Part shown: positions 1 through 51,295 of the stretch, piece after piece
Numbering within the stretch: the first letter of the stretch is position 1
How the letters are laid out: the number at the start of each line of letters is the position of its first letter
IMG/VR virus record: IMGVR_UViG_3300011113_000590
Span: 1-51,295 of that record
Reading direction: 5' to 3' (one strand)
DNA from: a virus
DNA: 51,295 nucleotides
Program-made: the position numbers and the translations under genes
The notes under the pieces: generated by a model
The model's input: the letters and a program-made list of their open reading frames with translations, nothing else
Databases searched by the model: none
What the model was told of the DNA's origin: nothing

Positions 1-249
1 CAGGCAGTGTTGAATGCTATTAACAAAGCATTTGACGAATCCCCTTGGGACGTAAGTTTTCTGGCAGGTGCTAGTGCCGCCGCCGCCCTGCGTGCTGCTG
101 CGGATCAGGTGGTGCCGTCTGACTCCAGCGAACCACGAAACTACCTGCCCGCATTACTGGAGTGCCAACGCATCCGTGCCGAACTCCTTGCTATTGCCGC
201 CGAGATGGTAGGTGAGACTCATGAGACTCAGGCTGTACCTGTAACATAA
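1..249 (+). CDS. Hypothetical protein, probably 5'-truncated by the window edge
   Basis: The reading frame is open from base 1. A GTG at base 7 could serve as a start, but only six bases precede it, so no ribosome site can be judged and the gene may begin outside the window. The visible 80 residues are Ala-rich and helical looking, with an alanine run near residues 21-32, and carry no motif I recognise. GC content is visibly higher than in the next genes. It is followed by a hairpin that may end its transcript. Function unknown. Confidence 0.55.
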   Translation, partial: QAVLNAINKAFDESPWDVSFLAGASAAAALRAAADQVVPSDSSEPRNYLPALLECQRIRAELLAIAAEMVGETHETQAVPVT

Positions 250-257
250 TATTAAAT

Positions 258-292
258 AAAACTAAAGTCAGTAGTTGACTGACCTTAGTTTT
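258..292 (+). terminator. Hairpin with T-tract after the first gene, possible terminator
   Basis: The arms AAAACTAAAGTCAG (258-271) and CTGACCTTAGTTTT (279-292) pair over 14 positions with one mismatch around a 7-nt loop. The 3' arm ends in TTTT. It lies 9 nt after the stop of the preceding gene and 33 nt before the next start. The stem is A/T rich, so its strength as an intrinsic terminator is uncertain; a regulatory RNA hairpin is the alternative. Confidence 0.4.
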
Positions 293-324
293 ACTATACT
301 ATCTTTGTTCATTCATTCAACATC

Positions 325-627
325 ATGGAAATTTCTGCTGACTATCAAGAACAAGTTGATAAATTGTATGCTGCAATACCTGAAAACAAATGGAATGATC
401 TAATCTCATTAACCGCTGATAAAATGACAGAACAACTACCTGTTATTGAATTGATTAATCTTTGTGCATTGATATTTGAACTCGGATATAGACAGGATAA
501 AAAAAGTATGTTACAAGACTTACTTAGAGTCTTTGGACAGGATGCAACTCGTAAGCTTATTGCTGAGGCAGGCATTATGCTTTTGTCCTCAGATACAGAA
601 ACCACTCCCACCAACGACATTTACTAA
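325..627 (+). CDS. Hypothetical small acidic helical protein
   Basis: This is a 100-residue protein predicted to be mostly helical, with Leu/Ile-rich segments at about residues 25-75 and a polar Thr/Ser tail. I recognise no family. The following gene starts 2 nt after its stop, so the two are likely cotranscribed. The antisense frame over the same interval is also open but lacks a sensible start context and is treated as a shadow. Confidence 0.7.
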   Translation: MEISADYQEQVDKLYAAIPENKWNDLISLTADKMTEQLPVIELINLCALIFELGYRQDKKSMLQDLLRVFGQDATRKLIAEAGIMLLSSDTETTPTNDIY

Positions 628-629
628 TC

Positions 630-959
630 ATGGCATTTCAACAACCAGCTAATAAGGTTTTCTTAAACGGCAAACCACTTACATCATGGGCAGAAGAACT
701 ATCAAAGCCAGAGCCTAAAATAATTGCAAGTTCAGTTACTGTGACCCATGACTTTGAACTTCCTGAAGATGAAGAAACAACAACAACATATACTGCCAAG
801 TTGTTAATTAATTTTGATGATAATGGTATTGACTTGAACTACCAAGAAAAAGTAACTGAAGATACCAGTAAATGGGGATCAAGCTCAACGCTTACTATCC
901 CATCTAAAGTATTAGCCATTAAGTTAGCTGAGCTAATACTTGATTACTATGGGTGTTAG
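630..959 (+). CDS. Hypothetical protein
   Basis: This 109-residue protein begins 2 nt after the preceding stop. The middle (about residues 30-80) alternates hydrophobic and Thr/Asp/Glu residues in a beta-rich pattern, and the end looks helical (KLAELILDYY). No domain recognised. Spacing suggests translational coupling with the 325-627 gene. Confidence 0.7.
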   Translation: MAFQQPANKVFLNGKPLTSWAEELSKPEPKIIASSVTVTHDFELPEDEETTTTYTAKLLINFDDNGIDLNYQEKVTEDTSKWGSSSTLTIPSKVLAIKLAELILDYYGC

Positions 960-1036
960 ATAATACTAACATTATATTGTGCTGGCATTAAGTATTTATT
1001 TATGTAAGCCCAGCTTATTTATTTTACTTAAATCAA

Positions 1037-1543
1037 ATGAATCCAATGACAATTAAATGTCCTTGCTGTAATCACGATCACTGCACAACATTACGAGCTA
1101 ACCGTCACTCCAGTGGTGTTATCATGAGATCACGTTTATGTGCCTATTGCAAACAACGCTTTTCTACCTATCAACGACCAGGGGAAACACATCAGACTGT
1201 TGGTTATATGCCAGAAGAATATAGAATGCCTCGACAGTATTCAACACTTACATTTGAATTAGCTGAACAGATAAGGGAACGTGTAGGTAATGGTGAGAAC
1301 CAAAAGGCATTAGCTGTAGAGCTAGGTATCCATCGTTCTACTGTTGGCAAGATAGTCCGTAATATCCTATGGACAAAAGATAAGCCTAAGCAAAGACAAG
1401 AATCAAAAATCTATAAAGTATCTCGTTGTTATGCAGCAGGCTGTGTCCATTGGGAACGTAAATGCACCATGGGATTTACTGAGCTTGATGGACGTGACTG
1501 TGCATGCTATGCAAAAAAGGGACAGTATAGTGAAGTGTCGTAA
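1037..1543 (+). CDS. NrdR-like zinc ribbon fused to a helix-turn-helix, putative regulator
   Basis: The N-terminus carries CPCC near residues 8-11 and CAYC near residues 36-39, followed by QRFSTYQRP. This is the layout of the NrdR zinc ribbon (CPxC...RxxCxxCxxRFTTYE). Instead of the ATP-cone expected in NrdR, the middle (about residues 75-110) is a helix-turn-helix (ALAVELGIHRSTVGKIV). A second Cys-rich patch lies in the last 40 residues (RCYAAGCVHW, GRDCACYAKKG). By inference it is a DNA-binding regulator or DNA-metabolism accessory. The 3' end overlaps the next gene, which has the same architecture. Confidence 0.72.
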   Translation: MNPMTIKCPCCNHDHCTTLRANRHSSGVIMRSRLCAYCKQRFSTYQRPGETHQTVGYMPEEYRMPRQYSTLTFELAEQIRERVGNGENQKALAVELGIHRSTVGKIVRNILWTKDKPKQRQESKIYKVSRCYAAGCVHWERKCTMGFTELDGRDCACYAKKGQYSEVS

Positions 1544-1880
1544 CTGCCGTAGTAAAAACACACGGGTTACCTGCACTCAACATCAAGATCACATTGATCA
1601 GATGTGGCAGTACCGCAGATGTTTGGATTGTGGTACCAGGTTTAAAACCATTTGTATTTATGCAATCAACCGGCCTGGTCCTAAGCTTGGGTCCAAGGGG
1701 GCTATAAAAAATGTAGGATCTGCAAATCAAAATGCAATCCTTACTGAATGTAACGTACGCGACATCCGCACCTTGGCACGTAAAGGATTAATGCAAAAAA
1801 CAATCGCAGAAAAATATGGGTTATCTTCTGCTACAATTAACCGAATCGTTTTACGCAAAGCATGGAGGCATGTGCCATGA
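1530..1880 (+). CDS. Second zinc-ribbon plus helix-turn-helix protein
   Basis: Starting at GTG 1530 gives 116 residues. It opens with a zinc ribbon (VKCRNC, then CLDCGTRF) and closes with a helix-turn-helix (DIRTLARKGLMQKTIAEKYG, then SATINRIV, W) of the kind appended to phage homing nucleases and small regulators. AAAGGGA about 7 nt upstream of the GTG supports this start; ATG 1509 in the same frame is the alternative. It overlaps the previous gene by 14 nt and, with the same domain order, looks like a diverged tandem duplicate. Its stop forms ATGA with the next start. Confidence 0.68.
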   Translation: MKCRNCRSKNTRVTCTQHQDHIDQMWQYRRCLDCGTRFKTICIYAINRPGPKLGSKGAIKNVGSANQNAILTECNVRDIRTLARKGLMQKTIAEKYGLSSATINRIVLRKAWRHVP

Positions 1881-2164
1881 CTAAGAAACAAATTAAGCAA
1901 CTCATTCAAAAACTAAAAAATGCTTATGTAACATGCCATGATTGTGGCGATAAGTATGGTGTGTATTCCGTAGGATGTTCATCAAGCTGGAATGGCATAT
2001 GTAATGTATGTGACAAACTCACAAACATTACAGAAACTAGGGACTACGCCTACTTTGCAACTGGTATTAAACAACTCACCGATCAACTGAACTTACATGA
2101 TGCTGCCTCTGTACCAGCGACTAAGCCAAGCCGAAAAGGCAAGGCTACGCAAGAAGTTAACTAA
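1877..2164 (+). CDS. Small zinc-binding protein
   Basis: ATG 1877 overlaps the preceding TGA (ATGA), giving 95 residues. A lysine-rich helix is followed by CHDC (about residues 20-23) and CNVC (about 43-46), a plausible four-Cys zinc knuckle. The tail is basic (KPSRKGKATQEVN). The position directly after two zinc-ribbon/HTH genes suggests a shared regulatory role, but no family is recognised. Confidence 0.65.
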   Translation: MTKKQIKQLIQKLKNAYVTCHDCGDKYGVYSVGCSSSWNGICNVCDKLTNITETRDYAYFATGIKQLTDQLNLHDAASVPATKPSRKGKATQEVN

Positions 2165-2174
2165 TGTAAAGCTT

Positions 2175-2291
2175 ATGGGGAATATGGCTGAATTAGTATA
2201 CAATCAACAGACTCCCATGACCGAGGAACAAATCAAACTATCAAAAGCCTGTGACAAACGTATGTTGTTTTTAATGGAACTTCTATCATGA
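2175..2291 (+). CDS. Very small hypothetical protein
   Basis: ATG 2175 opens a 38-residue frame; a second in-frame ATG at 2184 is preceded by GGGGAA and may be the true start. The peptide is helical and charged (TEEQIKLSKACDKRMLFLMELLS). The larger frame from 2097 overlaps the previous gene and is less likely. No function can be assigned, and the call rests only on position and ribosome-site likeness. Confidence 0.4.
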   Translation: MGNMAELVYNQQTPMTEEQIKLSKACDKRMLFLMELLS

Positions 2292-2377
2292 ATTAAAATC
2301 CCGACATTGAGAATCCTGGTAACATACGTTTATTAAGATTCCAAGTAGGCCATAGGCGCAGGCAAGCAAGTGATCCG

Positions 2378-2408
2378 CGTCCTAAGCATGACGTTAAACT
2401 GCTATCCA
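2378..2408 (+). promoter_or_regulatory. Repeated intergenic element, copy A
   Basis: It reads CGTCCTAAGCATGACG followed by TTAAACTGCTATCCA. CGTC and GACG can pair as a 4-bp stem around an 8-nt loop. The copy begins 50 nt before the ATG at 2428. The same element occurs at 5375, 6242 and 8816, always 47-50 nt before a start. It lies in a 136-nt gap (2292-2427) where I see no convincing gene. Confidence 0.6.
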
Positions 2409-2427
2409 ACTCACGCTCAACTGAACA

Positions 2428-3210
2428 ATGAACCTTCTTAAGTTTTCCCGTGGCAATGCTAAGCTCAGTAAAAGACTGATTTTTAGTTTACCTGCTGGCT
2501 ATGCATGTCCTAGCGCTGGTGTATGCAGAACATTTGCTGATCGGCACACAGGTAAGATCAATGATAGTCTTACTGAGCTAATCGAAGGTGTTGCAGAGTA
2601 TAGATGCTTTGCTGCCATGGCAGAGACTAGGCCTAACGTACGTGATGCCCGTTGGTATAACTGGGATCTATTACGTGATGCAGCCTATACTGATTCAAAG
2701 CATGCCGTAGATAATATGGCTGCACTTATCTTGGCTTCTATTGATCCATATGATGAGGATCTTGTAAGAGTCCATGAGTCAGGTGACTTCTGGACAGAGC
2801 AGTATCTTATGGCATGGATAGATGTAGCAAGGCAACGCCCTAAAAAAATCTTTTATGCATTTACTAAATCACTTAACATGTGGTTGAACCAGGTTGAGAA
2901 CATACCAAGTAACTTCTTTTTAACTGCATCAATAGGTGGTCAACTTGATAGCTTGATTCCAGGGCGTGAACATATCTTTATCCGTAGGGCATACGTGGTG
3001 TACACAGAGGAAGAAGCCGACGCCCAAAACCTAGAGATCGACCATGACGATAGCCATTGCCTTGGCAACAAACCATTTGCACTATTAGTCCATGGGTCTC
3101 AGAGGGCAGGCTCTAATGCAAGCAAAGCAATACAGCTACGTAAGAAGCAAGGTAAGTTTGTAGGTTATAACACAGTTAAAAAAGTAAAGAAACTAATTGC
3201 TTGCACATAA
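2428..3210 (+). CDS. GP88-family phage protein of unknown function
   Basis: The first 40 residues carry the signature of the phage gene product 88 family: KFSRGNAKLSK, then FSLPAG and CPSAGVCRTFA with paired cysteines. Further on are VRVHESGDFWTEQYLMAWI and FYAFTKSLN, also typical of that family. The order of short beta/alpha blocks suggests a barrel-like fold; the Cys pair may bind metal. At 260 residues it is a full-length member. It follows copy A of the repeated element and precedes a GC-rich hairpin. The biochemical role is unknown. Confidence 0.75.
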   Translation: MNLLKFSRGNAKLSKRLIFSLPAGYACPSAGVCRTFADRHTGKINDSLTELIEGVAEYRCFAAMAETRPNVRDARWYNWDLLRDAAYTDSKHAVDNMAALILASIDPYDEDLVRVHESGDFWTEQYLMAWIDVARQRPKKIFYAFTKSLNMWLNQVENIPSNFFLTASIGGQLDSLIPGREHIFIRRAYVVYTEEEADAQNLEIDHDDSHCLGNKPFALLVHGSQRAGSNASKAIQLRKKQGKFVGYNTVKKVKKLIACT

Positions 3211-3244
3211 GAATAAAGTAGTTAGTATTTAGGTAATCTTGCAT

Positions 3245-3267
3245 CTCCCCCAGACCCCCTGGGGGAG
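3245..3267 (+). promoter_or_regulatory. GC-rich intergenic hairpin
   Basis: CTCCCCCAG (3245-3253) pairs perfectly with CTGGGGGAG (3259-3267) around a 5-nt loop. An outer GTAATC (about 3232-3237) can pair with GATTAC (about 3284-3289), making a larger structure. No T-tract follows the inner stem. It sits 37 nt before ATG 3305. A terminator, RNA processing site or 5'-UTR control element are all possible. Confidence 0.5.
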
Positions 3268-3304
3268 TACCAGGAAAACACCCTGATTACTAGTAGTAAC
3301 CACC

Positions 3305-3538
3305 ATGGCTTACCTCATCAGTTGTACCTTAGATGGTATACCTCATGCTATCCAAGCAGACCAAGAATCAAATCGATTCTATTTAGTCCCATTAACGAAT
3401 GAAACTGCATTAAGTAAAGTGTTATCTCATCCACAAAAAACTGGTATCATCAGCATTCTGAAATGGATTGAAGACAATGATGTAGAGTTATTCAACCAAG
3501 GACTAAAAATTCAAGATGTATCGCTTTACAGAAAGTAA
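3305..3538 (+). CDS. Hypothetical protein upstream of DNA polymerase
   Basis: This is a 77-residue protein with a beta-rich N-terminus (MAYLISCTLDGIPHAIQ) and a helical C-terminus. It overlaps the DNA polymerase start at 3516 by 23 nt, implying coupled translation. No family recognised. Confidence 0.65.
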   Translation: MAYLISCTLDGIPHAIQADQESNRFYLVPLTNETALSKVLSHPQKTGIISILKWIEDNDVELFNQGLKIQDVSLYRK

Positions 3539-5369
3539 GTTTCAAATGGTAACAGCACCAGAAAAACGCTGGTATGTATTCGATCTTGAAACAAATGGGC
3601 TGTATGATGACGTGGTAGAAATCTTCTGCCTCGTCATTTATGATATCCAAAGAAAACAAACTTTTACTTACGGGCCTGATTCTATTGCTGATGGTCTTGA
3701 GCATCTGGCTAGTGCTGATGTACTTATAGGACATAACATAATCTTTTATGACATCCCAGTCATAAGAAAACTTTATCCATTTTATACTTTTAGGGCAGCT
3801 CCGGTTATTGATACCTTGGTATGCACCAGGCTTATATGGCCTAAAGAGATATTATATGATTTAGATCTTAGTGTTTATCCTGAGGTTCCCGCAAAACTTA
3901 AAGGTTCTGCCTCATTAAAAGCTTGGGGCTATAGACTAGCTGACAATAAGATTGAATTTAAAGACTTCTCTGCATACTCAGAGGAGATGGCAGAATACTG
4001 TCGGCAAGATGTAAATGTTACTTACAAATTGCTATGCTTTATTCAATCTCAAAACTATCCTGAGTCATCTTTATTTCTTGAACATGAATTTGCTAAAGCG
4101 ATTAACGATCAGATTATCTCTGGCTTTTCATTTGATGTGGACAAATGTCTTGATCTGGTGGATGTGCTCAGAGACCGCAAAGAAAAACTTGAAGCAGAAT
4201 TGCAGGAAGCATTCCCGCCAATCATACAAGAAGAAATCTTTATTCCAAAAGTAAACAACAAAAATCGTGGATACATCAAAGACGTTCCATTTACAAAAAG
4301 AGTTGAGCACCGATTTAATCCAGGGTCTCGTGCACAAATTATTGATCGGTTACATATTAAATATAAATGGAATCCAGGAAAAACTACAGAAAAAGGAAAT
4401 GCAATCCTTGATGATGATGTGTTGGAAAACTTACCGTTTCCTGAGGCTAAGCTCTTAGCTGAGTATCAACTAATTAAGAAAAGACTAGGGCAAATAGCTG
4501 ACGGTAATAACGCATGGCTAAAGCTTGTTAATAAAGAAGATAATAAAATACACGGTAGTGTTAATACAAATGGATGTATAACAGGACGCTGTAGTCACAG
4601 CAATCCAAATATGGCTCAAGTCCCAGGTAGTTATAGTCCTTACGGTAAAGAATGTCGTTCACTCTTTCATGCTCCCCATGGTTACACCCTTATCGGCGTT
4701 GATGCAAAAGCTTTGGAACTCAGGTGCCTTGCTGGTTACCTTGCCTACTGGGATAACGGTGCTTACGGTAACATGGTCATTAATCCAGATGTTGACATCC
4801 ACACTTACAATCAACAACAGTTTGGAGTAAGTACCAGGGATATATCTAAGCGTTTACTTTATGGATTGTTGTATGGTTGTGGTGGAGTCAAAGCCGGTAC
4901 TATTATTAATCCGAATGAAAAAAATGTAGCAGTTCTTAAACAAATAGGAAGTACTGCTATTAATTCATTCATGGACGGTGTGCCAGCACTTAAATCACTT
5001 AAACAAAAGATTGAAGATAACATTGCTGAACGCAACTATCTAATTGGTTTAGATCGTAGGCAATTGTATTGTCGCTCTGCATTTAAAGGATTAAATGTAT
5101 TACTACAATCAGCAGGTGCAATCCTTATGAAGCAAGTTGTTATTAACATTAACCGCAACTTAAAAGAAGCAGATCTTGTTTATGGCAAGGACTGGATGCA
5201 AGTAGCAATGATCCATGACGAGGTCCAGCTAGTCTGTTTGCCTGAACATGAAGAGTTAGTTAAGACTCAAGCACTAGCTGCGTTTCCCCAGGCGCAACAA
5301 ACCTTTAACTTTCAATGTCTTATTGAAGGCGATGTCAAGGTAGGCTATACTTGGCTTGATTGCCACTAG
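3516..5369 (+). CDS. DNA polymerase, family A, with 3'-5' exonuclease
   Basis: Replicative polymerase of the T7/Pol I type. Exonuclease motifs: DLETNG (D23, E25), IGHNIIFYD, and YCRQDV. Polymerase motifs: motif A GVDAKALELR with catalytic D396; motif B RDISKRLLYGLLYG from R441 with K445; motif C IHDEVQ with H567, D568. All catalytic carboxylates are present, so both activities should be intact. The 617 residues fit the phage subfamily. Motif A has KA where T7 has SG. ATG 3546 is a possible later start. It works with the downstream SSB and the primase-helicase at 18.4 kb. Confidence 0.96.
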   Translation: MYRFTESKFQMVTAPEKRWYVFDLETNGLYDDVVEIFCLVIYDIQRKQTFTYGPDSIADGLEHLASADVLIGHNIIFYDIPVIRKLYPFYTFRAAPVIDTLVCTRLIWPKEILYDLDLSVYPEVPAKLKGSASLKAWGYRLADNKIEFKDFSAYSEEMAEYCRQDVNVTYKLLCFIQSQNYPESSLFLEHEFAKAINDQIISGFSFDVDKCLDLVDVLRDRKEKLEAELQEAFPPIIQEEIFIPKVNNKNRGYIKDVPFTKRVEHRFNPGSRAQIIDRLHIKYKWNPGKTTEKGNAILDDDVLENLPFPEAKLLAEYQLIKKRLGQIADGNNAWLKLVNKEDNKIHGSVNTNGCITGRCSHSNPNMAQVPGSYSPYGKECRSLFHAPHGYTLIGVDAKALELRCLAGYLAYWDNGAYGNMVINPDVDIHTYNQQQFGVSTRDISKRLLYGLLYGCGGVKAGTIINPNEKNVAVLKQIGSTAINSFMDGVPALKSLKQKIEDNIAERNYLIGLDRRQLYCRSAFKGLNVLLQSAGAILMKQVVININRNLKEADLVYGKDWMQVAMIHDEVQLVCLPEHEELVKTQALAAFPQAQQTFNFQCLIEGDVKVGYTWLDCH

Positions 5370-5374
5370 GATCT

Positions 5375-5404
5375 CGTCCTAAGCAAGACGTAAAACTACC
5401 TTCC
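5375..5404 (+). promoter_or_regulatory. Repeated intergenic element, copy B
   Basis: CGTCCTAAGCAAGACG followed by TAAAACTACCTTCCA begins 5 nt after the polymerase stop and 47 nt before the SSB ATG. The CGTC/GACG stem is kept. The stretch after the stem is the most diverged among the AAG-type copies. Confidence 0.58.
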
Positions 5405-5421
5405 ACTTTTCTTTTGATTCC

Positions 5422-6222
5422 ATGAACTTCATTACTGTTTGCGCTCAAACCACACAAGAACCAACTGAGGTTTATATATCGTCTACTAATACAGCAGTAC
5501 GCTGTCCTGTATTATTACCTCCGGTAGGTAATAAAAGTGCAACGCCTATTGAATTAAATGTATATGGCAAGGGCACTGAACGATTTCTTAAAACACCTAA
5601 GGGTGCACACATTTATATTCATGGTGCCAAGCTTAGATACGATCTAGAGGCACGTAGTTTTTCATTGCATGGTGGCATTATTGCTACTGTTAATGAATCA
5701 TTCCCTATCTTTAATACAGTAATCCTTAGTGGACGCTGTGTAAAAAACATTGACAGGGAAGATGTACGTGCATTCAAAACAACAGCAGATGGCTTAATGA
5801 TTACTAATCAAACGCTGTCAGTTAATACTGGTAGGAACCAGGCTGATCTGTTTAACTTTTATGCAATTAATTCGGCTGATGACAAGTTTAATCAAGCTGA
5901 GCTATTGCTAAATATGACAAGGAAAGGAACTGGGCTTACTATCCAAGGACGATTGGTTACTGATACATGGGCAGATAAAGAAACTAAAGAACGCAAATCT
6001 AATACTAAGATCCAACTTGTATCAATGACATTGGCACCCAAGACTCAAGAGTCTTCATCTACACTTAAGCCACATACTACCTCATCATCTGATGAACCGC
6101 AAAGCTTGTGGGGTGGGCGCACTGTAGAAGAAATTGCTGAGCCATGGGGACAGAACGTGGGTAATAACTTGCCTGATCTACCAGGGCGCTTTGATGCCGC
6201 CAATGCTGACCAGCCTTTCTGA
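5422..6222 (+). CDS. Single-stranded DNA-binding protein with two OB-fold-like segments
   Basis: Residues about 93-205 match bacterial SSB layout: FNTVILSGRCVKN, DLFNFYAIN, MTRKGTGLTIQGRLVTDTW, then NTKIQLVSMTLAP. Residues 1-90 show a similar pattern (ELNVYGKGTE, KGAHIYIHGAKLRY), suggesting a second OB fold. A Ser/Thr/Pro-rich linker follows, and the C-terminus ends in ADQPF, recalling the SSB tip that binds partner proteins though less acidic. It should coat single-stranded DNA at the phage fork. It lies directly after the polymerase and is preceded by copy B of the repeated element. Confidence 0.85.
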   Translation: MNFITVCAQTTQEPTEVYISSTNTAVRCPVLLPPVGNKSATPIELNVYGKGTERFLKTPKGAHIYIHGAKLRYDLEARSFSLHGGIIATVNESFPIFNTVILSGRCVKNIDREDVRAFKTTADGLMITNQTLSVNTGRNQADLFNFYAINSADDKFNQAELLLNMTRKGTGLTIQGRLVTDTWADKETKERKSNTKIQLVSMTLAPKTQESSSTLKPHTTSSSDEPQSLWGGRTVEEIAEPWGQNVGNNLPDLPGRFDAANADQPF

Positions 6223-6241
6223 ATTATTAAGATAGCTGGCC

Positions 6242-6272
6242 CGTCCTCAGGCATGACGCTAAACTGCCTGTG
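6242..6272 (+). promoter_or_regulatory. Repeated intergenic element, copy C
   Basis: CGTCCTCAGGCATGACG followed by CTAAACTGCCTGTGTC. The loop is one base longer than in the other copies, so any reading frame through the element is broken while the CGTC/GACG stem survives. This favours a DNA or RNA signal over coding. It starts 49 nt before ATG 6291. Confidence 0.55.
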
Positions 6273-6290
6273 TCAAACCCCGCTACTCAA

Positions 6291-7361
6291 ATGACTAACA
6301 CCTTGTTTGACACCACGACCAACTCACCTACTACGAAATTAACTCCGACCATGGCTACAAAAAAATCCTCCGCTATTGCAACACGTGGCATTGAATCTTT
6401 TGCGTTATTTCAATCTAAAGAATTTGTTTCGGGATACCAAAACTTTGTCACAATCCAACCCCTTAACAAATCTAAAACAAGAGGTTGGTTTGTTCGGACC
6501 GTGGACCTTGGTACTTGCGGATGGAGCGCAACTGAAGATCAATTTGATAAAGGTTCAGTTATCTGGAACTACAAGCAAACTTTTGGTATGGCTCCCAATA
6601 CTTCAATTGAAGAAGGACTCAATTTCACTCAGCCTAGAGTTCAAGTCCTTTTACGTTCTCCCCTTATGGTTGAGGAAACCACAGGGATGAGGCAAACAAT
6701 TGGCACGTTTGATAATGATGATATCAAGTCCCTTTGGGATAATGACAAAGTTGCTGCTGATCTTGCCAACAGTAAAGGTGAAATGTACAAACGTAAGTAC
6801 AGTGTACGCACCAAGTACTTGATTTTTATTCTTACTACAGAAAATCAACGAGCACATAAGCTGCCTATGGTCCTTACCTTGAAAGGACTTAATGGTACTG
6901 ATGCAGCCGAGAAAATTAAGTTATATGAGAAGGAGATGTCTAAGTGTTTGAGCAAAGCACTTGATTCTGAAATCCCATTGGCATTTAATGAAAAGTTTTA
7001 TGCAACAACAGTATTTGCACCTCAGCTTGTTAATGACATGCGCGGCGCTAATAACGTTGAGATATGTGCTATTGAAGGGTTTGATATCCCTGATTACAGC
7101 ACACAAAAAGCAGCAGTCGAATCATTGAATGCAATGAGTATTCCTGATGCAGACCGAGAATCAACTTGGAAATATCAAGTGATGTTCCAGGACTACATAA
7201 ATCAGCATGCTAAGCAAGATGCTGCAAAGCTTGGTGGTGCATATGGAATTCAAGCTGGAGTTGAAATCCTACCTGAATCCCGTGGTCCCAAGGAAGTTAA
7301 TGTATCTTCTTTGCCTAGTGCCAGGGATCCACTGACTGGAGAAGATGATTCACTCATCTAA
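6291..7361 (+). CDS. Conserved-looking hypothetical protein of the replication region
   Basis: ATG 6291 is chosen over the in-frame GTG 6270 because the GTG lies inside element copy C and the 49-nt spacing matches the other copies. That gives 356 residues. The Thr-rich N-terminus (about 30 residues) looks disordered. The rest is a mixed alpha/beta domain with ALFQSKEF, GWFVRTVDLGTCGW and VRTKYLIFILT. It resembles uncharacterised proteins seen in cyanobacteria and their phages, but I cannot name a function. The position after the SSB suggests a DNA-metabolism role. The gene meets a convergent gene, overlapping 4 nt. Confidence 0.78.
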   Translation: MTNTLFDTTTNSPTTKLTPTMATKKSSAIATRGIESFALFQSKEFVSGYQNFVTIQPLNKSKTRGWFVRTVDLGTCGWSATEDQFDKGSVIWNYKQTFGMAPNTSIEEGLNFTQPRVQVLLRSPLMVEETTGMRQTIGTFDNDDIKSLWDNDKVAADLANSKGEMYKRKYSVRTKYLIFILTTENQRAHKLPMVLTLKGLNGTDAAEKIKLYEKEMSKCLSKALDSEIPLAFNEKFYATTVFAPQLVNDMRGANNVEICAIEGFDIPDYSTQKAAVESLNAMSIPDADRESTWKYQVMFQDYINQHAKQDAAKLGGAYGIQAGVEILPESRGPKEVNVSSLPSARDPLTGEDDSLI

Positions 7362-7618
7362 CTCTCTGGTGTAATCTCAGGATTTGCAAGCTCACTATCA
7401 TCTATCAATAGATGTTTGATAGTGAGCAATTCTTTTGCAAGTCCTTTTATTATTCCTTGGCGTTGTACTGCAAGAGACAACAGCAAAGACGCGTACTGTT
7501 TTAGTTCTTTGATTGAGGTATTCTCGTTAATCTCCCGTTGTATTTTTTCTTTCCAGAACAAATCAGCTAACCCTGGGTCAAGTTCTAATTTACTTAAGGG
7601 CATGACTTTGATTTCCAT
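7358..7618 (-). CDS. Small helical protein, convergent
   Basis: ATG at 7618 (minus) gives 86 residues; the longer frame would start with TTG at 7630. The composition is helical with a Leu/Glu/Lys pattern (SIKELKQYASLLLSLAVQRQ, then IIKGLAKELL) resembling small two-helix phage or cyanobacterial proteins. Its 3' end overlaps the plus-strand gene by 4 nt. Being the only minus-strand gene in the first 11.8 kb, it may be expressed separately. The opposite strand is also open here (from 7416), so strand choice is moderately sure. Confidence 0.55.
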   Translation of the reverse strand: MEIKVMPLSKLELDPGLADLFWKEKIQREINENTSIKELKQYASLLLSLAVQRQGIIKGLAKELLTIKHLLIDDSELANPEITPES

Positions 7619-7650
7619 AAGCCTGAACAACTTTGCTCAATGCTATCACC

Positions 7651-7848
7651 ATGAACACAAAACTAAAAGCTGCGATCAAACATACGGCACCCTATGCCGT
7701 GGGAGGAACGCTTCTTGCAGCAGCTGTTGCTAGCCCTATTACTTGGGGAATGCTTGCTTATAACTTATTAAGAATTGGTAAGAGTGCTTACGACTCTGCC
7801 CCTAGCTCTGCTAAGATTCCGGCAGAGCAGGACGACCTGTTTATCTAA
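7651..7848 (+). CDS. Small membrane protein
   Basis: ATG 7651 gives 65 residues. A basic N-terminus (MNTKLKAAIKH) is followed by a hydrophobic stretch at about residues 13-40, rich in Ala/Gly, then a polar acidic tail (PAEQDDLFI). It is probably a single-pass inner-membrane peptide. No family recognised; holin-like roles are possible but unsupported. Confidence 0.6.
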   Translation: MNTKLKAAIKHTAPYAVGGTLLAAAVASPITWGMLAYNLLRIGKSAYDSAPSSAKIPAEQDDLFI

Positions 7849-7869
7849 TCACCAACTCAATTCTAACCA

Positions 7870-8805
7870 ATGAACAATCTAATTCAAGACCAATTTAATT
7901 CAGCACAAAAACAAATCTATTCTATTAGCAATATTAGACGTGCACTACCAGATTTTGATGAGACTGCTGTAAGTGGAATTTATCTACGTGATAACAATAT
8001 TGTTGTAGTACATCAAGATGGCACTGAGCTATTAGTGCCTAGGCAAAGTGTAATTAATGCATATCAGGAATTTACTGGTCGTCTTAAAAACTTTTTTGCA
8101 TACCTTGGCCCTAACTATAGAGGTCCTAGTATCTGGCATAACAACTCTTACGTAATGCTAAAAGGTTGGCATTACCAACACCAGCTAAGCCATAAAACTA
8201 ATCAAGCGTTACTCCAAAGGGAATGGATTGATAAGTTCATTTATCTTAAGAGTAAAGACAAGCTTAAGGCTATGCTGCAAAGTGAGCATACAGATCTTGG
8301 TCACTTGATTGCACCAGAGGGATTCTATGATCCTGATGAAGAAGTAGACATGGACTCTGACCTAGAAGAAGTTACTGCACAACAAAAAGTCAAAGAACCT
8401 TATTGTTCTTGTGGTTCATTCCAGCGGCAGCTAATAAATTTGTCTGAGTTCCAGCAAGAAATCCAAGGCTATAAGCCATGGTGCATTCATTTGACTTGGT
8501 TCAAGAAGTATCGTGAGCTGTTAGTTAAACGCTCTGAAGTACGTGATCAGTACAGAGGGTCTGCTCCTGATAACGCATGTGCCTGGTGGTATGCTCCACC
8601 GGGAGACCATACATCACAAGGTAGATTCCTTGTTTTATATACCAAATCGGGATCTATGGCACCTATGTCGCACTGGCGTACGTACAAACCACAGGAACAT
8701 TACACTGCAGATGATGCATGGAATTTATTTGATGCTATGTTAAGCGCAGGGTTTGTACCATTTCCTGGTACAAGCCTTCCTCAACTTTCTTACAAAACAA
8801 CTTAA
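7870..8805 (+). CDS. SWIM-type zinc-finger protein
   Basis: This 311-residue protein has a C-x-C-x(n)-C-x-H motif at about residues 179-207 (YCSCGSFQ, then PWCIHLTWFKKY), the hallmark of the SWIM zinc finger, a nucleic-acid or protein-binding module. An acidic stretch precedes it (DPDEEVDMDSDLEE, about residues 156-169). The N-terminal region has beta-rich segments of unknown type. The next gene begins after copy D of the repeated element. Inferred role is DNA binding in replication or recombination. Confidence 0.68.
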   Translation: MNNLIQDQFNSAQKQIYSISNIRRALPDFDETAVSGIYLRDNNIVVVHQDGTELLVPRQSVINAYQEFTGRLKNFFAYLGPNYRGPSIWHNNSYVMLKGWHYQHQLSHKTNQALLQREWIDKFIYLKSKDKLKAMLQSEHTDLGHLIAPEGFYDPDEEVDMDSDLEEVTAQQKVKEPYCSCGSFQRQLINLSEFQQEIQGYKPWCIHLTWFKKYRELLVKRSEVRDQYRGSAPDNACAWWYAPPGDHTSQGRFLVLYTKSGSMAPMSHWRTYKPQEHYTADDAWNLFDAMLSAGFVPFPGTSLPQLSYKTT

Positions 8806-8815
8806 AATTAGCTAT

Positions 8816-8846
8816 CGTCCTAAGCAAGACGTTAAACTGCTATCCA
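8816..8846 (+). promoter_or_regulatory. Repeated intergenic element, copy D
   Basis: CGTCCTAAGCAAGACG followed by TTAAACTGCTATCCA matches copy A except for one loop base. It begins 47 nt upstream of an ATG at 8863 that opens a 37-residue membrane peptide, which supports that short frame as a real gene. Confidence 0.6.
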
Positions 8847-8862
8847 CCCATTACTTACTCCA

Positions 8863-8976
8863 ATGTTTAACTTTTTGTTTTCTATTGTTTGTTCTGTTTG
8901 TAAAGACTTATTGCTTGCAGTAAGTGCTATTACTATTACTTGGGCTTTAAACAAAATCAAATCACAGTTTGCTTAA
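8863..8976 (+). CDS. 37-residue membrane peptide
   Basis: The short frame MFNFLFSIVCSVCKDLLLAV continues through a hydrophobic segment and ends NKIKSQFA. It has the form of a single transmembrane helix with a basic C-terminal end. It was accepted because it lies at the fixed distance after copy D and 6 nt before the next gene. Function unknown. Confidence 0.5.
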   Translation: MFNFLFSIVCSVCKDLLLAVSAITITWALNKIKSQFA

Positions 8977-8982
8977 ACAACA

Positions 8983-9693
8983 ATGACTAACTCAACTCAA
9001 GTTACAGCAACTAAACTTGATCAACTCAATGTGTTAAAGCTCTATGAACACTACCAAGTTCTAGAACGTAGTCTACCTTTGCTTACACCAGAGTCACAAG
9101 TTTTGTGTAAAGCAGAGCTAGAACAAACTGCTAACTTGCGATCAGATAAAATTGATCGCATCTACTACGCAATGTCTGCTCATGAGGATGCCTTGGATCG
9201 TGTCAAAAAAGAACAAGAGCTACTGTCAGCAGCAAAGAAACATCACGAGACCAAGCTCACTGGACTCAAGGGACTACTCAATTGGATACGTCGATCAGGC
9301 GTTATTAAAGAAAACAGAATTACAGGTTGCAACTATGAGTTTGTTCTTGTACGAAAACCAGCTCTCACAGTTACCATCACTAGTAACGTAAATGACTGGA
9401 CTCCAGACGAGCAACAAAAATTCTGTTTAATTCAAGAAGTCACAACAACAAAACAAACTGTGGTACGATCCATGGATGGGTTAGTTCTCGAAGAGAAAAC
9501 TGAGCCTAAAACCAAATCTGAAATACTACCTAACCTTGATAAACTCCGCAACGCTTACCAAACAGGCCAGGCAATTCCCAATGGAATCAAAATTGTCCAA
9601 GAGTATTCAGTCCGACCAAAAAGACTACTCACGTCTAAACGGTTGGAAGTGGAAGCATCCGAATGTAACGGAGAACTTTTATTACAAGATTGA
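8983..9693 (+). CDS. Siphovirus Gp157-like protein
   Basis: This 236-residue protein starts with a long helical, coiled-coil-like region (about residues 10-95; SDKIDRIYYAM, VKKEQELLSAAKKH). It then has GLLNWIRRSGVIK and a beta segment YEFVLVRKPALTV. This order matches the Gp157 family of siphoviruses, which often lies near SSB and recombination genes and is of uncertain function. It shares a 113-nt overlap with the next gene. Confidence 0.62.
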   Translation: MTNSTQVTATKLDQLNVLKLYEHYQVLERSLPLLTPESQVLCKAELEQTANLRSDKIDRIYYAMSAHEDALDRVKKEQELLSAAKKHHETKLTGLKGLLNWIRRSGVIKENRITGCNYEFVLVRKPALTVTITSNVNDWTPDEQQKFCLIQEVTTTKQTVVRSMDGLVLEEKTEPKTKSEILPNLDKLRNAYQTGQAIPNGIKIVQEYSVRPKRLLTSKRLEVEASECNGELLLQD

Positions 9694-9943
9694 ACCTCCT
9701 GCTAGTGTTGATGATGCGCACATCAAGATGTCGTGTCATTACCATGCGGCAGAAGACTTTGGTCTACAAATAGAAATGAATGAGATCAATCGTTCACGTT
9801 TAGCTGAAGATGAAGTACTGCCGTACCAAGAAGATGAGCTAGAAGAAACAGAAAATAAAAAGTATAAATTATTGGGTGGCAAACGTTTTCACCTAACAGC
9901 AGCAAGGGCCTACTGGTATCACATGGTAAAAGCAGAAAAGTAA
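9581..9943 (+). CDS. Hypothetical protein overlapping the Gp157-like gene
   Basis: ATG 9581 with CCAGG about 10 nt upstream gives 120 residues and a 113-nt overlap with the preceding gene. The region after the overlap reads as a normal protein (KIEPPASVDDAHIKM, then an acidic stretch and KRFHLTAARAYWYHMVK). The only start after the overlap is a late Met, so true overlap is likely. No family recognised. Confidence 0.6.
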   Translation: MESKLSKSIQSDQKDYSRLNGWKWKHPNVTENFYYKIEPPASVDDAHIKMSCHYHAAEDFGLQIEMNEINRSRLAEDEVLPYQEDELEETENKKYKLLGGKRFHLTAARAYWYHMVKAEK

Positions 9944-9958
9944 TAGGTGTTAAAATAG

Positions 9959-10011
9959 AGAGGTAGAGCCTGAACCTCTGTTATAACCTTGAGTTATATC
10001 ACGTTCAGGCT
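9959..10011 (+). promoter_or_regulatory. Structured intergenic region
   Basis: AGCCTGAAC (9967-9975) is the perfect reverse complement of GTTCAGGCT (10003-10011). Inside it TTATAAC (9981-9987) can pair with GTTATA (9993-9998). AGAGGT (9959-9964) can instead pair with ACCTCT (9974-9979), so two folds compete. It fills most of the gap before the GTG start at 10033. It could be a terminator without T-tract, an attenuator or a small RNA. Confidence 0.42.
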
Positions 10012-10032
10012 ATCTTCTTCTGCTTATTTACT

Positions 10033-10293
10033 GTGGATATTCAACATCTGTACAATTTGTTAGAAGCATTTACCAATGGTGGCACCCCGTTGCCAGCATT
10101 GGTTGGTACTAAACAGGAGATGAGGGTAACCATTTTGGTTGCAGCACTTCTTGCTAATGACTCAGTATGTTCTCAGTCAGAACCAGCTGAGTTAGTTGAT
10201 GCTGCGATTGCTTATAACAACCTGATTGAAGAACGGTTGGGTGTGTACCAGCAGCAACAGGTCAATACCTTAGAACGTTTGCTGGAGGGGTAA
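10033..10293 (+). CDS. Hypothetical small protein
   Basis: The start is GTG 10033, the first in-frame start after the structured region. The 86 residues are helical and acidic-neutral (TILVAALLAND, AELVDAAIAYNNLIEERL). The stop TAA overlaps the next ATG by one base (TAATG), so the pair is coupled. No family recognised. Confidence 0.62.
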   Translation: MDIQHLYNLLEAFTNGGTPLPALVGTKQEMRVTILVAALLANDSVCSQSEPAELVDAAIAYNNLIEERLGVYQQQQVNTLERLLEG

Positions 10294-10517
10294 TGGTTAG
10301 GTGGCTGTCTACTTCTATTCTGGCAGTGGTTATTACCAGTGCAGGTTTGTCGGTTGCTGACTGGGCGGCATGTATGTTTTATCTAATACCACGGGGTAAT
10401 GCAACTGACCAATCTTTGTCAGTATGTAAAGCGCCGGGAGAAAGAGCGGCTGGTACCCTATCAGCCTTGTTGGCAACACTAATTGGTATTGGTTCTAATC
10501 CTCCAAAAGGGAGCTAG
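10293..10517 (+). CDS. Small two-helix membrane protein
   Basis: This 74-residue protein has one hydrophobic segment at about residues 5-33 (LSTSILAVVITSAGLSVADW) and another near residues 52-68 (AGTLSALLATLIGIG), joined by a short polar loop with a Cys. The size and topology could suit a class II holin or a small inner-membrane modulator; no motif decides. Its start overlaps the stop of the preceding gene. Confidence 0.6.
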   Translation: MVRWLSTSILAVVITSAGLSVADWAACMFYLIPRGNATDQSLSVCKAPGERAAGTLSALLATLIGIGSNPPKGS

Positions 10518-10543
10518 ACTTTCTGGGTACTCTCATTCAAGAG

Positions 10544-10747
10544 ATGAAAACCGATCCCAAGCCCGTCATTACAATTTCATTTGCTGTTGATCTTGAAATA
10601 CTCTATGACCCATTCCATGGGCGTACTGCAACAGAACTAGGTGAGCTGCTTCAAGATAAGATTGCTGACCTGCTTTTTGAGTTGACACCTGATGTCCAAG
10701 GTGTATTCACAAGTATTACTAATGTAAATGAAAACAATGTTTATTGA
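10544..10747 (+). CDS. Hypothetical protein
   Basis: This 67-residue frame, mixed alpha/beta with an acidic middle, is preceded by AAGAG just before the ATG. It overlaps the next frame by up to 20 nt. No recognised motif. The call rests on gene packing and same-strand context. Confidence 0.55.
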   Translation: MKTDPKPVITISFAVDLEILYDPFHGRTATELGELLQDKIADLLFELTPDVQGVFTSITNVNENNVY

Positions 10748-11000
10748 TCCTATAAAAGAACAACAGAAGGCTGATTTCATAGATCACATCTATGATGTAT
10801 ACCAGCCTGGTAATGGATTGTATACAGGTTTATGGGAGAAGTTTAAAGATGAAGCAGCTGTCCATTGCAGAGATGAGTACTTTCAAAAATTAAAATTTAT
10901 TAAAGATTTTAATTTGGACGTAGCATTAAGGCAAGCTGCGGCTCAGGCTTTGGCAGAAGAGGAAGCTGCCCAGGTACAAGAGCCTGAATTTGATCGATGA
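10728..11000 (+). CDS. Hypothetical helical protein
   Basis: This 90-residue protein (or 87 from ATG 10737) is helical and charged, with a Glu/Ala-rich C-terminus (ALAEEEAAQVQEPEFDR). It overlaps the previous gene and its stop forms ATGA with the next start, so these small genes look translationally coupled. No family recognised. Confidence 0.6.
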   Translation: MKTMFIDPIKEQQKADFIDHIYDVYQPGNGLYTGLWEKFKDEAAVHCRDEYFQKLKFIKDFNLDVALRQAAAQALAEEEAAQVQEPEFDR

Positions 11001-11251
11001 AAGAAGATGAGTTCAAGGCTGGGGGACTATCAATAAAAACTCAAGTATCTAGGGATGGTCCCCCCTTAATATTCCTTGCATGGAAACCCCATGTCACAAG
11101 GTTGTTTACTGATGTAAACACATTGATTAAGTGGGTGGCATGGCCAGCAAAAACACCTACGGGTGAGGCATTCAGAGATTGGTTGTCCCAGTATGGGTAT
11201 GAAAGGCCAAGTAAAAAAGAAGTAGCGGATACTACTAAAACAATTATTTAA
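10997..11251 (+). CDS. Hypothetical protein
   Basis: This 84-residue protein has an ATGA overlap with the preceding gene. It contains an aromatic-rich middle (IFLAWKPHV, LIKWVAWPAK) and a helical segment (AFRDWLSQYGYERPSKKEV). No recognised domain. Confidence 0.6.
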   Translation: MKEDEFKAGGLSIKTQVSRDGPPLIFLAWKPHVTRLFTDVNTLIKWVAWPAKTPTGEAFRDWLSQYGYERPSKKEVADTTKTII

Positions 11252-11337
11252 AAGCTATAGAATTTCTTTGTTATTAAATTTTCATAAAACATAAAGTTTA
11301 CGTTATCCTGAAAAAGTATTGCTACAACAAGCTTATT

Positions 11338-11721
11338 ATGACTACTTCTTCTGGCTTTACAAATCAAGCTTTTGCAAATTGGACAAAAGAACAAGAAAAA
11401 AAACGTAACCAAGACTGGGCAGCATGGAACCCTGCGCCTATTTTGGAACAAGTAAAAACTTTAACGGCTAAGGATGCAAGGGAAACAAGCACGTATTTAA
11501 AAACCAATAAAGAAACGTTTAAGAAACGTTTATACGAATGTTTATATGACAACTATTTTGAGTTTGTAGGTGAAAATCAATTGACTCCAGAAGAATACTA
11601 TGAACAATTTAAGAGGGTAATAGAAGATGAACTCAAGCGCACCAACAAAGAACAAGGTTTTGCTAAAGAAATGTACTCAATATTTTTTAAAGAAACCCTT
11701 TCCCAACCATTTATATTCTGA
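11338..11721 (+). CDS. Hypothetical protein
   Basis: This 127-residue protein is helical with many charged and aromatic residues (NWTKEQEKKRNQDW, LTPEEYYEQFKRVIEDELKR). An 86-nt A/T-rich gap precedes it (11252-11337) and may hold a promoter, though I cannot fix one. Its TGA overlaps the next ATG by one base. Minus-strand frames over the same region are shadows. Confidence 0.65.
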   Translation: MTTSSGFTNQAFANWTKEQEKKRNQDWAAWNPAPILEQVKTLTAKDARETSTYLKTNKETFKKRLYECLYDNYFEFVGENQLTPEEYYEQFKRVIEDELKRTNKEQGFAKEMYSIFFKETLSQPFIF

Positions 11722-11879
11722 TGGAAGAAGAACAAATTATTAAATGGAGAAAGGTTAAAGCCGCCTTGGAGGCGGCTGGTAAAACTAATTGTTATTTTTA
11801 TCAAAAGGCTTGCGCTGGTATCCAGGGTAAAGACCTTGATGTTTTCAAGGGAGGCTTGGCAACTGAGCCAAACAATTAA
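11721..11879 (+). CDS. 52-residue hypothetical protein
   Basis: ATG 11721 overlaps the preceding TGA and the frame ends at TAA 11877-11879. It starts MEEEQIIKWRKVKAALEAAG and continues with two Cys and a Gly-rich end (KGGLATEPNN). Tight coupling supports translation. It meets the convergent structural gene at its stop. No family recognised. Confidence 0.5.
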   Translation: MEEEQIIKWRKVKAALEAAGKTNCYFYQKACAGIQGKDLDVFKGGLATEPNN

Positions 11880-12211
11880 CCTGCGCCTATGCTAAATAGC
11901 ACGGTGGCTGCAGTGCCACCAGCTTCAGATACGAATATAGGTTGCACGTATTGCAATGGATGATTTGCAACATTATAATGAGTGGTTCCATTAGCTGAAA
12001 TTGTTTGATTAGCAATTACTTTTGACCAATTTGTACCATCAATAGAACCATTCAATGCAACGACAACGCTTGTATTAATAGATTCAACTGTAACAAAAAA
12101 CGTATAGTTTCGTGTAACAACAGCTTCACCTTGTTGAACTGGCATTACCTCGCCAGAAGCGGGAGCTGTTAATACAGGATAGGTACTAAACAAAGCCTGA
12201 GGAGAAGACAT
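11876..12211 (-). CDS. Putative virion structural protein, beta-rich
   Basis: The 111 residues are almost entirely short beta-type segments rich in Thr, Val, Ser and Gly (YTFFVTVESINTSVVVALNG, then a Gly/Thr-rich end), with no charged helices. This looks like a beta-sandwich decoration, head-fibre or tail-fibre module. It is isolated on the minus strand between plus-strand genes. Family not recognised. Confidence 0.55.
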   Translation of the reverse strand: MSSPQALFSTYPVLTAPASGEVMPVQQGEAVVTRNYTFFVTVESINTSVVVALNGSIDGTNWSKVIANQTISANGTTHYNVANHPLQYVQPIFVSEAGGTAATVLFSIGAG

Positions 12212-12262
12212 AATAAACTCTTTTTTATTATTCTAATTTAAGATTTTTAAAATAAGGTTTGA

Positions 12263-12271
12263 TAGACTATA
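12263..12271 (+). promoter_or_regulatory. Possible -10 region of the Dps operon
   Basis: TAGACTATA lies 26 nt before ATG 12289. The same nonamer lies 33 nt before the plus-strand gene at 17365, the other place where transcription should restart on the plus strand. No convincing -35 box is visible at either site. Confidence 0.28.
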
Positions 12272-12288
12272 CATATTGATAAAGACTT

Positions 12289-12840
12289 ATGTATACCTCT
12301 GGTCAGCCTCCTGTGCAATATGTTCCTGCGCCCCAGGTAGAGCCTAAGGTTGTAGAACCTAAAGCTAAGAAGACTAAAGCTGTAGTAGCCAAACCTGATA
12401 TTCCTACTTTTATTCAACAGTTGATTGCCCATGCTTCTTACGCAAATCAACTTTATACCCAAGCTCATCTAAACCACCTTAACTATGAAGGTAGTAACTT
12501 CTTTTCTATTCATGAGTTTTTAAAAGAACAATATGAAAAACATATTGATCAGTTTGATACGTTAGCTGAGTTCACGCGCAGCATGGATTACCTTATGCCA
12601 ATGTGTGGTTGTGGGTTAAAAGATGCTTACCCTGATTTTAAAAGTGTGACTAGTTATGATGGCAAAGCGATGTTGCTTACATACTTAAAGAACCTTGAAG
12701 ATTTTGGTATGCAATCAAAAGACTTGGGTGTTGCTGCAAAAGAAGTACAGGCGCCTGATGTAGAAAACTATGCTGCTGAATTAGTAGGTGATTCATTTAA
12801 ATCAGCTTGGTTTTTAAAAGCTGTATTGAGGAATAATTAA
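12289..12840 (+). CDS. Dps-type ferritin (DNA-binding protein from starved cells family)
   Basis: The four-helix Dps core covers about residues 37-180. The ferroxidase ligands occur with exact Dps spacing: H63, H75 (12 on), D90 (15 on), E94 (4 on), within NHLNYEGSNFF, SIHEFLKEQY and DTLAEF. The first 36 residues are a Pro/Lys-rich extension (KVVEPKAKKTKAVVAKP), the kind of tail that binds DNA in classical Dps. Dps dodecamers oxidise and store iron and shield DNA. Two Cys (MCGCG, near 106-108) are unusual. It is first in a four-gene operon ending with two very basic proteins, suggesting a DNA-protection or packing role; this is inference. Confidence 0.85.
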   Translation: MYTSGQPPVQYVPAPQVEPKVVEPKAKKTKAVVAKPDIPTFIQQLIAHASYANQLYTQAHLNHLNYEGSNFFSIHEFLKEQYEKHIDQFDTLAEFTRSMDYLMPMCGCGLKDAYPDFKSVTSYDGKAMLLTYLKNLEDFGMQSKDLGVAAKEVQAPDVENYAAELVGDSFKSAWFLKAVLRNN

Positions 12841-12841
12841 G

Positions 12842-13732
12842 ATGATTCCTTTAGCTGGACAAAACAGAGTTCTTAATTTTTTAACAACTCCTTTGGGAGA
12901 AGAAATTGGTGAAGGTATTATGGGAGGTGGAATAGCAGGGTTGTCCCAAATAGGTACTGATACAACACCTCAAGAAATAGCTTTAAAAACAACAGGTGCA
13001 ATTGCTGGGGGTATAGGTTTAGGTATAGTAGGCAGACGTGTTGGTGCAGCTATAGGTAAAAGAATTAATCCTAATGCATTAAAAAATCAAGAAGGAATGA
13101 TTGCTAGTTTGAGTAGGGTACTGGGTTCCGAATCTACTGTTGAAGGAGCTAAGCATCAAGCACAGGCAATGAAAAGTATTGTTCAAGAGTCTCTTGTTAA
13201 CGAGACCTCCGCAGCTATGCTAGAACAAGCTATTCAAAATCCTAATTTATTTGCTTCTAAATATGGTGTAACTGCTGATCAGTTTCAACAAGTAATGCCC
13301 TATGTAAAAAAAGGGAGAAAAGCAGCGGCTGCAGCAAGAACATTTGAAATGTTATCAGAAAAAGAAAAACATGAACTAGTACATAATCTTAAAAATACAT
13401 ACAAGCAAGTTGAGCAAGCTATTGTTACAAATGCTGCCAATAATATTGATGAAACTATTAAAAAAGCAGCCAATAACCCTGATTTTAAAGATATGAAAAT
13501 ACCAGGAGTAGACAAATCAGTTTCACAAATGTTTGAAAGTTTACTTAATCCCGCTCCTCCTGTCACAGGTGAGCATGTAGGCAGAGCTATAGGCAGGTTT
13601 GCTGGTGATGAAATAGGAGTATTGGCTGGACTAGGTGCGGCTAGTGCTCTAGCTGGACCATTGGGAATAGAAAGTCCTAAAGATATAAAAATTAAAAAAC
13701 TAGAACAAGAAATACAACAAAAAAAACGCTAA
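12842..13732 (+). CDS. Gly/Ala-rich amphipathic protein of the Dps operon
   Basis: Starts 1 nt after the Dps stop. The 296 residues have hydrophobic Gly/Ala-rich segments at about 22-80 (EGIMGGGIAGLSQIG, AIAGGIGLGIVGRRVGAAIG) and near 250-275 (VLAGLGAASALAGPLG), with charged helical regions between and a basic end. This arrangement resembles internal virion or membrane-active phage proteins, and the small protein at 50282-50860 has similar composition. No family recognised. TAATG coupling to the next gene. Confidence 0.65.
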   Translation: MIPLAGQNRVLNFLTTPLGEEIGEGIMGGGIAGLSQIGTDTTPQEIALKTTGAIAGGIGLGIVGRRVGAAIGKRINPNALKNQEGMIASLSRVLGSESTVEGAKHQAQAMKSIVQESLVNETSAAMLEQAIQNPNLFASKYGVTADQFQQVMPYVKKGRKAAAAARTFEMLSEKEKHELVHNLKNTYKQVEQAIVTNAANNIDETIKKAANNPDFKDMKIPGVDKSVSQMFESLLNPAPPVTGEHVGRAIGRFAGDEIGVLAGLGAASALAGPLGIESPKDIKIKKLEQEIQQKKR

Positions 13733-14016
13733 TGTCACAAGATACTAACAAATATACTAAGCCTGAACTGCGTGAACGTATCAAAGATCGTATAATGGCT
13801 GGTGACAAAGGAAGTAAGCCCGGTCAATGGAGCGCCCGTAAGTCTCAGCTTCTTGTGCAAGAATATGAAAAGGCTGGTGGTGGGTACCAAGGGGGGAAAG
13901 ACTCTAGGCAAAAATCACTAGAGAAATGGGGTAAAGAAAAGTGGCAAACAAAAGATGAGTATGAAAAACGTGGCAAAGCTAAAGCAGCTGCTAAAAAATA
14001 CAAGGAGAATAAATAA
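13732..14016 (+). CDS. Basic DUF5872-like protein
   Basis: The 94 residues are strongly basic. The signature KYTKPELRERIKDRIM, GDKGSKPGQWSARKSQLL and QEYEKAGGGYQG recalls a small family (DUF5872-like) met in giant viruses, algae and some bacteria and phages. The second half is Lys-rich with Trp-Gly-Lys blocks (EKWGKEKWQTKDEY). A nucleic-acid-binding or packing role is plausible from charge. The start overlaps the previous stop and the stop overlaps the next start. Confidence 0.68.
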   Translation: MSQDTNKYTKPELRERIKDRIMAGDKGSKPGQWSARKSQLLVQEYEKAGGGYQGGKDSRQKSLEKWGKEKWQTKDEYEKRGKAKAAAKKYKENK

Positions 14017-14213
14017 TGACTGACAAGGCAATTACACCAGACGGTACTAAGCGCTATCTGCCAGAGAAAGCGTGGGCTTCTTTGTCAAAAGAAGAACGCG
14101 CTAAGACTGACGCAAAGAAAAAAGCGGGTAGCAAACAGGGGAAACAATTTGTACCCAACACAGAAGCAGCTAAGAAAGCTAGTAAGAAAGCAAGGACACC
14201 TAAGAAAAAATAA
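14016..14213 (+). CDS. Small highly basic protein, last gene of the Dps operon
   Basis: The 65 residues contain RYLPEKAWASLSKEERAKT and then a Lys/Ala-rich tail (KKKAGSKQGKQF, AAKKASKKARTPKKK) like histone H1 tails. In other genomes this motif can occur with the DUF5872-like protein that precedes it here; I recall this rather than having checked it. Charge suggests DNA or RNA binding. It overlaps the preceding stop by one base. Confidence 0.66.
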   Translation: MTDKAITPDGTKRYLPEKAWASLSKEERAKTDAKKKAGSKQGKQFVPNTEAAKKASKKARTPKKK

Positions 14214-14220
14214 CTATGTA

Positions 14221-14421
14221 TCAAAAAGGCCCACACATTTTGTGGTCACCCATCTTAGCCATGAATTCATCAATGGTTTCTAGGGCGTCAAGCTTCATTA
14301 AGATCTCGGCCAAGCCTTGAATAATAATGGGGTGTTCCCCACGGGCAGCAAAAGCTAGTGCATTACGCAAGCTGGCGCCTGCTTCTTGTACTGAATCCTT
14401 TACTTGTTTTGATAATGCCAT
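14221..14421 (-). CDS. Conserved-looking small phage protein
   Basis: ATG at 14421 (minus) gives 66 residues starting MALSKQVKDSVQEAGASLRN. It is two or three helices with a conserved-looking AFAARGEHPIIIQGLAEIL segment, resembling short proteins common in cyanophage genomes. The 14-residue N-terminal extension to 14463 is considered unlikely. It is the most downstream gene of the minus-strand block. Function unknown. Confidence 0.6.
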   Translation of the reverse strand: MALSKQVKDSVQEAGASLRNALAFAARGEHPIIIQGLAEILMKLDALETIDEFMAKMGDHKMCGPF

Positions 14422-14502
14422 TTCAGATTCCTTGGGTTTCCTAAGTATAGGGTAGATGTACACAAAACAACTGCTGGTATTAACAGTATGACATAAAGGA
14501 CG

Positions 14503-15156
14503 TCAGTTGAGCAGACACTCTTGGATTGGAGAACTGACAGTATCAAGTTTGGTAACCGTCCAGATTAAATCATCATACCGACCCTTAGTGCGACGTACAT
14601 CAAATGTACGTACACTGTCAAAATAACGATCTTCTAGGCAATCAGTAAGAATATCCAAATGATTACTGTCTTGTATGTCTTCAATAATCAAAATACCGCC
14701 AGGCTTGAGCATTGAAAAATAAAAGTTAACGGCAAAGACCTGACTCTGTAGGGTATGAGGACCATCATCAATAATGACATCAAACCCATCGGGTACTTCT
14801 TTATTAAACTTCTGTACTGTTGTATCGTTATACCCATCAATGTTGTAAAAAGTATAGCGATCTGAATTCATGCTATCCCAAATTTTATTAGGGGCAATAT
14901 TAGCAATGTCTACCAGGTGTAGCTGGAAGTTAGGAAGGTAATCATGCCACAGCAAAGAAGATCCGCCGTGCTGTACACCTAACTCCAGTAGGGTGCCAGG
15001 GAGCTTCCGGTAAGGTTGTAGGACATGTTCATAGATTCCGGTATAGTTATGGATGGTATTTTTATCAGTGCCACCAACGGCTTCAAATCCATTGACCTCA
15101 TGTTTATTGAGGATTGCATTAATCTCTTGCGAGGGGATGTGCCAGAGTTGGTTCAT
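14503..15156 (-). CDS. Class I SAM-dependent methyltransferase
   Basis: The 217 residues have the SAM-binding motif LLELGVQHGGSSLLW (about residues 56-70), an acidic motif II (LHLVDIA, about 79-85), DVIIDDGPHTLQSQ (about 125-138) and PGGILIIEDIQD. This layout is that of sugar O-methyltransferases of the TylF/cephalosporin-hydroxylase-like group. It overlaps the upstream C-methyltransferase gene by 4 nt. It likely modifies a sugar added by the neighbouring glycosyltransferase, either on virion protein, DNA or host glycan; the target is unknown. Confidence 0.8.
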   Translation of the reverse strand: MNQLWHIPSQEINAILNKHEVNGFEAVGGTDKNTIHNYTGIYEHVLQPYRKLPGTLLELGVQHGGSSLLWHDYLPNFQLHLVDIANIAPNKIWDSMNSDRYTFYNIDGYNDTTVQKFNKEVPDGFDVIIDDGPHTLQSQVFAVNFYFSMLKPGGILIIEDIQDSNHLDILTDCLEDRYFDSVRTFDVRRTKGRYDDLIWTVTKLDTVSSPIQECLLN

Positions 15157-16397
15157 TGTTGGAAGTAAGACCTGTTGTCATCATACATGTCAATCTCAGT
15201 GGACGGTAGCATTGTGATGATTCGACCTTCATAGTAAGACCGCAGGTCCTGTATGAGATAATCTCTGTAGTTATGAGCAAGAATAATGAGATTATCAGGT
15301 TTGTTTTTGTATAGGTAGTTACGATCTAAGATCTGCATCCCGGTACCAGGGACATATAACCCTTGCTTGGCCTTGGTATCATCAACAACATATGCACTGG
15401 AATCTGTTGTAGTACTAATGTTCAAAGCATTAAGGTACACACAGCCTTTTGCAGCTGCACCAAAGTAGGCAGTAGTGCCTTCCAGGTTATTAAGGAAGAC
15501 TGTGTCTCTAAGAATTTTGACATTTACCTTAGAGCAATACTGGCTGTAGTCAAATTCTTTTTCTTTTTCTATGTACTTAAGATGGGCATTGGTGCCAGCG
15601 TAAGCAGGCTTGTTGGTAATCCATAGGCGCATTGTTCCGCCATGAATGGGTTTTTCCTGAGCATGAAAGATGGTGAGGCCATACTTCTTGAAGATTTTTT
15701 CAAGGGGCGTGACTAGCCAGTAGTAGTAATGCTCATGGTAAAACTGATCGAATTGTAAAGTTTTAATTGTATTTAGGGTATATGGAAATTCCAGAATCCA
15801 TACACCGTCTAGATGTTGCTTGATACCGTCTACAAACTTATGTATGTCAGGCGTATGTTGTAACACATTGGTAGAAATAATCATGTCTGCCTTGGGCAGA
15901 TCTAGATCTTTATTGAAATATGCATTGACATATTCAATGTTGGAAAGATGGTTTTCTTCCTTAAAAGACTCACTGGCATCTACGTTGATTAGACGTAGCT
16001 TATTATTAGTTTGTTCTTGAAAAACTTTAAGAAGGGTGCCGTCGTTACCACCAATGTCAATGATGGTGTCATGCTTAAGATGTTTGATTTCGTGCCAAAG
16101 AAGGCGGCAGTGGTTGATGTACGGCTTGTTAACCCCTGAATAATATAAGTAATTCTTATATAGTTTACTTGATGGAACTGCGGTATCTAGTTTAATTACT
16201 AGATCTTTATCAATAGTTGCTCTAAGTTTGTACTTTTCAATAGATAACGATTCTTCTTTGGTGGTGCAAAGGTTATTGACCAGGGGCTGGAGGCCTAGAT
16301 CAAGCAATACATCCTCAGGTCCATCGGAGGGCTTGGGTCCTAGTTGGGCTGTACTTCCAGTAATCGACTGGAACATTTTGGTTAAACGGCGTAACAT
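15153..16397 (-). CDS. Sugar C-methyltransferase-like protein (TylC3/NovU type)
   Basis: The protein has three expected parts: LLDLGLQPLVNNL near the N-terminus, a SAM fold with IIDIGGNDGTLL and a later STNVLQHTPD, and a C-terminal Rossmann-like part with AYFGAAAKG and VVDDTKAKQG. This is the C-3 methyltransferase family of deoxysugar pathways, including FYHEHYYYW. The Cys-rich zinc motif that usually opens the family is absent, so the N-terminus is shortened. Start uncertain: ATG 16397 is used; GTG 16421 and ATG 16373 are alternatives. All overlap the upstream gene. Confidence 0.75.
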   Translation of the reverse strand: MLRRLTKMFQSITGSTAQLGPKPSDGPEDVLLDLGLQPLVNNLCTTKEESLSIEKYKLRATIDKDLVIKLDTAVPSSKLYKNYLYYSGVNKPYINHCRLLWHEIKHLKHDTIIDIGGNDGTLLKVFQEQTNNKLRLINVDASESFKEENHLSNIEYVNAYFNKDLDLPKADMIISTNVLQHTPDIHKFVDGIKQHLDGVWILEFPYTLNTIKTLQFDQFYHEHYYYWLVTPLEKIFKKYGLTIFHAQEKPIHGGTMRLWITNKPAYAGTNAHLKYIEKEKEFDYSQYCSKVNVKILRDTVFLNNLEGTTAYFGAAAKGCVYLNALNISTTTDSSAYVVDDTKAKQGLYVPGTGMQILDRNYLYKNKPDNLIILAHNYRDYLIQDLRSYYEGRIITMLPSTEIDMYDDNRSYFQQ

Positions 16398-17049
16398 AGG
16401 TTTCTCGGTTGGGAGGTCCACCCCATTTCCTTACATAATAGTTGTAATTCTCTTGGAATGAAACAGTATTCTTTCTTTGGAATGATTCTGTACTATTTAG
16501 TGTACTACTAGTAGCATGTTCACTGGCTAAGGGGATGGAGCCAATCTTGGTATTGGTAAGCTTTAGGCGATAACGGTAATCATTGTCTTCAAAATAACCA
16601 GGGAAAAAGTTTTCATCAAAGTAACCAACACGTTGCAATAGTGTGGAAGTCAAGACCATGCCACACATCTCATCATTTCCTAGCCCCAGGGTAGCCCCGA
16701 AGGGCAGCTGACCTACGCGATCAAGAACTTTTTGCCACTCGCCAGGGGCAGGCCACCAATCAAAACCGCTAATAACCCAATAATCACAGTCGGTATTTTG
16801 ACGGATCGTTAGGTTGACGGCACCAGGGAATCCAGTGTTTTGATAAACAGAACAAACTGCTACCTCATCGATGTGGTCGGGTTTAGTGTCTAAGATTTCT
16901 TTGATGGCTTCATTGACGGACGGATCTTTATCCATGGAATTATCCAAGATAAAGTACCGACGCAGTGGTACGTCTACAGTTTTGAAATGGCGGAGAAGCT
17001 TTGCGCCATCTACCAAGATGGGAACAGCAATAATAGGAAGCTTGTTCAT
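16315..17049 (-). CDS. Glycosyltransferase family 2-like protein
   Basis: The 244 residues start with a Rossmann-type strand (PIIAVPILVDGAKLLRHF), continue with YFILDNSMDK and FPGAVNLTIRQNTDCDYWVI, and carry GYFDENFFPGYFEDNDYRYR, the GT-A acceptor-side motif with an acidic ED pair. The nucleotide-sugar DxD is not obvious; DCDYW or GFDWW may replace it. It should transfer a sugar that the two downstream methyltransferases modify. It overlaps the upstream small gene by 4 nt. Confidence 0.78.
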   Translation of the reverse strand: MNKLPIIAVPILVDGAKLLRHFKTVDVPLRRYFILDNSMDKDPSVNEAIKEILDTKPDHIDEVAVCSVYQNTGFPGAVNLTIRQNTDCDYWVISGFDWWPAPGEWQKVLDRVGQLPFGATLGLGNDEMCGMVLTSTLLQRVGYFDENFFPGYFEDNDYRYRLKLTNTKIGSIPLASEHATSSTLNSTESFQRKNTVSFQENYNYYVRKWGGPPNRETYVTPFNQNVPVDYWKYSPTRTQALRWT

Positions 17050-17234
17050 AGGTCTACTCGCAGGTAATCAGCATTCTTAACTTTAAGCTTGTCTTCATAT
17101 TCTTCTGCGTCCTCAACAAGGATGTCAACCACATAACCTTCATTTTCCTCTTCATCAGTACAAACATAAAAACGGGAAATTCCACAGCCCATGAGGAGGT
17201 CTTGCTTGATAGGTATACGTAAATTGTACGTCAA
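17046..17234 (-). CDS. Small acidic hypothetical protein
   Basis: The TTG start at 17234 (minus) overlaps the TGA of a 28-residue frame upstream (TTGA), and the stop overlaps the glycosyltransferase start. The 62 residues are acidic (CTDEEENEGYVVDILVEDAEEY) with a beta-type first half. It is probably real because both ends are coupled. No family recognised. Confidence 0.52.
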   Translation of the reverse strand: MTYNLRIPIKQDLLMGCGISRFYVCTDEEENEGYVVDILVEDAEEYEDKLKVKNADYLRVDL

Positions 17235-17317
17235 CCAGGATAAAGCACAGTAAGAATTGCAGTAATAACAGCCAAATCCAATAATAAAAACATTATTAAA
17301 ATATTGATCAAACTCAT
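17231..17317 (-). CDS. 28-residue membrane peptide heading the glycan operon
   Basis: ATG at 17317 (minus), with AAGG 6 nt before it, opens a peptide that is almost wholly hydrophobic (MSLINILIMFLLLDLAVITA, ending VLYPG), a single transmembrane helix. Its stop overlaps the next start. It may be a membrane peptide or a translated leader for the minus-strand operon. Confidence 0.42.
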   Translation of the reverse strand: MSLINILIMFLLLDLAVITAILTVLYPG

Positions 17318-17331
17318 AAAGGCCTTAGGTG

Positions 17332-17340
17332 TAGACTATA
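17332..17340 (+). promoter_or_regulatory. Possible -10 region before the nuclease gene
   Basis: TAGACTATA, identical to the nonamer before the Dps operon, lies 33 nt upstream of ATG 17365 in the divergent gap between the minus-strand glycan operon and the plus-strand replication genes. A matching -35 is not clear. Confidence 0.28.
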
Positions 17341-17364
17341 TTTAATACAAGTTTAAACCCTGCA

Positions 17365-18165
17365 ATGTCTGTTGATTACGCGCAGTTAAATCAACTGCCT
17401 TCCAGGGTTACCATCAATGGTAAGCGCCACTACAACACTCCGTTTTATACAGGGCCAGCACCATCAGTAACTACAATACTTTCTGAGACTGCATCGGAAG
17501 CTAATAAAAAAAAATTAGAGATGTGGTCCAAGAATAATCCTGGTGTAAAGGAGGCTGCTGCAGAACGCGGCACCTGTATTCACGCAGGAATGGAGTCGTA
17601 TTGCAAGAAACTGCCTGTTGAAATACCAGAAGAATATAAAGAGTATTGGGAGGGGATGCCCAAGATTTTGGATCAGTTTAATGAAATTATCTGGGCGGAA
17701 ACACCCTTGTTGGACAAACATCAATTTGCTTTATCAGAAGATGGGGTCGGCAGGGTATGGGGTAAAGATCAAGAAGACCGGGCATGGGCTGGATCTCCTG
17801 ACCTAATTGGGGTAGTTGGCGGAAAGCTGACACTGGCTGACCTAAAGACCAGCGTTAAACCCTATAGTCGGAATTGGCCTAAGGATCTAGAGAAGGGATC
17901 GCTGGAATGGCGAGACCTGTTAGGTGGGCACATGAAATATAAAAAAACTCTTAAGCAATTGGCGGCGTACGATTTAGGTATTGAGCAAACTCTTGGCATG
18001 AGGGTCCAGCAGGCGGCAATTTTGGTATCCACTCCTATACGCACTCAAGTCTTTAAGATTTCTAGGAAGTTTTTGGATAGTCTTAGAGAAGATTGGTATC
18101 AACTTGTTGCTGAATATTACTCACAAATTGAACGGTGCGGAGTCTACGATCCGGACCTAATTTAA
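17365..18165 (+). CDS. PD-(D/E)XK nuclease, RecB/Cas4-like phage exonuclease
   Basis: The 266 residues show the core of the PD-(D/E)XK superfamily: RGTCIHAGME (H73), AETPL (E112), GSPDLIGVV (D146), then LTLADLKTS giving D159-x-K161. These are the metal-binding and catalytic residues. Further on, KQLAAYDLG is the helix with Gln and Tyr typical of RecB-like nucleases. It probably degrades DNA ends for recombination or to recycle host DNA. It precedes the primase-helicase by one small gene. Confidence 0.85.
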   Translation: MSVDYAQLNQLPSRVTINGKRHYNTPFYTGPAPSVTTILSETASEANKKKLEMWSKNNPGVKEAAAERGTCIHAGMESYCKKLPVEIPEEYKEYWEGMPKILDQFNEIIWAETPLLDKHQFALSEDGVGRVWGKDQEDRAWAGSPDLIGVVGGKLTLADLKTSVKPYSRNWPKDLEKGSLEWRDLLGGHMKYKKTLKQLAAYDLGIEQTLGMRVQQAAILVSTPIRTQVFKISRKFLDSLREDWYQLVAEYYSQIERCGVYDPDLI

Positions 18166-18226
18166 ACAGGTCTTAGTGGTCAGAAAAAAAAGAAGGCGGT
18201 AGAATAAGAGATGCTGCTTTGGACTA

Positions 18227-18418
18227 GTGGACATTCACGTTAGTACCGGGCAATGGATTCCATACTTTGCTCAGGTTATGTCAGGAAACCCTGATACTCC
18301 ACTATGTTTTCACCTTCCCTCCACCGCCCATGTGCATGCCTTCTTAATTGTTAAAGAAGACCTGTTCCCCAAGGGGCCTTTTGAATTTAAACTAGAACAA
18401 GCCGCCGTACTTAAATGA
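18227..18418 (+). CDS. Hypothetical small protein before the primase
   Basis: GTG 18227 opens a 63-residue frame whose TGA overlaps the primase ATG (ATGA). It contains two His-rich spots (CFHLPSTAHVHAFLIV) and a charged C-terminus. Coupling to the primase supports it; no family recognised. Confidence 0.52.
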   Translation: MDIHVSTGQWIPYFAQVMSGNPDTPLCFHLPSTAHVHAFLIVKEDLFPKGPFEFKLEQAAVLK

Positions 18419-21066
18419 CCAATGAATCAAAAACCCTAAGGCCAGGTGAGATACGGCTTGATTACATTCCCCTTGATTGGCCCCTTACTCCTTTGGGTGC
18501 CAAGAAAGATCCATATACTTTGGCTTGGCAGAACAAGCCTTTTGGTGTAAATGATATTGAACAGGAATTAGCTGAAGGCAGCTGCAAAGCTATCGGTTTG
18601 ATGGCAGGTCCGGTGTTCAATCATCCCTATGGGTTAGTATGGGTTGACGTTGATGGCCCCAGTGTAGAGCAGCTTATTTCCAAGACTGCCCAATGTTCCC
18701 TAGAAGAAGCCTTGCCTAAAACACTGACCATACTAAGTGGCAAGCCTGGTAGGTTTCGTAAATTATACAAACTAGATAAGAAACATTGGGATCATTTCCT
18801 GCGCAATAAATATGTATGGCATGCAGAAGTAAATCGTGAACAACTTGAAGTGTTATGGAGTAAACACCAGGGTGCATTGATGGGTCTTCACCCAGAAACT
18901 GAGGGATATTACACAGCAGAAGGACTTGGATTTGAGTGGGCCAATAAACTACCTGAATTACCTGAGTGGATTATTCGTGGCATCATTAATAAAAACGTAA
19001 AACAAGGCAAGCCATCAACGGAATACAGTCGTTTTGTTGGGCCAGGGTTTGCTATTAATACTGAAATATCTCTTGAACGAGATATGAAGTTGGCAATAGA
19101 AGCTATGCATGCATTGCCCCCAGGTGCTGCTGATGATTATGACGTATGGATCACCATTGGGCAAAGTCTTCACTCACTGGATGAATCATTGTTAAGTGAG
19201 TGGGATGACTGGTCCAAGCAAAGTGACAAGTACAGAGATGGTGAGTGTCATCGTCGCTGGAAATCTTTCAGTAAGGGTGGTGGACGTGGTGTTGGCAGTC
19301 TTATTCATATTGCACAAGAACATGGTTGGAAACCTTCTCAAGAACACAAAGCAATGAATGTAGATGATCAAACGCTTGATAGTGTTGCAACAATGCTGGC
19401 TCAAATGGAAGATCAACTTGGCATTAAAGTAATTGATAATGAGCATAATGTGTTGCTGGAAGCGGCTGCTATGACTAGGGTTAACCCACCTAACAAGGGC
19501 AAGCAAACAAAAACAAAAATAAAAACAGAAGGCAGTGGTAAGGAGCAAAAACCACGAAATCCACCCGCAAGTGACATTGCAGATTTGGTGTTGCAAGCAT
19601 ATAAAGGTAAGTTGTTGTATAGCCAACCTCACGGACAATTTTATTGCTATGAGCTAGAACATCCAGGACTTTGGTCTGCTTATACCAAGGTAGAAATGAT
19701 GGGTAGCATTAGAGAAAAACTGACGGAAATATCATTACCTAATGGTTTCAGTGCAAATCTAATGAATGATTTATTCATTCAGCTGCAATCAATATTAGCT
19801 TTTAATAAATGGTATGACGGCACTAATTATTTGCTATTTGCAAATGGCGTATTAAATGTAGAAACAAAAGAATTGTTAGGCTTTGATAAAAAACTTTATT
19901 TAACTCAACGCATGCCTTATTGCTATGACCCAGCTGCTACCTGTGACAGCATTATCAAATGGCTGAAGTTTACACAACGTAATGACTGGGAACGTGTCCA
20001 AGTATTGAGGGCCTGGCTGCGAGCAACGCTTCTTGGATGTTATGACATTCAAAAGTTTGTTGAAATTATTGGTCCGGGCAAAAGTGGAAAAAGTACTTAT
20101 GCAAATTTAGCCGTAGCACTGGTTGGAAAACATAATACATATAGTACTGACTTTAATAATTTGGAGACCAATCGATTTGAAACAATTGCATTTATGAATA
20201 AAAAACTGCTGTTATTCCAGGACATGGATAGGTGGGGTGGTTCAGTGTCAAAACTAAAAGCTATTACTGGTGGTGATTGGATCCGAGTAGAGCGTAAGTT
20301 TCAAGCTGAGAATCCGGAACCATTTCAGTTTCATGGCTTGGTAATGATCACAGCCAATGAAGCAATTCAATCTACTGATTACACATCAGGATTAGCACGT
20401 CGTCGTTTAACAATTCCATTTGACAGACCATTTGAAGGTGGCCCAAAGCAGCAACGTGAGTTAATCAAGTTTGATGTAAATGGTGACCCACGGGGGGAAT
20501 TTGCTGCATTGTTGCCTGGGTTAGTAAACTGGTTATTGGATTTAACCACAGAAGAAATGCGTGAATACTTAATGAGCACAGGAGATAAGGTTAAATACTT
20601 TAAGGAATATGAAAAAGTTCAATCCCTAAGATCTAGTCCATTACTGGATTGGATGGAGCATTCATTGTGCTATGCGCCAGGTGCTGTGTGTTGTGTTGGT
20701 TTTGCTAAGCATGCCCCTCCAGGGGGCAGTGGATCTTATATTAAATGGAATGAATGGCTATATGCCAGTTACTGTGAATTTTGTAAACAATCAAATGTAA
20801 ATATCATGTCAAGGAATAGGTGGGAGCCACTGTTTTTTGATGTGTGTCAGCATCAGTTAAAGCTAAATATTAGATACAAAAGGAATACAAGGGGTTTGAT
20901 TGTATTCAACGTAGCACTTCGGGATAGCGGGCCAGGACTTGAAAAATATCCTTCTATTGTTGAAGTCGCTTCTGATAAAGAAAAGTTTAAAGAGCTTTAT
21001 GGTGAAATGTTAGAAACTAAGGAAAGTGCTAATAAAATAGAAGATGAAAATACAACAGACGAATGA
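18415..21066 (+). CDS. Primase-helicase: AEP-type PrimPol with SF3/D5-like helicase
   Basis: The 883 residues form two machines. The N-terminal PrimPol-like domain (about 10-200) has VWVDVDGP with D78 and D80, LTILSGKPGRFRKLYKL, and LWSKHQGALMGLHP. A PriCT-type segment follows (about 220-310; WITIGQSLHSLDE, WDDWSKQS). After a Lys-rich linker comes a D5_N-like region and an SF3 helicase: Walker A GPGKSGKST from G553 (K559), Walker B LLLFQDMD (D603), and MITANEAIQ (sensor). It should prime and unwind for the phage polymerase. It overlaps the next gene, speD. Confidence 0.92.
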   Translation: MTNESKTLRPGEIRLDYIPLDWPLTPLGAKKDPYTLAWQNKPFGVNDIEQELAEGSCKAIGLMAGPVFNHPYGLVWVDVDGPSVEQLISKTAQCSLEEALPKTLTILSGKPGRFRKLYKLDKKHWDHFLRNKYVWHAEVNREQLEVLWSKHQGALMGLHPETEGYYTAEGLGFEWANKLPELPEWIIRGIINKNVKQGKPSTEYSRFVGPGFAINTEISLERDMKLAIEAMHALPPGAADDYDVWITIGQSLHSLDESLLSEWDDWSKQSDKYRDGECHRRWKSFSKGGGRGVGSLIHIAQEHGWKPSQEHKAMNVDDQTLDSVATMLAQMEDQLGIKVIDNEHNVLLEAAAMTRVNPPNKGKQTKTKIKTEGSGKEQKPRNPPASDIADLVLQAYKGKLLYSQPHGQFYCYELEHPGLWSAYTKVEMMGSIREKLTEISLPNGFSANLMNDLFIQLQSILAFNKWYDGTNYLLFANGVLNVETKELLGFDKKLYLTQRMPYCYDPAATCDSIIKWLKFTQRNDWERVQVLRAWLRATLLGCYDIQKFVEIIGPGKSGKSTYANLAVALVGKHNTYSTDFNNLETNRFETIAFMNKKLLLFQDMDRWGGSVSKLKAITGGDWIRVERKFQAENPEPFQFHGLVMITANEAIQSTDYTSGLARRRLTIPFDRPFEGGPKQQRELIKFDVNGDPRGEFAALLPGLVNWLLDLTTEEMREYLMSTGDKVKYFKEYEKVQSLRSSPLLDWMEHSLCYAPGAVCCVGFAKHAPPGGSGSYIKWNEWLYASYCEFCKQSNVNIMSRNRWEPLFFDVCQHQLKLNIRYKRNTRGLIVFNVALRDSGPGLEKYPSIVEVASDKEKFKELYGEMLETKESANKIEDENTTDE

Positions 21067-21437
21067 AGCAAGGGCAGCATTTAATCTTAGATCTGGACGG
21101 CTGTGATCCAGTAATTCTGGATGATTACGACCAGTTGAGTACGCTGTTAGAAAAAGCTCTATGCCTAGCTGGGGCTAATGTGCTTCATGTTATTGGTGAA
21201 CGGTTCTTGCCCCAAGGGGTAACGCTATTGGCATTGTTGACTGAAAGCCATTCATCGATTCATACATGGCCAGAACTGGGGTATGCAGCAATTGACCTTT
21301 ATACCTGTAACGTAGATTCAACTAATACGCAAAAAGCTGCTGACTTTTTGATTAAAGAATTAGGTGCAACTCAAGTAAACAAAAAAGCATTAACACGAGC
21401 TTCTGCAGCAAAAAAAGAATTATGTGCATTTAGCTAG
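21063..21437 (+). CDS. speD: S-adenosylmethionine decarboxylase proenzyme
   Basis: The 124 residues match prokaryotic class 1B SpeD. The self-cleavage site is ESHSSIHTWPE, with cleavage expected between E61 and S62 to create the pyruvoyl group. The downstream AIDLYTC block with its catalytic Cys is also present. The enzyme makes decarboxylated SAM, the aminopropyl donor for spermidine. speD is a known auxiliary gene of marine cyanophages. It overlaps the primase-helicase by 4 nt, so it is expressed with replication genes; polyamines could help DNA condensation or packaging. Confidence 0.93.
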   Translation: MKQGQHLILDLDGCDPVILDDYDQLSTLLEKALCLAGANVLHVIGERFLPQGVTLLALLTESHSSIHTWPELGYAAIDLYTCNVDSTNTQKAADFLIKELGATQVNKKALTRASAAKKELCAFS

Positions 21438-21482
21438 CTTTTATTTCTGCTATATTTCAAAAGGAGTTAACTGATCAATTAA

Positions 21483-22745
21483 ATGACTGACAAAAAACCC
21501 AAGCTGCTTTGGTCTGGGGATATTATTGCAATGACGGGTTTTGCTCGTGTAACAGAAAATGTTTTGCAACGACTGTCCAACAAATATGAAATTGTAGTTC
21601 TTGGAAATAATTACTGGGGCGATCCACATCCATTAAGAAATGAGTATAAGATTTATCCTTCTAGCAACAGGCATCATACTGAGCCTTTTGGTGTAGAACG
21701 CATTAGAGAGATTGTTGAGACAGAGAAGCCTGATGTTGTTTTTGTAATGAATGATATCTGGATTATCAATGAGTTGTACAAACAAATTGCTGATATCCAT
21801 GAGAAAAAAGCTTTTAAATTTGTGGGGTACTATCCCATGGATTCGTATGGTTGGCTTGGTGCCCTGGGGGATACTGCTAATTCCTGGGATGGATGCATCT
21901 GTTATACAGAATTTGGTGCAAACGAATCAATTCGTGGTGGGATCCAGCGGCCTATCTCTGTTATACCGCATGGTATTGACAAAGTTCAATTTTATCCAAA
22001 AGATAAGGCTGAATGCCGTAAGGAGCTTGGATTATCAGAAGACATTTTTATTGTGTTTAATGGCAATAGAAATCAATTCCGTAAGCGGCAAGACATTACC
22101 ATCTCAGCATTTGCAGACTTTGCAGTAGATAAACCAAATGCGCAACTATACCTACACATGGGTCTAAAAGATCAAGGTTGGGATCTTCTGCCTTTGTTTG
22201 GCAGGGAAATGAACAAGCGTGGGCTTGATCCAAATGGGCGAATTATTTTTACAAGTAATAATCCTGGCCCTCCTAACGTAGCCGTTGAATTTTTAAATAC
22301 TATTTATAACGCGGTTGATGTTGGAATCAATACGTGTAAAGGGGAAGGGCATGGGCTTGTTTCCCATGAGCATGCGGCCTGTCGTGTAGCGCAAATTGTG
22401 CCAAACCACACATCTTGTAAAGAAATTTTTGAAGGGGCCGCACCCCTGATTAGGTGTGACCATGTAGATGTGGATACTAACTATGGGCGGGAACTGCCCT
22501 GTCCTAGCGATAAACACCTAACAAAGCTATTGAATGAGCTGTACTACGACCGTGACAAGCTCAAGGGCGTTGCAGACGCTTGCTACACAAGAGCCACTGA
22601 TGACCAGTACAACTGGGACAACATTGCTCAACAATTCCACCAGGAGTTCCAAGAGGTGTTGACTCCGGTAGAAGAACCTGCCATTGAGGAGGCAGAAGAG
22701 GCATCAATGGATTGTGGGTGCCCCACGGGGACATGCTTTGTGTAA
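21483..22745 (+). CDS. Glycosyltransferase family 4-like protein with Cys-rich tail
   Basis: AAAGGAG lies about 16 nt upstream. The 420 residues form a GT-B fold: an N-terminal domain (LLWSGDIIAMTGFARVTENV), a hinge with ISVIPHGIDKVQFYP, and a C-terminal domain with GNRNQFRKRQD and GEGHGLVSHEHAACRVAQIV, where the Glu residues take the place of the GT4 EX7E motif. It transfers a sugar from a nucleotide donor. The last 30 residues are acidic and end CGCPTGTCFV, an unusual metal-binding-like tail. A strong terminator follows. Confidence 0.85.
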   Translation: MTDKKPKLLWSGDIIAMTGFARVTENVLQRLSNKYEIVVLGNNYWGDPHPLRNEYKIYPSSNRHHTEPFGVERIREIVETEKPDVVFVMNDIWIINELYKQIADIHEKKAFKFVGYYPMDSYGWLGALGDTANSWDGCICYTEFGANESIRGGIQRPISVIPHGIDKVQFYPKDKAECRKELGLSEDIFIVFNGNRNQFRKRQDITISAFADFAVDKPNAQLYLHMGLKDQGWDLLPLFGREMNKRGLDPNGRIIFTSNNPGPPNVAVEFLNTIYNAVDVGINTCKGEGHGLVSHEHAACRVAQIVPNHTSCKEIFEGAAPLIRCDHVDVDTNYGRELPCPSDKHLTKLLNELYYDRDKLKGVADACYTRATDDQYNWDNIAQQFHQEFQEVLTPVEEPAIEEAEEASMDCGCPTGTCFV

Positions 22746-22770
22746 GATGCAGGGGTGAGGAAGTTAAGAG

Positions 22771-22794
22771 CCTCTGCTTCGGCAGGGGTTTTTT
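22771..22794 (+). terminator. Rho-independent terminator of the replication operon
   Basis: CCTCTGC, loop TTCG, GCAGGGG (one G-U pair), then TTTTTT. It lies 26 nt after the glycosyltransferase stop and is the clearest terminator on the plus strand. Confidence 0.9.
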
Positions 22795-23112
22795 ATTTGC
22801 GTGAGAGTATTAAGAAAAACAAAAGAAGGTAGTAATAGCAAGGGATCTTATTGTGAGACTAAAATGACAGTGCATAGAATGCAACTTTAGGGGTACTTTA
22901 TACTTAGTAAGACGTAAATAACAGTTTTAAATCGTTTTGTCATTTTATATGACTGAGATGCTACTGACAGTCATAGTTCAGTCACACAAAATTACAATTT
23001 AAAATCAAACTGTTATTTACTTCTAGTAAAGATATAATTAGGGGTAAAGTCGCATTCTCTGCACTTGACCCTCCCCCCCGATGTGTTCTATAGTCGAGAA
23101 AATTCTTCTCCC
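22795..23112. other. Non-coding region rich in inverted repeats
   Basis: About 318 bases with no credible gene on either strand. It is A/T rich and packed with symmetric sequence: a 14-nt inverted repeat, GTCAT/ATGAC, ATGACTG/CAGTCAT and nearby GACTGA/TTCAGTC. A run of seven to eight C lies near 23072. Such a region between a terminated operon and a new one could hold promoters, operators or a replication origin. Confidence 0.55.
22914..23020. repeat. Long-spaced 14-nt inverted repeat
   Basis: GTAAATAACAGTTT (22914-22927) and AAACTGTTATTTAC (23007-23020) are exact reverse complements separated by 79 nt. The left arm is preceded by AGTAAGAC and the right followed by TTCTAGTAAAG, so symmetry partly extends. 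The spacer carries smaller inverted repeats. Confidence 0.75.
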
Positions 23113-23469
23113 ATGGTTCGCGCATACAAACCAATGCTCCCCCTGTGGTACGTAGAAACAAAACTTAAACTTTCTGATGCGTATCCCAGTGGCCTTGAGT
23201 GGGTTGAAGATGCGTACTATCACAGGGTGGGCGACATGGCGGGCAAGTGGACCACGCCAGGGGATTACTACCTGATACGCATGAACGGCGACCAGTTCCA
23301 TGCCCACCGTCTTGTATACTACTTGCGTACTGGCATTGATCCAGGTAATGCGGACATCCTTTATGGACCTAGCAATAAAGAAAAAGACAATAGAAAAGAA
23401 CTAATCTTGTACATACGTCCACAATCAAAACGGACACGAAAGCGCCAACTAGAGACGGTAACAGGCTGA
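23113..23469 (+). CDS. HNH_3/homing-endonuclease-like protein, catalytic loop degenerate
   Basis: ATG 23113 is preferred to TTG 23065, giving 118 residues. The middle reads GDYYLIRMNGDQFHAHRLVY followed by YLRTGIDPG, the N-terminal half of the phage HNH homing-nuclease fold. Where a DHxNGN catalytic loop is expected, the protein has ADILYGPSNKEKDNRKELI, keeping the DNR turn but losing the catalytic His. It may therefore bind DNA without cutting. Its TGA overlaps the ATG of the next gene. Confidence 0.62.
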   Translation: MVRAYKPMLPLWYVETKLKLSDAYPSGLEWVEDAYYHRVGDMAGKWTTPGDYYLIRMNGDQFHAHRLVYYLRTGIDPGNADILYGPSNKEKDNRKELILYIRPQSKRTRKRQLETVTG

Positions 23470-24161
23470 TGGCAAACCTTAGACTACGACTAACTCAAAC
23501 TATTAAAACAGTTGTGACCCAAGCCAGTTTTCGCCACATACCAGACATAAACTCACTTGAGACAAAGGAATTAGAAAGCCACGGTTTTTACAAGGGTTTT
23601 CAATGCCCTCACAATCATTACATTCGTGATATAGAAAATCACTGGTGCTATCACTGCGTTGAAAAAATTCTTTCAAACAATTGTGGATTTAATATAAATT
23701 TTATTCATGATGATTACAAAGTTAAATACCTACAACTTTGGAAACGCATCTTGCCAAGGGACTGGGAAGACTGTTGGACTCTTACATCTCAAGGCAAGGC
23801 TAATACCAAAAGAGTTTGCTTTCCTTCCTACCGATCTTTTTATAGTCACCAAAAATCAGAAAACGTATCCTTGCATAAAGTTCTTTATCAATGCGCCTGG
23901 GGGGACGTTGGCAATCTTACTGTGACACGATCTTGCGGTAATCAAGAATGTCTCAATCCTTTGCATTTAGTTTCCAGTTGGAATCGCAAAACACCGCCTG
24001 CGTCTATTTCACCATTTTATACAGAATTTGAAGCAGAGCAACTTATGTTATTTGGTAAAACAAAATTACGTAATAACATTCAAGCTCTTATTCTTAAAGA
24101 TATAAAACCTACAATTGCACATCCACTAGATGTAGCTGAAAATCCGGAGTACAATAATTAA
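23469..24161 (+). CDS. Zinc-binding His-Me finger/HNH-like protein
   Basis: The 230 residues hold a first Cys/His cluster (CPHNHYIRD, then WCYHC; about residues 46-66) and, at about 155-165, RSCGNQECLNPLHLVS. The latter is the zinc-binding loop of His-Me finger homing endonucleases (CGN..C.NP.HL). The preceding LHKVLYQCAWGDVG fits the same fold. It is probably a nuclease or a derived DNA-binding protein. It is coupled to the preceding nuclease-like gene, and the pair sits right after the repeat-rich non-coding region. Confidence 0.65.
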   Translation: MANLRLRLTQTIKTVVTQASFRHIPDINSLETKELESHGFYKGFQCPHNHYIRDIENHWCYHCVEKILSNNCGFNINFIHDDYKVKYLQLWKRILPRDWEDCWTLTSQGKANTKRVCFPSYRSFYSHQKSENVSLHKVLYQCAWGDVGNLTVTRSCGNQECLNPLHLVSSWNRKTPPASISPFYTEFEAEQLMLFGKTKLRNNIQALILKDIKPTIAHPLDVAENPEYNN

Positions 24162-24175
24162 AACAATAACTATAA

Positions 24176-25096
24176 ATGAGTAGAATATCCCCATCTCAGC
24201 GTCAACGTACTCAAAAAAATCCCTTGGTTTTGGGTCCGTTTAGTCAAACTGCTTTACGGGAACTTACTGGTACTTTAGGGCCTTTGAACCAGGTGGTAGG
24301 TAGGGTTGATACTAATCAATACTCTAATGGTGGACATGGCGGTGGTACATATAATCATTGGTTTCAAATTAATGTAACAGCACCTTGTTGGATAATCACC
24401 AAAAAAGGTGGGCCTCGTCCTAACTATATTCAAGTATCTGCTTATGATTTAAACCTTGCGCCTATTCAAGGGAGGATGATATTTCAAGGAGATAGTGCCA
24501 GTGATTATTTTGGTCTTTCTACTCAGCACTACCCTTACAATGACCATGTAATGGGTGCTGCTTCAGATCTATACAACACATCAAATCTAAACAGTATTGG
24601 TAAAGGTAACGATCTGTATTTCCCCTTAGAGCGAGGAAGTTATTTAATCTGTGTATCAAGTACACGCAATGAATTGTTAAATTATACCTTAGCTTTAGTT
24701 GTTGAATTTTCAACAACAGAAATGTTTTTGTTATTAGAAGATTCAGATGGTAGCTTCTTGACAACAGAAACAACAATTGACTTAGAAAATACTATTGTTA
24801 TTGGACCCCTATTTAATAGTAACTATACTATTCCCACAGGTTTCAATGCTTATACTTTTTTGTCTGCTGCTGTAGACCCTGGCTTTTCAGTAACTGTACC
24901 AGAAGGCTCAACCTGGCTAATTAATACTTTAACGGTAGCAGGCGGCGATCTATTTATAATTGAACCTTCTGATACATATGACTATGATTCAGTCCATGAA
25001 CATTCACGCTCAGAATGGTTGACTGCTTGGCGTCGAGAAAGAAGCCCAGAAGATTCACTACCTGCAATTTTTGATTCACTTATAACAAATGTATGA
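24176..25096 (+). CDS. Putative virion structural protein
   Basis: The 306 residues are beta-rich with many Thr/Ser/Gly/Tyr and Asn, such as GGHGGGTYNHWFQINVTAPC and LERGSYLICVSS. They resemble adhesin, fibre or baseplate-type proteins rather than enzymes. The C-terminus is charged and helical (RSEWLTAWRRERSPED). It starts 14 nt after the HNH-like gene and overlaps the next gene by 4 nt. No named family recognised. Confidence 0.55.
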   Translation: MSRISPSQRQRTQKNPLVLGPFSQTALRELTGTLGPLNQVVGRVDTNQYSNGGHGGGTYNHWFQINVTAPCWIITKKGGPRPNYIQVSAYDLNLAPIQGRMIFQGDSASDYFGLSTQHYPYNDHVMGAASDLYNTSNLNSIGKGNDLYFPLERGSYLICVSSTRNELLNYTLALVVEFSTTEMFLLLEDSDGSFLTTETTIDLENTIVIGPLFNSNYTIPTGFNAYTFLSAAVDPGFSVTVPEGSTWLINTLTVAGGDLFIIEPSDTYDYDSVHEHSRSEWLTAWRRERSPEDSLPAIFDSLITNV

Positions 25097-25542
25097 AACA
25101 TAAAGTCAAAACAATCACAACAAGTCAAGGAGTATGCAAGGTTAGGCTTATGCCCTGGTTACAGATTAATAAAAATTATGTTTGGTTATTTTCATTTGGG
25201 TGTGGTAAAAGCAAGCGTCAACTCAATGATTGGTTAAACAAAAGACCCAATAAAAGAGCAAAAAAATTATCTAATCAACTATCTGGTATTTCCGGATTAT
25301 TGCCCCATGGTTTTGCCATACGTCAATTACGGACATGGATCCAAGAATTAAAAGAGGGTGATAGTATATTTTTTGCCTGTGAATCTAAAGAAAAACTAAA
25401 ACAATTTGACGCTTACGCCAAGTGGTTTACTCGGCATGAAGCAAAAAATTGGTATATAAATGAAGAGTTTTTATTGTTTCAATATATTAAACCACCATAC
25501 ACCACCCAGAACTTGGACCATCCACCAGCCAGCGAGGATTAA
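25093..25542 (+). CDS. Hypothetical basic protein
   Basis: The 149 residues are basic with two helical Lys/Arg-rich regions (RQLNDWLNKRPNKRAKKL) and a patterned C-terminal part (GDSIFFACESKEKLKQFDAY, WYINEEFLLFQYI). ATGA-type coupling joins it to the preceding gene. It converges with the minus-strand lysin gene and overlaps it by 56 nt. Not recognised. Confidence 0.6.
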   Translation: MKHKVKTITTSQGVCKVRLMPWLQINKNYVWLFSFGCGKSKRQLNDWLNKRPNKRAKKLSNQLSGISGLLPHGFAIRQLRTWIQELKEGDSIFFACESKEKLKQFDAYAKWFTRHEAKNWYINEEFLLFQYIKPPYTTQNLDHPPASED

Positions 25543-26584
25543 AATTTTTATAGCTGTAATGCAACTTGGCTCCATTTTGACTTATATATTCACCAGTAAT
25601 TAAATCGCATTCTCCCCACGGATCGTTAACCCAGTAGCCGCTAGAATCATACCCGATAATACAAAGCCAATGCCCACTGCCAGACGGTGCGCTAGCTAAG
25701 CCGTGATGCAAAAATCCTACTGGTACAGGTTTGTTTGCATCAATTTGTTTTTTAATTAACTCAGGTGTTCCTTTAGTGTAGAACTTTGCCTCTAATCCAA
25801 AATGAAATAAAGTTTTTAATTGTGCAGTACTATCAGTGCTATCACCATAGGTAAAGACTACTCTTACGTAGTCGTCATCACCTTTAATGGCTGTAGGTTT
25901 GAGATATTTTAACATCATAGCGCAACTTGAACTAAAACAAGTTCTACTTGCATCACGATAATTATCTCGTTGACTCATATAAATAACAGGTAACGGATTT
26001 TGCTTAAGTACATTATTCTCTGGTACCTTAAGCTTGCTATCCATTACTTGAATAAGCTTTGCAGGATAGTTAAGATCAGTAGCGTATCCTTCTGTTTTAA
26101 GTTGATTAGCTGCCGCGTTACGGTTAGGTGCATTATTAACACCTTTATAAGTTTTATAGTTTTTATACCAGCGGTCAACTAAATATTTAACAGATGTTTT
26201 TAGGTCGGGAAAATCAATAAAACCATCTGTAATAGTGACCCAGGTTCCATCAATATATTCTTTAGTTTCAAGATTTGAACCTTCTCCTTTCTGTCCAAAA
26301 TAATTATTTTTTCCTGATGGACTAGATCCCCAAGCTGATTCCAAGGCCCATTGTGCAGCTACTAATTCAGGAAATTTTGCACCTGTATCTTTAGCTGCCG
26401 CATAAACACCTTCCCAAGTATTGCTGTATGTTCTAGTTGGCGCTTCTGTTGCGCGGTACTTTTTGCTAAATTCTTCCAGGGTTGCTGGCTCTACTTTTTG
26501 TTGAAGCCAATTCCACGCTTCCTTTTGATGCTTTAATTCTTTGTAGAATTCAGCAGCTTCGTATAATTTAATAGACATAATCAA
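25487..26584 (-). CDS. Two-domain muralytic enzyme: GH73 glucosaminidase plus C39-like peptidase
   Basis: Residues about 50-185 match FlgJ-type GH73 glucosaminidases: FPELVAAQWALESAWGSS with catalytic Glu E82, then GKNNYFGQKG and a FPDLKTSVKYLVDRW block. Residues about 200-365 match C39-like papain-fold peptidases: MSQRDNYRDASRTC (C216), GHWLCIIGYD (H305) and VNDPWG. The protein can cut both glycan and peptide parts of peptidoglycan, acting as lysin or virion-borne entry enzyme. Start could be the third residue Met. It overlaps the upstream gene by 4 nt. Confidence 0.85.
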   Translation of the reverse strand: MIMSIKLYEAAEFYKELKHQKEAWNWLQQKVEPATLEEFSKKYRATEAPTRTYSNTWEGVYAAAKDTGAKFPELVAAQWALESAWGSSPSGKNNYFGQKGEGSNLETKEYIDGTWVTITDGFIDFPDLKTSVKYLVDRWYKNYKTYKGVNNAPNRNAAANQLKTEGYATDLNYPAKLIQVMDSKLKVPENNVLKQNPLPVIYMSQRDNYRDASRTCFSSSCAMMLKYLKPTAIKGDDDYVRVVFTYGDSTDSTAQLKTLFHFGLEAKFYTKGTPELIKKQIDANKPVPVGFLHHGLASAPSGSGHWLCIIGYDSSGYWVNDPWGECDLITGEYISQNGAKLHYSYKNFNPRWLVDGPSSGWCMVV

Positions 26585-27177
26585 TTAAATACAACAGAAT
26601 CAACAGCTGAGTCACTGCTGCCTGTCAGAGTATTGTTGACAATGCCAGCGACACTTGTGATACCATCAAAAATAATAGTATCAGAGGAAGAGCCATTCAC
26701 TAAATCTTCTGATTGGGGTGGATTTAATTGTGGCCAAATAAAATATTCACCTCCAGTTACGTAAGCAGCAAGTTCATCTGTGCTTGTAGTAGACTTGATC
26801 TTTGTTATTTTTTCATTGCAACTTATACGAATACGTTGTCTCCAATTTTTTAAGTTGGTGTCTGCAGGGGTGCCGTTATCAATTTGACGTACCAGTTGCC
26901 AATCACTGGGAGACAACAAAGTATTTGCAGTAGTAGCCGTTTGCCCTGTCCATTGCTCAACCAATTGCGTATGGTCTTTAGGAATTAAATTACCTTCTGC
27001 GTCATAACCCCAATAAAAACGCTGATCATAAGAACGAGGATCAGGAACTTCCGTGATTCCAATAGCAGCCCGTTCTTCAGATGTTGATAATCGAATCCAA
27101 TTTGCCGGATAACATGTACCGTCTGGCGTTGAAAACGGTGAATCTGGGCTAAGGGGCTGGCCGTTTAAAAGAAACAT
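26581..27177 (-). CDS. Tail-fibre-associated protein, DUF4376-like region
   Basis: The 198 residues begin MFLLNGQPLSPDSPFSTPDG and continue CYPANWIRLSTSEERAAIGI, a block often met in phage tail-fibre-assembly or fibre-tip proteins. WRQRIRISCNEKITKIK and Ser/Thr-rich beta C-terminal residues follow. It lies between fibre genes and the lysin. The role, chaperone or minor virion protein, is inferred. Confidence 0.62.
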   Translation of the reverse strand: MFLLNGQPLSPDSPFSTPDGTCYPANWIRLSTSEERAAIGITEVPDPRSYDQRFYWGYDAEGNLIPKDHTQLVEQWTGQTATTANTLLSPSDWQLVRQIDNGTPADTNLKNWRQRIRISCNEKITKIKSTTSTDELAAYVTGGEYFIWPQLNPPQSEDLVNGSSSDTIIFDGITSVAGIVNNTLTGSSDSAVDSVVFN

Positions 27178-27207
27178 GTGCTTAATTTTACCTTTGTTTA
27201 TTATACG

Positions 27208-27405
27208 TCATTTAAAAGTTGTTTTCTGAACCAGAGGGGCTATCCTGTAATTATCGTTCCAGTGTCTTATTACACCTGCAACAATAAACAAATTAGTTAA
27301 TAAATAACTAAAAAAAATTACAGTGCGGATAAAAGATACTAAATCTGCCTCTTTGTCACAAGAGGAAGACTTTTCTCCTAGTGCTTTACACCAAAGTCGC
27401 CACAT
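27208..27405 (-). CDS. Small membrane protein, possible holin-like lysis partner
   Basis: The 65 residues have a short polar N-terminus with Cys (MWRLWCKALGEKSSSCDKEA), one long hydrophobic helix at about residues 24-46 (SFIRTVIFFSYLLTNLFIVA) and a polar end. The KEAD-xxxFIRT-xx pattern before the helix recalls small cyanophage membrane proteins found near lysis genes. Its start codon lies within a duplicated repeat block. Confidence 0.58.
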   Translation of the reverse strand: MWRLWCKALGEKSSSCDKEADLVSFIRTVIFFSYLLTNLFIVAGVIRHWNDNYRIAPLVQKTTFK

Positions 27406-27471
27406 AAGTCACCACATAATTAGAAGAGGTTCAAAAGTCGCCACATAAGTCGCCACATAATTAGAAAGGGC
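27394..27471. repeat. Duplicated 12-nt repeat block around a gene start
   Basis: Four copies of AAGTCGCCACATAA (one has A for G) start at 27394, 27406, 27435 and 27447. They form two pairs with 12-nt spacing; each pair is followed by TTAGAA. A unit of about 37 nt is thus duplicated with a 4-nt spacer. On the minus strand each copy reads TTATGTGGCGACTT, that is, the start MWRL of the small membrane protein. Confidence 0.75.
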
Positions 27472-27668
27472 AATTATCGGTCACTGAGGTTCTCCACAAT
27501 CAACTGAACTACCGAGGATTTTTCGGTGGTTCCAAGGACACCATACCACTGGGTGAAGACGTGTGCAAGCGATGGAGAAGACGTGTCCACAGAATTGAAA
27601 ATGGAGACCAGGTTTTTAGGGGCGTTCTCAAACTTTCGGGCGAGAAACGTTTAATGCAGTTAACCTAG
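27465..27668 (+). pseudogene. Orphan open frame without a start, possible gene remnant
   Basis: A frame stays open for 67 codons from just after TAG 27462-27464 to TAG 27666-27668 with no ATG/GTG/TTG near its beginning. Its translation is protein-like and basic (NQLNYRGFFGGSKD, then CKRWRRRVHRIENG). It could be the tail of a broken plus-strand gene between two minus-strand genes. Chance openness is not excluded. The interval also holds AGACGTGTCCAC twice (27579-27590 and 27686-27697). Confidence 0.22.
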
Positions 27669-27700
27669 CTGCACCCCAGCATCGTAGACGTGTCCACTAC

Positions 27701-30466
27701 TCACCTAGCGCGGGCGTAAGCGAAAGGTGATTCGGCCCAAGCGCAGTAGATGTATGTTTGCCCAGAGGAATTAGCTCCTGTGCCTGTGTTTCTCATTTTG
27801 AAGCCGTTGGACAAGAAATCAAATGCCGCATAAGTTGTTTCTGCGTTGGAAGTATTTGCAAAAAGTTCTTTGCTTGCAACGTTGTATGTGTCGCGGGAAG
27901 CGTCATACATTTCCCAGTATTCTGCGAAACTAGATGATTTGACAATAATAAACTTAGGTCTAAATCCGGTATAAACAAACGGCCCATCTGTACTGCCATT
28001 GCCGGTGTAACTGCCGAAAGAAGAGTACCCGGTTACGGGGGCGAAGCAATATGCAACTTGCGATCCATTGTTCGGCCCTGCTGATGTGTAGGTTTGCCCA
28101 AAGACAGTGCTATTTACGGGGCTCCAGTAATTGGAAAGAGTGCCGGCTGCACCTGTTGTATTCAAGCTAAGGTACGAACTGACGCCTAGGCTTGAATGAT
28201 AAATATACCAATCATTTGCGGAACCTCTGTTTTTGGTAATTATTAAAGCAGGTGCAACGCCTAGACCGTGCCCAAATGTTGAGTTAGCAGTTCCCGTTCC
28301 CGTATAGGTAACAATCGAGAACCCCGCACTGGCATTAGCCCTCACCTGACTAGTGATGGAGCCTTGTGTGTTGGTGACTGTTGATGAGCCGGCGTCCCAA
28401 GTCCAGGCGACATTAGTAGTGCTAGATGCGTTGACGCCACTTAATGAGCCGAGGCTAAAGCCATTGGAATTAAATGCTGTAAGGCCCGTAGAAATAGATT
28501 GCTCAGCATCTGTGCCATCCGAATACAGCACTGAGGATGTGCCGCGAATGACATCGTATAAATAGTGAGCCTGAGCAGAACTACGACGCTTCAGCCACAC
28601 AAAATCTGGATTGAAATTTAATCCAGTGATGGTTTGGTTGCTGCCAGTACCGCTATACAGCACAACATCCATCACCGTATTAGGCTTGGCGACTACTGGG
28701 GCGGGCAGGTTGGTATCGCACAGCGCCTTGAATCCGCTGGGTGCGGTGTAGGCGAAGGGGCGTTGGCCGAAGTTCAATGCAAAGGTAGCCGCTGCCCCTC
28801 CAGTGTCATCACATGCAGCGGGGAAGAAAGTTCCAGATATACCGCTAAATGCTTGCCCTTGACTAATACCGTTCTTGTAAAAAGTAAGCGTGCCGGCATC
28901 TAAGTCTAAGGCAACACCGATAATGTCGCCAGTGGTATAACTGGCGCCGTAAGTGGTCTGGGTGCTGTTATTAACCTTTTTGCCGTCGTAGCCGTAGTAC
29001 GAGTAACTATTGGATGAATTTCCAATAAAGGCAGATACAGGGGTAGCCGCGTCAACAATGCCAACCGCTATATTCGCTCCTACTCCAGTTTTTGCAGCTT
29101 CAAAATACCATTTACCACTAGAGACACCAATGGTTCCGCGGCAGGCTCCATAGTCAGATGCGCTGGTTGAGGCTTCTAGATTCCCGTTTGACAACGACGC
29201 TCCAGGACCGAGAATCAACGGGTTAAGCGTGCAATAATTCCCCCGCACCTCCCCACCAGCGCCTGTATCGGTGCCGTAAGAAGTCGGGGTGTCTACGAGG
29301 CTGTCGTTGCCCAGTCCAACAATTGCTTTGTCGGTGAGAATAACACCGTCAATCTCAATCGCAGAGACACAAATACCATCATTTCCCGTTGAGCCACCAG
29401 CGGTGGCGCTTAACGAGGTAAGCGTAGCTGGATAACTTGGCAAAGTTATCGTTCGCCAAGACAGGGTTTGATCAGTGACATTAACCGATGTTGAGTTCGC
29501 TGTTAGTGTATTAGTTCTTCCAGATCCGTCATTAAAGGCCATCACCCTTATGGAACTGCTTACGGTTATTGTGGGAGAAGGAGTTAGCGTCCAGGTTCCT
29601 CCGTATATTCTTAGTGCATCTAGGTTTGAAGTGCTTCCGTCAAACATGTCAGCGATAGAGCCACTATAAATAGTCCCCGTGTTAGAAACGTAAGGGATAT
29701 ATCTACCTGTTCCTGTTGTTACCGAAACGTTATTCGGCGTCCAGTTATTGCCGTTGCCAGAAGTGTCCTTCCCTAGTGTGGTGGCGGTGTTGTTGCTGTT
29801 GTCGGAGAACGTCAGTTTAAAACCATTTGTTCCGTAACTTCCCGAATAAGCCTTAGGAATCAGTTGCCCAGTAGTGGCACTGACTTCTGTGAAGCTGGAT
29901 GGTGTTAGAGCTTGGCCGTCGATGAAAAATGGGTCGGCAATGTAGCCGTCAAAATAAAAATCAGTGTTATTAACGCGCCTTCCTATATTGTGTTCTACTG
30001 TTCTGTTGATTCCATAATCTGCATTTAGAGTAGGCGCTGTGTATGTAGAAGCCACCTGCCGAGTACCGTTTACATACAGGATCATGCGGTCGGCTGAGGT
30101 CGCGTTTGTGGAGTCAAACGCAAACACAACATGGTACCAAGCGGAAACATCTCGAAATACCGCAGTACTAGTGTAAAGGTTGGCTGTTTCAACGCCAAAC
30201 ATAAATTGGTCAGAGTTAAACCAAAACTGCGCAGTTGTGGAGTCTGAATTACCTTGACATGACATCAACATACGGTTGCCGCCTAGCGCACTTCTCTTTA
30301 CCCACCCCGCCCAAGTCCACGTCCTCCTGTTACCCGCTGATGCAGGCGTCCGGGACAAGAAGGCACTGTCACTACTATTGAACCTGAGCGAACGTTCTAT
30401 CTGAACTGGGCTAGCAACAGCAGCAGCAGCTAAGAGAAACGGATTGATGTTTGCTGGGATGCTCAT
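27701..30466 (-). CDS. Tail fibre/adhesin with LamG and SPRY domains
   Basis: The 921 residues carry a LamG/concanavalin-like domain (about 25-215; RSLRFNSSDSAFLSRTP, WTWAGWVKR, WYHVVFAFDS, IGRRVNNTDFYFDGYIAD) and a SPRY-like domain (about 440-580; GKWYFEAAKTGVG, DIIGVALDLDAGTLTFYKNG). The remainder (about 600-920) holds repeats with FNPDFVWLKRRS, VAPALIITKNRG and FRPKFIIVKSS. This order is common in marine and freshwater phage receptor-binding proteins. GC content is higher than in the neighbours, suggesting acquisition. It probably binds host surface glycans. Confidence 0.86.
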   Translation of the reverse strand: MSIPANINPFLLAAAAVASPVQIERSLRFNSSDSAFLSRTPASAGNRRTWTWAGWVKRSALGGNRMLMSCQGNSDSTTAQFWFNSDQFMFGVETANLYTSTAVFRDVSAWYHVVFAFDSTNATSADRMILYVNGTRQVASTYTAPTLNADYGINRTVEHNIGRRVNNTDFYFDGYIADPFFIDGQALTPSSFTEVSATTGQLIPKAYSGSYGTNGFKLTFSDNSNNTATTLGKDTSGNGNNWTPNNVSVTTGTGRYIPYVSNTGTIYSGSIADMFDGSTSNLDALRIYGGTWTLTPSPTITVSSSIRVMAFNDGSGRTNTLTANSTSVNVTDQTLSWRTITLPSYPATLTSLSATAGGSTGNDGICVSAIEIDGVILTDKAIVGLGNDSLVDTPTSYGTDTGAGGEVRGNYCTLNPLILGPGASLSNGNLEASTSASDYGACRGTIGVSSGKWYFEAAKTGVGANIAVGIVDAATPVSAFIGNSSNSYSYYGYDGKKVNNSTQTTYGASYTTGDIIGVALDLDAGTLTFYKNGISQGQAFSGISGTFFPAACDDTGGAAATFALNFGQRPFAYTAPSGFKALCDTNLPAPVVAKPNTVMDVVLYSGTGSNQTITGLNFNPDFVWLKRRSSAQAHYLYDVIRGTSSVLYSDGTDAEQSISTGLTAFNSNGFSLGSLSGVNASSTTNVAWTWDAGSSTVTNTQGSITSQVRANASAGFSIVTYTGTGTANSTFGHGLGVAPALIITKNRGSANDWYIYHSSLGVSSYLSLNTTGAAGTLSNYWSPVNSTVFGQTYTSAGPNNGSQVAYCFAPVTGYSSFGSYTGNGSTDGPFVYTGFRPKFIIVKSSSFAEYWEMYDASRDTYNVASKELFANTSNAETTYAAFDFLSNGFKMRNTGTGANSSGQTYIYCAWAESPFAYARAR

Positions 30467-30499
30467 CTAATCAACCTGGAAAAAATCGGTAATTTAAAA

Positions 30500-31345
30500 T
30501 TATGCTTTTACGTCTGGCACCAGCCTGTAAGCAACACTTGTTGAATTCTTTGCATAGTATACAAGAATGTCAACAGCTCCACTGGTCGCAGTAAGAGATG
30601 GTGTGCTGCCTGAACCACCGGGATAATGCCAGTATGAACCATATCCAGCAGTGTTGCCAGAACTTCCTTGAATAATTGTAATACACCCAGCTTGACCAGA
30701 AATAATATTGGCTGGATTTTGAAATACTGTGTTTCCGGTTAATGTGACTTGAAAATTATTGCTTAAGCTAAAATCAGCAGAAATGCCAGTGGCATAAGTA
30801 AGAGTACTGATACCACCACGCTGTCCACCACTATAAGTTTGTCCTGTACTGCTTAGGGCTGCGTATCCGGAAATACCCCCACTGATTGTTACGGCATTGA
30901 GTTGAGTAAAGTTCCCAGTTGCACCAGTAATTGTGGCACCAGAAACCGTAGTCGTGCCTACAATTGTTATGCCTGTAATGCTAGTTGCTTGAACAGCAGT
31001 ACCTGTAATAGTGGCACCTGATACAGTTGTTGTCCCTACAACTGTTATGCCTGTAATGCTGGTTGCTTGTACTGCTGTGCCGGTAATTGTGGCACCAGAA
31101 ATACTTGTTGTATAAACGCCGACGGCACCGGTGATTGTTTGAAAATTTGCAGTTATACCAGAAGTAGTGACCCCAGTTAGATTTGTAAAACTTCCGTAAT
31201 TACCTTTAACTGTGTTACCAGAAATGGTTCCTGTGACAGTTAAACTACCAGAGGTAGAGGATACAAGACCGGAAACTGTAATATTTTGATCAGCGCCACC
31301 ATTGGTAAATACAATGTTATCAACTTTGATTGTGCCGTATGCCAT
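30500..31345 (-). CDS. Repeat-containing tail fibre protein
   Basis: The 281 residues consist of Thr/Gly/Val/Ile-rich repeats (VQATSITGITVVGTTTVSGA recurs; period 26 residues, 78 nt, e.g. DNA copies at 30957 and 31035) followed by a non-repeat C-terminal head (about 180-281). Such repeats form beta-helical or triple-stranded fibre shafts. It shares the repeat style with the gene at 31389-32192, indicating duplication, and lies upstream of the LamG fibre in the same transcript. Confidence 0.75.
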   Translation of the reverse strand: MAYGTIKVDNIVFTNGGADQNITVSGLVSSTSGSLTVTGTISGNTVKGNYGSFTNLTGVTTSGITANFQTITGAVGVYTTSISGATITGTAVQATSITGITVVGTTTVSGATITGTAVQATSITGITIVGTTTVSGATITGATGNFTQLNAVTISGGISGYAALSSTGQTYSGGQRGGISTLTYATGISADFSLSNNFQVTLTGNTVFQNPANIISGQAGCITIIQGSSGNTAGYGSYWHYPGGSGSTPSLTATSGAVDILVYYAKNSTSVAYRLVPDVKA

Positions 31346-31388
31346 GGTAAATCCTTTTCTTTTATTTTACTGTAGGAACAATACTTTG

Positions 31389-32192
31389 CTATGGAAGAAT
31401 TATCAAAGGCCCTTGGATAATAAATCCAGTTGTATTACCAGAAACGACACCTGAGCAAACAAGAGCCGGAGTTGCACCTGACGGTGTTGTAATAGCAATT
31501 GTACCACCAGTAACAGATGTAAATTGACCCGTATTTCCAGTGACAGTTGTTCCCGAAATTGTAACAAAATTGCCTGTGGTACCTGTAACAGTTGTACCAG
31601 TTACTGTCGTAAATCCTGCAGTACCACCAGTAACAGATGTAAATTGACCCGTATTTCCAGTAATTGTAGCGCCTAAAACAGACGTTGTTCCTACAATTGT
31701 TGCTCCTGTAATATTTGCTGCTTGAACAGATGTTCCAGTAATTGTTTCACTTGATATTTGAGTTGTGAATACACCAGATATAAAATTAGCGGTAATACCG
31801 GTAACGGTTGTACCTGAAAGAGTTATAAAATTAGCTGTTAGACCAGTTACTGTTTGTCCGCTAATAGTGCCTGTTACGCTAATGCCTGATCCAAAGTAAC
31901 CACTACCATAAACAAAAAGATCACCAGAAATTACAGAGTTAGGAAAAACAATATTACCAAAAATACCAGTTGCTGCTGTAATTGTTTTTTGTACATTCAA
32001 AGACCCGTTTATGGTTCCACCCGAAGTGGTAACGTAATAAACTTTTAAGTATTCATTAAAACCTGAAATAGTAAGTTTTTTATTTTTTAACGTAGGGTCA
32101 ACTTCATAGACATGCACCAAGGTAAACAGATCTTGTTCTACTATCTGATTACCTTCTATAAGTGGTAGTTCGGATATTCTTCGATTAGCCAT
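31389..32192 (-). CDS. Repeat-containing tail fibre protein with virion-anchor N-terminus
   Basis: AAGGA-type ribosome sites precede the neighbours in this operon. The first 50 residues (NRRISELPLIEGNQIVEQD, LFTLVHVYEVD, KKLTISGFNEYL) form a conserved phage fibre N-terminal anchor. The rest is Thr/Gly/Ile shaft repeats (GNTGQFTSVTGGT, TTVTGTTGNFVTISG). A 41-nt stretch is identical at 31501-31541 and 31621-31661. It probably forms the upper fibre, with the next gene the distal part. Confidence 0.75.
   Translation of the reverse strand: MANRRISELPLIEGNQIVEQDLFTLVHVYEVDPTLKNKKLTISGFNEYLKVYYVTTSGGTINGSLNVQKTITAATGIFGNIVFPNSVISGDLFVYGSGYFGSGISVTGTISGQTVTGLTANFITLSGTTVTGITANFISGVFTTQISSETITGTSVQAANITGATIVGTTSVLGATITGNTGQFTSVTGGTAGFTTVTGTTVTGTTGNFVTISGTTVTGNTGQFTSVTGGTIAITTPSGATPALVCSGVVSGNTTGFIIQGPLIILP
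31501..31661. repeat. 41-nt direct repeat with 120-nt period in a fibre gene
   Basis: Bases 31501-31541 and 31621-31661 are identical. The exact match inside an otherwise diverged repeat array suggests a recent duplication or gene conversion and a site for length change in the fibre shaft. Confidence 0.8.
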
Positions 32193-32234
32193 TAAATAAA
32201 CAACAAATTCCCCTGCTAAGATTATAGGTCCTTT

Positions 32235-32573
32235 TTACTTATTCCACTTTACTTCGATGCGTGGAAGATTATTTGCTAGTTGCCAAGTGCCTTGAATGCC
32301 TAGTACCAAACCACAAGAAAGCAAAAACACAACAATCAATTCGGCTACGGTCAAATTACGACGTACGTAGACAACTCGATCAGGGGTGGAGGCAGGCTTA
32401 GGGGCGGGACGTACGGGAACAGAAGCACTTTGATTTAATGTTGCTTGAATAGCTTGCGCACGAGCCTGTGCCTTGAGTTGCTCCAAAAGTTCTGGAGAGA
32501 TGTATCCTTCAGGAACTTGAGGAGCCTGGGGAGGGGTACTGGCAGGAACTTGATTTTCTTTCATGGGTAACAA
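32235..32573 (-). CDS. Single-pass membrane protein with Pro-rich N-terminus
   Basis: The 112 residues have a Pro/Ala/Gln-rich N-terminus, a helical Gln/Ala region (SPELLEQLKAQARAQAIQAT), a basic patch (VVYVRRNL) and one transmembrane helix at about residues 77-95 (AELIVVFLLSCGLVLGIQG) close to the C-terminus. Start may be the fourth codon (ATG 32564). It resembles spanin- or virion-membrane-type proteins in layout only. It is the first gene of the fibre transcript, next to a divergent gap. Confidence 0.6.
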   Translation of the reverse strand: MLPMKENQVPASTPPQAPQVPEGYISPELLEQLKAQARAQAIQATLNQSASVPVRPAPKPASTPDRVVYVRRNLTVAELIVVFLLSCGLVLGIQGTWQLANNLPRIEVKWNK

Positions 32574-32617
32574 TTTGTTTGTTTTAAAGCTAGCATAAAA
32601 AAAGAAATATTGACACC

Positions 32618-33025
32618 ATGCAATACGGACTAAGAAAAAGCCTTGAGGATATTGCGGTCGAACTAAAGGGCATCAAGACCATCCTTGGTTCTATGTGGCA
32701 TTCTCGCTACAAAACAGAAGAAACGGATAGGATGAACCCAGAGCTTTACGCTGATGAATACATATCAACAGAGGAATGTGCTAAACGATTAAATGTATCT
32801 GATCAAACCATCCGAAATTGGATTAGTAAATCTAAGCAAAACAAAGGCCAAGGATGGGTTGAAGGTATACACTATATTAATATTTGCCCACGTGCCAGTG
32901 GCAAAGCTGTTATCAGAATTCCGTGGCATGAGCTGGTGCGTTCCTTTGCCAAAGATCGGTCTGTGGAACCAAGTGATCTAAGGAATCGAACAATGTATAA
33001 CAACAGTATTAGCGCACATCTATAA
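32618..33025 (+). CDS. DNA-binding protein with excisionase/MerR-type HTH
   Basis: The 135 residues have a helical N-terminus (RKSLEDIAVELKGIKTIL) that could form a coiled coil, then a winged-HTH-like part: DEYISTEECAKRLNVSDQTI, RNWISKSKQ and IRIPWHELVRSF. This is the style of excisionase or terminase-small-subunit-like DNA binders. It opens a plus-strand run facing away from the fibre operon, so a regulatory role is plausible. Confidence 0.65.
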   Translation: MQYGLRKSLEDIAVELKGIKTILGSMWHSRYKTEETDRMNPELYADEYISTEECAKRLNVSDQTIRNWISKSKQNKGQGWVEGIHYINICPRASGKAVIRIPWHELVRSFAKDRSVEPSDLRNRTMYNNSISAHL

Positions 33026-33026
33026 T

Positions 33027-33485
33027 ATGTCTCATTTAATACAAGACCTAGACGTAACCACGGTTACTCTTGAGAACTATTCTCAACTGCTCCCTAGTAT
33101 TATTGCTAAGCAGGTTGAGCATTTTTTGCCTCCCTTTGGATCGTTTGATAATGAATGCCTCCAGCGTTACCTAATGAACATTCGTGATTACGAAGAGGAA
33201 GACGCCAACTCAAGCATGACCCTGGCCAATAGATTGCGGTTAGCATTTGCTGACATGACACCAGATACAATCTGTGGTAGATTTCCGCAAGCAGAATTGT
33301 CTCTTAAAAGAAGGTTGCGATGTGTAGCCGAGTATTTGATCCGTGCCAAAGAATTCAATAAGCTAAAAGATGAAAATGGAACCCTGGTAAAAAAACGTGG
33401 AATAATCGGTAAAATGGTCTGTGTCTACCAGCCGCTCCCTAAACTTCTTGAATCACTTGAAAAACAAGGATTTATCAAACCATGA
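33027..33485 (+). CDS. Hypothetical protein
   Basis: The 152 residues are helical with acidic and basic stretches and no recognised motif (EHFLPPFGSFDNECLQRYL, SLKRRLRCVAEYLIRAKEF). It starts 1 nt after the preceding stop and overlaps the next gene by 4 nt, so it belongs to the same transcript as the HTH protein and dCTP deaminase. Confidence 0.68.
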   Translation: MSHLIQDLDVTTVTLENYSQLLPSIIAKQVEHFLPPFGSFDNECLQRYLMNIRDYEEEDANSSMTLANRLRLAFADMTPDTICGRFPQAELSLKRRLRCVAEYLIRAKEFNKLKDENGTLVKKRGIIGKMVCVYQPLPKLLESLEKQGFIKP

Positions 33486-33865
33486 CAAAACGTGAAGAGC
33501 TTCTGGCTACACTGTTAAACAAAGACTACTCTCCAGAAAAAGCAAAAATTCTAGATGCAACCGTACGTTTTATTCTTGGTGACATGGGTAAAATGTATAT
33601 TGAATTCTGGGATAAAGAAGGTCCTGGGATCATGATCTTTCAACCAATGTTGAAAGACAAAAGCATGTTCTATTGGACACTGGCAGAATTGCATTCAGCG
33701 CAAGAAGAGTGTGAAGAAAACAATAATGACGACCTTGCCGAGAGTTTTCGCAGGATATTATCTGCTGCTCAAAAAATTGATCCAACGGAAAAGGCTGGAT
33801 ACATTATTTGCGATAATGACGGCTTGCGTTATTTTGAAATTAATTACAATCAGATGACAGAGTAA
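33482..33865 (+). CDS. Hypothetical acidic protein
   Basis: The 127 residues are acidic and mixed alpha/beta (AKILDATVRFILGDM, GKMYIEFWDKEGPGIMIFQP). Coupled at both ends: ATGA with the gene before, TAATG with the gene after. No family recognised. Confidence 0.65.
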   Translation: MTKREELLATLLNKDYSPEKAKILDATVRFILGDMGKMYIEFWDKEGPGIMIFQPMLKDKSMFYWTLAELHSAQEECEENNNDDLAESFRRILSAAQKIDPTEKAGYIICDNDGLRYFEINYNQMTE

Positions 33866-34449
33866 TGGCAATCCTTCGTCCTTTACGCAAAGAAGATCAA
33901 GAGCTGATCACTAACCCTGACTTAATATCTGCAGCGTATGCCTTGTTGGGAGAGATTGATTTAGATGTTGCCAGCTCTAAGGTAGCAAACAGTTATATAG
34001 AAGCTTTGAATTATTACACGCCTCAAGATGATGGCTTAAATAATATTGAATGGTTTGGCAAAGTTTATTTATTTCCACCAAGTGGTACATATTACTTTGA
34101 TAAAAGACTTGATAAATGGAAGATGACACGGTCCAATGCCACTGCAATTACGTCATCTCATGCAGTGTGGTTCCAAAGGCTATACCGTGCTTGGTGGAAT
34201 AACGAAATTGAGCAAGGTTTGTATTTTACAAACTGCCCTGACATGATTCGGTACGAACAAAAAATCTTTGATTTTCCTATCTGCATTCTTAAAACTGCTC
34301 CTGATTTAATTAAGAATTCAAGTGAAGGTATTACAAAACATCGCACCTGTACGTCTATGGTTGTCTACTTACAACCCAAAGATAACCCTGGAGGAGCGAC
34401 TCAAAAATTTATAGACATTTATGAAGAAAAAGGGCGAATCGTCTGTTGA
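33865..34449 (+). CDS. Phage Dam-like N6-adenine methyltransferase fold with lost catalytic motif
   Basis: The first 80 residues follow the phage Dam/N6-adenine-methyltransferase family: ALLGEIDLDVASSKVAN (D32, D34, N42), YYTPQDDGL and WFGKVYLFPP. In active members the last block is WxNPPY; here the sequence is LFPPSG, so the catalytic Asn (now F70) and Tyr (now S73) are replaced. The rest (HAVWFQRLYRAWWNNEIEQG and later) still follows the family. It may bind DNA or SAM without methylating. It starts in the stop of the preceding gene. Confidence 0.58.
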   Translation: MAILRPLRKEDQELITNPDLISAAYALLGEIDLDVASSKVANSYIEALNYYTPQDDGLNNIEWFGKVYLFPPSGTYYFDKRLDKWKMTRSNATAITSSHAVWFQRLYRAWWNNEIEQGLYFTNCPDMIRYEQKIFDFPICILKTAPDLIKNSSEGITKHRTCTSMVVYLQPKDNPGGATQKFIDIYEEKGRIVC

Positions 34450-34481
34450 TAAGCTACACTACGTAAGATTGAGCACCTCAG

Positions 34482-35069
34482 ATGGGCCTTCTTTGCGACC
34501 GGGAAATTAAAGATCTTGCCTTGAATCATGGCATGATTGAGCCGTTTGTGGATCATATTGTAAGAGAAGAGGACGGCAGGCGGCTACTCAGTTATGGCCT
34601 AGGTTCTTACGGATATGACATACGTCTATCTCCAATGCAGTGCTTAGTCTTTGGACGCATTGACGTTGGTGAAACTGACCCAAAGAATTTTAATCAAGAA
34701 ATTTTACGTCCTTTCGAATTACTAGAAGACGAAAGAGGTAAGTATTTCTTGATTCCTCCCTATGGCTATTGCTTGGCAGTAGCAGAAGAACGCATTGCTC
34801 TTCCAGAGGACGTTACTGTTATTGCAATGGGAAAAAGCACATATGCCCGCTCGGGAATTATTACAAATATTACTCCGGCAGAAGCGTGTTGGGAAGGACA
34901 CTTGACCCTTGAAATCAGTAATGCAACACCTTTGTTTAATCGTATTTATGCAAATGAAGGTATCATTCAACTGATGTTCTTCAGGGGAAATCCTTGCAGC
35001 ACAACCTATGAAGATCGCAAGGGCAAGTACCAGGATCAACCCAAAGAAATTGTTACGTGCAGGGTATGA
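34482..35069 (+). CDS. dcd: dCTP deaminase
   Basis: The 195 residues match trimeric dCTP deaminases: SYGLGSYGYDIRLS, MGKSTYARSGI (S119, R123), and ACWEGHLTLEISNATPL with catalytic E144. The enzyme turns dCTP into dUTP (or dUMP if bifunctional) for thymidylate supply, supporting phage DNA synthesis. No dUTPase or thymidylate synthase is seen in the window. Its TGA overlaps the start of the next small gene. Confidence 0.93.
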   Translation: MGLLCDREIKDLALNHGMIEPFVDHIVREEDGRRLLSYGLGSYGYDIRLSPMQCLVFGRIDVGETDPKNFNQEILRPFELLEDERGKYFLIPPYGYCLAVAEERIALPEDVTVIAMGKSTYARSGIITNITPAEACWEGHLTLEISNATPLFNRIYANEGIIQLMFFRGNPCSTTYEDRKGKYQDQPKEIVTCRV

Positions 35070-35284
35070 AATCAGATGCACATGACATAGATCAGCGATT
35101 AAAGATATTACAGGTTATTACTAAAGCTGTGGTGCACCAGGAAAATGATCTTTTGGTGTCCGCACTTTCAACTTATCGGACTGATAATGTCCAATGGGTA
35201 TTAAATATAATACAAGAACTATTCCACGAGTTTCAAGATGCTTTAGAGCTGCAAGACTATGGTCACTACTTAGACGAAGGGTAA
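35066..35284 (+). CDS. Small helical hypothetical protein
   Basis: ATG 35066 overlaps the dCTP deaminase stop (ATGA), giving 72 residues. It is helical and acidic (IDQRLKILQVITKAVVHQEN, IIQELFHEFQDALEL). It converges with the minus-strand gene ending at 35270. Not recognised; it could be a partner protein of the deaminase. Confidence 0.58.
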   Translation: MKSDAHDIDQRLKILQVITKAVVHQENDLLVSALSTYRTDNVQWVLNIIQELFHEFQDALELQDYGHYLDEG

Positions 35285-35641
35285 GCCATACATACTCTTG
35301 GGCTTGGCTGAATATTGAGTACTGCCTACAGGAGAAAAAACTTCACCTTGGTCTGCACCAGTTGCTTGCCTAATCTCTGCATTTTGTTTAAATTTACCGG
35401 CTGACTTTGCTGCCGCCATAAATTTTTGTACTCTTTCTTGTTGTCTTGTATTACTAGTGTTGGCGCGGCCAGCTGTTTGTTGCTCGTTTGTATCAAGGTG
35501 TCGTGTGTCAACGCCGTAAGCATGTCCTGGATGAAGATCTGAAGTATCTCCAGCAGATGTCCCAGCATCTATCGAGGGGTCGTATCCATCAGGGATATAC
35601 CCTCTTGGTGAATCTTTGCGTGGCTCGTAGAATCGTCCCAT
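35270..35641 (-). CDS. Hypothetical polar protein, likely virion-associated
   Basis: ATG at 35641 (minus) is preferred to 35716, because the longer form overlaps the plus-strand start at 35673 and adds an unlike hydrophobic N-terminus. The 123 residues are polar and low-complexity (RFYEPRKDSPRGYIPDGYDP, QQTAGRANTSNTRQQERV), as in disordered virion proteins. Isolated minus-strand gene among plus-strand genes. Function unknown. Confidence 0.5.
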   Translation of the reverse strand: MGRFYEPRKDSPRGYIPDGYDPSIDAGTSAGDTSDLHPGHAYGVDTRHLDTNEQQTAGRANTSNTRQQERVQKFMAAAKSAGKFKQNAEIRQATGADQGEVFSPVGSTQYSAKPKSMYGLPFV

Positions 35642-35672
35642 GTTAATATTGTAATCGAAGAGATTTAAACAA

Positions 35673-36071
35673 ATGCATAACGCAATAAATGCCGACGATT
35701 TCTTAAATGAATTCATGCAACGTGGTATTCCTATTCATGATGAAGTCGGCCGTCGCTGCTTAACTGAATGCGACTTTGGTGCTGAATTAGATAATGAAGA
35801 GAATGACGTTCCTCTTTATGATCAGTATAATAGGGGCATGGTGGCTACCCAAGCTGACCGCCCACGTTTGAATCTTGCTCTAGAGGGAAACCAATGCGCT
35901 GCCAACTCAATGACGGAAGGGAACCGACCGGGAGTTACGGGTTACATTCCGAGTGTGGAAGAAGGTATGGAGATGGGTGCCATGCCACTGGGGAAAGGAG
36001 CAGTAGTACTGGACCTGGATCAGATTCCAGCGAGGGAAAAGAAATTGGCGGCGATGCGGCGCGGAATGTAG
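35673..36071 (+). CDS. Hypothetical protein overlapping the DUF3310 gene
   Basis: The 132 residues start MHNAINADDFLNEFMQRGIP and end in a helical basic segment (AREKKLAAMRRGM). The middle is polar (PRLNLALEGNQCAANSM). It shares 178 nt with the next gene in another frame. Both frames are open and the second has its own ribosome site, so both are listed. No family recognised. Confidence 0.58.
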   Translation: MHNAINADDFLNEFMQRGIPIHDEVGRRCLTECDFGAELDNEENDVPLYDQYNRGMVATQADRPRLNLALEGNQCAANSMTEGNRPGVTGYIPSVEEGMEMGAMPLGKGAVVLDLDQIPAREKKLAAMRRGM

Positions 36072-36268
36072 TTGATGTAGTTAATCACCCTCCTCACTAC
36101 ACCCAGGGGGGTGTTGAATGTATTGAGGCTATACAAGCTGCGTTAACGCCTGAAGAGTTTCGTGGATATTGCAAAGGAAATTCCATGAAATATATCTGGC
36201 GCGAACGCATGAAGGGCCAAACTGAATCCTTGGAGAAAGCAGCTTGGTACTTAGGGCGTCTTACTTAA
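35894..36268 (+). CDS. DUF3310-family protein
   Basis: Residues about 60-124 are a clear DUF3310 domain: VVNHPPHYTQGGVECIEAI, ALTPEEFRGYCKGN, MKYIWRER and KAAWYLGRL. DUF3310 is common in phages and sometimes annotated as a nucleotide-kinase relative. ATG 35894 has AGAGGG ending about 6 nt before it, so the polar Gly/Ser-rich N-terminus overlapping the preceding gene for 178 nt is probably translated. No closer start codon exists. A frameshift fusion of the two genes is the alternative. It abuts the minus-strand gene at 36265. Confidence 0.75.
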   Translation: MRCQLNDGREPTGSYGLHSECGRRYGDGCHATGERSSSTGPGSDSSEGKEIGGDAARNVVDVVNHPPHYTQGGVECIEAIQAALTPEEFRGYCKGNSMKYIWRERMKGQTESLEKAAWYLGRLT

Positions 36269-36576
36269 AAAGGCAAAAGGGTATCATCGTCGTCTTCATT
36301 ATCTTCGTCTTCGTCGTAGCCATACATCTGGGCTAGTTCTTCTAGCTCTAGTTCAGAAGATAAATCGAATTCAATATTGACACCTTCTTCTACCAGGATA
36401 TCTTTAATAGCTGTAATTTCTATTAAACGTTGGTTGTAAAGATTCAACAGAGATCTATATAGCTGATCCCAAGTCATTTCTGCAGCCTGAAGCTCTGCTT
36501 TACGCATGGCAAATTTAAACTCCAGGGGGAGGTCTAGTCCCTGGGGTTCAGCTGAGGGTTCCATCAGAAATTCCAT
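36265..36576 (-). CDS. NblA-like (phycobilisome degradation) protein, probable
   Basis: The central part, about residues 14-66, follows the short NblA fold: LDLPLEFKFAMRKAELQA, then MTWDQLYRSLLNLYNQRLIE and AIKDIL. NblA has the order LxLExxF...(L/M)S..Q...LL.LY.Q.(M/L)..E..YK.LL. NblA brings Clp protease to phycobilisomes, and nblA occurs in some freshwater cyanophages. The C-terminus here is a long acidic tail (YGYDEDEDNEDDDDTLLPF) that host NblA lacks. Another two-helix phage protein is possible, so function is inferred. Confidence 0.48.
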   Translation of the reverse strand: MEFLMEPSAEPQGLDLPLEFKFAMRKAELQAAEMTWDQLYRSLLNLYNQRLIEITAIKDILVEEGVNIEFDLSSELELEELAQMYGYDEDEDNEDDDDTLLPF

Positions 36577-36601
36577 GTCTTACCTGTACCTATTCTAAAG
36601 C

Positions 36602-37270
36602 TTATACCATAATTTCACCCTGCTGCAATTTTGGCAACTTGAAATCATTTATAAATTCAGCAAGGATCATAGGATGAATTGCCGCCTCTAAACGTTTAAT
36701 AGCTCTGCTTTGCACAGGTGAATGATCATACCGCTCAAAAGCATTCAACAAAAGCTGACCGCCAAATCCTGGCACACCATCTTGAGAGCCAATTAAGAAA
36801 AGATTAATTTCTTCTCGCCTTCTATAAATAAGGCTGCTTACGACTTGATGATCTTGGTCAAAGACCCAGCGATACATTTCCTCTGCTACAATTTCCCGAT
36901 CTTCATTTTCTATTGCATCCAGGATATCGCTGTAAAGAAACGGCTCCCAGCCAATGGAATGAATAAAAGAAATCAAAGCTTCTTCCATGTGGGTGTTAAG
37001 TCCTGTTATTTCTTTAGCAAGAGATTTTTTAATTTCTTCTATTTCGTAATACAAGTATTCTTTTGCTTTTTCATATGTACATAACTGGCCTCGGCCAACA
37101 GGTTCTCCATTGGGATAGTACTGGCTACCAAATCCAATAGTGTATGGAGCTGTACCAGTGGAGGGATCAGGAAAAGATTTTTCATTGAACCCTTCATATT
37201 TCACGATGAGATCAATGCCAGTAGGTAGATCTTGCACGATGTAGGTAAGCACGGTACCACCATCATACAT
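36602..37270 (-). CDS. GH24-type lysozyme (endolysin)
   Basis: The 222 residues show the phage lysozyme catalytic triad layout: IVKYEGFNEKSFPDP (E26, D35) and PYTIGFGSQYY (T44), as in T4 lysozyme (Glu-Asp-Thr), with a few extra residues between D and T. ALISFIHSIGW is the later family helix, and EMYRWVFDQDHQVVSSLIYR, RREEINLFLIG matches the RR..E..L end. No signal peptide, so it needs a holin. The main lysis candidate, besides the GH73-C39 enzyme. Confidence 0.82.
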   Translation of the reverse strand: MYDGGTVLTYIVQDLPTGIDLIVKYEGFNEKSFPDPSTGTAPYTIGFGSQYYPNGEPVGRGQLCTYEKAKEYLYYEIEEIKKSLAKEITGLNTHMEEALISFIHSIGWEPFLYSDILDAIENEDREIVAEEMYRWVFDQDHQVVSSLIYRRREEINLFLIGSQDGVPGFGGQLLLNAFERYDHSPVQSRAIKRLEAAIHPMILAEFINDFKLPKLQQGEIMV

Positions 37271-37298
37271 AAGTAATTTAAATTGCGTTAGTTTTTAT

Positions 37299-37586
37299 TT
37301 ACCAAAGCCGAGAGCATGCCCAGTATTTAGGTGTGTTTTTATCCATGGGTTTATCACATCCCATCCGTGCCCTAAAGTTGGTTCTGCGATCTTTGTCGTG
37401 ATGCTGAGTATAGTCTTGATAGCCCCTGCGTCCGTACCTTACAATTTTTTGTTCTCCGTCATAGCAAGATTTAACAACCCATTTATGGGTATCCCCAGCT
37501 GGTGCCCTCTGGGGTTTATTGCATTGCATGCTTTCTTTTTTGTATCTACCAGCGGCACTTGCTGCCTTTCGATGTTGTTCAGACAT
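37299..37586 (-). CDS. Conserved small basic phage protein (DUF5754-like)
   Basis: The 95 residues contain HKWVVKSCYDGEQKIVRYG, RRTNFRARMGCDKPMDKNTP and KYWACSRLW. This Cys/Trp pattern is conserved across many phages and is commonly seen near virion genes, but its role is not known. The stop of the 1072-residue gene lies at its start (overlap of one base), so the two are coupled. Confidence 0.72.
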   Translation of the reverse strand: MSEQHRKAASAAGRYKKESMQCNKPQRAPAGDTHKWVVKSCYDGEQKIVRYGRRGYQDYTQHHDKDRRTNFRARMGCDKPMDKNTPKYWACSRLW

Positions 37587-40500
37587 TATTTTTTAAGGAG
37601 TGAGGTGAAATCACTAAGGAAAGAATCCGGTGTTGTGGTTGACGAGCTATCTTCTTCATCATCTAATCCTATTTTAAAGTAACTATCCGTTTTAACAGGT
37701 ATCTCTTTTGCTGGAGGTTCGGTAAGACTTTGAATTTTACTCAGAGTTGCTATTGGATCCTTAGCATCAAACGCCAAGTCAAGCTTAGGCATTTTTCCTT
37801 TAGTAACATCAGTCAGTAATTTAACATCTTCAGGACTGGTATCTGGCATGTAGTCAGCATAAAAAGATTGCTCAGTCCCCGTATATCCTGCTTTTTTAAA
37901 AATATTAAAAAGTTCAGTTTTTTCAGTTGTTGTTTTATCTTCTGGTCTTTCAATGTAACTAATACCAAGTTCTGCTTGTGTTGGTGTTTTTTCTAGCTCT
38001 TGCAAAGTTTTAATGTTCGCTCTTATTGTTTCTGCACTGCCTGTTGTAATGCTATCTGTTATCGATTTTTTGACTTCATCAATAGATGCTGAGTCATCTA
38101 GATCATACTGTTTTAATAACTTAATCCAGCTATCTCTATTTAACAAAGGATCAATACCTTTAAGTAATGAATCTGCAAATTCCTCTGGTTCTACAAAAGA
38201 ACCAAACACACTACCAATTGATTGCGCTTTTGTAGCTACGGGGCTTTCCAGTTTCATCTGCAGTGTAGATGCTGGATCCATTGCAGCATCATAGCCTTTT
38301 CTAATACCAAGAATTTGATAATGTAATTTAGCAAACACATCTTTGTCAGTAAAATCTTTAACATTGTATAGGTAAGCATTTTCAGCCCATGTACCAAGAT
38401 AAGGTAGATTTGAATCAATTAAAGCGTCTGGATTGGTCTTAGCTGTTTCCCAATCTTTAGCAACATTTGTTTTTTGATCACTGTAAAGATTTTGCTTCTG
38501 TGTGGCATATTTATCGTCAGGATTAAAGTAAAAATCAGTATTGAAATTAACATCAAATTTAGTATCCAGATCTCCTTGCATTGCTTGAGCAACACTCTGA
38601 GCATAGTTCTTGACTTCTGTAATTCTATCTGAACTTTGAAACACATTCTTTGTGTCATCTGTAACATTCATATAATCAACAAACTCATCCATAGATTTAG
38701 AATAATCAAACCTAGGCTTTAAATATTCATCAACAAATTGACGAGCAAAGGAAGCTTCTATTTTAACTTCTTCCGGGACCCCTGTATTGTCTTTGTAGGT
38801 TAAAGTTAAATCCCGATTTTTTTGTTTATCTAAATCTTTAACTTGTGTTTCTAAACCTGTCTTTAATAATTTTAGATCTTCGTCTAAGCTCACATTCCCA
38901 ACCTGAAGTCTTGACAATAAGTTTGTACCAGTGGTTCCTTGTGTTTTTAAAAACTTTATTAATTGCTCACTTGTATTGAATCCTGCTTTCTTAGTAAATT
39001 CATCCGTAAATTTTTTATTGGCTGTGCTATAAATTTTGGTTGGGTCTGATTGCAAGGCAGCATTAACAACATCTAAAGTATCTTCTGTAGATTGATATTG
39101 TTTGTAATCAATACCATATTTTTGAGTTAAAGTATCATCAAACCATTTTTGCCAATTATAAGTAGTATTATTTTGTAGGCCAGTAATCTTGCTTAATTGA
39201 GTCTCCAGATCAGTTGTTATATCTGCTTCTGTTTTGTTTTGTGACCTGGCAAGAAAACCACCAACACCTGAGTCTCCGATTATTGAATTAGCAAGTGTTT
39301 TGTTTAGGTCCATAATCTCGGAGAATCCTTCTAAGCCTCGATATACATCTAGCATTTTCTCTTGGCTTTTTGCTTTATTTAGTTCAGTAATAGTCTCTTT
39401 TAATACGTTTTGAGCCAAGGCGCCATATTTTTTTGTGTCTTCTAATTCTTTTGGGCCTAGTATTTTAGAAATCAACGCATTAAAAGAAGGTCCTTGTCCC
39501 AGGGCTGAATCTTTAATCTGTTGTTTTTCTAGATCTGTTGGCTTTTCTAAATAAACATTTGCTTCTTTTGTTTCTTCTGGTGCGTATCCACGTATACCAT
39601 TAGCCTTGCCTTGCGTTGTATAGTGTGCCCTATAGAAGTCTTTTTCATCATTGTTATATCGTTCTGTAATATCAATATTGTCGTCTTTTACAGCTTGCTC
39701 CCATTCAGCTGTTGCCTGAGGAACTTGTGTTTTGTAGTAAGTAATATCTAATTCTTTTAGGCCACCAGGGGACGGTGGCTTGATTCTTGTAGTAGGATCC
39801 CAGGGAGTTAATTTTTCTGTGCGATAAAATAATTTATAACTGTTTTCTATCTGCTCACGTGTTGCTTTGTCAATAGTTCCGTCTGTCTCTAGTCTTCTTA
39901 TTAAATCTCTTTGTGCTGTATATGTACCACTGGTGGTATTGTTTGCAATTGCGAGGACTTGTTCGTAGGCTTGATTTTTTTTAGCATTTGCAATATTTAA
40001 AGCTCGGTTGGCATCATTTGCATTACGAACTCTTGTATTGTAATCTGCATTAACAGCGTTTCTTTGAGTGTTAACCGCATCTTCATTTGCATAATATTCA
40101 AGCAGTTTATAATCATTTTTAGTGGGCTTATAGCCAAGCGCAATGGGTGTTGCATACCCATTCCAAAAAGCTGATGCTTGATTTGTAGGTATTAAACTTT
40201 TTTCTGGTTCGTCAGTTTTGTAATCAGTTTTCTCATCTCCTTTGCGCCATCTTTTTTCAACAGCGTCATAAGTAAGTCCTGGGGGATCAGGAATTGCAGG
40301 AATACTGGTAACAGGTTTTACTGTTATAGGTTTTGTTGTTAAAGGTAATGTCGTACCTGGAACAACAGCAGAAGGTGGTGTTGCTGAAGGAGCTGCTGCA
40401 GGAGCAGGTGGTGTTGCTGAAGGAGCTGCTGCAGGAGCAGGTGGTGTTGCTGAAGGAGCTGCTGCAGGAGCAGGTGGTGTTGCTGAAGGAGCTGCACCGG

Positions 40501-40804
40501 GGGCTAAAGATCTTTGTTCTTTGCCAGAAAGAACATAATCAATATAGTGCTCAGTTGCAAGATCAGTATTTTCACCAAAAGCATTTCTTAAATCTGAGTT
40601 GGCTTCCAGATATTGTTCTGGATCAAATCCTGGAAGGGTATAATTACGACCTTCTAGCCATCCAAATTGATTAAAGTGTTGTGCTGCTAAGTATGGATTA
40701 TTGAACCCTGCATTTTTTACGTCGGGATTATAGTGAAGATATGCTCTCCAGTTAAAATCATCGGGAATATTACCAAAACCGTACCGGTCGTCATATATGC
40801 TCAC
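37586..40804 (-). CDS. Very large structural or internal virion protein
   Basis: At 1072 residues this is the longest gene. The N-terminus has two related repeats of the WRAYLHYNPDVKNAGF / FDPEQYLEANSDLRNAF type followed by HFNQFGWLEGR / HYIDYVLSGKEQR, a cell-surface-protein motif known in cyanobacterial and other secreted proteins. A Pro/Ala-rich spacer (PAPAAAPSATP repeated) follows. The bulk is helical and polar with charged coiled-coil-like stretches, as in ejected internal or tape-measure-like proteins. It is flanked by an HNH gene and a conserved small gene. Function by family is not settled. Confidence 0.62.
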   Translation of the reverse strand: MSIYDDRYGFGNIPDDFNWRAYLHYNPDVKNAGFNNPYLAAQHFNQFGWLEGRNYTLPGFDPEQYLEANSDLRNAFGENTDLATEHYIDYVLSGKEQRSLAPGAAPSATPPAPAAAPSATPPAPAAAPSATPPAPAAAPSATPPSAVVPGTTLPLTTKPITVKPVTSIPAIPDPPGLTYDAVEKRWRKGDEKTDYKTDEPEKSLIPTNQASAFWNGYATPIALGYKPTKNDYKLLEYYANEDAVNTQRNAVNADYNTRVRNANDANRALNIANAKKNQAYEQVLAIANNTTSGTYTAQRDLIRRLETDGTIDKATREQIENSYKLFYRTEKLTPWDPTTRIKPPSPGGLKELDITYYKTQVPQATAEWEQAVKDDNIDITERYNNDEKDFYRAHYTTQGKANGIRGYAPEETKEANVYLEKPTDLEKQQIKDSALGQGPSFNALISKILGPKELEDTKKYGALAQNVLKETITELNKAKSQEKMLDVYRGLEGFSEIMDLNKTLANSIIGDSGVGGFLARSQNKTEADITTDLETQLSKITGLQNNTTYNWQKWFDDTLTQKYGIDYKQYQSTEDTLDVVNAALQSDPTKIYSTANKKFTDEFTKKAGFNTSEQLIKFLKTQGTTGTNLLSRLQVGNVSLDEDLKLLKTGLETQVKDLDKQKNRDLTLTYKDNTGVPEEVKIEASFARQFVDEYLKPRFDYSKSMDEFVDYMNVTDDTKNVFQSSDRITEVKNYAQSVAQAMQGDLDTKFDVNFNTDFYFNPDDKYATQKQNLYSDQKTNVAKDWETAKTNPDALIDSNLPYLGTWAENAYLYNVKDFTDKDVFAKLHYQILGIRKGYDAAMDPASTLQMKLESPVATKAQSIGSVFGSFVEPEEFADSLLKGIDPLLNRDSWIKLLKQYDLDDSASIDEVKKSITDSITTGSAETIRANIKTLQELEKTPTQAELGISYIERPEDKTTTEKTELFNIFKKAGYTGTEQSFYADYMPDTSPEDVKLLTDVTKGKMPKLDLAFDAKDPIATLSKIQSLTEPPAKEIPVKTDSYFKIGLDDEEDSSSTTTPDSFLSDFTSLLKK
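40374..40496. repeat. 33-nt tandem repeat in the 1072-residue gene
   Basis: Starts at 40374, 40407, 40440 and 40473; three full units of 33 nt and a 24-nt partial. Each full unit codes for the 11-residue block PAPAAAPSATP. Copies are almost identical at DNA level, so the number is likely variable. Confidence 0.88.
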
Positions 40805-41176
40805 TTAGATAGCCTCTTTTAACGTCATTGCATGATTATCAGTGTACTGGAATATATCAAGTACTTCTCTGTTTATCCATTGTTGAATTTTTGCCATGCG
40901 TAATTCACAATAAAATGCTTGTGTTACGTACCATGTTTCCATCTTAATGCTTCCTTTGTTGCTGTTGCAACGCTGGCAAGAGGGAAGTAAGTTGTTTGAA
41001 TTACTTGAGCCAGATCTAAACCTAGGGACAATATGATCAAGACTTGTCGCTGGTGCTCCACAATAACCACAGCTGTGGTCCCAGGCTTTGTAAATTTCTT
41101 CTCGAAAACGACGCTTAGCAGACTTCGGTGTGATTTCAACCAATAAGGCGAGAGGGTCATGCTCTGTTGCGAACAT
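40805..41176 (-). CDS. HNH endonuclease
   Basis: The 123 residues hold a canonical zinc-supported HNH: CGYC (C36, C39), LDHIVP (D47, H48), SNNLLPSC, then CQRCNSNKGS (C67, C70, N71, K74). All catalytic and zinc residues are intact. HNH nucleases of this size act with terminase during packaging or as free-standing homing nucleases. It lies just upstream of the 1072-residue gene, with no terminase seen in the window. Confidence 0.88.
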   Translation of the reverse strand: MFATEHDPLALLVEITPKSAKRRFREEIYKAWDHSCGYCGAPATSLDHIVPRFRSGSSNSNNLLPSCQRCNSNKGSIKMETWYVTQAFYCELRMAKIQQWINREVLDIFQYTDNHAMTLKEAI

Positions 41177-41313
41177 ACTCTATAATTGCCATTACCTAAT
41201 TTTAAGATGGCCTAGCTTCTGTAAAGAAACGTAAACTTCCAAATTCTTTCTTAAATGGCTTGCAAAGCCTTTAGCTTTGTGTAATGTGGAGATGCACACG
41301 GCTTTTTTCTTGC

Positions 41314-41541
41314 ATGGCCGCAACAGCTCAATGGGTGACAGCCAATCAAATGGCTGATGCGCTCAGCATTGACCGACAAACTCTATTCCGCATGCGGGAT
41401 GATGGCACCTTCAAGCTAGGGCCACACTACGCTGCCTTCAAAGGCAAGACCTATTCCAGAGAAAGCTATCTTTGGAATCAAGGTGCTGTGCAACGTACTA
41501 TGCGTAAGCAAAAGAAGGAGACGGCTGAGTCGATGGTTTAG
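41314..41541 (+). CDS. Small HTH protein, excisionase-like
   Basis: ATG 41314 gives 75 residues; ATG 41284 would add ten. QWVTANQMADALSIDRQTLF followed by RMRDDGTFKLGPHYAAF is an excisionase-type winged HTH as found beside phage integrases in cyanobacteria. The C-terminus is basic. It converges with, and overlaps by 44 nt, an integrase-like remnant. It is the only plus-strand gene between 36.3 and 51.3 kb. Confidence 0.62.
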   Translation: MAATAQWVTANQMADALSIDRQTLFRMRDDGTFKLGPHYAAFKGKTYSRESYLWNQGAVQRTMRKQKKETAESMV

Positions 41542-41923
41542 AAGCTTTATAGAAAGCTTTGCGCATTTTATAGGCAAGTAGAAGTTCAATTACATTACAT
41601 TGAACTTCTTTGCATGCCATAGCTTCATAGATGAGTAGCCAGGCATCTCTCCAGCAACCCTCAAAATTTGGGGGTTGTTTTTCTTTGAGTTGAAACAAGA
41701 AAACCCATTGCGGATGCATGGGTCGTACTGGTTTCTTTTTACTGGAGATATTAATTGTTCCGTTTTCGTTCCAGGTAAAACCTTTTAAGTGTTCAGGTTT
41801 TACGCCATAGGTTGCAAGCATGCCGTAAAACCAAGCAAGCTTACTGGTCTTGCGACTTTTTAATAAACGAAAAAAATCATCAACTACCCTCTGATCGAGG
41901 GGAGGGGAAATAGTGTAGGTCAT
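41498..41923 (-). CDS. Truncated tyrosine-recombinase (integrase)-like protein
   Basis: The 141 residues contain SKLAWFYGMLATYGVKPEHL, GFTWNENGTINISSKKKPVR and MHPQWVFLF. Cyanobacterial phage-type integrases have FGMMATYGLRxHE...D, then a beta pair and YPEW. The catalytic Arg I is replaced by K42, and the HxxR and Tyr motifs are absent, so it cannot recombine by itself. It may be a remnant or a DNA-binding derivative. Next to the excisionase-like gene it looks like a degraded integration module. Confidence 0.5.
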   Translation of the reverse strand: MTYTISPPLDQRVVDDFFRLLKSRKTSKLAWFYGMLATYGVKPEHLKGFTWNENGTINISSKKKPVRPMHPQWVFLFQLKEKQPPNFEGCWRDAWLLIYEAMACKEVQCNVIELLLAYKMRKAFYKASKPSTQPSPSFAYA

Positions 41924-42001
41924 GGGAAGCGTTCATATTGTTGCCTAGACTTTAACCAACGGGCCAGCCTGGTGCAATACAACTAGCCCTTTAATTCCTA
42001 A

Positions 42002-42029
42002 AGACTGATTAGTCTTCGTTATATTATAC
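42002..42029 (-). promoter_or_regulatory. TATAAT box and hairpin after the virion block
   Basis: On the minus strand, TATAAT (42024-42029) lies about 100 nt upstream of the integrase-like start, with a hairpin AAGACT/AGTCTT (42002-42007, 42012-42017; loop GATT) just downstream. The hairpin is followed by TTTAGG rather than a T-run. It could be a promoter plus leader hairpin, or a weak end to the virion transcript. No good -35 is visible. Confidence 0.3.
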
Positions 42030-42039
42030 TACAAAAAAT

Positions 42040-43596
42040 CTACAAAGAAGGTTTTTCTCCTGATGCTGGAATATATATCTGACCTGTTTTGTCAATCATT
42101 CTAAATCCTGACAAGCTAACAATTTGATTTGGAATATTAAACAACTTTTGCAACATTGGGGCCATCACAGGAGATTGACAGTTGTACGGTGGAACATCCA
42201 TGTAACTTAAAGCTTTTTTAGTTGTATTAAATGACTGGTATTGTTTTTGATTATTTTCTGATTCTTGTACCAGCTTTTGTTCCCACTCTGCCATTGAGTC
42301 CATGCCTACAGGAAAATCAGAAGGTTCAGGTGGAAACATATGCTCTTCAAATTTCATTGAGTAAATATGTTTGCAATAACGCATCTCGTCCAACACCGGA
42401 GTCCAGTTGTCGCCCAAGTTTGTAAGTACATCTTGCTCTCTTGAATAATCTGTGTAAACGGGCATGCCTTCTGCTGTGCTGCCAGGGATTGATAAGTCGG
42501 TTGTGCTGCGGACATAAGTTGCACCAAAATCCCTAAATACACCAGGGTTATCTCTTGTTGCTAAACGATTGACTTCTGATATTGCAATGTCATCTAATAG
42601 TTGATATGCAGTTGAAGGCGCTACAACATTCATTATTCTGTCATCCAATGAATGTGATGTTGTGTTGTTATCAAGTCGACCACTTAACGTAATATTTTCA
42701 TAGCGTCCAGGCTTGATTGATGTGGCGCTTGAATAAGGAAAATATTTCCTGGTTGTGTCATTAATTGATGACATAAAGAAATAATCTCTATGCGTAAAGT
42801 CTTGACATGTACAGGCATATCTATTGCCAGTAATTAAAAATCTTCCTATGGCAGGTGGTTTGGTTGCTGGTGTTAAAAATGCTTTGTCATGTGTTACCTC
42901 TACAGATCCAGCTTTTTTTAATTTAAGGATTCCCGTATCTTGATCTACGTCAACCAATACAGCCTGGACATAACCATATCTTTTTTGTGTATTAGGATTA
43001 ATTGTAGTTGCAGTTATTGGAGTGCCGCTGACTGTGATTATCCTGTCCTCCAGGATCTCACCATTCATTGGTTTAAGTGGTGTTGTAATACCAGATACTG
43101 TGGCATACAGAGGTGCGGGCAATGGGTTGCTTGGACTCCATGTGCCTTTTAATTGTACGTACCAGAAGTAATTATCTTCTGTAACATTTACAATTGATAG
43201 CCTTTCGCCCGACGAATTAAACAATTCATCAGTACGCATGTTGCCCTGGTTACGAACACCAGCCCAGTGCATGCCAAATTCTTTTGCTGTGGTTGGAAAT
43301 CCTTTGAATGCACCTGAGACAGTGGAGACGGGATTAGTACCAGAGGGAGTTACTGTGCCTGAGGGGTACGGAATATCATATATAAACCTATATTGATATG
43401 CATTGTCATAGGAACTAGACGAGGACAGCTCATAGCCACGGCGCCATCTTGTCCAAGCAGACTCTCTGTTTACAGCAGCAATAGAACCACGGACACTGCC
43501 TTTAGAAAACTCAGTGGTAATAGGGACAACATTTTTTATAACAAAGTCTTTCTTGCGTTCAAAAGACCCGAAGCTATTTGCTCCCTTAAAACCCAT
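42040..43596 (-). CDS. Virion structural protein
   Basis: The 518 residues are mostly beta-rich, Thr/Ser/Pro/Gly rich, with many Tyr and Trp; segments like PYPSGTVTPSGTNPV and TVSGTPITATTI are virion-like. The middle has YACTCQDFTHRDYFFM, a Cys-x-Cys beginning that recalls a SWIM-type finger, but the second half of that motif is not clear. It follows the other virion genes on the minus strand, 3 nt after the gene at 43599. Specific role unknown. Confidence 0.62.
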   Translation of the reverse strand: MGFKGANSFGSFERKKDFVIKNVVPITTEFSKGSVRGSIAAVNRESAWTRWRRGYELSSSSSYDNAYQYRFIYDIPYPSGTVTPSGTNPVSTVSGAFKGFPTTAKEFGMHWAGVRNQGNMRTDELFNSSGERLSIVNVTEDNYFWYVQLKGTWSPSNPLPAPLYATVSGITTPLKPMNGEILEDRIITVSGTPITATTINPNTQKRYGYVQAVLVDVDQDTGILKLKKAGSVEVTHDKAFLTPATKPPAIGRFLITGNRYACTCQDFTHRDYFFMSSINDTTRKYFPYSSATSIKPGRYENITLSGRLDNNTTSHSLDDRIMNVVAPSTAYQLLDDIAISEVNRLATRDNPGVFRDFGATYVRSTTDLSIPGSTAEGMPVYTDYSREQDVLTNLGDNWTPVLDEMRYCKHIYSMKFEEHMFPPEPSDFPVGMDSMAEWEQKLVQESENNQKQYQSFNTTKKALSYMDVPPYNCQSPVMAPMLQKLFNIPNQIVSLSGFRMIDKTGQIYIPASGEKPSL

Positions 43597-43598
43597 CT

Positions 43599-44384
43599 TT
43601 AGAAGAAGCCACCTTGTGCATAGACTTGTGCACCGGGAATATAACCAGCTGAATTAGGGCCATCTGGGAATACACCCACGTAGATGCGGTCTCCTCGCTC
43701 CAGGTAGATGCCTTTGTTGCGTAAAGGTGCTGAGGGTCCCAAACCATTGGTGTTGCCCGCAGAGGCGGTAGGAGTGGCCAGCTGGGGCATCACGTCGGAA
43801 CAATCAACTATGCCACTATTTGCGGGAACTGTTTTAGAGAACAATAACCTGTAGTCGCCGCTGGCTGGAATTGGTACAGTTGTATTGCGTGTTTGGTAAA
43901 ACACAAAAGTCACAGCAGGTTGCACTCCGTAACTTGGATTGGCGTAATTAAAACCTGAGGCTGTACCACCTGAATAAACAAGGGTTGTGTTTGTCCCGAC
44001 CAGAGTAGTAGCGCCGGTGTAAGTGTAGTACCCAATGCCGCTTGCTGCTGCGCCTGAACCAGTGAAGCTGCCTGTAGTTGTTACATTAACAATCTGACCA
44101 CTAACAAGGGAGATTGTTGTACCAGAAGTTGTTGTGTTTAGGGTGTAGTCAGCTGCTCTGTAATTATCGTTGCGAACAATAGAAATGGAATCGATTACGC
44201 CACCGCTGTTAATGTCATCACTGAGGGCAGCATCCATATCAACAAGAATGGACGGAGCTTGACCCCCTTGCACAAACAAGGTATTGGTGCTAGCGCTACC
44301 AACGGTTTGTGTTGTAACCCGCACAGAGTCGAACAGTGGGCGGTCAATAAAAAGCGGTTGCTTGTTCGAGGAAGTGGATGACAA
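43599..44384 (-). CDS. Virion structural protein, beta-rich
   Basis: The 261 residues are Gly/Thr/Ser/Val rich with almost no helices (LVSGQIVNVTTTGSFTGSGA and similar), typical of head decoration or tail-tube/fibre proteins. SVRVTTQTVGSA begins the folded part. It is preceded by a hairpin downstream of the upstream gene, so its expression may differ from the upstream genes. No named family. Confidence 0.6.
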   Translation of the reverse strand: MSSTSSNKQPLFIDRPLFDSVRVTTQTVGSASTNTLFVQGGQAPSILVDMDAALSDDINSGGVIDSISIVRNDNYRAADYTLNTTTSGTTISLVSGQIVNVTTTGSFTGSGAAASGIGYYTYTGATTLVGTNTTLVYSGGTASGFNYANPSYGVQPAVTFVFYQTRNTTVPIPASGDYRLLFSKTVPANSGIVDCSDVMPQLATPTASAGNTNGLGPSAPLRNKGIYLERGDRIYVGVFPDGPNSAGYIPGAQVYAQGGFF

Positions 44385-44419
44385 GTTTCTTACCGTAATT
44401 CTTCGTATTTAAATTCTAA

Positions 44420-44449
44420 CTTATTCAGCTTAGATTTGAGCTGAATAAG
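44420..44449 (-). terminator. Hairpin over the end of a virion gene
   Basis: CTTATTCAGCT (44420-44430) and AGCTGAATAAG (44439-44449) are perfect 11-nt inverted arms with an 8-nt loop. The stop codon of the 44430-45170 gene lies in the loop side. Only short T-runs follow on the minus strand, so it may attenuate rather than end transcription. Confidence 0.5.
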
Positions 44450-45170
44450 GATTCTGAAGCATAGAGGCTAAGAAAGAATTTGCAACAGAAGAAGGTTGCG
44501 GTTGAAGTTGTTTTGCTAGCAACTCAAGCCCTAATTGACCTTTCATCTCCTCTACTGCATTCTGTCCAAATAAATTTCCAGCACCTATCAAAGTATCCAA
44601 TGCTGTTGAAGCCTGTGCAGGAGCGGCACTTGTGCTAGTACCAGCAGGAGCACCTAAACTTGATTCCCACCATTTTTTAGTTGGTGATCGCTTGCCTTCA
44701 TTGAAAAATGTATTCTCTGAAAAATTAGGAGACGCACCCAAGGTTTTTAATTGTTGTGGGCTTAGGTATCGTTGCACACCTCCGACCATTGCGGGAATTA
44801 AATTGTCACGATAGGACATTAGCTTCCCAATGTCTTTTAAGTATGAAGTGCTACGGAAATCAGTTCTACCACCTAATTCTTGTGCTACGCGGCCAAGCTC
44901 TTGTCGTCCTTTATCAGAACTGTAATAATCTAAAGCTTTTCCTGGGTCAACTTGACCAAAGCCAGGGGCTTTCATTACAGCATACTGAGCTGGATTTATC
45001 CAATTTGCATTACTGCCATAGTCGGGATTATGGTATCGGTTAATTATGGACGCAACAGTCCCTGGCATTGCGCCACGGGTGGGATCCCTTGCCTCTAGGG
45101 TTGCAACCTGAAGCATTCTCTTGAATGTATTTTCAGGAACTCCATACATTGTCCTAATGTTAGGTGCCAT
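44430..45170 (-). CDS. Virion protein with cell-wall-hydrolase-like segment
   Basis: Residues about 14-75 recall SleB-type cell-wall hydrolases: MLQVATLEARDPTRGAMPGT with a candidate catalytic Glu, VASIINRYHNPDYG, then YAVMKAPGFGQV. The rest is polar with a Pro/Ala/Ser linker (APAGTSTSAAPAQAS) and a Gln-rich C-terminus ending LQNPYSAQI. The end resembles that of the gene at 46984 (MSYVMQQNPYQV). A virion-carried muralytic role is inferred. Confidence 0.5.
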   Translation of the reverse strand: MAPNIRTMYGVPENTFKRMLQVATLEARDPTRGAMPGTVASIINRYHNPDYGSNANWINPAQYAVMKAPGFGQVDPGKALDYYSSDKGRQELGRVAQELGGRTDFRSTSYLKDIGKLMSYRDNLIPAMVGGVQRYLSPQQLKTLGASPNFSENTFFNEGKRSPTKKWWESSLGAPAGTSTSAAPAQASTALDTLIGAGNLFGQNAVEEMKGQLGLELLAKQLQPQPSSVANSFLASMLQNPYSAQI

Positions 45171-45178
45171 GTTGTTAA

Positions 45179-46471
45179 CTACTCCGGTCGATAGTTAAAC
45201 ATTTGATACTGAAGCTGCGCTTCCTCTTCAGGTGTCATGGGAAGCCCTGCACGTGTTGCACCACCTACTGAAACTACTCCTTCTGCCCAGGGTTGAGAAA
45301 CAACTCCAGGAACTTTACTTGTAGAGCTTGCTGTTTGTCCTGCAAGAGCTTGTTGAATTACATCATATCCAACCTGACCAGGCTTAACTTGGCTTGCCAA
45401 ACCCTCAGGCCCACCATATTGCTGCGCCCACGCCTGCATTCCAAGGTTTTGAGCAGCAGCTGGATTAGTAGCCCTTAAGTTTTGGTACTGTTGCAGCATA
45501 GGATTTTGAGCGGCTTGCTGAGCAACACTAGAACGTTCAGCAGCATATGCACGGTCAGCAACAGGATTTGTACTGGGAGGAGGAAGCTGCGGGGCGGGAG
45601 GCACTTGTGCATTTCTGTTTTGGTTGCCTGGAGACGGAATAAATTTTTGTTGTTCACCAGGTACGTACCTACCTGCTCCTGCTACATTTTTGGCATTCTC
45701 CTCTTTTATTATCTGTGCATTCACTCTGTTCTGCATATCTTCTTTTGACCTGTATCCAAGGTGGCTCCAATTATCAAATCCTTGTGGAGACGATCCTTCT
45801 AACCCAGCTACAGCAAATGCAACACCAGCAGGAGATGCAGGTATCAGCATATTACGTGCAAATCCCGGTAAAGAACCAATTCCTGGGATGTTTTTAGCAA
45901 TACTAGAAGACTGCAAAAGTGGGCTAGTTACTTTATTTAAATTTTGAATTAGTCCACCAACACCGCCAACAGGATTAAAAGCTTGTTTTGGAAGAAGTGA
46001 TTCAGCAACATCTTGCATGCCTCCTCCTGCTCTTTTCATTAATTCTCTAGTTAAACCATAATCACGTGCAAATGGACCAGGGGCGCCAATCTGTTGGGGA
46101 AACGCTGTTGGGTTGATAGGTCTGGCAGCGGGTGTGCCGCCTTGCATTAGGCCCGTGGGACGAGGGCTGCGTCCTGCCATTGAATCTAATAGCCCTTGTA
46201 CGACACCCTCTTTAATATTTCTTGCTGCTCCTTCTGCCATTTGGCCTACATCACTAAGATACCCTGTGGCACGTGTAGGAATATTAGCAAAATTTGCTCC
46301 CCTAAATTCCGTAGGCAAAGCCCTACCAAGTGTTTGTTCAGCTGCTTTTGCTAACCTTCTGTATGTACCAGGATTTGTCACTGCATCAGCGGCAGACTTA
46401 GTAAGCTGTGGGGCTTTAAAGCCTATTCCCAGCCTTCCCGCTTGCTGTAGTAATTGTTCAAATGGGTTCAT
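45179..46471 (-). CDS. Internal virion-type protein, Ala/Gln/Pro-rich
   Basis: The 430 residues have an amphipathic helical N-terminus (LAKAAEQTLGRAL), a Gly/Pro-rich middle (GGTPAARPINPTAFPQQIGA, IPASPAGVAFAVAGLEG) and a Gln/Ala-rich C-terminus (AQNPMLQQYQNLRATNPAAA). Low-complexity and helical content fits ejected internal core or minor virion proteins. It starts 4 nt before the gene at 46476 ends. Not recognised by family. Confidence 0.55.
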   Translation of the reverse strand: MNPFEQLLQQAGRLGIGFKAPQLTKSAADAVTNPGTYRRLAKAAEQTLGRALPTEFRGANFANIPTRATGYLSDVGQMAEGAARNIKEGVVQGLLDSMAGRSPRPTGLMQGGTPAARPINPTAFPQQIGAPGPFARDYGLTRELMKRAGGGMQDVAESLLPKQAFNPVGGVGGLIQNLNKVTSPLLQSSSIAKNIPGIGSLPGFARNMLIPASPAGVAFAVAGLEGSSPQGFDNWSHLGYRSKEDMQNRVNAQIIKEENAKNVAGAGRYVPGEQQKFIPSPGNQNRNAQVPPAPQLPPPSTNPVADRAYAAERSSVAQQAAQNPMLQQYQNLRATNPAAAQNLGMQAWAQQYGGPEGLASQVKPGQVGYDVIQQALAGQTASSTSKVPGVVSQPWAEGVVSVGGATRAGLPMTPEEEAQLQYQMFNYRPE

Positions 46472-46475
46472 GACA

Positions 46476-46937
46476 TTACCGATGATTTAGGTGTAACCAA
46501 ATACGTGAACCCACTGCAGTATCAGCGGGACCAGGGAGTGCTTGAATAAATTCAGCACCTGAGCGCTCGTAGCGATAACGAGCCTGGAAGGGATCTTTAT
46601 AGTTTGGCACATAAAGAATCATGGCCAAACGATTGGTTTCGTATAAGTATACTTCGTCCCATACCTTGAGAGCTTCCTTGGCATTGCTTGATCGAATTGT
46701 ACGATCAACGTCACCGAGAATACTTTCAATTCTTGTAGAAGGAGATGTTGCTACTTCTGTTTTTTTCTCGGCTGTATCACAACGACCAATCTGAATAATG
46801 ATCTTATCGTAGAAGAAGGAATCAGGAACCGTATTTAAAGATTCTTCCAGGCGAGCATAATCCCCCGCTGGAACAGAAACTGTAAAATATCCCAGATGAT
46901 ATCTTACCCTGCTTTTGTCAAAATCAGATAACTGCAC
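46476..46937 (-). CDS. Hypothetical virion-region protein
   Basis: The 153 residues begin MQLSDFDKSRVRYHLGYFTV and include a charged helix (ESILGDVDRTIRSSNAKEAL) and a beta-rich end (GSRIWLHLNHR). Size and position among virion genes suit a head-tail connector or tail completion protein; no family motif confirms it. Confidence 0.58.
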   Translation of the reverse strand: MQLSDFDKSRVRYHLGYFTVSVPAGDYARLEESLNTVPDSFFYDKIIIQIGRCDTAEKKTEVATSPSTRIESILGDVDRTIRSSNAKEALKVWDEVYLYETNRLAMILYVPNYKDPFQARYRYERSGAEFIQALPGPADTAVGSRIWLHLNHR

Positions 46938-46983
46938 TGATGATTACCACCGTTCTTACATTATAGGTGCAACAAATTTATAT

Positions 46984-47691
46984 CTAAACTTGATAAGGAT
47001 TTTGTTGCATCACATAACTCATTAAGAAATCACTTGCCAAGTCCCGCTGTGGTGTTATTGCTGAACTCAGCAGGCTGCTATATATGTTTTGTGAACTATC
47101 CCTGCTTTGTTTTGCTTGACCAAATAAACGACCCATCAAACTCAACGCTGCTCCAGCGCCTGCCAATTGATCTTGCTGACGTTGTTGTGCGGTAAGCGCG
47201 GTCTGCGGTGTTGTAGTGCCAGTAGATAAAACTTGCCCGGCTTTTCCTAGCGTATCTAGATGTCCAAAACCTACCTCATATTTATTATCTGCAGTTTTAA
47301 ATGCCATTAAATTACCAAAGCCACCTGCATTAGCTGTCGGTACGGCAGTACCATAGCCCTGCATATAAACAGGTGTGCCTTTTAAGCCTGCAAAATCAAT
47401 ACCTTTATGATCAGTGCTTGCGCCTGTTGTTGGCGCATTTCTTGGTCCAAAACCTGACGTAATGGTAAGCCCTGCTTCTGGGTTCCAGGCTAAACTTCCG
47501 CCTGTAAGACGCCTGACCAAGGGGACTCTTCCTTTGCCAATCTGCACACCAGTAAGTGCACTCTTGATTGTTTCAGGATTTATATATTGACCTGTTGTTA
47601 AATCTTTTACGTATTGATGAATATGTGGACCAGTGGCAGTACCAGTGGCTCCTATTGTTCCAATATTAAATAAACCGCCTGCGCCTGCCAT
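46984..47691 (-). CDS. M23-type peptidase domain, apparently circularly permuted
   Basis: An M23 (LytM) zinc endopeptidase normally has the order HxxxD, yaHL, then HxH. Here TGPHIH (H23, H25), the last block, comes first, within GATGTATGPHIHQYV. HKGIDFAG (H95, D99) and VGFGHLDTLGK (H144) follow later. All four signature blocks, including SGFGPRNAPTTG, are present in one chain, so a permuted yet complete active site is possible. The C-terminus is helical and ends MQQNPYQV. It probably cuts peptidoglycan cross-links as a virion part. Confidence 0.65.
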   Translation of the reverse strand: MAGAGGLFNIGTIGATGTATGPHIHQYVKDLTTGQYINPETIKSALTGVQIGKGRVPLVRRLTGGSLAWNPEAGLTITSGFGPRNAPTTGASTDHKGIDFAGLKGTPVYMQGYGTAVPTANAGGFGNLMAFKTADNKYEVGFGHLDTLGKAGQVLSTGTTTPQTALTAQQRQQDQLAGAGAALSLMGRLFGQAKQSRDSSQNIYSSLLSSAITPQRDLASDFLMSYVMQQNPYQV

Positions 47692-47716
47692 ATGAGTATT
47701 TTATTACTATTCTAAA

Positions 47717-47743
47717 ATAAAAAACCCTGCCGAAGCAGGGTTT
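47717..47743 (-). terminator. Rho-independent terminator after the HhH gene
   Basis: On the minus strand AAACCCTGC, loop TTCG, GCAGGGTTT, then TTTATT. Perfect 9-bp stem. It lies just after the stop of the 47747 gene, separating the capsid-end transcript from the genes to its left. Confidence 0.88.
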
Positions 47744-47746
47744 ATA

Positions 47747-48157
47747 TCACACTCGTACCAGATTGGCAGCAAAGACAGAGTCCCAGTCTACCCTACGAAC
47801 TTGTTTCAACTGTTCTAAGTTACTAAATCTTTCACCGGAAAGACTCATTTGAATATCTTTAATTTCCCTTGCAGTTTTAAGTCCGATTCCCTTAATGTGA
47901 TCAGCAATCATTTGGGCGGTTGCTGAGTTTATATTAAGACGAGTTTCGGGTGGAAAGCTACGGGGCTCCTCGGCTGATGCCTTGTCTTTTACTTGTAGAG
48001 TCTTAACCGTTTTAGTGGCAGACTCATCGGGTTTAATTTCATTTTTGTAAACGGTAAAAAGGCGACTGTCTTGATCTTCGACCAGGAACCAGTCGCCGTT
48101 ATCCCATTCACTAATGACCTTGACCCGTGCACCGGTTTTTGTGTGTTGGTAAAGCAT
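47747..48157 (-). CDS. Helix-hairpin-helix protein
   Basis: The 136 residues have an SH3-like N-terminus (TGARVKVISEWDNGDWFLVE) and a ComEA-type double helix-hairpin-helix region at about 72-130 (RLNINSATAQMIADHIKGIG, LKTAREIKDIQ, FSNLEQLKQVRRV). HhH motifs bind DNA without sequence preference. The place between virion genes suggests a DNA-contacting head protein or a packaging helper. A strong terminator follows. Confidence 0.7.
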   Translation of the reverse strand: MLYQHTKTGARVKVISEWDNGDWFLVEDQDSRLFTVYKNEIKPDESATKTVKTLQVKDKASAEEPRSFPPETRLNINSATAQMIADHIKGIGLKTAREIKDIQMSLSGERFSNLEQLKQVRRVDWDSVFAANLVRV

Positions 48158-48191
48158 GGCTACCAGAACTTCTGGTATTAGTTTAACCTAA

Positions 48192-48989
48192 TCAGCTTAC
48201 GGTGCGGTTGGGCAGATACGCTTCGATATCTGAGTAATCGGGAGCGCTATCAGGAACGATGTAACAAGCTTCAACCAGGATGTACCCAGTGAGACCTGCG
48301 GCCACATCAGCATCAGAAAGATACACACCACCAGTGGCGGAAGTACCGTCTGCACTACCCTTGGCATACACCTTGAAGGTGGTACCAGTGGTGAGTGTCT
48401 TATACGCACCGGTAACAGTAGGTGTACCAGAGGTGATAAGAAGGGGAGTGGAGCTAAAGGCTTGACTAGCACCTGAGAAGAAGATCTTGGTGGAAGCATC
48501 ACCTGAAACTGTGGAAGCTAGGTAAGCAGCAGCAACAGGTTCGCCGGAAGCGGCTACGGGGCTACCAGCGTTATCGCGGCCAAAAGCAATTACGGTACCA
48601 GTGGTAGCATAAACGCCAGAAGCTGAACGACCATCACCCCAGCCTGAGGCAACGGAAATAGCGGTGCGATAAATGTAAGCGGATTGTATGGTGTCACCGC
48701 TGATCACCATCCCAGTGATGTCAGGACGGGTGTCGTCTTGACGATAAGGGGAAGGAATGATCACACTCATGGTTTGACCATAAGTTGTGGCGCTGCCAGA
48801 GGCCCAGGTCACGGGCACATAGCCACGTTGTTGGAAGTAGCGCCAGCCGGGAATAGCAAGAACAGCAGTGGGGCCATCCTTGGAAGCGTTAACCGTGGTG
48901 CCACCGGTGGTATCAATGTTTTTGTACCAGCCGTTGAGGGCTTCTACCCAGTTGCCGGGGTAGATCTTTTTAGTAGACAGGTAGGTCAT
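48192..48989 (-). CDS. Putative head decoration or minor structural protein
   Basis: A strong AAGGAG site lies just before ATG 48989. The 265 residues are beta-rich (TAVLAIPGWRYFQQRGYVPV, ASGSATTYGQTMSVIIPSPY, YLSDADVAAGLTGYILVEAC). Codon use is G/C-leaning like the capsid gene next to it, implying high expression. Immediately downstream of the major capsid gene, a decoration or second major virion protein is likely. Confidence 0.68.
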   Translation of the reverse strand: MTYLSTKKIYPGNWVEALNGWYKNIDTTGGTTVNASKDGPTAVLAIPGWRYFQQRGYVPVTWASGSATTYGQTMSVIIPSPYRQDDTRPDITGMVISGDTIQSAYIYRTAISVASGWGDGRSASGVYATTGTVIAFGRDNAGSPVAASGEPVAAAYLASTVSGDASTKIFFSGASQAFSSTPLLITSGTPTVTGAYKTLTTGTTFKVYAKGSADGTSATGGVYLSDADVAAGLTGYILVEACYIVPDSAPDYSDIEAYLPNRTVS

Positions 48990-49020
48990 TTATCTCTCCT
49001 TGTTGGTTTACTTATTAATA

Positions 49021-50184
49021 TCAAAGAATGCCGTCATCGCTGACGAAGCTGTAGGCGTTGGTAACAAAGTCCTTGTTCAAGATTTCAAAACCAGCGTACA
49101 GTTGCCAAATCAAGATGATGAAGCGGCTGAAGTCATCATTGTTATTGATGAGCACTTGAGCGTTAGGACCACCAACACCCACGCCAATTGCTTGGGGACC
49201 AAAGAAGAAGCCTTGTGCAACTTCTTGGTTGGAGTAAGAAACGCTGTCGGTAAAGCTAGCAGCAACAGTCTTGGTGGGGAAGTTAGTTGATTCGTAGAAC
49301 TTCACACCTTCAAACTGAACGCCAGTAGGCATTACAGGTTCACCAGCAAGGAAGTAACCTTGACCAGCTTGAGGGCCTTGATAGAAGCTGGCGTTGTTAG
49401 GCATCATGGGGTTACCCATGTACATGCCTTGACCAGGGTTGCCAGAGTAACGAGCAATTTCACGGAAGTCAGCGTCACGACGCAGATGCATCATGAACGT
49501 AGGATCGCAAATACAACGATACAAACCATCAGAGAAGGTAGGGACGTTACGCTTACGCAGATCCTTGACAACGTTCAACAAGTCAGTTGAAACGTGGAAT
49601 TGCTGAACTTGTGCTGCGTACTCAGCAGTGGTGTAAGCAACTTGACCAGAAGAGTTCTTGTTCTTACCACCAGCGAAGTAGTAACCACCTTGGGTGGTAG
49701 AAGCTTCACCATTGGCTTCTGCCTTGGCAAGTTCGTCAATGAACACACGGTCACGCCACCGGCGATAGTCGTCCAAGAGGGTCAGTGAACCAATGGACTG
49801 GTGGAACATATTCAGATTACCTGTATCCAGAAGGAGACGTTGGGCGGTAATCAGGGTTTCCCGTGCAATCTTAAAGGTTGAAGGTTGGGTGGGATCGGTC
49901 GGGTCCGCAGGGCCAGTGTATTCCTTAAGCACCACAAGGACTTTTTCCTTGGTGATGTTACGGCTGTTGGCGGTACCGATGGTTTGATCGGAAATCCGTT
50001 CGCGGCTGTCCTTGGTACCAGGAGTACCCCAGAACTTATAGCGGTCTAGTTGAACGGTTTGGCCAGGTTGGCGAGTGAAGTCATGGACCACCACAGGCTC
50101 AACAGCCATTTCGCAAATGTATGCGGGGTGGGGCCGATATAGTTCGGCACCAAGAATCTTCGGAAAATCGTTATCAATAAACAC
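49021..50184 (-). CDS. Major capsid protein
   Basis: GTG 50184 (minus) follows GGAGG by about 10 nt, a strong ribosome site. The 387 residues have the layout of N4-gp56/P22-coat-type HK97-fold capsid proteins seen in cyanophages: FDPK-like N-arm absent, VVHDFTRQPGQTVQLDRYKF, VLKEYTGP, long helices (ARETLITAQRLLLDTGNL, DDYRRWRDRVFIDELAK), GLYRCICDPTFMMHLRRD, and MPTGVQFEGVKFYESTNFP. Codons favour G/C ends, consistent with very high expression. Confidence 0.85.
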   Translation of the reverse strand: MFIDNDFPKILGAELYRPHPAYICEMAVEPVVVHDFTRQPGQTVQLDRYKFWGTPGTKDSRERISDQTIGTANSRNITKEKVLVVLKEYTGPADPTDPTQPSTFKIARETLITAQRLLLDTGNLNMFHQSIGSLTLLDDYRRWRDRVFIDELAKAEANGEASTTQGGYYFAGGKNKNSSGQVAYTTAEYAAQVQQFHVSTDLLNVVKDLRKRNVPTFSDGLYRCICDPTFMMHLRRDADFREIARYSGNPGQGMYMGNPMMPNNASFYQGPQAGQGYFLAGEPVMPTGVQFEGVKFYESTNFPTKTVAASFTDSVSYSNQEVAQGFFFGPQAIGVGVGGPNAQVLINNNDDFSRFIILIWQLYAGFEILNKDFVTNAYSFVSDDGIL

Positions 50185-50232
50185 TTGGTTTTATCCTCCG
50201 GTGTCGTAAAAAAATTTATCGGTGAAAGATTC

Positions 50233-50248
50233 AGACATGAACATGTCT
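50233..50248. promoter_or_regulatory. Perfect palindrome upstream of the capsid gene
   Basis: AGACATG, AA, CATGTCT: 7-nt arms with a 2-nt centre, about 50 nt before the capsid start on the minus strand. It could be an operator, or an mRNA hairpin. Nearby on the minus strand TAAAAT could act as a -10. Confidence 0.42.
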
Positions 50249-50281
50249 TATCTTTATGAATTTTAGCAGGTATTAATTTAA

Positions 50282-50860
50282 CTATTGATAATAGCCAGTG
50301 ATACCTGCTGATCCGGTGGTTTGTTTATAACGTGCACCGGGTGAATTACTAGAGCCGTAAGACTCTGGATCAATGGACTGTTGCTGTTGCACAAATCCAG
50401 GAACGTTAAGTGCTTCTGGAATCATGCCAGCGGCTTGACCACCAAGGGCAGCAAGACCAGTGGAAACAGGAACAGCAAGACCGGCAGCACCTACTTGCAG
50501 GGCTCCAGGGGAAACATTGTGCGCGGCTTTGTCAATATTGAGTAAGCCTTGGCGAATGCCTCCCAGGGCTGCTGCCCTTAATCCTTGCTGACGCTCGGCA
50601 GGTATTTTTTCAAGTTGTTTTGCAACTTGTTTGCCTATCGGAATAAAAGCATGAGATTGCAAACTTCCTGCTACTACTGGTGCATATTTACCTGCAAGAG
50701 TAATACCTGCACTTCTGGCACCTTTAAGGCCAGCGGCAGCACCAAGAGCAGCACCAAGTCCACCTAGAGTGGCAACACCTGGTTGTTGATCTTGGGCAAG
50801 CATCCCACCAACTGCAAGACCTGCAGCGGCGGGAATACCATACTTAATTAGTGGACGCAT
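50282..50860 (-). CDS. Gly/Ala-rich virion-region protein
   Basis: The 192 residues are Ala/Gly rich with hydrophobic stretches at about 8-50 (YGIPAAAGLAVGGMLAQDQQ, ATLGGLGAALGAAAGLKGA) and near 120-150, plus a polar C-terminus ending GSAGITGYYQ. Similar in style to the protein at 12842-13732. Probably an internal, membrane-interacting or minor virion protein. Starts 4 nt downstream of the stop of the preceding gene. No family recognised. Confidence 0.6.
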   Translation of the reverse strand: MRPLIKYGIPAAAGLAVGGMLAQDQQPGVATLGGLGAALGAAAGLKGARSAGITLAGKYAPVVAGSLQSHAFIPIGKQVAKQLEKIPAERQQGLRAAALGGIRQGLLNIDKAAHNVSPGALQVGAAGLAVPVSTGLAALGGQAAGMIPEALNVPGFVQQQQSIDPESYGSSNSPGARYKQTTGSAGITGYYQ

Positions 50861-50864
50861 GGTC

Positions 50865-51295
50865 TCACTCCATTACAAACAGTTTGTTTGCAACAGTGCC
50901 AGGTTGGGCTTGGTTCAAGATACGCCAGGCATTCTGGGGATCACGTGCCATTGCTTCGTTGAAACCGCCCCAGAAGTTTTGGGGTTGTTGGGGAGCAGCA
51001 GCAGCAGGAGGAGCAGGGAAGTTGCCGTAATCGGGAACTACTTGCTCAGTGCGGTAACCAGGAGTTTCCAATTGAGCCTCGCTTTCATATACGGGATAAG
51101 GACCTTCAGGACCGAAGAACTTCAGGGTGTAGTCACTCAGTACATCAGGGTTGGTAAGAATTTCGTTAAAGGCGAGATTCTCTTGGTGTTCGTTTACACC
51201 AAATTCAGCATAGTTTTGCAGGAGACCTTGGGCTTTTTGGCCCCAGGAAACTGCACTGTCCAACATGCCTTCAAGTTGAAGGGCGTAGTTATTTA
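50865..51295 (-). CDS. Hypothetical virion-region protein, 5' end outside the window
   Basis: The frame is open to the window edge (codons before ATG 51266 read NNYALQLEG), so the true start probably lies outside. The visible part is helical and acidic with EFGVNEHQENLAFNEIL, then a Pro/Ala spacer (NFPAPPAAAAPQQPQNFWGG) and a C-terminal helix ending in NKLFVME. Near the capsid gene a scaffold or minor head protein is possible. Not recognised. Confidence 0.6.
   Translation of the reverse strand, partial: NNYALQLEGMLDSAVSWGQKAQGLLQNYAEFGVNEHQENLAFNEILTNPDVLSDYTLKFFGPEGPYPVYESEAQLETPGYRTEQVVPDYGNFPAPPAAAAPQQPQNFWGGFNEAMARDPQNAWRILNQAQPGTVANKLFVME

Follow-up and report, generated by a model that had tools for sequence, protein, structure and literature searches.

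We consider it fairly probable that the four closely coupled ORFs at positions 12,289 to 14,213 of the virus record analyzed here are three pieces that evolve independently and lie side by side in a phage of the S-EIV1 type, where a conserved ferroxidase gene adjoins an exchangeable locus for tagged cargo resembling the internal-protein locus of phage T4. New in this picture are the recognition of ORF3 and ORF4 as halves of one protein and a tag-sharing hypervariable cargo slot at two fixed sites. The ORFs had been noticed in a sequence-only reading, which saw in them an operon for coating, condensing or shielding DNA. The observation of four coupled ORFs was confirmed; the interpretation was partly supported.

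The window, i.e. the whole 51 kb IMG/VR virus record (51,295 nucleotides), has the freshwater cyanophage S-EIV1 (KJ410740) as its closest named relative. Its plus strand carries genes for a DNA polymerase, an SSB, an exonuclease and a primase together with the four-ORF unit, and its minus strand the major head protein and a large tail-fibre-like protein. All four ORFs were found on the plus strand at the claimed place. ORF1 and ORF2 are separated by a gap of 1 bp, and ORF2 and ORF3 as well as ORF3 and ORF4 share a 1-bp stop/start overlap, which bears out the close coupling. The calculated pI rises from 5.7 (ORF1) over 9.1 (ORF2) and 9.9 (ORF3) to 10.3 (ORF4). For comparison we distinguished between freshwater-type relatives of the window (group A) and a second set of dps loci (group B).

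The Dps-type mini-ferritin

ORF1 (dps, 12,289–12,840, plus strand) encodes 183 amino acids and matches the Pfam ferritin family PF00210 above the curated threshold (42.3 bits, E 9e-11, cut-off 24.5), PHROG 3636 (E 5e-23) and Helicobacter pylori NapA (3t9j, E 6e-8, residues 51–180). A family profile built from the phage Dps proteins aligned to 3kwo over nearly the full domain length (E 1e-11). The His-His-Asp-Glu ligands H63, H75, D90 and E94 show the spacing of Dps proteins (12, 15, 4) and are invariant in 82 of 82 phage relatives. The proposal of a Dps with all four ferroxidase ligands was thereby borne out, and we take the sequence evidence to settle the fold: ORF1 is a Dps-type mini-ferritin.

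The protein shares the nearly full-length ferritin-like domain and the four ligands with the bacterial Dps and NapA proteins (3t9j, 3kwo), and differs from them at two positions and in a phage-specific N-terminal tail. Four residues after the second His, ORF1 carries Lys79 (K in 70 and G in 11 of the 82 relatives), where NapA has a Glu and E. coli Dps the acidic D67. Leu64, almost invariant in the phage relatives, occupies the place of Trp52 beside the first His of the E. coli site. Both the acid and the Trp are secondary features that are not universal among Dps proteins. Their replacement in ORF1 could weaken the ferroxidase activity.

Basic N-terminal DNA-binding tails are found in only a subset of Dps proteins. 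In the phage proteins the mean net charge of the tail is +1.4 in group A (weakly basic) and −5.5 in group B (acidic), so the DNA-binding-like tail that had been noticed is not supported as a conserved feature. The change in charge between the groups argues for ferroxidase activity as the more likely conserved function, over DNA binding. Homology and invariant ligands are observed; activity, host and purpose we infer from them. During infection, the Dps nanocage would bind and oxidize Fe(II), which would most likely keep Fenton damage low in a cyanobacterial host that is rich in iron and exposed to light.

A pattern scan of 84,980 GTDB species, which detects fairly close relatives only, gave one distant cellular match to the phage Dps. 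Because of this, ORF1 seems to be a Dps that has long belonged to the phage lineage. The presence of a Dps in the S-EIV1-like lineage is itself already known: the S-EIV1 protein (AHV82153), 50–54% identical to ORF1, is annotated as “DNA-binding ferritin-like protein”. For this reason the view that no such phage module had been described is only half right. A Dps-like gene has also been described in Lactobacillus plantarum phages (PMC6669764).

Directly upstream of dps, and reaching up to its ATG, lies a conserved 5’ element (TTGATARACTANNNNTA...TGAT; 12,259–12,288, plus strand), visible in most of the group A loci shown. It occurs as a single copy in the window, and we rejected it as a general phage promoter.

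A split DUF5872-type protein and its position relative to dps

ORF3 (13,732–14,016, plus strand, 94 aa) and ORF4 (14,016–14,213, plus strand, 65 aa) had been described as two independent basic proteins, one DUF5872-like and one similar to a histone H1 tail. Both align along a single fused homologue, gp97 of phage S-CRES1 (132 aa): ORF3 with residues 2–67 (49% identity, E 7e-17) and ORF4 with residues 82–131 (62% identity over 50 residues, E 2e-18). The ORF4 alignment reaches 60.1 bits, compared to 22.7 bits for the best of the ORF4 shuffles. These alignments argue that ORF3 and ORF4 are not independent proteins but the N- and C-terminal halves of a single DUF5872-type protein, which is small and very basic; the histone-H1-like assignment of ORF4 was therefore rejected. 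The DUF5872 likeness of ORF3 is supported by phrog_17747 (E 5e-19) and by the homology to gp97, although its PF19197 match (26.2 bits) is below the Pfam cut-off of 27.5. ORF4 is further assigned to phrog_14910. The concatenated ORF3 and ORF4 sequence gave no Pfam match, and gp97 is itself a weak member of PF19197 (E 0.046, positions 4–113). Roseobacter phage CRP-9 and Pelagibacter phage HTVC034P likewise carry this protein as two genes, split at other points. To our knowledge no function is known for the DUF5872 family.

The 3’ boundary of the unit is marked by a convergent, conserved phrog_1179 gene of unknown function (14,221–14,463, minus strand). Beyond it, three minus-strand ORFs (14,503–17,049) resemble, by appearance only, methyltransferase and glycosyltransferase genes, and have relatives in L002–L004.

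We then compared the position of the DUF5872 pair and of dps in those 48 loci of group A that extend 5.5 kb or more beyond dps. In 35 loci the pair lies on the opposite strand at a distance of 1–5 kb, in three (L002–L004) on the same strand as dps, and in ten it is absent within range. The pair thus lies within 6 kb of dps in 38 of the 48 loci; their closeness in many relatives was confirmed, and the refuting case, genes that never occur together, did not arise. For the 16 group B loci no pair was found within range of dps, and a distant copy elsewhere was detected in 7 of the 10 records searched. Behind the distant pair of group B phages (L098:628–2137) comes another small basic ORF, the third in the row, which resembles S-CRES1 gp98; short virion-like ORFs are adjacent.

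The co-directional arrangement of dps, a slot gene and the pair is confined to the window, L002, L003 and L004, and since L002 and L003 contain a different second gene, the full order of all four genes is restricted to the window and L004. A search for the complete set in other phages was therefore successful only for L004, and the idea of a conserved four-gene system was not sustained. The arrangement would be explained most simply by an inversion in one sub-lineage, which may have brought the DUF5872 pair onto the dps strand and so created an apparent operon.

A joint function with Dps is not favored by the wider distribution either. DUF5872-like genes were found in 20 phage records; in the 19 that are not S-EIV1, tblastn (E 1e-3) detected no Dps match. 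Conversely, four dps contigs of 70–84 kb gave no DUF5872 match at all. In three of four records inspected (HMO-2011, CRP-9, S-CRES1) the DUF5872 gene is located near lysis, terminase or virion genes, and in the fourth, HTVC034P, near a putative M15 peptidase. A single system of all four genes, coating or condensing DNA in the virion or on replicating DNA, would agree with the close coupling in the window, the proximity of the pair to dps in group A, the Lys-containing Dps tail in the same group and the insertion of one tagged cargo family beside both genes (see below). With the co-directional order limited to four loci, ORF2 to two, each partner found in phage records or contigs that gave no match to the other and the tail acidic in group B, we consider such a system very improbable.

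A hypervariable slot with tagged proteins

ORF2 (12,842–13,732, plus strand) encodes a protein of 296 amino acids with 23% Gly+Ala and, according to hydropathy, hydrophobic segments at residues 46–64 and 258–276. A single relative was found in IMG/VR (L004, 81% identity). Searches against Pfam, PHROGs and NCBIfam returned sub-threshold matches to unrelated families only, and the AlphaFold model (2-sequence alignment) was unusable at pLDDT 39 and kept out of the fold searches.

In other S-EIV1-like contigs a different gene occupies this position; its start is only a few bases away from the dps stop codon, and the encoded proteins have 86 to 809 amino acids. Most coupling gaps measure −4 to +1 bp, and many of the genes show an ATGA overlap. 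Among 26 locus pairs with 90–97% identical Dps proteins, 21 showed no detectable similarity between the slot genes and one had slot genes homologous over at least 70%. Even the closest relatives of the window differ, with 514 aa in L002, 523 aa in L003 and 296 aa in L004 as in the window. No gene starts near dps in 43 of 82 loci, a number that includes all group B loci and contigs ending too soon. From these comparisons the slot directly 3’ of dps is, as judged by sequence, hypervariable, with exchangeable genes that we regard as putative cargo. It would supply a quickly exchanged payload, with ORF2 as the occupant in the window. One slot protein (L055:1032–2936) shows a weak ABC1/kinase-like match (Pfam E 0.02).

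Two classes of slot proteins can be distinguished. In class I, an amphipathic helix at the N-terminus and a linker are common to the proteins, and the bodies differ. The consensus of this tag is about LFQ..LN.V...Y..ADK..GGWLPGGGTASP, its profile matches diverse bodies at about 1e-14 to 1e-24, and the helix has a hydrophobic moment of 0.53 vs. 0.19 for shuffled sequences. Class II proteins carry one of two recurring C-terminal tags; among them is the S-EIV1 slot protein AHV82152 (L082:12444–13910, 488 aa), annotated as “sulfate adenylyltransferase” and without Pfam match. ORF2 has neither a class I nor a class II tag and has in common with the other slot proteins only its position and Gly/Ala-rich hydrophobic character.

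An independent search for class I proteins yielded 22 loci, including the near-identical L118–120: in 14 the gene belongs to the array downstream of dps, in 7 it separates the DUF5872 halves, and one locus is cut at the contig end. In the loci searched, class I tagged cargo was thus found at just two sites, 3’ of dps or between the DUF5872 halves. Both halves are present in 54 loci; they are adjacent in 31, and at least 11 of the 54 contain a coupled, same-strand, cargo-like ORF between them. In our reading the DUF5872 split point is the second insertion site of the same cargo family, and since tagged cargo occupies both sites, dps and the DUF5872 pair are linked via a common inserted family and not as a fixed operon.

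In the class I bodies of five loci (L088:514–1620 on the minus strand, L047, L051, L006 and L034) Zn-peptidase-like HExxH...ExxAD motifs could be aligned, which resemble those of membrane-type zinc peptidases. The Pfam matches of these proteins were all sub-threshold, the PDB profile search found nothing, and an AlphaFold model from the 5-sequence alignment was unusable (pLDDT 40) and likewise kept out of the fold searches. The peptidase-like gene of L088 separates the two DUF5872 halves in that genome, and dps is about 37 kb away.

In many loci the slot is flanked by HNH-like endonuclease genes, which were identified by visual inspection of motifs. In L105 (positions 1–770) the dps stop codon is followed by an HNH/AP2-like ORF and then by a second dps 3’ end that is joined directly to a class I gene. 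Such a structure would be expected to remain after an exchange anchored on the 3’ end of dps; L105 is the one example, with no further duplicated dps 3’ ends in the other loci searched. A group I intron was rejected as explanation for L105, as Rfam found only a tRNA. The flanking HNH-like genes, the duplicated end in L105 and the split and interrupted DUF5872 gene would all be expected if the slot genes, including ORF2, were selfish or nearly neutral cargo, kept by HNH homing endonucleases with targets in the 3’ end of dps and in the DUF5872 gene. We regard this as quite unlikely: the slot ORFs are intact and translationally coupled and their tags are kept across divergent bodies, which implies selection on the slot products, and just one duplicated end was seen.

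Genomic context and comparison with known systems

A common tag on differing bodies suggests a common destination. The slot proteins may thus be targeted cargo, perhaps co-packaged, ejected effectors or anti-defense proteins, and by analogy to T4 their packaging into the virion is conceivable. The genomic context gives signals in both directions. In favor of a late or virion role, 47 loci have a virion structural gene (phrog_1645) upstream of dps, and in 44 of them it is encoded on the dps strand and ends at a distance of 26–52 bp. Against it, dps in the window is located on the strand of the replication genes, opposite to the major head protein. In ten group A loci a divergent 111-aa ORF (cluster 18; in the window at 11,876–12,211, minus strand; no significant PHROG match) takes the place of the phrog_1645 gene 5’ of dps; HMO-2011 gp64 was rejected as its relative. 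In group B, dps follows an HTH-like gene and not a virion gene.

Also in favor of a virion role, the phrog_1645 protein has a homologue in the SAR116 phage HMO-2011, two genes from the DUF5872 gene of that phage. The 62% identity of this virion structural protein between S-EIV1-like phages and HMO-2011 (L013:4598–5917 and L093:4194–5453) suggests exchange across phages of unrelated hosts.

The slot could also encode early or middle proteins for host takeover or anti-defense that are not packaged; dps would then be an auxiliary stress gene belonging to the replication strand, and its proximity to a virion gene would be incidental. The strand shared with the replication genes in the window, the HTH-like neighbor of dps in group B, and the rapid turnover and enzyme-like bodies of the slot proteins, which fit host-conflict genes, speak for this possibility. 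With phrog_1645 directly and closely upstream in most group A loci, and with a conserved amphipathic tag that implies a common destination, we judge it somewhat unlikely. Extending our preferred reading of a conserved ferroxidase gene beside an exchangeable cargo locus, the tagged polymorphic effectors coupled to Dps or to the split DUF5872 protein could be loaded into the virion, or onto a complex of Dps and the basic protein, and be ejected, homing endonucleases swapping the payload at the two fixed sites. This complete delivery scheme is tentative and, in our estimate, unlikely.

S-EIV1-like phages are common among the IMG/VR contigs searched, and most of their genes have no assigned function. 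Should the slot prove to be a payload site, its tagged proteins would be immediate candidates for anti-host or anti-defense roles, and one could try whether the short tag brings proteins into phage heads. With the phage Dps it would be possible to examine directly what iron and peroxide do when a cyanophage infects its host.

S-EIV1 itself is of the same lineage as the window, with the same dps, a coupled slot gene downstream and a DUF5872 pair nearby. In contrast to the window, its slot gene is unrelated, and the pair lies on the opposite strand with the halves separated by a 76-aa ORF. Unlike the DUF5872 genes of S-CRES1, CRP-9 and HTVC034P, those of S-EIV1-like phages can have tagged cargo at the split. 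MuF polymorphic toxins of temperate phages, one analogue of the slot, combine a packaging-module domain with variable effector-like domains (PMC5576092). The slot proteins are similarly modular, with a common module and variable effector-like domains; the MuF toxins differ in the packaging-module domain of temperate phages and in their locus, and no MuF match was found among the slot proteins scanned. The internal-protein locus of T4 encodes diverse injected proteins that have only a capsid targeting sequence in common (PMC3012670). It resembles the slot in a conserved N-terminal tag (here that of class I, lacking in ORF2 and with a putative targeting role), rapidly exchanged bodies and a fixed locus. 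Packaging and injection have been shown for T4 and would be putative properties of the slot proteins, and the anchor of the slot is the Dps gene. On this comparison, the T4 internal-protein locus is the closest working analogue of the slot.
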